Shown here piece by piece: positions 1 through 12,777 of a stretch of DNA of 12,777 nt. Each line of letters starts with the position of its first letter. The first letter of the stretch is position 1. Below the pieces are notes generated by a model. It saw only the letters and a program-made list of their open reading frames with translations. It was not told where the DNA came from and made no database searches. The DNA is taken from assembly GCA_002309195.1 (NCBI GenBank), contig DBWY01000003.1, positions 1 to 12,777 on the forward strand. Reading direction: 5' to 3'. The position numbers and the translations under genes were made by a program. This stretch comes from Treponema sp. UBA1226. Lineage in GTDB: Bacteria > Spirochaetota > Spirochaetia > Treponematales > Treponemataceae.

Positions 1-894
1 TTAAAATATGCCGTTGCAGTTGCAGATACACGCAACATAACAGAAGCCTCTCGACGCGTTTTTGTCTCACAGCCAAGCTTAACTGCCGCAATTCGCGAAC
101 TTGAACAGGAAATGGGAATTACAATTTTTTCCAGATCCAATAAAGGCGTTACTATTACAAACGAAGGCGATGAGTTTTTATCCTATGCCCGTCAGGTCCT
201 TGAACAGGCCTCTCTTTTAGAAGACAGATTTAAAGGCGGAGTTTCTGGAAATACAATTTTTTCTGTAAGCTGCCAGCATTATTCTTTTGCCGTAAATGCA
301 TTTGTAGATGTTATAAGAGAATTTGGCGGAAACGAATATGATTTTACTTTACGCGAAACACAGACCCATGAAATTATCGAAGATGTTGCACATTTAAAAA
401 GTGAAATCGGCGTTATTTATCTTTCAAGCCGCAATAAAAATGTAATCACAAAATTGATTAAGAAAAATAATCTTGTATTTGAACCGCTTTTTACGGCCCC
501 TCTTCATATTTTTATCTCAAAAAACAATCCGCTTGCAAAAAAGAAAAAAATAAAACTTACAGACCTTTCGTCTTACCCATATCTTACTTACGAACAGGGT
601 GATTTTAATTCGTTTTATTTTGCTGAAGAGCCTTTAACCCAGATCGATTTTGAATGTAAAAAAAATATCCAGGTTCGAGACCGAGCAACACTCTTTAATC
701 TTTTAATAGGTCTTGACGGTTACACAATATGTTCTGGAATCATAAGTAAAGAATTAAACGGGCCAGAAATTATTTCTCGCCCGCTTGATGTAAACGACAG
801 CATGACAATCGGTGTTATAACCAGGAAAGGAATGGTTTTATCACGCTATGCTGTCGCCTACATCAATTCAATTAAAAGCAAATGCAGATTATAA
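1..894 (+). CDS. LysR-family transcriptional regulator (5' end outside window)
   Basis: The reading frame is open from base 1 to the TAA at 892-894. The first codons already encode a LysR winged helix-turn-helix (LKYAVAVADTRNITEAS, then SQPSLTAAIRELEQEMGI), so only about five or six N-terminal residues lie before the window. The ATG at 112 falls inside this DNA-binding domain and is not the start. The rest, about 230 residues, fits the two-lobed periplasmic-binding-protein-like effector domain of LysR proteins. The ligand and targets cannot be read from the sequence. Family knowledge: such proteins usually bind as tetramers and often control a divergent neighbour, which would lie outside this window. 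The 3' end converges on the ABC remnant and overlaps its stop by 6 bases. The family call is secure; the specific role is unknown. Confidence 0.93.
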   Translation, partial: LKYAVAVADTRNITEASRRVFVSQPSLTAAIRELEQEMGITIFSRSNKGVTITNEGDEFLSYARQVLEQASLLEDRFKGGVSGNTIFSVSCQHYSFAVNAFVDVIREFGGNEYDFTLRETQTHEIIEDVAHLKSEIGVIYLSSRNKNVITKLIKKNNLVFEPLFTAPLHIFISKNNPLAKKKKIKLTDLSSYPYLTYEQGDFNSFYFAEEPLTQIDFECKKNIQVRDRATLFNLLIGLDGYTICSGIISKELNGPEIISRPLDVNDSMTIGVITRKGMVLSRYAVAYINSIKSKCRL

Positions 895-1236
895 TTTCCA
901 GCTTACAGCCTCTTTACGGCTGTCAATAAAGCGGGCGTAAATTCCTTTTTGCTTTACAAGTGCATTATGCTTACCCTGTTCTGCAATCCTTCCTTTGTCA
1001 ATTACAACAATCTGATCAGCATTACGAACTGTCTTTAATCTGTGAGCAATCATAATTACAGTTTTTTCTTTTGTAAGTTCTTCAATTGCATTCATAAGGT
1101 CACGCTCGTTTTCTGGATCGACATTTGCCGTTGCTTCATCAAGAATGATAATCGGCGAATCTTTCATTATTGCTCGTGCAATTGAAATGCGCTGACGTTC
1201 ACCACCACTTAATGATGCGCCACCCTCACCGATTAG
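889..1236 (-). pseudogene. ABC exporter ATPase, C-terminal remnant
   Basis: On the minus strand the frame reads IGEGGASLSGGERQRISIA (ABC signature), then the Walker B segment IIILDEATA and the H-loop MIAHRL, ending in SWKL. This is the last third of the nucleotide-binding domain of an exporter of the fused membrane-plus-ATPase type, normally about 570-600 residues. Homology stops at the codon at 1231-1233. Two codons further upstream the frame hits a TGA (1240-1242), so Walker A and the whole membrane domain are missing. The first ATG (1165-1167) lies inside the signature-to-Walker B stretch and cannot make a working ATPase. The gene was truncated by a deletion or rearrangement. A DtxR-like box lies just upstream (1245-1262). 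The C-terminus resembles paired siderophore-type ABC exporters (YbtP/YbtQ, IrtA/B class), but that is inference from a short stretch. Confidence 0.85.
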
Positions 1237-1244
1237 ACCTCACT

Positions 1245-1262
1245 TGTTAGTATGATATAACA
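1245..1262. promoter_or_regulatory. DtxR-like box beside the ABC remnant
   Basis: Arms TGTTAGT and TATAACA are separated by ATGA. This matches the window's AGTTAGT-N4-ACTAACT boxes at most arm positions and has the same half-site pair (GTTAGT / TATAAC) as the box at 10957-10974. It sits at the broken edge of the ABC gene. A strong plus-strand ribosome site (AAGGAGG, 1270-1276) follows with no start codon after it. It therefore looks like an orphaned iron-regulated promoter. Binding is inferred. Confidence 0.45.
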
Positions 1263-1276
1263 ACTTAGGAAGGAGG

Positions 1277-1299
1277 ACTTCTAAAAATCTGCTTTTTTT
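1277..1299. repeat. 23-base direct repeat, copy 1
   Basis: ACTTCTAAAAATCTGC followed by a run of seven T. An identical copy lies at 3401-3423 in the same orientation. On the minus strand this copy directly abuts the stop codon of the AlkZ-related gene (1299-1301), so it forms its immediate 3' untranslated region. It can only fold into a weak A/T stem around TCTGC, so it is not a convincing terminator. Confidence 0.75.
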
Positions 1300-1982
1300 T
1301 ATCCAAGAATTTTACGGATTACTTCATCATCTTCATCAGGAAAGAGTCTGTGCATATGCCTTAAAATCTTTTTATAGGATTCTTCAGGAGTGCGCTCGTA
1401 AAAAGTGTTACAGTAATCTTCGCCAAAAAATTTTTCGGGAGTTGAATACTCTGCAATTCCCCATCCGTATTCATCCCCGTTTTTATTTCGCGCATAAGTA
1501 AAATCACTTACAAGAACGTAACACTGACTTTGAAGCCGTGTAATTATTGTTTCAAAACCTTTTTTCCCGCCTTTTCTGTAGTTTCCGATATTTTTAAGCG
1601 CGCGCGAAGAAATAGGAGCGTTTTCATTTATGAGTTCATACATTTCCATATCGCGGTGAGAAACAAGACCGTCTTCATAGCAGCCTTCAAAATCATATCC
1701 GTCCCGGCGATAATTTGCAAAATCAGGAAACCATTTTCTGCTCACGAATGCAGCTTTTCCGCCAAAAAATTTTCCGTAAGCAATACCGCACTCACGGATA
1801 ACAGGACCTTTCCATTCCCACACTTTCCACGAGCCGTCTTCCTGATACCAGACATCATCTTCGCAATGCTCTTCGATAGAGAAACCAGAAATTGGATTTG
1901 CAAAAAAAGGAAGAAAACCAAAACTGTTAACCGCAGAGATTAAATCTTTTTTTGTGTGAATGATAAAATCAAGATCAGGCAC
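1299..1982 (-). CDS. AlkZ-related conserved protein
   Basis: A 227-residue protein starting at a GTG (1980-1982), with AAGGAG about 7 bases upstream; no better start is in frame. I recall close relatives in Clostridia and gut anaerobes annotated as AlkZ-related. Shared landmarks are FLPFFANPISGFSIEEH near residue 23, a WEWKGPVIRE segment near 56, YGKFFGGKAAFVSRKWFPDF near 69, NYRKGGKKGFETIITRLQ near 134, and a GWGIAEYSTPEKFFG segment near the end. The relation to the DNA glycosylase AlkZ is remote, through winged-helix folds, and I see no catalytic residues I could defend, so no reaction is assigned. There is no signal peptide or membrane segment. It lies 52 bases after the flavodoxin gene on the same strand and may share its transcript. 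Confidence 0.72.
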   Translation of the reverse strand: MPDLDFIIHTKKDLISAVNSFGFLPFFANPISGFSIEEHCEDDVWYQEDGSWKVWEWKGPVIRECGIAYGKFFGGKAAFVSRKWFPDFANYRRDGYDFEGCYEDGLVSHRDMEMYELINENAPISSRALKNIGNYRKGGKKGFETIITRLQSQCYVLVSDFTYARNKNGDEYGWGIAEYSTPEKFFGEDYCNTFYERTPEESYKKILRHMHRLFPDEDDEVIRKILG

Positions 1983-2034
1983 AGAAGCTCCTTTTAAGTT
2001 ATCGGTCGCTAGAAAATTTTTTCACAGGCGAAAT

Positions 2035-2562
2035 TTATTTTAAAAGGCCTTCAACATAATTTTTATGTTCAGCTGCTTTGCCGCGAGTACAGTCTTTTCC
2101 GCCTTTAAAGTCTACACCTTTTGCAAATTTTGCAAGGTCAGTTCCGCTTCGGCCAAGTCCACTTCCACCGCTTGTACAGAGAGTAACAAGCTTCTTTCCT
2201 TCCCACTTCTGACTTTCAACAAAAGTGTAAACGATTTTCGGAGCATAAGCCCACCAGATCGGATAACAAAGGATTATTGTATCGTAACTGCTTATGTCAA
2301 TTTTATTTGCGATTGCAGGACGACTGTTTGCATCGTTACATTCTATCGATGAAAGTGATTTTTTGTCGCGCCAGTTTAAATCTGCTTTTGTATATTTGTG
2401 TTCAGGCTGAATTTCAATAACATCCGCATTTATTTCTGCTGCCAGAGCCTTTGCCATTTTTTCTGTAGTTCCGGTTGCACTAAAATATACAACTGCAGTC
2501 TTTGCAAAAATTCCGCTCAACATCAAACCTCCGAACAAAAATGCTAAAATAATTTTTTTCAT
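2035..2562 (-). CDS. Exported flavodoxin (flavodoxin_4 type)
   Basis: A 175-residue protein. I take the ATG at 2560-2562, because it has AGGAGAAG at good distance and begins a classic signal peptide (MKKIILAFLFGGLMLSGIFA); a longer frame back to 2595 lacks these. After the signal comes the FMN-phosphate loop of a flavodoxin, VVYFSATGTTEKMA, then an IILCYPIWWAYAP segment and a LCTSGGSGLG loop, the usual flavin-ring contacts. It would carry electrons as an FMN protein outside the cytoplasm. There is no lipobox Cys, so it is more likely soluble periplasmic than a lipoprotein. The partner reductase is unknown. Family assignment is firm; the redox partner and physiological role are not evident from the neighbours. 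Confidence 0.88.
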   Translation of the reverse strand: MKKIILAFLFGGLMLSGIFAKTAVVYFSATGTTEKMAKALAAEINADVIEIQPEHKYTKADLNWRDKKSLSSIECNDANSRPAIANKIDISSYDTIILCYPIWWAYAPKIVYTFVESQKWEGKKLVTLCTSGGSGLGRSGTDLAKFAKGVDFKGGKDCTRGKAAEHKNYVEGLLK

Positions 2563-2645
2563 ATCACTTCTCCTGCAGAACGCATTTTCATGCATCGCTA
2601 TAATTCAATATTCATTATCATAGCATATTTTCTATCATTTGTAAT

Positions 2646-3356
2646 CTACCGCTTATAATTCCTTATTTTTCTTACATTTCTGTTCATAAGATGTCTTCCA
2701 AGATGTCTGAAGGCAAACCTTTTTAAAGGGCCAAGGTCCTGGTGATGCTGCTGTAAAAGTTCATCAGGGCTGTCGTATACACCAAAGTCCTGGTTTATTC
2801 CTTCACTCTGAATATATGTATTGTTTCTGTTAAAATCTATAACAGGGTTTTTAAAATCTTTTACTGCACAGCCAAAGCCGCAAAAGCTTCCAGTGCACGT
2901 ACTGTTGATATCCCAAAGTTTTTCAAGATATTTTTTATCAAGAATAAACGCTTCAAGTTCATACCAGGTGCCTTCAAAATAAACTTCTACCCAGCTGTGA
3001 AAAACATTCTTCGGAGCATTCTTATAGACAAATCCTGTCATAGCTCCTTTCTGAAGTTTTTTATCGATTGTAAACCCGTGAACACGACAGGGAATACCAC
3101 ATGAACGAAGCAGTGCCATAAAAAGTGTTCCCTTTGTATTGCACTGTCCGTATCCGTCTTTTAAAACTTTAGATGCACTAATATCATCATCAACATTATA
3201 GCCAAAAAGAATTTCATCTCGGACAAAATTGTAAATCGCTTTAATCTGTTCAAACTCAGGAAGAGTTTTCCAGCCTCTTTTTTCGATAAGCTTCTGGATT
3301 GAACTATTCTCGTAATCGAGCATTCTTGTAGCTTTTAAATAATTTCTGCTGTCCAT
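2646..3356 (-). CDS. Transglutaminase-like domain protein
   Basis: A 236-residue cytoplasmic protein with AGAGGTG before its ATG. The transglutaminase-like core is clear: the nucleophile region DGYGQCNTKGTLFMALLR (Cys72), the His region FHSWVEVYFEGTWYELEAF (His120) and an acidic third residue near 133. The segment before Cys72 (IKAIYNFVRDEILFGY) is also typical of the family. Bacterial members act as cysteine peptidases or amidases as often as true cross-linkers, so only the fold and catalytic triad are claimed. The C-terminus is basic (ending in RNVRKIRNYKR). It follows the AraC gene on the same strand after 69 bases that contain the second copy of the 23-base repeat. Confidence 0.87.
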   Translation of the reverse strand: MDSRNYLKATRMLDYENSSIQKLIEKRGWKTLPEFEQIKAIYNFVRDEILFGYNVDDDISASKVLKDGYGQCNTKGTLFMALLRSCGIPCRVHGFTIDKKLQKGAMTGFVYKNAPKNVFHSWVEVYFEGTWYELEAFILDKKYLEKLWDINSTCTGSFCGFGCAVKDFKNPVIDFNRNNTYIQSEGINQDFGVYDSPDELLQQHHQDLGPLKRFAFRHLGRHLMNRNVRKIRNYKR

Positions 3357-3400
3357 AACACACCTCTTTAATCTGATATTACAGCAGCATAAGGCGGAAT

Positions 3401-3423
3401 ACTTCTAAAAATCTGCTTTTTTT
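3401..3423. repeat. 23-base direct repeat, copy 2
   Basis: Identical to 1277-1299 over 23 bases. On the minus strand it starts two bases after the AraC stop codon (3426-3428), mirroring the first copy's place after the AlkZ-related gene. The two copies bracket 2.1 kb holding three genes. Confidence 0.75.
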
Positions 3424-3425
3424 GT

Positions 3426-4145
3426 TTATTGCGTTTTCTGACTTTCCAAAACCTTTGTTACGCTTATTCCGGTAAGCTTACGGCATACATCAGAAAAATG
3501 TGATGGCGAAGAAAAACCTGCATCCATAGAAGCATCTGTCAAAGAGCGGCCTTTCATAACTTCGCGCCACACATATTCAAACTGGCGCATAAGAAGATAA
3601 CTCTTTAAAGCAATTCCGGTTTCGTTTTTAAAAAGATGCGTAAGATAACTTTCTGAATAACTGTATTTATCTGCCAGCTCACTTACTCTTGAGCCAAGAT
3701 GTTTAAAGTCATCAATGTTATTAAGAATCTGCAAAATACGTTCATCAAGATTTAACTTTGAAAGCTGAACAACGCCAGCAAAATCAAATACAGTTTTTTT
3801 AATACTCTCTTCTGTAAGAGAAGCTTTGTCAAAAGTCGCTTGAGGAAGATTGACAGCCACAGCCGGCTCTCCATTTAAAAACTTTTCGCGAAGGACTTCT
3901 GCAAAATGTGACGTTGGATCTACAAAAAGAAAGAATGCAATTTCGCCATCGGGAGCCTTGTGCTCAATATCGTTTTCAAGAATTATCACATTGCCGCAAA
4001 TTTCTTTACCGCACGCCGACAGCTTTAAATCTCCATTGCCAAAAAATACATGCAGCATATTATGATGGTGAACAAGAGTATCCTTAAAAGTCGGAACAAC
4101 GATGATATAAGTTTTTTCAAAAAATAGTTTAAATTGGCCGTGCAT
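3426..4145 (-). CDS. AraC-family transcriptional regulator
   Basis: A 239-residue protein with a cupin-like N-terminal sensing region (histidines at 26-28) and a C-terminal double helix-turn-helix of AraC type. The first HTH is near 153-174 (VSELADKYSYSESYLTHLFKN), the second near 202-225, with the conserved GFSSPSHFSDVCRKLTGIS. Its ATG shares one base with the PadR stop (TAATG), so translation is coupled. It is the third gene of the CPBP-PadR-AraC operon. The inducer is unknown. A second AraC-type gene at 6339-6820 is broken and belongs to a different subgroup. Confidence 0.92.
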   Translation of the reverse strand: MHGQFKLFFEKTYIIVVPTFKDTLVHHHNMLHVFFGNGDLKLSACGKEICGNVIILENDIEHKAPDGEIAFFLFVDPTSHFAEVLREKFLNGEPAVAVNLPQATFDKASLTEESIKKTVFDFAGVVQLSKLNLDERILQILNNIDDFKHLGSRVSELADKYSYSESYLTHLFKNETGIALKSYLLMRQFEYVWREVMKGRSLTDASMDAGFSSPSHFSDVCRKLTGISVTKVLESQKTQ

Positions 4146-4660
4146 TATTTTGAAACCTCACCTATTTTTGCAAGCGTCTCTTTTTCAATCTGAATTATCT
4201 GAATCATTCTTTCTATTGCGCAGATATTGATATATGGAATCTTTTGTAAAATCATCTTGTCGCGTTTTTCCTTTGTTCCTTTTTCATATTCATTAAGAAG
4301 AGCAGCGCGCTTTTTCTTTTCTGCTTCGAGTTCTTTTTTTGTAAGCACTCCCGAATACATCACCGCAAGACAAAACCAGACAGAATCGAAATCAATACGT
4401 TCAAAAAGTTCACAGACTGTTGATTTTAATTCTACGCGTCCGTCTTTTGTAATACGATAAACAGCCTTGTTTTCTGCTTTGCCAGTATCTTCTATGAATC
4501 CTCTTTTTTCAAGTCGAATACATGTTTCGTAAAGCGTTGTTGCGCCAATCGGATGCCAGTACTTCATGTTCATGCTGTCAATCATTTTAAGCATGTCGTA
4601 AGCGTTCATCTCACCTTCTAAAAGCATTCCACAGATTACGATTGAAGTTTTAGACAGCAC
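4145..4660 (-). CDS. PadR-family transcriptional regulator
   Basis: A 171-residue protein starting at GTG (4658-4660) with AAAGGAG just upstream, inside the end of the CPBP gene; the genes overlap by 11 bases. The N-terminal winged helix has PadR features: ICGMLLEGEMNAYDMLKMID, then IGATTLYETCIRLEKRGFIE and a wing ending in YRITKDGR. The C-terminal half is helical (KKELEAEKKKRAALLNEYEKG), as in the PadR dimerisation region. PadR proteins usually repress their own operon and are released by small hydrophobic or phenolic compounds. The perfect palindrome in the promoter at 5421-5446 is a natural operator for it, which is inference. Family call firm. Confidence 0.88.
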   Translation of the reverse strand: MLSKTSIVICGMLLEGEMNAYDMLKMIDSMNMKYWHPIGATTLYETCIRLEKRGFIEDTGKAENKAVYRITKDGRVELKSTVCELFERIDFDSVWFCLAVMYSGVLTKKELEAEKKKRAALLNEYEKGTKEKRDKMILQKIPYINICAIERMIQIIQIEKETLAKIGEVSK

Positions 4661-5390
4661 TGCGTTTTCTCCTTTTGAATATAAAAATCCAGATTGCAGA
4701 TAGAAGCAAAATCACAAGTGCAATGATAAACGATTCAGCATTTTTAATCTCTGAGCCTGCATCAGAAGAAACGATTACATCCCACAAAGCACCGACTCCC
4801 CAGAAAAAAGGAAAAACAATCAGAAGATTCTGTGTAATATAATAAACTGAACAATACATAAGACCAACAAAAAGAAGATGCATAAACTCAGGCTGGAATC
4901 CCGCATGATGGAATGAATAAAAAACACTCGTAAGAATAATCGCAGGAATAATTCCAAATGCTTTTTCAAAACTTGAACGAAGATAACCATATATAAAAGT
5001 CATTTCAAAAATTCCAGCTGTAAGAATATAAACAGCTGCATAAAAATTTTTTATATCTGCAAGACCGGATGGAATTTCTTCTTTTAAAAACATTGCAAGA
5101 AGAGCGGCTCCAAAAATAAAATCAAGGATAAGACTTAAAACATTTTTTCTTCCGGAAAATCCGATTTCGCTCAAAGCAGATTTACCGTCTTTACCTGCAT
5201 AAAGCGAAACAAAAACAACGCCAAGACCAAAAATCATAAGTAGATCGCGCAGTACAAATGACATCGCTTTGTCTAAAAAAGAACTTCCAGAAAAAGGAAG
5301 CATCAGAAGGCTTAATGCAACCATCACTGTGCCGGCTGCCAGAGCAACGGCTGTTTCTTTTGTAAAATTAAATCTAAAAAGTTTATTCAT
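4650..5390 (-). CDS. CPBP-family intramembrane protease-like protein
   Basis: A 246-residue membrane protein with roughly seven to eight hydrophobic segments and a basic C-terminal tail. The CPBP (Abi) region covers about residues 125-205: FEMTFIYGYLRSSFEKAFG (motif 1), then LTSVFYSFHHAGF (motif 2 with the conserved His) and a third FxxGLMY-type helix. Motif 1 normally reads EExxxR; here it is EMTFIY, so the second Glu and the Arg are replaced. From memory, relatives in other anaerobes also have this variant, so it may be a subfamily with changed or lost peptidase activity rather than a broken gene. The start is ATG with GGAGG at 5395-5399. It is the first gene of the operon with PadR and AraC, so the regulators probably respond to something linked to this protein, for example a membrane-active peptide. 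Confidence 0.82.
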   Translation of the reverse strand: MNKLFRFNFTKETAVALAAGTVMVALSLLMLPFSGSSFLDKAMSFVLRDLLMIFGLGVVFVSLYAGKDGKSALSEIGFSGRKNVLSLILDFIFGAALLAMFLKEEIPSGLADIKNFYAAVYILTAGIFEMTFIYGYLRSSFEKAFGIIPAIILTSVFYSFHHAGFQPEFMHLLFVGLMYCSVYYITQNLLIVFPFFWGVGALWDVIVSSDAGSEIKNAESFIIALVILLLSAIWIFIFKRRKRSAV

Positions 5391-5420
5391 AAAACCTCCA
5401 TAAGAAATCCTTATGAGGTT

Positions 5421-5449
5421 ATTTTACTACGTATACGTAGTAAAATCAA
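5421..5449 (-). promoter_or_regulatory. CPBP-PadR-AraC promoter with 26-base perfect palindrome
   Basis: On the minus strand: -35 TTGATT (5444-5449), a 17-base spacer, and -10 TAAAAT (5421-5426). The spacer and both box edges form a perfect palindrome, 5421-5446, with half-site ATTTTACTACGTA followed by its exact complement. An operator over the whole core promoter would shut out RNA polymerase, so simple repression, most likely by the operon's own PadR protein, is inferred. The start site would be near 5414. A further inverted repeat, CATAAG/CTTATG (5399-5415), adjoins the ribosome site. Confidence 0.75.
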
Positions 5450-5572
5450 GCGGGATTTACATACAAAAACGGGCGTTCTTTTATTCCTCCCTGCAAAAAA
5501 TTTGAGCGAAAAATGTTAAAAAAATATCGACTTTTGATAGAGAGTGACAGAAATTGATTATAAAATCTTCAT

Positions 5573-5592
5573 TAGTTAGTTTATACTAACTA
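5573..5592. promoter_or_regulatory. DtxR-like box before the RND remnant
   Basis: A perfect inverted repeat: arms TAGTTAGT and ACTAACTA around TTAT. It lies 20 bases before the start codon and just before the ribosome site (GGAGG, 5603-5607), overlapping a -10-like TATACT (5582-5587). The core is identical to the box at 11140-11159 except for the 4-base spacer. It suggests that the exporter gene was iron-repressed when intact. Confidence 0.65.
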
Positions 5593-5611
5593 TATCCGTT
5601 ATGGAGGTTAT

Positions 5612-6315
5612 ATGAAAGTTTCAAAAATCAATTCGTTTTTCCGCAAAATCGGCGAAGCTCAGATAAAGCATCGCTGGATTTGCTTGATTGTACTTCTGGC
5701 TGTAACTCTTTTCTGTCTTTCTGGAATGAAAAATTTCCGTTCTGAAAGCACTAATGAGGACTGGATTGTAAATGGGAGTGAAATCCAGAAAATTCTCCAA
5801 GTGGTGTAATCGTTCCGTTTATAGCAACCCTCTGTGGAATCGGAACAGTACTTGGATTTACAGGACTTTTGAATATTCCTGCAGATTCAGATTTAATGTC
5901 ACTTCCGCTTCTTTTGGGAATGGCACTTTCAATCGGATATGCCCTTCACTACATCAATGCGTTTAAAATGCATTTCAGACAAACGGGAAAGAGAAAAGAA
6001 TCTGTTATCCAGGCAGTAGAAGAATCTGGCTGGCCAATTTTGTTTACTGTAATAACAACAGCTGTTTCTTTACTTTCATTTATGTTTGCAAATATCAGAC
6101 CAATGCTCTGGCTTGGTGTAGTTGCCGCAAGCGTCGTAATGATGGTTTATATTTATGTCGTAGTATTAATTCCAATATTCTTAAGTTTTGGAAAAGATAA
6201 AAATCCTGTTATAAATACAGTCAAGGGAGCAACGAAAGCAGATTTAGCTTTTGAAACCACTTGGAAAAAAGGACGAGCAGTAAAATTGCAGCCGCTTCTT
6301 GATAGTCTTGACTAA
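5612..6315 (+). pseudogene. RND/MMPL-family exporter, internally deleted
   Basis: The start is intact: box, GGAGG and ATG at 5612. About 58 residues follow of a typical N-terminus with one membrane helix (RWICLIVLLAVTLFCLSGM) and the NEDWIVNGSEIQ segment of this exporter family. Around 5780-5800 the sequence jumps to the second half of the first MMPL membrane domain in another frame (from SGVIVPFIATLCGIGTVLGF, through LLLGMALSIGYALHYINAF, to LIPIFLSFGKDKN). The original frame ends at a TAA at 5807-5809. After KADLAFE, near 6256, the homology stops again and the frame runs into what looks like the promoter of the next gene, ending at 6315. Intact relatives have about 800 or more residues and two MMPL domains; here only about 220 codons remain. 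At least two deletions are implied. Confidence 0.85.
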
Positions 6316-6316
6316 C
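6301..6316. promoter_or_regulatory. DtxR-like box before the AraC remnant
   Basis: GATAGT-CTTG-ACTAAC differs from the GTTAGT-N4-ACTAAC core at one base. It lies at the tail of the RND remnant, 23 bases before the ATG of the broken AraC gene. This supports the view that the RND frame has been fused into former promoter DNA. A half copy, GATAGTCTTA, recurs at 6325-6334. Confidence 0.45.
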
Positions 6317-6338
6317 AATGATATGATAGTCTTACCAT

Positions 6339-6820
6339 ATGAATATAGATAAACAGATAGTCATAAAAGGTAAGACTTTCAACGTTAAGCTTGATGGGAG
6401 CGGCTCTATTTCGACTTTATACGGAAAGATGAATCCGGAACATTTAACACAGGAAGTGAAAAAGTCGAAATGTACAGAGTTCTTTCAGAAATTGATACAT
6501 CAGATCGTTTTAAAGAGTATGAAGGAGTATATTCAGAAGGAAAAATGATAGAGCTTACTGCTCTTGTTCTTTATGGAATTGCATATCATAAGACAGACGA
6601 AATAAAACGACTTCCGCAGCCAGATAAAAGCGACGTGGAACGGATTGAATCACTTAGAGAAAAAATCCAGCGATCTCCGGCTCTTGAATATGCTGCAAGA
6701 TTACTTGAGGAAAATGACATATCAATTTCGGAAGCGGCAATAAAATCCGATTACACAAACATGAGTCATTTTTCAAAGTCGTTTTTTAAAAAATACGGTG
6801 TACTTCCAAAAGGCTATTAA
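6339..6820 (+). pseudogene. AraC-family regulator (YbtA-like class), broken
   Basis: Two frames together give a damaged AraC protein. The first runs from ATG 6339 to a stop near 6548. The recognisable part is in another frame from about 6470, with YRVLSEIDTS, then EGKMIELTALVLYGIAY, VERIESLREKI and the second helix-turn-helix NDISISEAAIKSDYTNMSHFSKSFFKKYGVLPKGY. Between SLREKI and QRSPALEYAARLLEE about 45 residues are missing near 6670, including most of the first helix-turn-helix, so it should not bind DNA normally. The EGKMIELTALVL pattern and the tail match the subgroup of AraC regulators that often accompany siderophore-type ABC exporter pairs. No ribosome site precedes 6339. Its stop overlaps that of the convergent hydrolase gene. 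Confidence 0.78.
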
Positions 6821-7599
6821 GGCTTATAATAAATGACATACTCGTCTGTCTGACTGTATTCTTTTCCTTCAAGAACTTTAAAATTATGCTGTCTGCATGT
6901 ACCACCAGACCATTTAAAGTCTTTATCATTTTCTGTTTTACCGTCCAAGATTTCCTGAACGCCATCACGAAGACAAGTTAAAAGTGATATATCATCAAAG
7001 CCAGCTGTATGCCCATGTAAAAGTCTGTCTGCCTTATCTTTAAGAAATAAAATTCTATCCACAGACTTTGCATATTCAGCAAGACTAAGACTATGCTTAA
7101 GCATCATCCATAGATGGTGATTTACAGAATCTCCTGTAAAAAGAATTCTTTCTTCTTTTAGAAGAAGAACTATACCGCCGGCTGTATGTCCCGGAAGATT
7201 ATAAACCTCGAGTGTCTTTCCACCAAGATTTATTACATCACCTTCTTTTATCGGTTTAAATGGCGGCATTTTAATTCCAAACTCTTTACATGCATTTGCA
7301 AACTCAGGCATATTTATAGATTTTTCTGCAAGATCAAAATCATCCGGATTAAGATAAGCCTCTTCAAAATAAACATTGCCGAAAATATGATCACCATGAC
7401 CATGTGTGTTTACAACAACAATCGGTTTATCTGTTATTTCTCTGACAACTTTTTTAACGTCATTATAACCGTTCATTGTATCAATGACACAAACTTTTTC
7501 TGTACCAATAACAATGTAACCGCAGGCCATATGACCTTCATCCATCATATAAACATCAGGTGTAAGCTGTTTGATAAATAATTCTACTTTTTCTTCCAT
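6817..7599 (-). CDS. Metallo-beta-lactamase-fold hydrolase
   Basis: A 260-residue cytoplasmic protein with the full dinuclear metal set of the fold: THGHGDHIFGN (His66, His68, Asp70, His71), LPGHTAGG (His138), FTGDS (Asp157) and LHGHTAG (His197). This is a single-domain hydrolase of the glyoxalase-II-like branch. The substrate cannot be read; lactonase, thioesterase and phosphodiesterase activities all occur in the family. Its 3' end overlaps the convergent AraC remnant. There is no Shine-Dalgarno site before the ATG, and a good -10 box sits 8 bases upstream (see the promoter entry), so the mRNA may be leaderless. No neighbour on the same strand clarifies the role. Confidence 0.88.
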   Translation of the reverse strand: MEEKVELFIKQLTPDVYMMDEGHMACGYIVIGTEKVCVIDTMNGYNDVKKVVREITDKPIVVVNTHGHGDHIFGNVYFEEAYLNPDDFDLAEKSINMPEFANACKEFGIKMPPFKPIKEGDVINLGGKTLEVYNLPGHTAGGIVLLLKEERILFTGDSVNHHLWMMLKHSLSLAEYAKSVDRILFLKDKADRLLHGHTAGFDDISLLTCLRDGVQEILDGKTENDKDFKWSGGTCRQHNFKVLEGKEYSQTDEYVIYYKP

Positions 7600-7607
7600 A
7601 CTGAATG

Positions 7608-7635
7608 ATTATAACACATTCATTTTGTTTTACAA
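7608..7635 (-). promoter_or_regulatory. Promoter of the hydrolase gene, probably leaderless
   Basis: Minus strand: -35 TTGTAA (7630-7635), a 16-base spacer, and a perfect -10 TATAAT (7608-7613). The last base of the -10 is 8 bases from the ATG, so transcription would begin at or next to the start codon. No purine-rich ribosome site is present, unlike most genes in the window. Confidence 0.6.
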
Positions 7636-7660
7636 TAAAAATACTTATTTATAAAATAAA

Positions 7661-8035
7661 TTATTTTTGCAGGGAAATATCAATAACAGTATATCCGATA
7701 TCATTGACAGTTTTAGAAAGCTGTGATTCATCACAATTCTTTTTTGCACGCACAGTTACATTTTTCTTTTCAAGATTTACAACTGCCCATAAACCTTCTT
7801 TTGAATTAAATGCATTTTCTACACGACGGGCACAGTTGGAACATATCATGCCATCTACAGTAAGAACATAAACATAAGGATAATGTGATTTATTTTTATC
7901 ACGAACCTTTATTTTTGACGGAGGTGCATCATGAGTTCCGCAGCATGCTGAACCATATTTAATTCTTTTTTTTATGCTTCCAAGTGCTGCAACACAAATT
8001 ACAATCAAAAATATAAATACAACTGCTGTTCCCAT
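7661..8035 (-). CDS. Membrane-anchored heavy-metal-associated (HMA) protein
   Basis: A 124-residue protein with GGAGG before the ATG. Residues 1-20 form one membrane helix (MGTAVVFIFLIVICVAALGS), followed by a basic stretch and a Cys pair (31-32). This start resembles the FeoB-associated Cys-rich membrane proteins. From about residue 52 there is a ferredoxin-like HMA domain with the metal site GMICSNC (Cys65, Cys68), followed by ARRVENAFN and ending GYTVIDI. It would hold a soft metal ion on the cytoplasmic membrane and pass it to a transporter; the P-type ATPase of the same operon is the natural partner. It is the last gene of the 10891-7661 operon. HMA domains mostly carry Cu(I) or Zn(II), so the metal remains open. 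HMA assignment firm; the relation of the N-terminus to FeoB-associated proteins is inferred. Confidence 0.86.
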   Translation of the reverse strand: MGTAVVFIFLIVICVAALGSIKKRIKYGSACCGTHDAPPSKIKVRDKNKSHYPYVYVLTVDGMICSNCARRVENAFNSKEGLWAVVNLEKKNVTVRAKKNCDESQLSKTVNDIGYTVIDISLQK

Positions 8036-8066
8036 AAATAACCTCCAATAGAAATATTTTATAAAA

Positions 8067-8198
8067 TTATTTTATAACTTCCCACATAATACCCATATTT
8101 TTAAATCCGCCTTCCGGCATACATGATGAGCAGGCCTTTGTTCCACAACTGTCTTTGTGCGAACACGCAGAACATGAACTGCACGGTTTTGACCCTTT
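8067..8198 (-). pseudogene. Cys-rich mini-ORF without a start codon
   Basis: Forty-three open codons encode six cysteines in the pattern C-x2-C-x2-C-x5-C-x4-C-x2-C (beginning KGSKPCSSCSACSHKDSCGT), then the tail MPEGGFKNMGIMWEVIK. The pattern looks like a small metal-binding protein and fits the operon. A strong ribosome site, AGAGGAG (8206-8212), is placed exactly to serve a start around 8196-8201, but in frame that position reads TAA-AAA and no ATG, GTG or TTG precedes the cysteines. Either the start was lost through a change in the A-rich run, the assembly has an indel there, or an unusual start is used. The only in-frame ATGs give 17 residues or fewer. I list it as a probable broken gene. 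Confidence 0.5.
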
Positions 8199-8248
8199 TT
8201 ATAAACTCCTCTTTAACCAGAATCATTTCCGGATTTCTACTGTTTTTT

Positions 8249-8554
8249 TTAAATTTTTTCTGCCATATCTTTTATTCTTTTTATTCCTTCAAGTACTTCA
8301 TCTTTTTTTGAAGGAGTGTAAAACCTTATCTTTGGTTCAATCTTTAAAAGCAGAGGAAGAAAAGGTTTTAATTTTTCTTCTTTAATTTTATCTGCAGGAT
8401 ATACTGCAAGAATACCTGCTGTTGATTCTTTATACGTAATTTCAGCTTCAGGACATATAAGGCTCAAAACTTCAAGAACAGCATTTCGTATATCAACATC
8501 ACGCAAAACCGGATCTCTAAATCTTAATCTTCCGGGAAAATAATTGTACTGCAT
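8249..8554 (-). CDS. Small HMA-like domain protein
   Basis: A 101-residue protein starting 12 bases after the P-type ATPase stop. Its N-terminus, YFPGRLRFRDPVL, closely parallels that of the ATPase itself (SLPGRIRIRYDK). The spacing of predicted strands and helices fits a degenerate HMA (HMA_2-like) fold. The CxxC metal site is absent; the only Cys is at 34. It may therefore be a regulatory or docking copy of the ATPase's N-terminal domain rather than a metal carrier. No signal peptide is present and it is probably cytoplasmic. Function is inferred from operon position and domain likeness. Confidence 0.7.
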   Translation of the reverse strand: MQYNYFPGRLRFRDPVLRDVDIRNAVLEVLSLICPEAEITYKESTAGILAVYPADKIKEEKLKPFLPLLLKIEPKIRFYTPSKKDEVLEGIKRIKDMAEKI

Positions 8555-8566
8555 GCTAAAGCAACC

Positions 8567-10684
8567 TCACACTTCATCCGGTAAAAGCAGCGGTTTTGCA
8601 GCATTTACGCTGAACGCAACGGTCGAAGCATTATGCAGAATTGCCGCAACAGAAGGTGAAATTATTCCAAAAAGACCAAGAAGCATAAATGTCGTATTTA
8701 CTGCAACGATGCCACGGTTATTAGAATCAATTTTCTTCATGAGTCTTGTTCCGAGCACACGTGTTTTATAAAGTCCTTCAAGACCATTATCACACGAAAG
8801 AATTATGTCTGCAGTTTCGCCTGTAATATCTGCGCAGTTTCCCATTGCAATTCCTGTATCTGCACAGGAAAGAGCAGGAGCATCGTTAATTCCGTCACCA
8901 ATCATAATTACTTTATGACCTTTCTTTTTCTGTTCTTCGATGTATTTAAACTTGTCTTCAGGAAGGGCTCTTGAAATGTAATGATCTATTTTCGTAACCT
9001 TTGCCGCATTTTTTGCAGCCCCTTCATCGTCTCCTGTAATCATTACGCAGTTTTTAACTCCGCTTTGATGAAGTTTTTTTATAACTCTGGCAGCGTCTTT
9101 TCTTACAGGATCGTTAAATGCGAAAATACCGATAAGCTTCTTTTCTTCCGCGAGATACAAAAGAGACTCGCCGTTTTGTATTGCTTCATGCTGAATTTGA
9201 TCAAGACCGTCAGGTATTTCTATTTTTTCATCATCAAAAATAAAATGACGGCTTCCTATTACAAGTTTTTTACCGTTTAATTTTGTCGCAATTCCATGAG
9301 CAACGATGTATTCAACCTTTGCATGTTCTTCTGGATGCAGAATTTCACGTTCTGTTGCAGTCTTTACAATTGCATTTGCAACAGGATGCGCAAAATGCTC
9401 TTCAAGACAGGCTGCAATTGCAAGAACTTCATCTTCTGTCCGCCCGTCAAATGCGATGAGTCTTGAAACTTCCGGAGTTGCTGCAGTTAAAGTACCTGTC
9501 TTGTCAAATACAACAGTATCTGCAGCCGAGACTTCTTCAAGAAACTTCCCGCCCTTTACTATAATTCCATTTTCTGCAGCTTCTTTCATTGCACTTAAAA
9601 CTGCAATTGGAGAAGCAAGTTTCATAGCACACGAGTAGTCAACCATGAGCGTTGCCATCACCTTTGCGACATTTCCCGTAAAAAGAAAAACACCAAGTGA
9701 AAGCAAAAAATTATATTTAACAAGCGAATCAGCAAGATATTCTGAGCGCACCTGCGATGAAACCTTTAACCCTTGAGAATTATCTATCATTGCCATAATA
9801 TTCTGAACTTTAGTCTGACTTCCGGCAGCGCGAACTTCTATAAACAGTTCTCCTTCCTGCATTACAGTTCCCGCAAAAACAGAGCTGCCAGAAGTTTTTT
9901 CAACAGCAAGAGGCTCTCCAGTGATGGTCGCCTGATTAACAAGGCCCTCGCCACTCAAAACTGTTCCGTCAACAGGAATAACGCTGCCTGTTCTTACTAC
10001 AACCGTATCACCTTTTTTTAGTACAGAAATCGGGACTGTTTTTTCTATGACTTTTCCGTCTTCTTCCTTCTTTACAAGCTGAACATGATCATTCTGTGAT
10101 AAAAGACGGTTTGCAAGATCAGAATATGATTTCTTTTTTGTAAACTCTTCAATCGTATCACCGATATTCAAAAGAAAATTTATATTTGCCGCAGTTTTTA
10201 TATCACGTGTAATCAATGCCATGGAAATTGCAGCTGCATCAAGAACTTCTGATTTAAAAACTTTTCCTTTTGAAATCTGTTCAATTCCCTTTAAAATACG
10301 AGGTCCCAGAGAAATAACCCTGATTAATATTCTAAGAGGAAGTGGTAATATTCTTTTTACATAATGCATGACAGTCATAAGTCCAAGATCAAACAAAAGT
10401 CTTTCCTGTTCGTCAGGTTCTTCAACTGCCTCAAGCATTTCCTGATTTTTTAAATATTTATCCGAAAGTGCAATAAAGTATGCTTTAATGTACTTTTCAG
10501 AAAGTTTTTTTACATCATAATAAATAAGGAAGGAGCCTGTTGTATAGTTAACACTTACATCAGACATCCCCTCCTGAACAGAAAGCAGACTGTATGCCAG
10601 AGCAGCCTGTCGCCTTGATATTCTTGATTTGTCATAGCGAATACGTATTCGCCCTGGCAGAGAATGCTTTACAGTAAAGTTCAT
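8567..10684 (-). CDS. P1B-type heavy-metal-translocating ATPase
   Basis: A 705-residue ATPase. In order: an HMA_2-like N-terminal domain without CxxC (1-75), membrane segments, the actuator domain with TITGEP (253-258), the ion-path helix with Ser-Cys-Ala (351-353) and ASP (357-359), the phosphorylation site DKTGT with Asp394, the P1B His-Pro motif (433-434), the hinge GDGIND (597-602), and two terminal helices ending HNASTVAFSVNAAKPLLL. The usual CPC of copper and zinc pumps is replaced by SCA, so this is a divergent subgroup; the metal cannot be set by motif. It starts directly after the stop of the small gene before it (TAAATG), so translation is coupled. The same pairing of a small membrane protein with a P1B pump is known for PacL1-CtpC of Mycobacterium tuberculosis. 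DtxR-like boxes upstream point to Fe or Mn. Confidence 0.93.
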   Translation of the reverse strand: MNFTVKHSLPGRIRIRYDKSRISRRQAALAYSLLSVQEGMSDVSVNYTTGSFLIYYDVKKLSEKYIKAYFIALSDKYLKNQEMLEAVEEPDEQERLLFDLGLMTVMHYVKRILPLPLRILIRVISLGPRILKGIEQISKGKVFKSEVLDAAAISMALITRDIKTAANINFLLNIGDTIEEFTKKKSYSDLANRLLSQNDHVQLVKKEEDGKVIEKTVPISVLKKGDTVVVRTGSVIPVDGTVLSGEGLVNQATITGEPLAVEKTSGSSVFAGTVMQEGELFIEVRAAGSQTKVQNIMAMIDNSQGLKVSSQVRSEYLADSLVKYNFLLSLGVFLFTGNVAKVMATLMVDYSCAMKLASPIAVLSAMKEAAENGIIVKGGKFLEEVSAADTVVFDKTGTLTAATPEVSRLIAFDGRTEDEVLAIAACLEEHFAHPVANAIVKTATEREILHPEEHAKVEYIVAHGIATKLNGKKLVIGSRHFIFDDEKIEIPDGLDQIQHEAIQNGESLLYLAEEKKLIGIFAFNDPVRKDAARVIKKLHQSGVKNCVMITGDDEGAAKNAAKVTKIDHYISRALPEDKFKYIEEQKKKGHKVIMIGDGINDAPALSCADTGIAMGNCADITGETADIILSCDNGLEGLYKTRVLGTRLMKKIDSNNRGIVAVNTTFMLLGLFGIISPSVAAILHNASTVAFSVNAAKPLLLPDEV

Positions 10685-10891
10685 TTATGCCTTCTTTGCA
10701 TCCTGTTCTGCTTTAACGTCTTCTGCATCTTCTTTTAAGGTCTCAAAATATTCTTTTGCATCATCTTTAAGCTGAAGACCGCCTGCAACAACCTTTGCAC
10801 AACCCTTTCTAAAAGTGTCTGTTTTAATAAAAGCTGCTGCAGCAATTCCTGCTGCCACACCCCAAAGAAATTTTTTTGTACCTTCTGTCAT
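10685..10891 (-). CDS. PacL/DUF6110-like small membrane protein
   Basis: A 68-residue protein with GGAGG before the ATG. Residues 6-24 form a glycine/alanine-rich membrane segment (KFLWGVAAGIAAAAFIKT), followed by a short amphipathic stretch and a highly charged C-terminal helix (DDAKEYFETLKEDAEDVKAEQ). It is the first gene of the P-type ATPase operon and its stop touches the ATPase start. Family knowledge: such proteins (DUF1490/PacL in mycobacteria, DUF6110 in Firmicutes) sit beside P1B ATPases and help them work in the membrane. The His/Asp metal-binding tail reported for PacL1 is not seen here, only acidic residues. Family assignment is moderate; the partnership with the ATPase is strongly suggested by position. 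Confidence 0.72.
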   Translation of the reverse strand: MTEGTKKFLWGVAAGIAAAAFIKTDTFRKGCAKVVAGGLQLKDDAKEYFETLKEDAEDVKAEQDAKKA

Positions 10892-10908
10892 ACAATCCTC
10901 CAGATTGC

Positions 10909-10974
10909 AATTAGTATTGCCTAACTGTTATCTATGACTAACTTACCACAAAATAAAGTTATATGCAACTAACT
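10909..10974. promoter_or_regulatory. Three DtxR-like boxes before the P-type ATPase operon
   Basis: Plus-strand readings: AATTAGT-ATTG-CCTAACT (10909-10926), TGTTATC-TATG-ACTAACT (10926-10943) and AGTTATA-TGCA-ACTAACT (10957-10974). Each keeps a 4-base spacer and one strong half-site. The first and third match the symmetrical consensus at 12 of 14 arm bases; the middle one is weaker. The centres are 17 and 31 bases apart. No convincing -35/-10 pair could be fixed between them. Multiple boxes suggest cooperative binding or wrapping by the DtxR-type regulator. Confidence 0.6.
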
Positions 10975-10990
10975 TTTGCAGTTTTTTTAC

Positions 10991-11026
10991 AAAAAAAAGA
11001 CACCTGACTGGCTGGATCAGGTGTCT
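10991..11026 (-). terminator. Rho-independent terminator of the candidate small RNA
   Basis: Minus strand: a perfect 10-bp stem AGACACCTGA/TCAGGTGTCT (10998-11026) with a 9-base loop, followed by seven more T after the stem (10997-10991). On the plus strand no T tract follows, so it works in one direction. It separates the upstream transcript from the P-type ATPase operon promoter region. Confidence 0.85.
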
Positions 11027-11115
11027 AAAGGTTTACATATAACGCTATAAGAGACTATAAACGCTAAAATCTTCATCACAGGAGTAGAAGATTATTGTTA
11101 GCCTTAACTAACTTT
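10991..11115 (-). ncRNA. Candidate DtxR-controlled small RNA, about 120 nt
   Basis: A minus-strand promoter (-35/-10 at 11150-11122) predicts a start near 11115, and a strong terminator ends the transcript near 10991. No good coding frame with a ribosome site lies inside. The RNA has a first hairpin with arms AAUCUUC/GAAGAUU (11068-11093), whose 12-base loop reads UACUCCUGUGAU. The loop exposes CUCC, complementary to Shine-Dalgarno GGAG. A central single-stranded A/U-rich region and the terminator hairpin follow. Two DtxR-like boxes lie at the promoter. This layout (metal-regulated promoter, CU-rich loop, terminator) is that of iron-sparing small RNAs such as RyhB and FsrA, although no sequence likeness is claimed. 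The alternative is a short attenuated leader of the P-type ATPase operon or a tail of the dtxR mRNA. Confidence 0.5.
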
Positions 11116-11159
11116 AATTAAATACTACACTAATTTTTAAAGTTAGTCAATACTAACTT
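11097..11159 (-). promoter_or_regulatory. Promoter of the candidate small RNA with two DtxR-like boxes
   Basis: Minus strand: -35 TTGACT (11145-11150), a 17-base spacer, and -10 TAGTAT (11122-11127). The -35 lies inside a perfect inverted repeat, AAGTTAGT-CAAT-ACTAACTT (11140-11159), which also overlaps the stop codon of the DtxR gene. A second box, GTTAGC-CTTA-ACTAAC (11097-11112), covers the predicted start region. Box centres are 45 bases apart. Binding at either would block transcription, so repression by metal-loaded DtxR-type protein is the expected mode. Confidence 0.68.
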
Positions 11160-11520
11160 ACTTTTTTTTAACAATTTTTTTGATTGCTTTAAAAGATTCC
11201 GGGCTTATATCATGTTCAATTTTACATGCATCTGCCGCTGCGATTGCAGGCTTAACACCGATCTGCTCAAAAAATTCTGTAAGAATTGTATGGCGTTCAT
11301 AAATTGTTTTAGCAATTTCTTCGCCTTTGGCAAGGAGTTTTATCGACTGGTCATCTCCTATCGAAATATACTTTTCCTGCTCAAGATTATGAAGTGCAAT
11401 GCTTACCGATGGGCGGGAAAACTTCATTTCCTTTGCTATATCGATTGCCCGCACATTTCCTTTCTTTGAAAGAACAAGAATTGTTTCGAGATACATTTCT
11501 GCGGATTCTTTGATTACCAT
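11158..11520 (-). CDS. DtxR-family metalloregulator, iron-type ligands
   Basis: A 120-residue protein, short as in MntR/TroR, with no C-terminal SH3-like domain. The winged helix covers residues 1-72 (SAEMYLETILVL, then IAKEMKFSRPSVSIALHNLEQE with the recognition helix). The dimer and metal region follows (ERHTILTEFFEQIGV, then ADACKIEHDIS). Aligned with known members, the primary site has Met9, Cys99, Glu102 and His103, the Met/Cys set of the iron regulators DtxR and IdeR rather than the Asp/Glu set of MntR. The ancillary-site ligands of DtxR look lost (Thr81, Ala95). AGGGG precedes the ATG. It lies between the feo genes and the P-type ATPase operon and is the likely reader of the GTTAGT-N4-ACTAAC boxes. 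Its own promoter has no box. Confidence 0.87.
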   Translation of the reverse strand: MVIKESAEMYLETILVLSKKGNVRAIDIAKEMKFSRPSVSIALHNLEQEKYISIGDDQSIKLLAKGEEIAKTIYERHTILTEFFEQIGVKPAIAAADACKIEHDISPESFKAIKKIVKKK

Positions 11521-11538
11521 TTTTTACCCCTTTTTTTT

Positions 11539-11567
11539 ATTATATTGAATGAATTTACTTATAACAA
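11539..11567 (-). promoter_or_regulatory. Promoter of the DtxR-family gene
   Basis: Minus strand: -35 TTGTTA (11562-11567), a 17-base spacer, and a perfect -10 TATAAT (11539-11544). It is the strongest consensus promoter in the window. A short palindrome GGTAT-A-ATACC (11569-11579) lies just upstream. No GTTAGT-type box is present, so constitutive expression of the regulator is likely. Confidence 0.72.
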
Positions 11568-11579
11568 GGGTATAATACC

Positions 11580-11623
11580 AAAAAAACGCAGCGTCCGCCT
11601 CAGGAGGAGTGGCAGACACTGCG
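11580..11623 (-). terminator. Strong terminator after the feoB/HD-GYP transcript
   Basis: Minus strand: a 13-bp stem (11611-11623 with 11587-11599) that is fully paired if two G-U pairs are counted, followed by seven T (11586-11580). The 11-base loop reads ACTCCTCCTGA, complementary to a Shine-Dalgarno AGGAGGAG. It closes the feo operon just before the promoter of the DtxR-family gene. The wobble pairs favour minus-strand function. Confidence 0.9.
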
Positions 11624-11650
11624 CTAAAGATTTTTATATTTATCATAGAA

Positions 11651-12244
11651 TTATCGCTTATACTGCGCTGCTTCCATAAGTTCGTCCCAGTATTTTACTG
11701 CAATATCTACAATATCCGGGTCATACCTTGTGCCAGAACACTTTTTTATTTCTTCAAAGCATTCTTTTTCAGAAAAGGCACTTCGATAACTTCTGGTCGT
11801 CATCATTGCATCAATTGAGTCACATACTGCGATTATCCTTGAACCTACAGGAATTGAGTAACCTGAAGTCCCGTCCGGATAGCCCAGACCGTCAAATCGC
11901 TCATGATGATGCAGGACGATTTCTGCAAGAGGCTCAAAGGCAGATGCCTTTCTCAAAATTCTTGCACCGATTGCAGGATGCTGTTTTATTACAGAAAATT
12001 TCTCATCTGTAAGTTTTCCTGATTTTCTTAAAATTGAATCTGGTATACCGATTTTCCCGATATCGTGTAGGTGTGCAGAAAAGTGAAAAAGTCTTGTTTC
12101 ATCTTCAGAAAAACCCATCCTGTGCGAAATGGCGAGTACCATATCACTTACCCGCCTTGAATGGCCTTCTGTATAATAGTCACGTTCTTCGAGTGCAGTT
12201 GTTATGCATTCAATCATTTCATGAAATTCAACTACCCCAAACAT
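11651..12244 (-). CDS. Stand-alone HD-GYP domain phosphodiesterase
   Basis: A 197-residue protein made only of an HD-GYP domain. The metal and catalytic residues are complete: His28 (EGHSRRV), the His60-Asp61 pair in HLHDIGKIGIPD, His89 (KQHPAIGA), HHHERFDGLGYPDG (His112/113, Gly-Tyr-Pro 121-123) and Asp142 (VCDSIDAMMTTRSYR). Family knowledge: HD-GYP enzymes hydrolyse cyclic di-GMP at a di- or tri-iron centre. No receiver, PAS or membrane segment precedes the domain, so regulation would be by expression or metal supply. The start at ATG 12242-12244 has a GGAG 13 bases upstream, longer than ideal. It follows the FeoB-associated gene by 18 bases and is co-transcribed with it. Activity on c-di-GMP is expected but not shown. 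Confidence 0.9.
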   Translation of the reverse strand: MFGVVEFHEMIECITTALEERDYYTEGHSRRVSDMVLAISHRMGFSEDETRLFHFSAHLHDIGKIGIPDSILRKSGKLTDEKFSVIKQHPAIGARILRKASAFEPLAEIVLHHHERFDGLGYPDGTSGYSIPVGSRIIAVCDSIDAMMTTRSYRSAFSEKECFEEIKKCSGTRYDPDIVDIAVKYWDELMEAAQYKR

Positions 12245-12262
12245 TTATTAAAGGCCACTCCT

Positions 12263-12418
12263 TTACTTTAATTTTTCACACCCACCATGCTTACTGCACA
12301 TTCCGCACGAAGGACAGCCGGCACAACTTTTTCCTTTTTTCTTATCGCGAATCATTTTTACAATAATTGCACAAACGACTGCTAAAAGAATTAAACTTAC
12401 AAAAATTGTACCAGCCAT
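12263..12418 (-). CDS. FeoB-associated Cys-rich membrane protein
   Basis: A 51-residue protein with GGAGG before the ATG (12416-12418). One N-terminal membrane helix (AGTIFVSLILLAVVCAIIV) is followed by a basic stretch and the Cys cluster GKSCAGCPSCGMCSKHGGC, with five cysteines. This is the layout of the FeoB-associated Cys-rich family, commonly encoded right after FeoB and thought to aid ferrous iron handling like FeoC in other bacteria. It begins 14 bases after the feoB stop, in the same operon. The identification is good because family, size and position all agree. Confidence 0.85.
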   Translation of the reverse strand: MAGTIFVSLILLAVVCAIIVKMIRDKKKGKSCAGCPSCGMCSKHGGCEKLK

Positions 12419-12432
12419 ATTTCCCTCCGGCT

Positions 12433-12777
12433 CTATTTTACATTCTTTGGTTTTCTGAACAGTGCATATATGAATGCTGCAGTAACTGCAACTGCAAAAA
12501 TAAATCCAACGATATTACCATTTCCACTGAACATACTTCCCATCTGATATACTACGAAAGATACAACATATGCAAGTCCACACTGCCATCCGATTGCAGC
12601 CCATGTCCATTTTCTGCTGTTCATTTCACGCTTGATAGCACCGATTGCTGCAAAACAAGGAGCACACAAAAGGTTGAAGATAAGGAATGAAAGTCCAGCT
12701 GGATGAGTAAAGGCTGCAGCAAGATTTGCCCAGGTTTCTTCACCACCATAAAGAATACCCATTGTACCAACAATATT
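12433..12777 (-). CDS. feoB: FeoB ferrous iron transporter, C-terminal end (partial)
   Basis: The frame is open to the window edge, so about 115 C-terminal residues of a protein of roughly 700-800 are seen. The C-terminal membrane region includes LSFLIFNLLCAPCFAAIGAI, followed by KREMNSRKWTWAAIGWQCGLAYVVSFVVYQMG, a stretch highly typical of FeoB and containing its conserved membrane Cys. FeoB is a GTP-gated inner-membrane transporter for Fe(II); its G domain lies outside the window. The small Cys-rich protein and the HD-GYP gene follow in the same operon, ending at the terminator at 11580-11623. Regulation by the nearby DtxR-type protein would act at a promoter beyond the window. Confidence 0.92.
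   Translation of the reverse strand, partial: NIVGTMGILYGGEETWANLAAAFTHPAGLSFLIFNLLCAPCFAAIGAIKREMNSRKWTWAAIGWQCGLAYVVSFVVYQMGSMFSGNGNIVGFIFAVAVTAAFIYALFRKPKNVK

Follow-up and report, generated by a model that had tools for sequence, protein, structure and literature searches.

A putative stand-alone, diverged member of a DtxR-controlled RNA family in Treponema that may couple flavodoxin expression to ferredoxin repression

MntR and IdeR both belong to the DtxR family of proteins, and IsaR1, an RNA of cyanobacteria, is controlled by Fur. Regulatory RNAs have likewise been assigned to DtxR-type proteins: in the available portions of the respective papers, MrsI of Mycobacterium is described to have an IdeR box (PMC8628891, PMC9410917) and RsaC of Staphylococcus to be made from an operon under MntR (PMC9438474, PMC12421985). 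The locus presented here was initially noticed as a candidate RyhB-like RNA under a DtxR protein, for which no described counterpart was known in this kind of organism. For this kind of organism this holds as far as searched, with no such RNA of Treponema being named in the titles of open-licence papers among the matches listed; beyond them, MrsI with its IdeR box and RsaC from an MntR-controlled operon are precedents. We read the locus as a stand-alone, diverged member of a DtxR-controlled Treponema RNA family, the RNA of which would block ferredoxin so that flavodoxin takes over, and assign a probability of roughly one half to this reading.

The window, i.e., the whole stretch of 12,777 nucleotides of Treponema sp. 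UBA1226 that was analysed, harbors an RNA unit on its minus strand directly after dtxR, composed of a promoter, two DtxR-type boxes and a terminator. The promoter TTGACT-N17-TAGTAT (11150-11122), a pattern match alignable to flavodoxin promoters, features the -35 TTGACT at 11150-11145, a 17-base spacer and the -10 TAGTAT at 11127-11122, exactly as the original prediction had it, although the hexamers by themselves are at chance level (3 found vs. 2.1 expected). Box 1, GTTAGTCAATACTAAC (11142-11157), overlaps the -35 and has no mismatch to the palindrome, and box 2, GTTAGCCTTAACTAAC (11097-11112), spans the predicted start; both had been proposed at these places, the second one now turning out to carry one mismatch. 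The start-to-start distance of the two boxes is 45 bases. Boxes with at most one mismatch occur four times in the window vs. none in 30 dinucleotide shuffles and are thus far above chance. The predicted RNA (10998-11115, minus strand), delimited by promoter and terminator and without clear protein according to the ORF list, comprises about 118 nt where about 120 had been estimated, and ends in an intrinsic terminator (11026-10998, minus strand) with a T tract and a stem of 11 pairs instead of the estimated 10. In its loop the terminator presents GCCA, as do many members of the family in the alignment. The absence of a credible protein was borne out as well, with no ORF of at least 60 aa in the ORF list of the window overlapping the unit, and the unit in the window is confirmed to be real.

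The dtxR gene (11158-11520, minus strand) encodes a repressor of 120 aa, recognized by the Pfam families PF02742 and PF01325 above their cut-offs, which is presumed to regulate the boxes. Its residues Met9, Cys99, Glu102 and His103 align with the metal site of MntR, the wild-type chains of which feature Asp and Glu where the repressor of the window has Met9 and Cys99. Met and Cys at those places of the metal site are the iron-type pattern of DtxR and IdeR. In addition, the seven most closely related loci were compared: in L001-L006 feoB ends about 300 bases ahead of dtxR on the same strand, and in L007 it lies on the other side of dtxR. In the window, an HD-domain gene and a small cysteine-rich ORF are situated between feoB and dtxR (11651-12425). 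The proximity of dtxR and feoB in the relatives together with the Met and Cys residues favors iron, short of proof, as the metal which the repressor would sense.

Relatives of the unit were sought in 200 genomes of the genus and 274 genomes of the family (G numbers denote genomes, L numbers loci). Its first 63 bases match G001, G002 and G003 at 81, 76 and 77%, respectively. The matched places are flavodoxin promoters in G001 and G002; that of G003 is a two-way promoter with flavodoxin on one side and a phosphoglycerate-mutase-like gene on the other, the match being better in the direction of the latter. Two-way dual-box promoters facing flavodoxin and mostly a phosphoglycerate-mutase-like gene were also observed at L161, L162, L170, L171, L182 and L186-L188. 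Overall, the window promoter resembles the dual-box flavodoxin promoters of rumen Treponema, and box 1 holds the same position as in the flavodoxin promoters of the relatives. An exact search for TTAGTATTGACTAAC revealed matches in 28 of the 200 genus genomes. Thirty of these loci were examined, two being repeats of one place: 24 feature a flavodoxin start directly behind the box on one of the strands, one a truncated flavodoxin and one an operon with flavodoxin further on, the remaining four being of other kinds. In G002, flavodoxin is located between dtxR and the ATPase operon, on the opposite strand.

Flavodoxin mRNAs behind dual-box promoters often terminate in UAGGCUCUUAUAAAAU followed by a terminator. 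Both G108, with flavodoxin truncated to 22 codons, and G097, which has no ORF at all, retain the 3' end GGCTCTTATAAAAT plus terminator. Of 70 flavodoxin loci read, 23 have the element, starting at the stop codon of flavodoxin. A covariance model (R1) was built from 19 flavodoxin 3' ends selected by their core, with the window, G097 and G108 left out. It detected 31 places in 30 of the 200 genus genomes at E <=2.2e-6, the next match following at 1.7e-4. Among these places, 23 follow full flavodoxin ORFs, one follows a truncated ORF and seven lie behind boxes without flavodoxin (G097, G107, G063, G090, G139, G131, G177). One to three boxes with at most two mismatches are found upstream of the element at the seven loci, those of G090 and G139 being variants with two mismatches. 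No ATG ORF of at least 10 codons occurs at the loci of G097, G107, G090 and G139; G063 has a 27-codon ATG ORF without a well-placed ribosome site, and a similar 28-codon ORF is found between box and element in G131 and G177. The latter reads MDA(V/L)ILVSIG... with a GGAGG- or GAGG-like site ahead (L287 1400-1569 in G131, L288 135-303 in G177) and perhaps encodes a small membrane protein replacing flavodoxin. A flavodoxin match is present in 122 of the 200 genomes, with G063, G131 and G139 having flavodoxin elsewhere, in G063 without the element; G090, G097, G107, G108 and G177 are not among the 122, with the caveat that genome sequences may have gaps. With the window and the stand-alone members among its sequences, a second model (R2) matched 32 of the 274 family genomes at E <=0.001, with G267 and G273 lying outside the genus set and having flavodoxin in front. 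Downstream of flavodoxin and element in these two (L372 and L371, respectively), box-like palindromes were seen by eye, followed by a gene starting like an iron-complex binding lipoprotein and a NifH-like frame. As judged from the matches, RNAs similar to that of the window appear to exist in the genus, mostly as flavodoxin 3' UTR.

The element is more conserved than the third codon positions of flavodoxin. Pairwise comparison of the 23 flavodoxin loci that contain TAGGCTC shows the 11 bases following GGCTC to be 75% identical vs. 56% for third codon positions (189 pairs), and among the closer pairs (41) the values are 97% vs. 70%. Its occurrence goes along with that of the boxes: it follows 20 of the 26 flavodoxins that are preceded by a box at a distance of up to 110 bases, and 4 of the 44 that are not. 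At the loci without flavodoxin, the stretch from box to core looks unrelated across genomes except for G131 and G177, and the core is retained. The terminator stem covaries, with 10 of 11 pairs showing changes on both sides, as terminators do. Folds were predicted for four stand-alone RNAs: those of G097, G139 and G107 leave the core free, and that of G090 pairs part of it, as does the predicted fold of the window RNA.

Within the window, R1 assigns 34.6 bits (E 1.1e-5) to a putative copy of the conserved element at 11057-10990 on the minus strand, immediately following the boxed promoter, with the core UAGUCUCUUAUA at 11057-11046. The next-best match in the window reaches 18.4 bits and the best one other than a flavodoxin end 23.2 bits (218,616 bases, twelve related loci), and scores of 27-40 bits also arise as background in whole genomes. 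The core agrees with the family core GGCUCUUAUAAAA in 11 of 12 positions (24 of 20000 shuffles) and, together with the preceding base, in 12 of 13, a value which shuffling of the RNA body attained 5 times in 20000. Likewise, TAGTCTCTTATA is the sole stretch of the window with at least 10 of 12 matches to TAGGCTCTTATA. As a whole, AGGCTCTTATAAAAT is equalled by 983 of 20000 shuffles, and longer consensus strings are no better than chance. The core weight matrix, the GGCTC columns of which are constant by the selection of members, is weak for the window, with 294 of 10000 shuffles being as good and 3842 of 10000 if the stop codon is disregarded. The window core is diverged (GUCUCUUAUAGCG). If the unit belongs to the family at all, it is a divergent member; we think that it does belong, since it has the expected position and strand, a matching promoter and a suitable distance to the terminator.

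According to a possible, albeit unlikely, alternative, the unit is the relic of a DtxR-controlled gene, perhaps flavodoxin, that lost its ORF and left behind promoter and terminator, which may still be transcribed and would be functionless. Flavodoxin loci do lose their ORF, with 22 codons left in G108, none in G097 and seemingly a few last ones in G107, and in the alignment no core has diverged further than that of the window. Nevertheless, the boxes, the promoter and the terminator of the window are intact, and a plain deletion of the ORF from the arrangement of G002, with flavodoxin on the opposite strand, does not give the unit of the window. Moreover, the core is retained behind boxes in G063, G090 and G139, where no trace of flavodoxin was seen. 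The copy in the window may work in spite of its divergence or may be fading, and the former is given better odds because of the intact signals and the mismatch with a G002-like deletion.

The putative function of the family was approached through its partner protein. Since s-SodF acts on the twin superoxide dismutase, ferredoxin was examined as target, and the mRNA of a small 2[4Fe-4S] ferredoxin has a Shine-Dalgarno region complementary to the family core GCUCUUAUAAAAU. Small ferredoxins were sought in 12 RNA-bearing genomes, with one of two small ferredoxin-like ORFs used for G090. The site of G097 was already known from a complement search, and for the other 11 the expectation of complementarity was written down at sequence retrieval. 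At each of the 12 ferredoxin starts, the predicted duplex spans the ribosome site, with energies of -10.4 to -17.1 kcal/mol and, in the typical case, UUUUAUAGGAGC vs. GCUCUUAUAAAA with one G-U. Ferredoxin matches were present in 182 genus genomes, 72 of which entered a wider test, 25 of them RNA-bearing (the RNA-bearing G031, G038, G058, G089 and G106 fell outside it) and 47 others. Mean duplex energies were -13.8 kcal/mol in the RNA-bearing genomes vs. -9.4 in the others, duplexes of -12 kcal/mol or stronger occurred in 21 of 25 vs. 13 of 47, and complementary runs of at least 10 bp in 21 of 25 vs. 16 of 47, compared to 3 of 259 other gene starts. These control starts, taken uncurated from genus and family loci with or without the RNA as ORFs of at least 120 aa with a Shine-Dalgarno-like site, averaged -5.9 kcal/mol, two of them reaching -12, and the reversed element gave -5.0 kcal/mol against the ferredoxin sites. 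After two mislocated starts were dropped and G035 was moved, the comparison stood at 22 of 26 vs. 12 of 44 (Fisher p 3e-6, with kinship ignored).

Individual variants differ in their fit. G131 and G177 have variant elements that pair over 15 and 11 bp, respectively, with the variant ferredoxin site of the same genome, vs. 10 and 7 for the common element, whereas the variant of G090 fits its own site less well than the common element does (-12.4 vs. -14.4 kcal/mol). G060 fits poorly (-8.7), with neither its own nor the common element fitting well. In RNA-bearing genomes, the seven bases before GGAG are 75% identical between pairs, compared to 39% for the ten bases before those. Twelve of the 44 genomes without detected element have an equally good ferredoxin site, which is thus not tied to the RNA. 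The site is older or more widespread than the RNA, and it is probably the RNA that adapted to the site.

For the window copy, ferredoxin as target is inferred from the relatives. Its core forms runs of 8-11 bp with 10 of 11 ferredoxin sites of relatives and 5 in G177; on the sites of RNA-bearing relatives it averages -9.5 kcal/mol vs. -14.0 for the common core. Written as GUCUCUUAUA, it fits sites such as UAUAGGAGAC of G062 best (-13.2). In general searches for complements near gene starts, ferredoxin did not emerge as target, G097 excepted. TATARGAGCC near ATG occurs in at least 113 of the 200 genomes, with no recurring gene noted at first among the matches listed. A search in six genomes for TTTTATAAGAGCC (13 bases, at most one mismatch) gave 138 places vs. 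68 for the reversed pattern, and none of 30 loci drawn from these places had the pattern at a convincing ribosome site. The first gene of the ATPase operon was also considered as target and rejected, as the complementary site TATAGGAGCC is present in G003, G009 and G047 but absent from most of the relatives shown.

The unit, its boxes, the homology within the family, the conservation and the complementarity are computational results, and on these grounds the following sequence of events is proposed. If iron becomes scarce, the DtxR-type repressor would leave the two boxes and the RNA would be made. Its core, GCUCUUAUAAAAU in most members, would pair with the small ferredoxin mRNA at its ribosome-binding site, the pairing would lower ferredoxin translation, and flavodoxin could then replace ferredoxin. 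In most relatives with the RNA, it corresponds to the 3' end of the flavodoxin mRNA, from which it would have to be released. With even odds, we propose that the 3' UTR of an iron-repressed flavodoxin mRNA contains an antisense to the ferredoxin ribosome site, so that the mRNA of an iron-free protein would turn off the iron-containing twin and the exchange is accomplished in one act, and that this antisense was uncoupled into DtxR-controlled sRNA genes, that of the window included, where flavodoxin was lost or moved. If true, this would be a base-pairing iron-sparing circuit in Treponema with the exact target site named, and it would tie the classic ferredoxin-flavodoxin exchange to an RNA inside the flavodoxin message. 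In addition, the loci with full ORF, 22-codon ORF and no ORF would illustrate how an mRNA tail may in nature have turned into an independent sRNA gene step by step.

The original prediction located the working part elsewhere, namely in a first hairpin presenting UACUCCUGUGAU in its loop, suited to pair with GGAG ribosome sites. As an alternative to the reading above, this hairpin would serve as an anti-Shine-Dalgarno arm against targets other than ferredoxin. In the predicted fold, the first hairpin of the RNA is box 2 itself, and in the next one (11068-11093, minus strand), which contains UACUCCUGUGAU, only UCCU (11083-11080) is unpaired and UAC pairs with GUG. CUCCU is complementary to GGAG, and the available parts of the source describe that FsrA binds Shine-Dalgarno sites via a C-rich motif and that IsrR has C-rich regions (PMC9410917). 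Still, the hairpin is not conserved: relatives of it were found neither in the 200 genus genomes nor, by its exact pattern, in viral contigs or 160 loci (0 matches in each), which renders an sRNA of this kind improbable. The assumption of an anti-Shine-Dalgarno stretch was right in kind, with the conserved stretch being a different one situated about 28 bases further 3'. With the RNA body as blastn query, the 200 genus genomes were matched mainly at terminators and T tracts; without the terminator, nine short matches were left, and none of the seven loci examined had such a unit. Likewise, a plasmid collection contained no match to the unit, and no copy of it was seen in the 520 bases downstream of dtxR in 23 related loci, with L005 featuring a boxed promoter after dtxR but ahead of an ORF. 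Folding energy of the RNA body was dropped as evidence: the z of -4.3 for the complete RNA is owed to the terminator, with values of -1.4 without terminator, which is unremarkable, and -1.85 without terminator and operator.

A comparably doubtful explanation regards the unit as leader or attenuator of the downstream ATPase operon, or merely as the 3' end of the dtxR transcript. The unit does lie on the same strand as dtxR and the operon, and box 1 starts right behind the dtxR stop codon. However, past the terminator, three more boxes with two mismatches each (10910-10973, starts at 10910, 10927 and 10958) are the operon's own control region and lie outside the RNA, and the boxes directly ahead of the operon in relatives come without such a leader among the matches listed. 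The operon (8567-10891) comprises a YtxH-like gene of 68 aa and a P-type ATPase with HMA_2 domain, and we take it to resemble the ferrosome fez clusters. FezB is designated a putative iron transporter in the available part of the source (PMC11334425). Promoters of the ATPase operon are boxed in the window and in many relatives, often being divergent from flavodoxin. Two more strong boxes of the window are located at 5575-5590 and 6301-6316 (0 and 1 mismatch, respectively); the former precedes an ORF at 5612 whose beginning resembles that of an RND-type gene, which in G003 is divergent from the ATPase operon and in the window appears split into short frames. That the unit encodes a peptide is highly improbable, as the ATG with its 19 codons inside the RNA lacks a purine-rich ribosome site and runs into the terminator stem to its stop, and as the stand-alone relatives G097, G090 and G139 have no ATG ORF of at least 10 codons and the 27 codons of G063 no well-placed ribosome site.

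Compared with known systems, the proposed RNA would share the iron-sparing role with RyhB, FsrA and IsrR, the latter two acting at or near ribosome sites according to the available parts of the source (PMC9410917). These RNAs are under Fur control, and a Rfam scan of the window revealed no family at its gathering score, RyhB included. IsaR1 is an iron-stress RNA repressing ferredoxin 1 among other targets, but a regulator of cyanobacterial photosynthesis, and it is not given as a flavodoxin 3' UTR in the available parts of the source (PMC7247011). MrsI (ncRv11846) of Mycobacterium tuberculosis responds to iron limitation and spares iron with an IdeR, and thus DtxR-type, box; it differs in being encoded on its own and in acting on hypF and bfrA through a 6-nt seed, and the sources, as far as available, give no link to flavodoxin (PMC8628891, PMC9410917). 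In s-SodF of Streptomyces, the 3' UTR of sodF, the mRNA of one twin enzyme carries the RNA that shuts off the other, sodN; according to the available part of the source, it depends on Nur and nickel and forms a 19-bp duplex leading to decay (PMC9438474), whereas 10-13 bp at the ribosome site are predicted in Treponema. RsaC of Staphylococcus aureus, as described in the available parts of the sources, likewise is an RNA from an mRNA 3' end (mntABC) under a metal repressor of the same family and lowers a protein needing the scarce metal, with manganese and SodA in place of iron and ferredoxin (PMC9438474, PMC12421985). Moreover, it measures 584-1116 nt (PMC9438474) vs. about 70-135 nt for the Treponema RNA, the two being likened by description and not by sequence, and stand-alone versions are not mentioned in these parts of the sources (PMC9438474, PMC12421985). 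By analogy, the proposed Treponema RNA would resemble MrsI as an iron RNA controlled by a DtxR-type repressor, and would work most like RsaC with regard to its 3'-end origin and metal sparing and most like s-SodF with regard to the twin swap.
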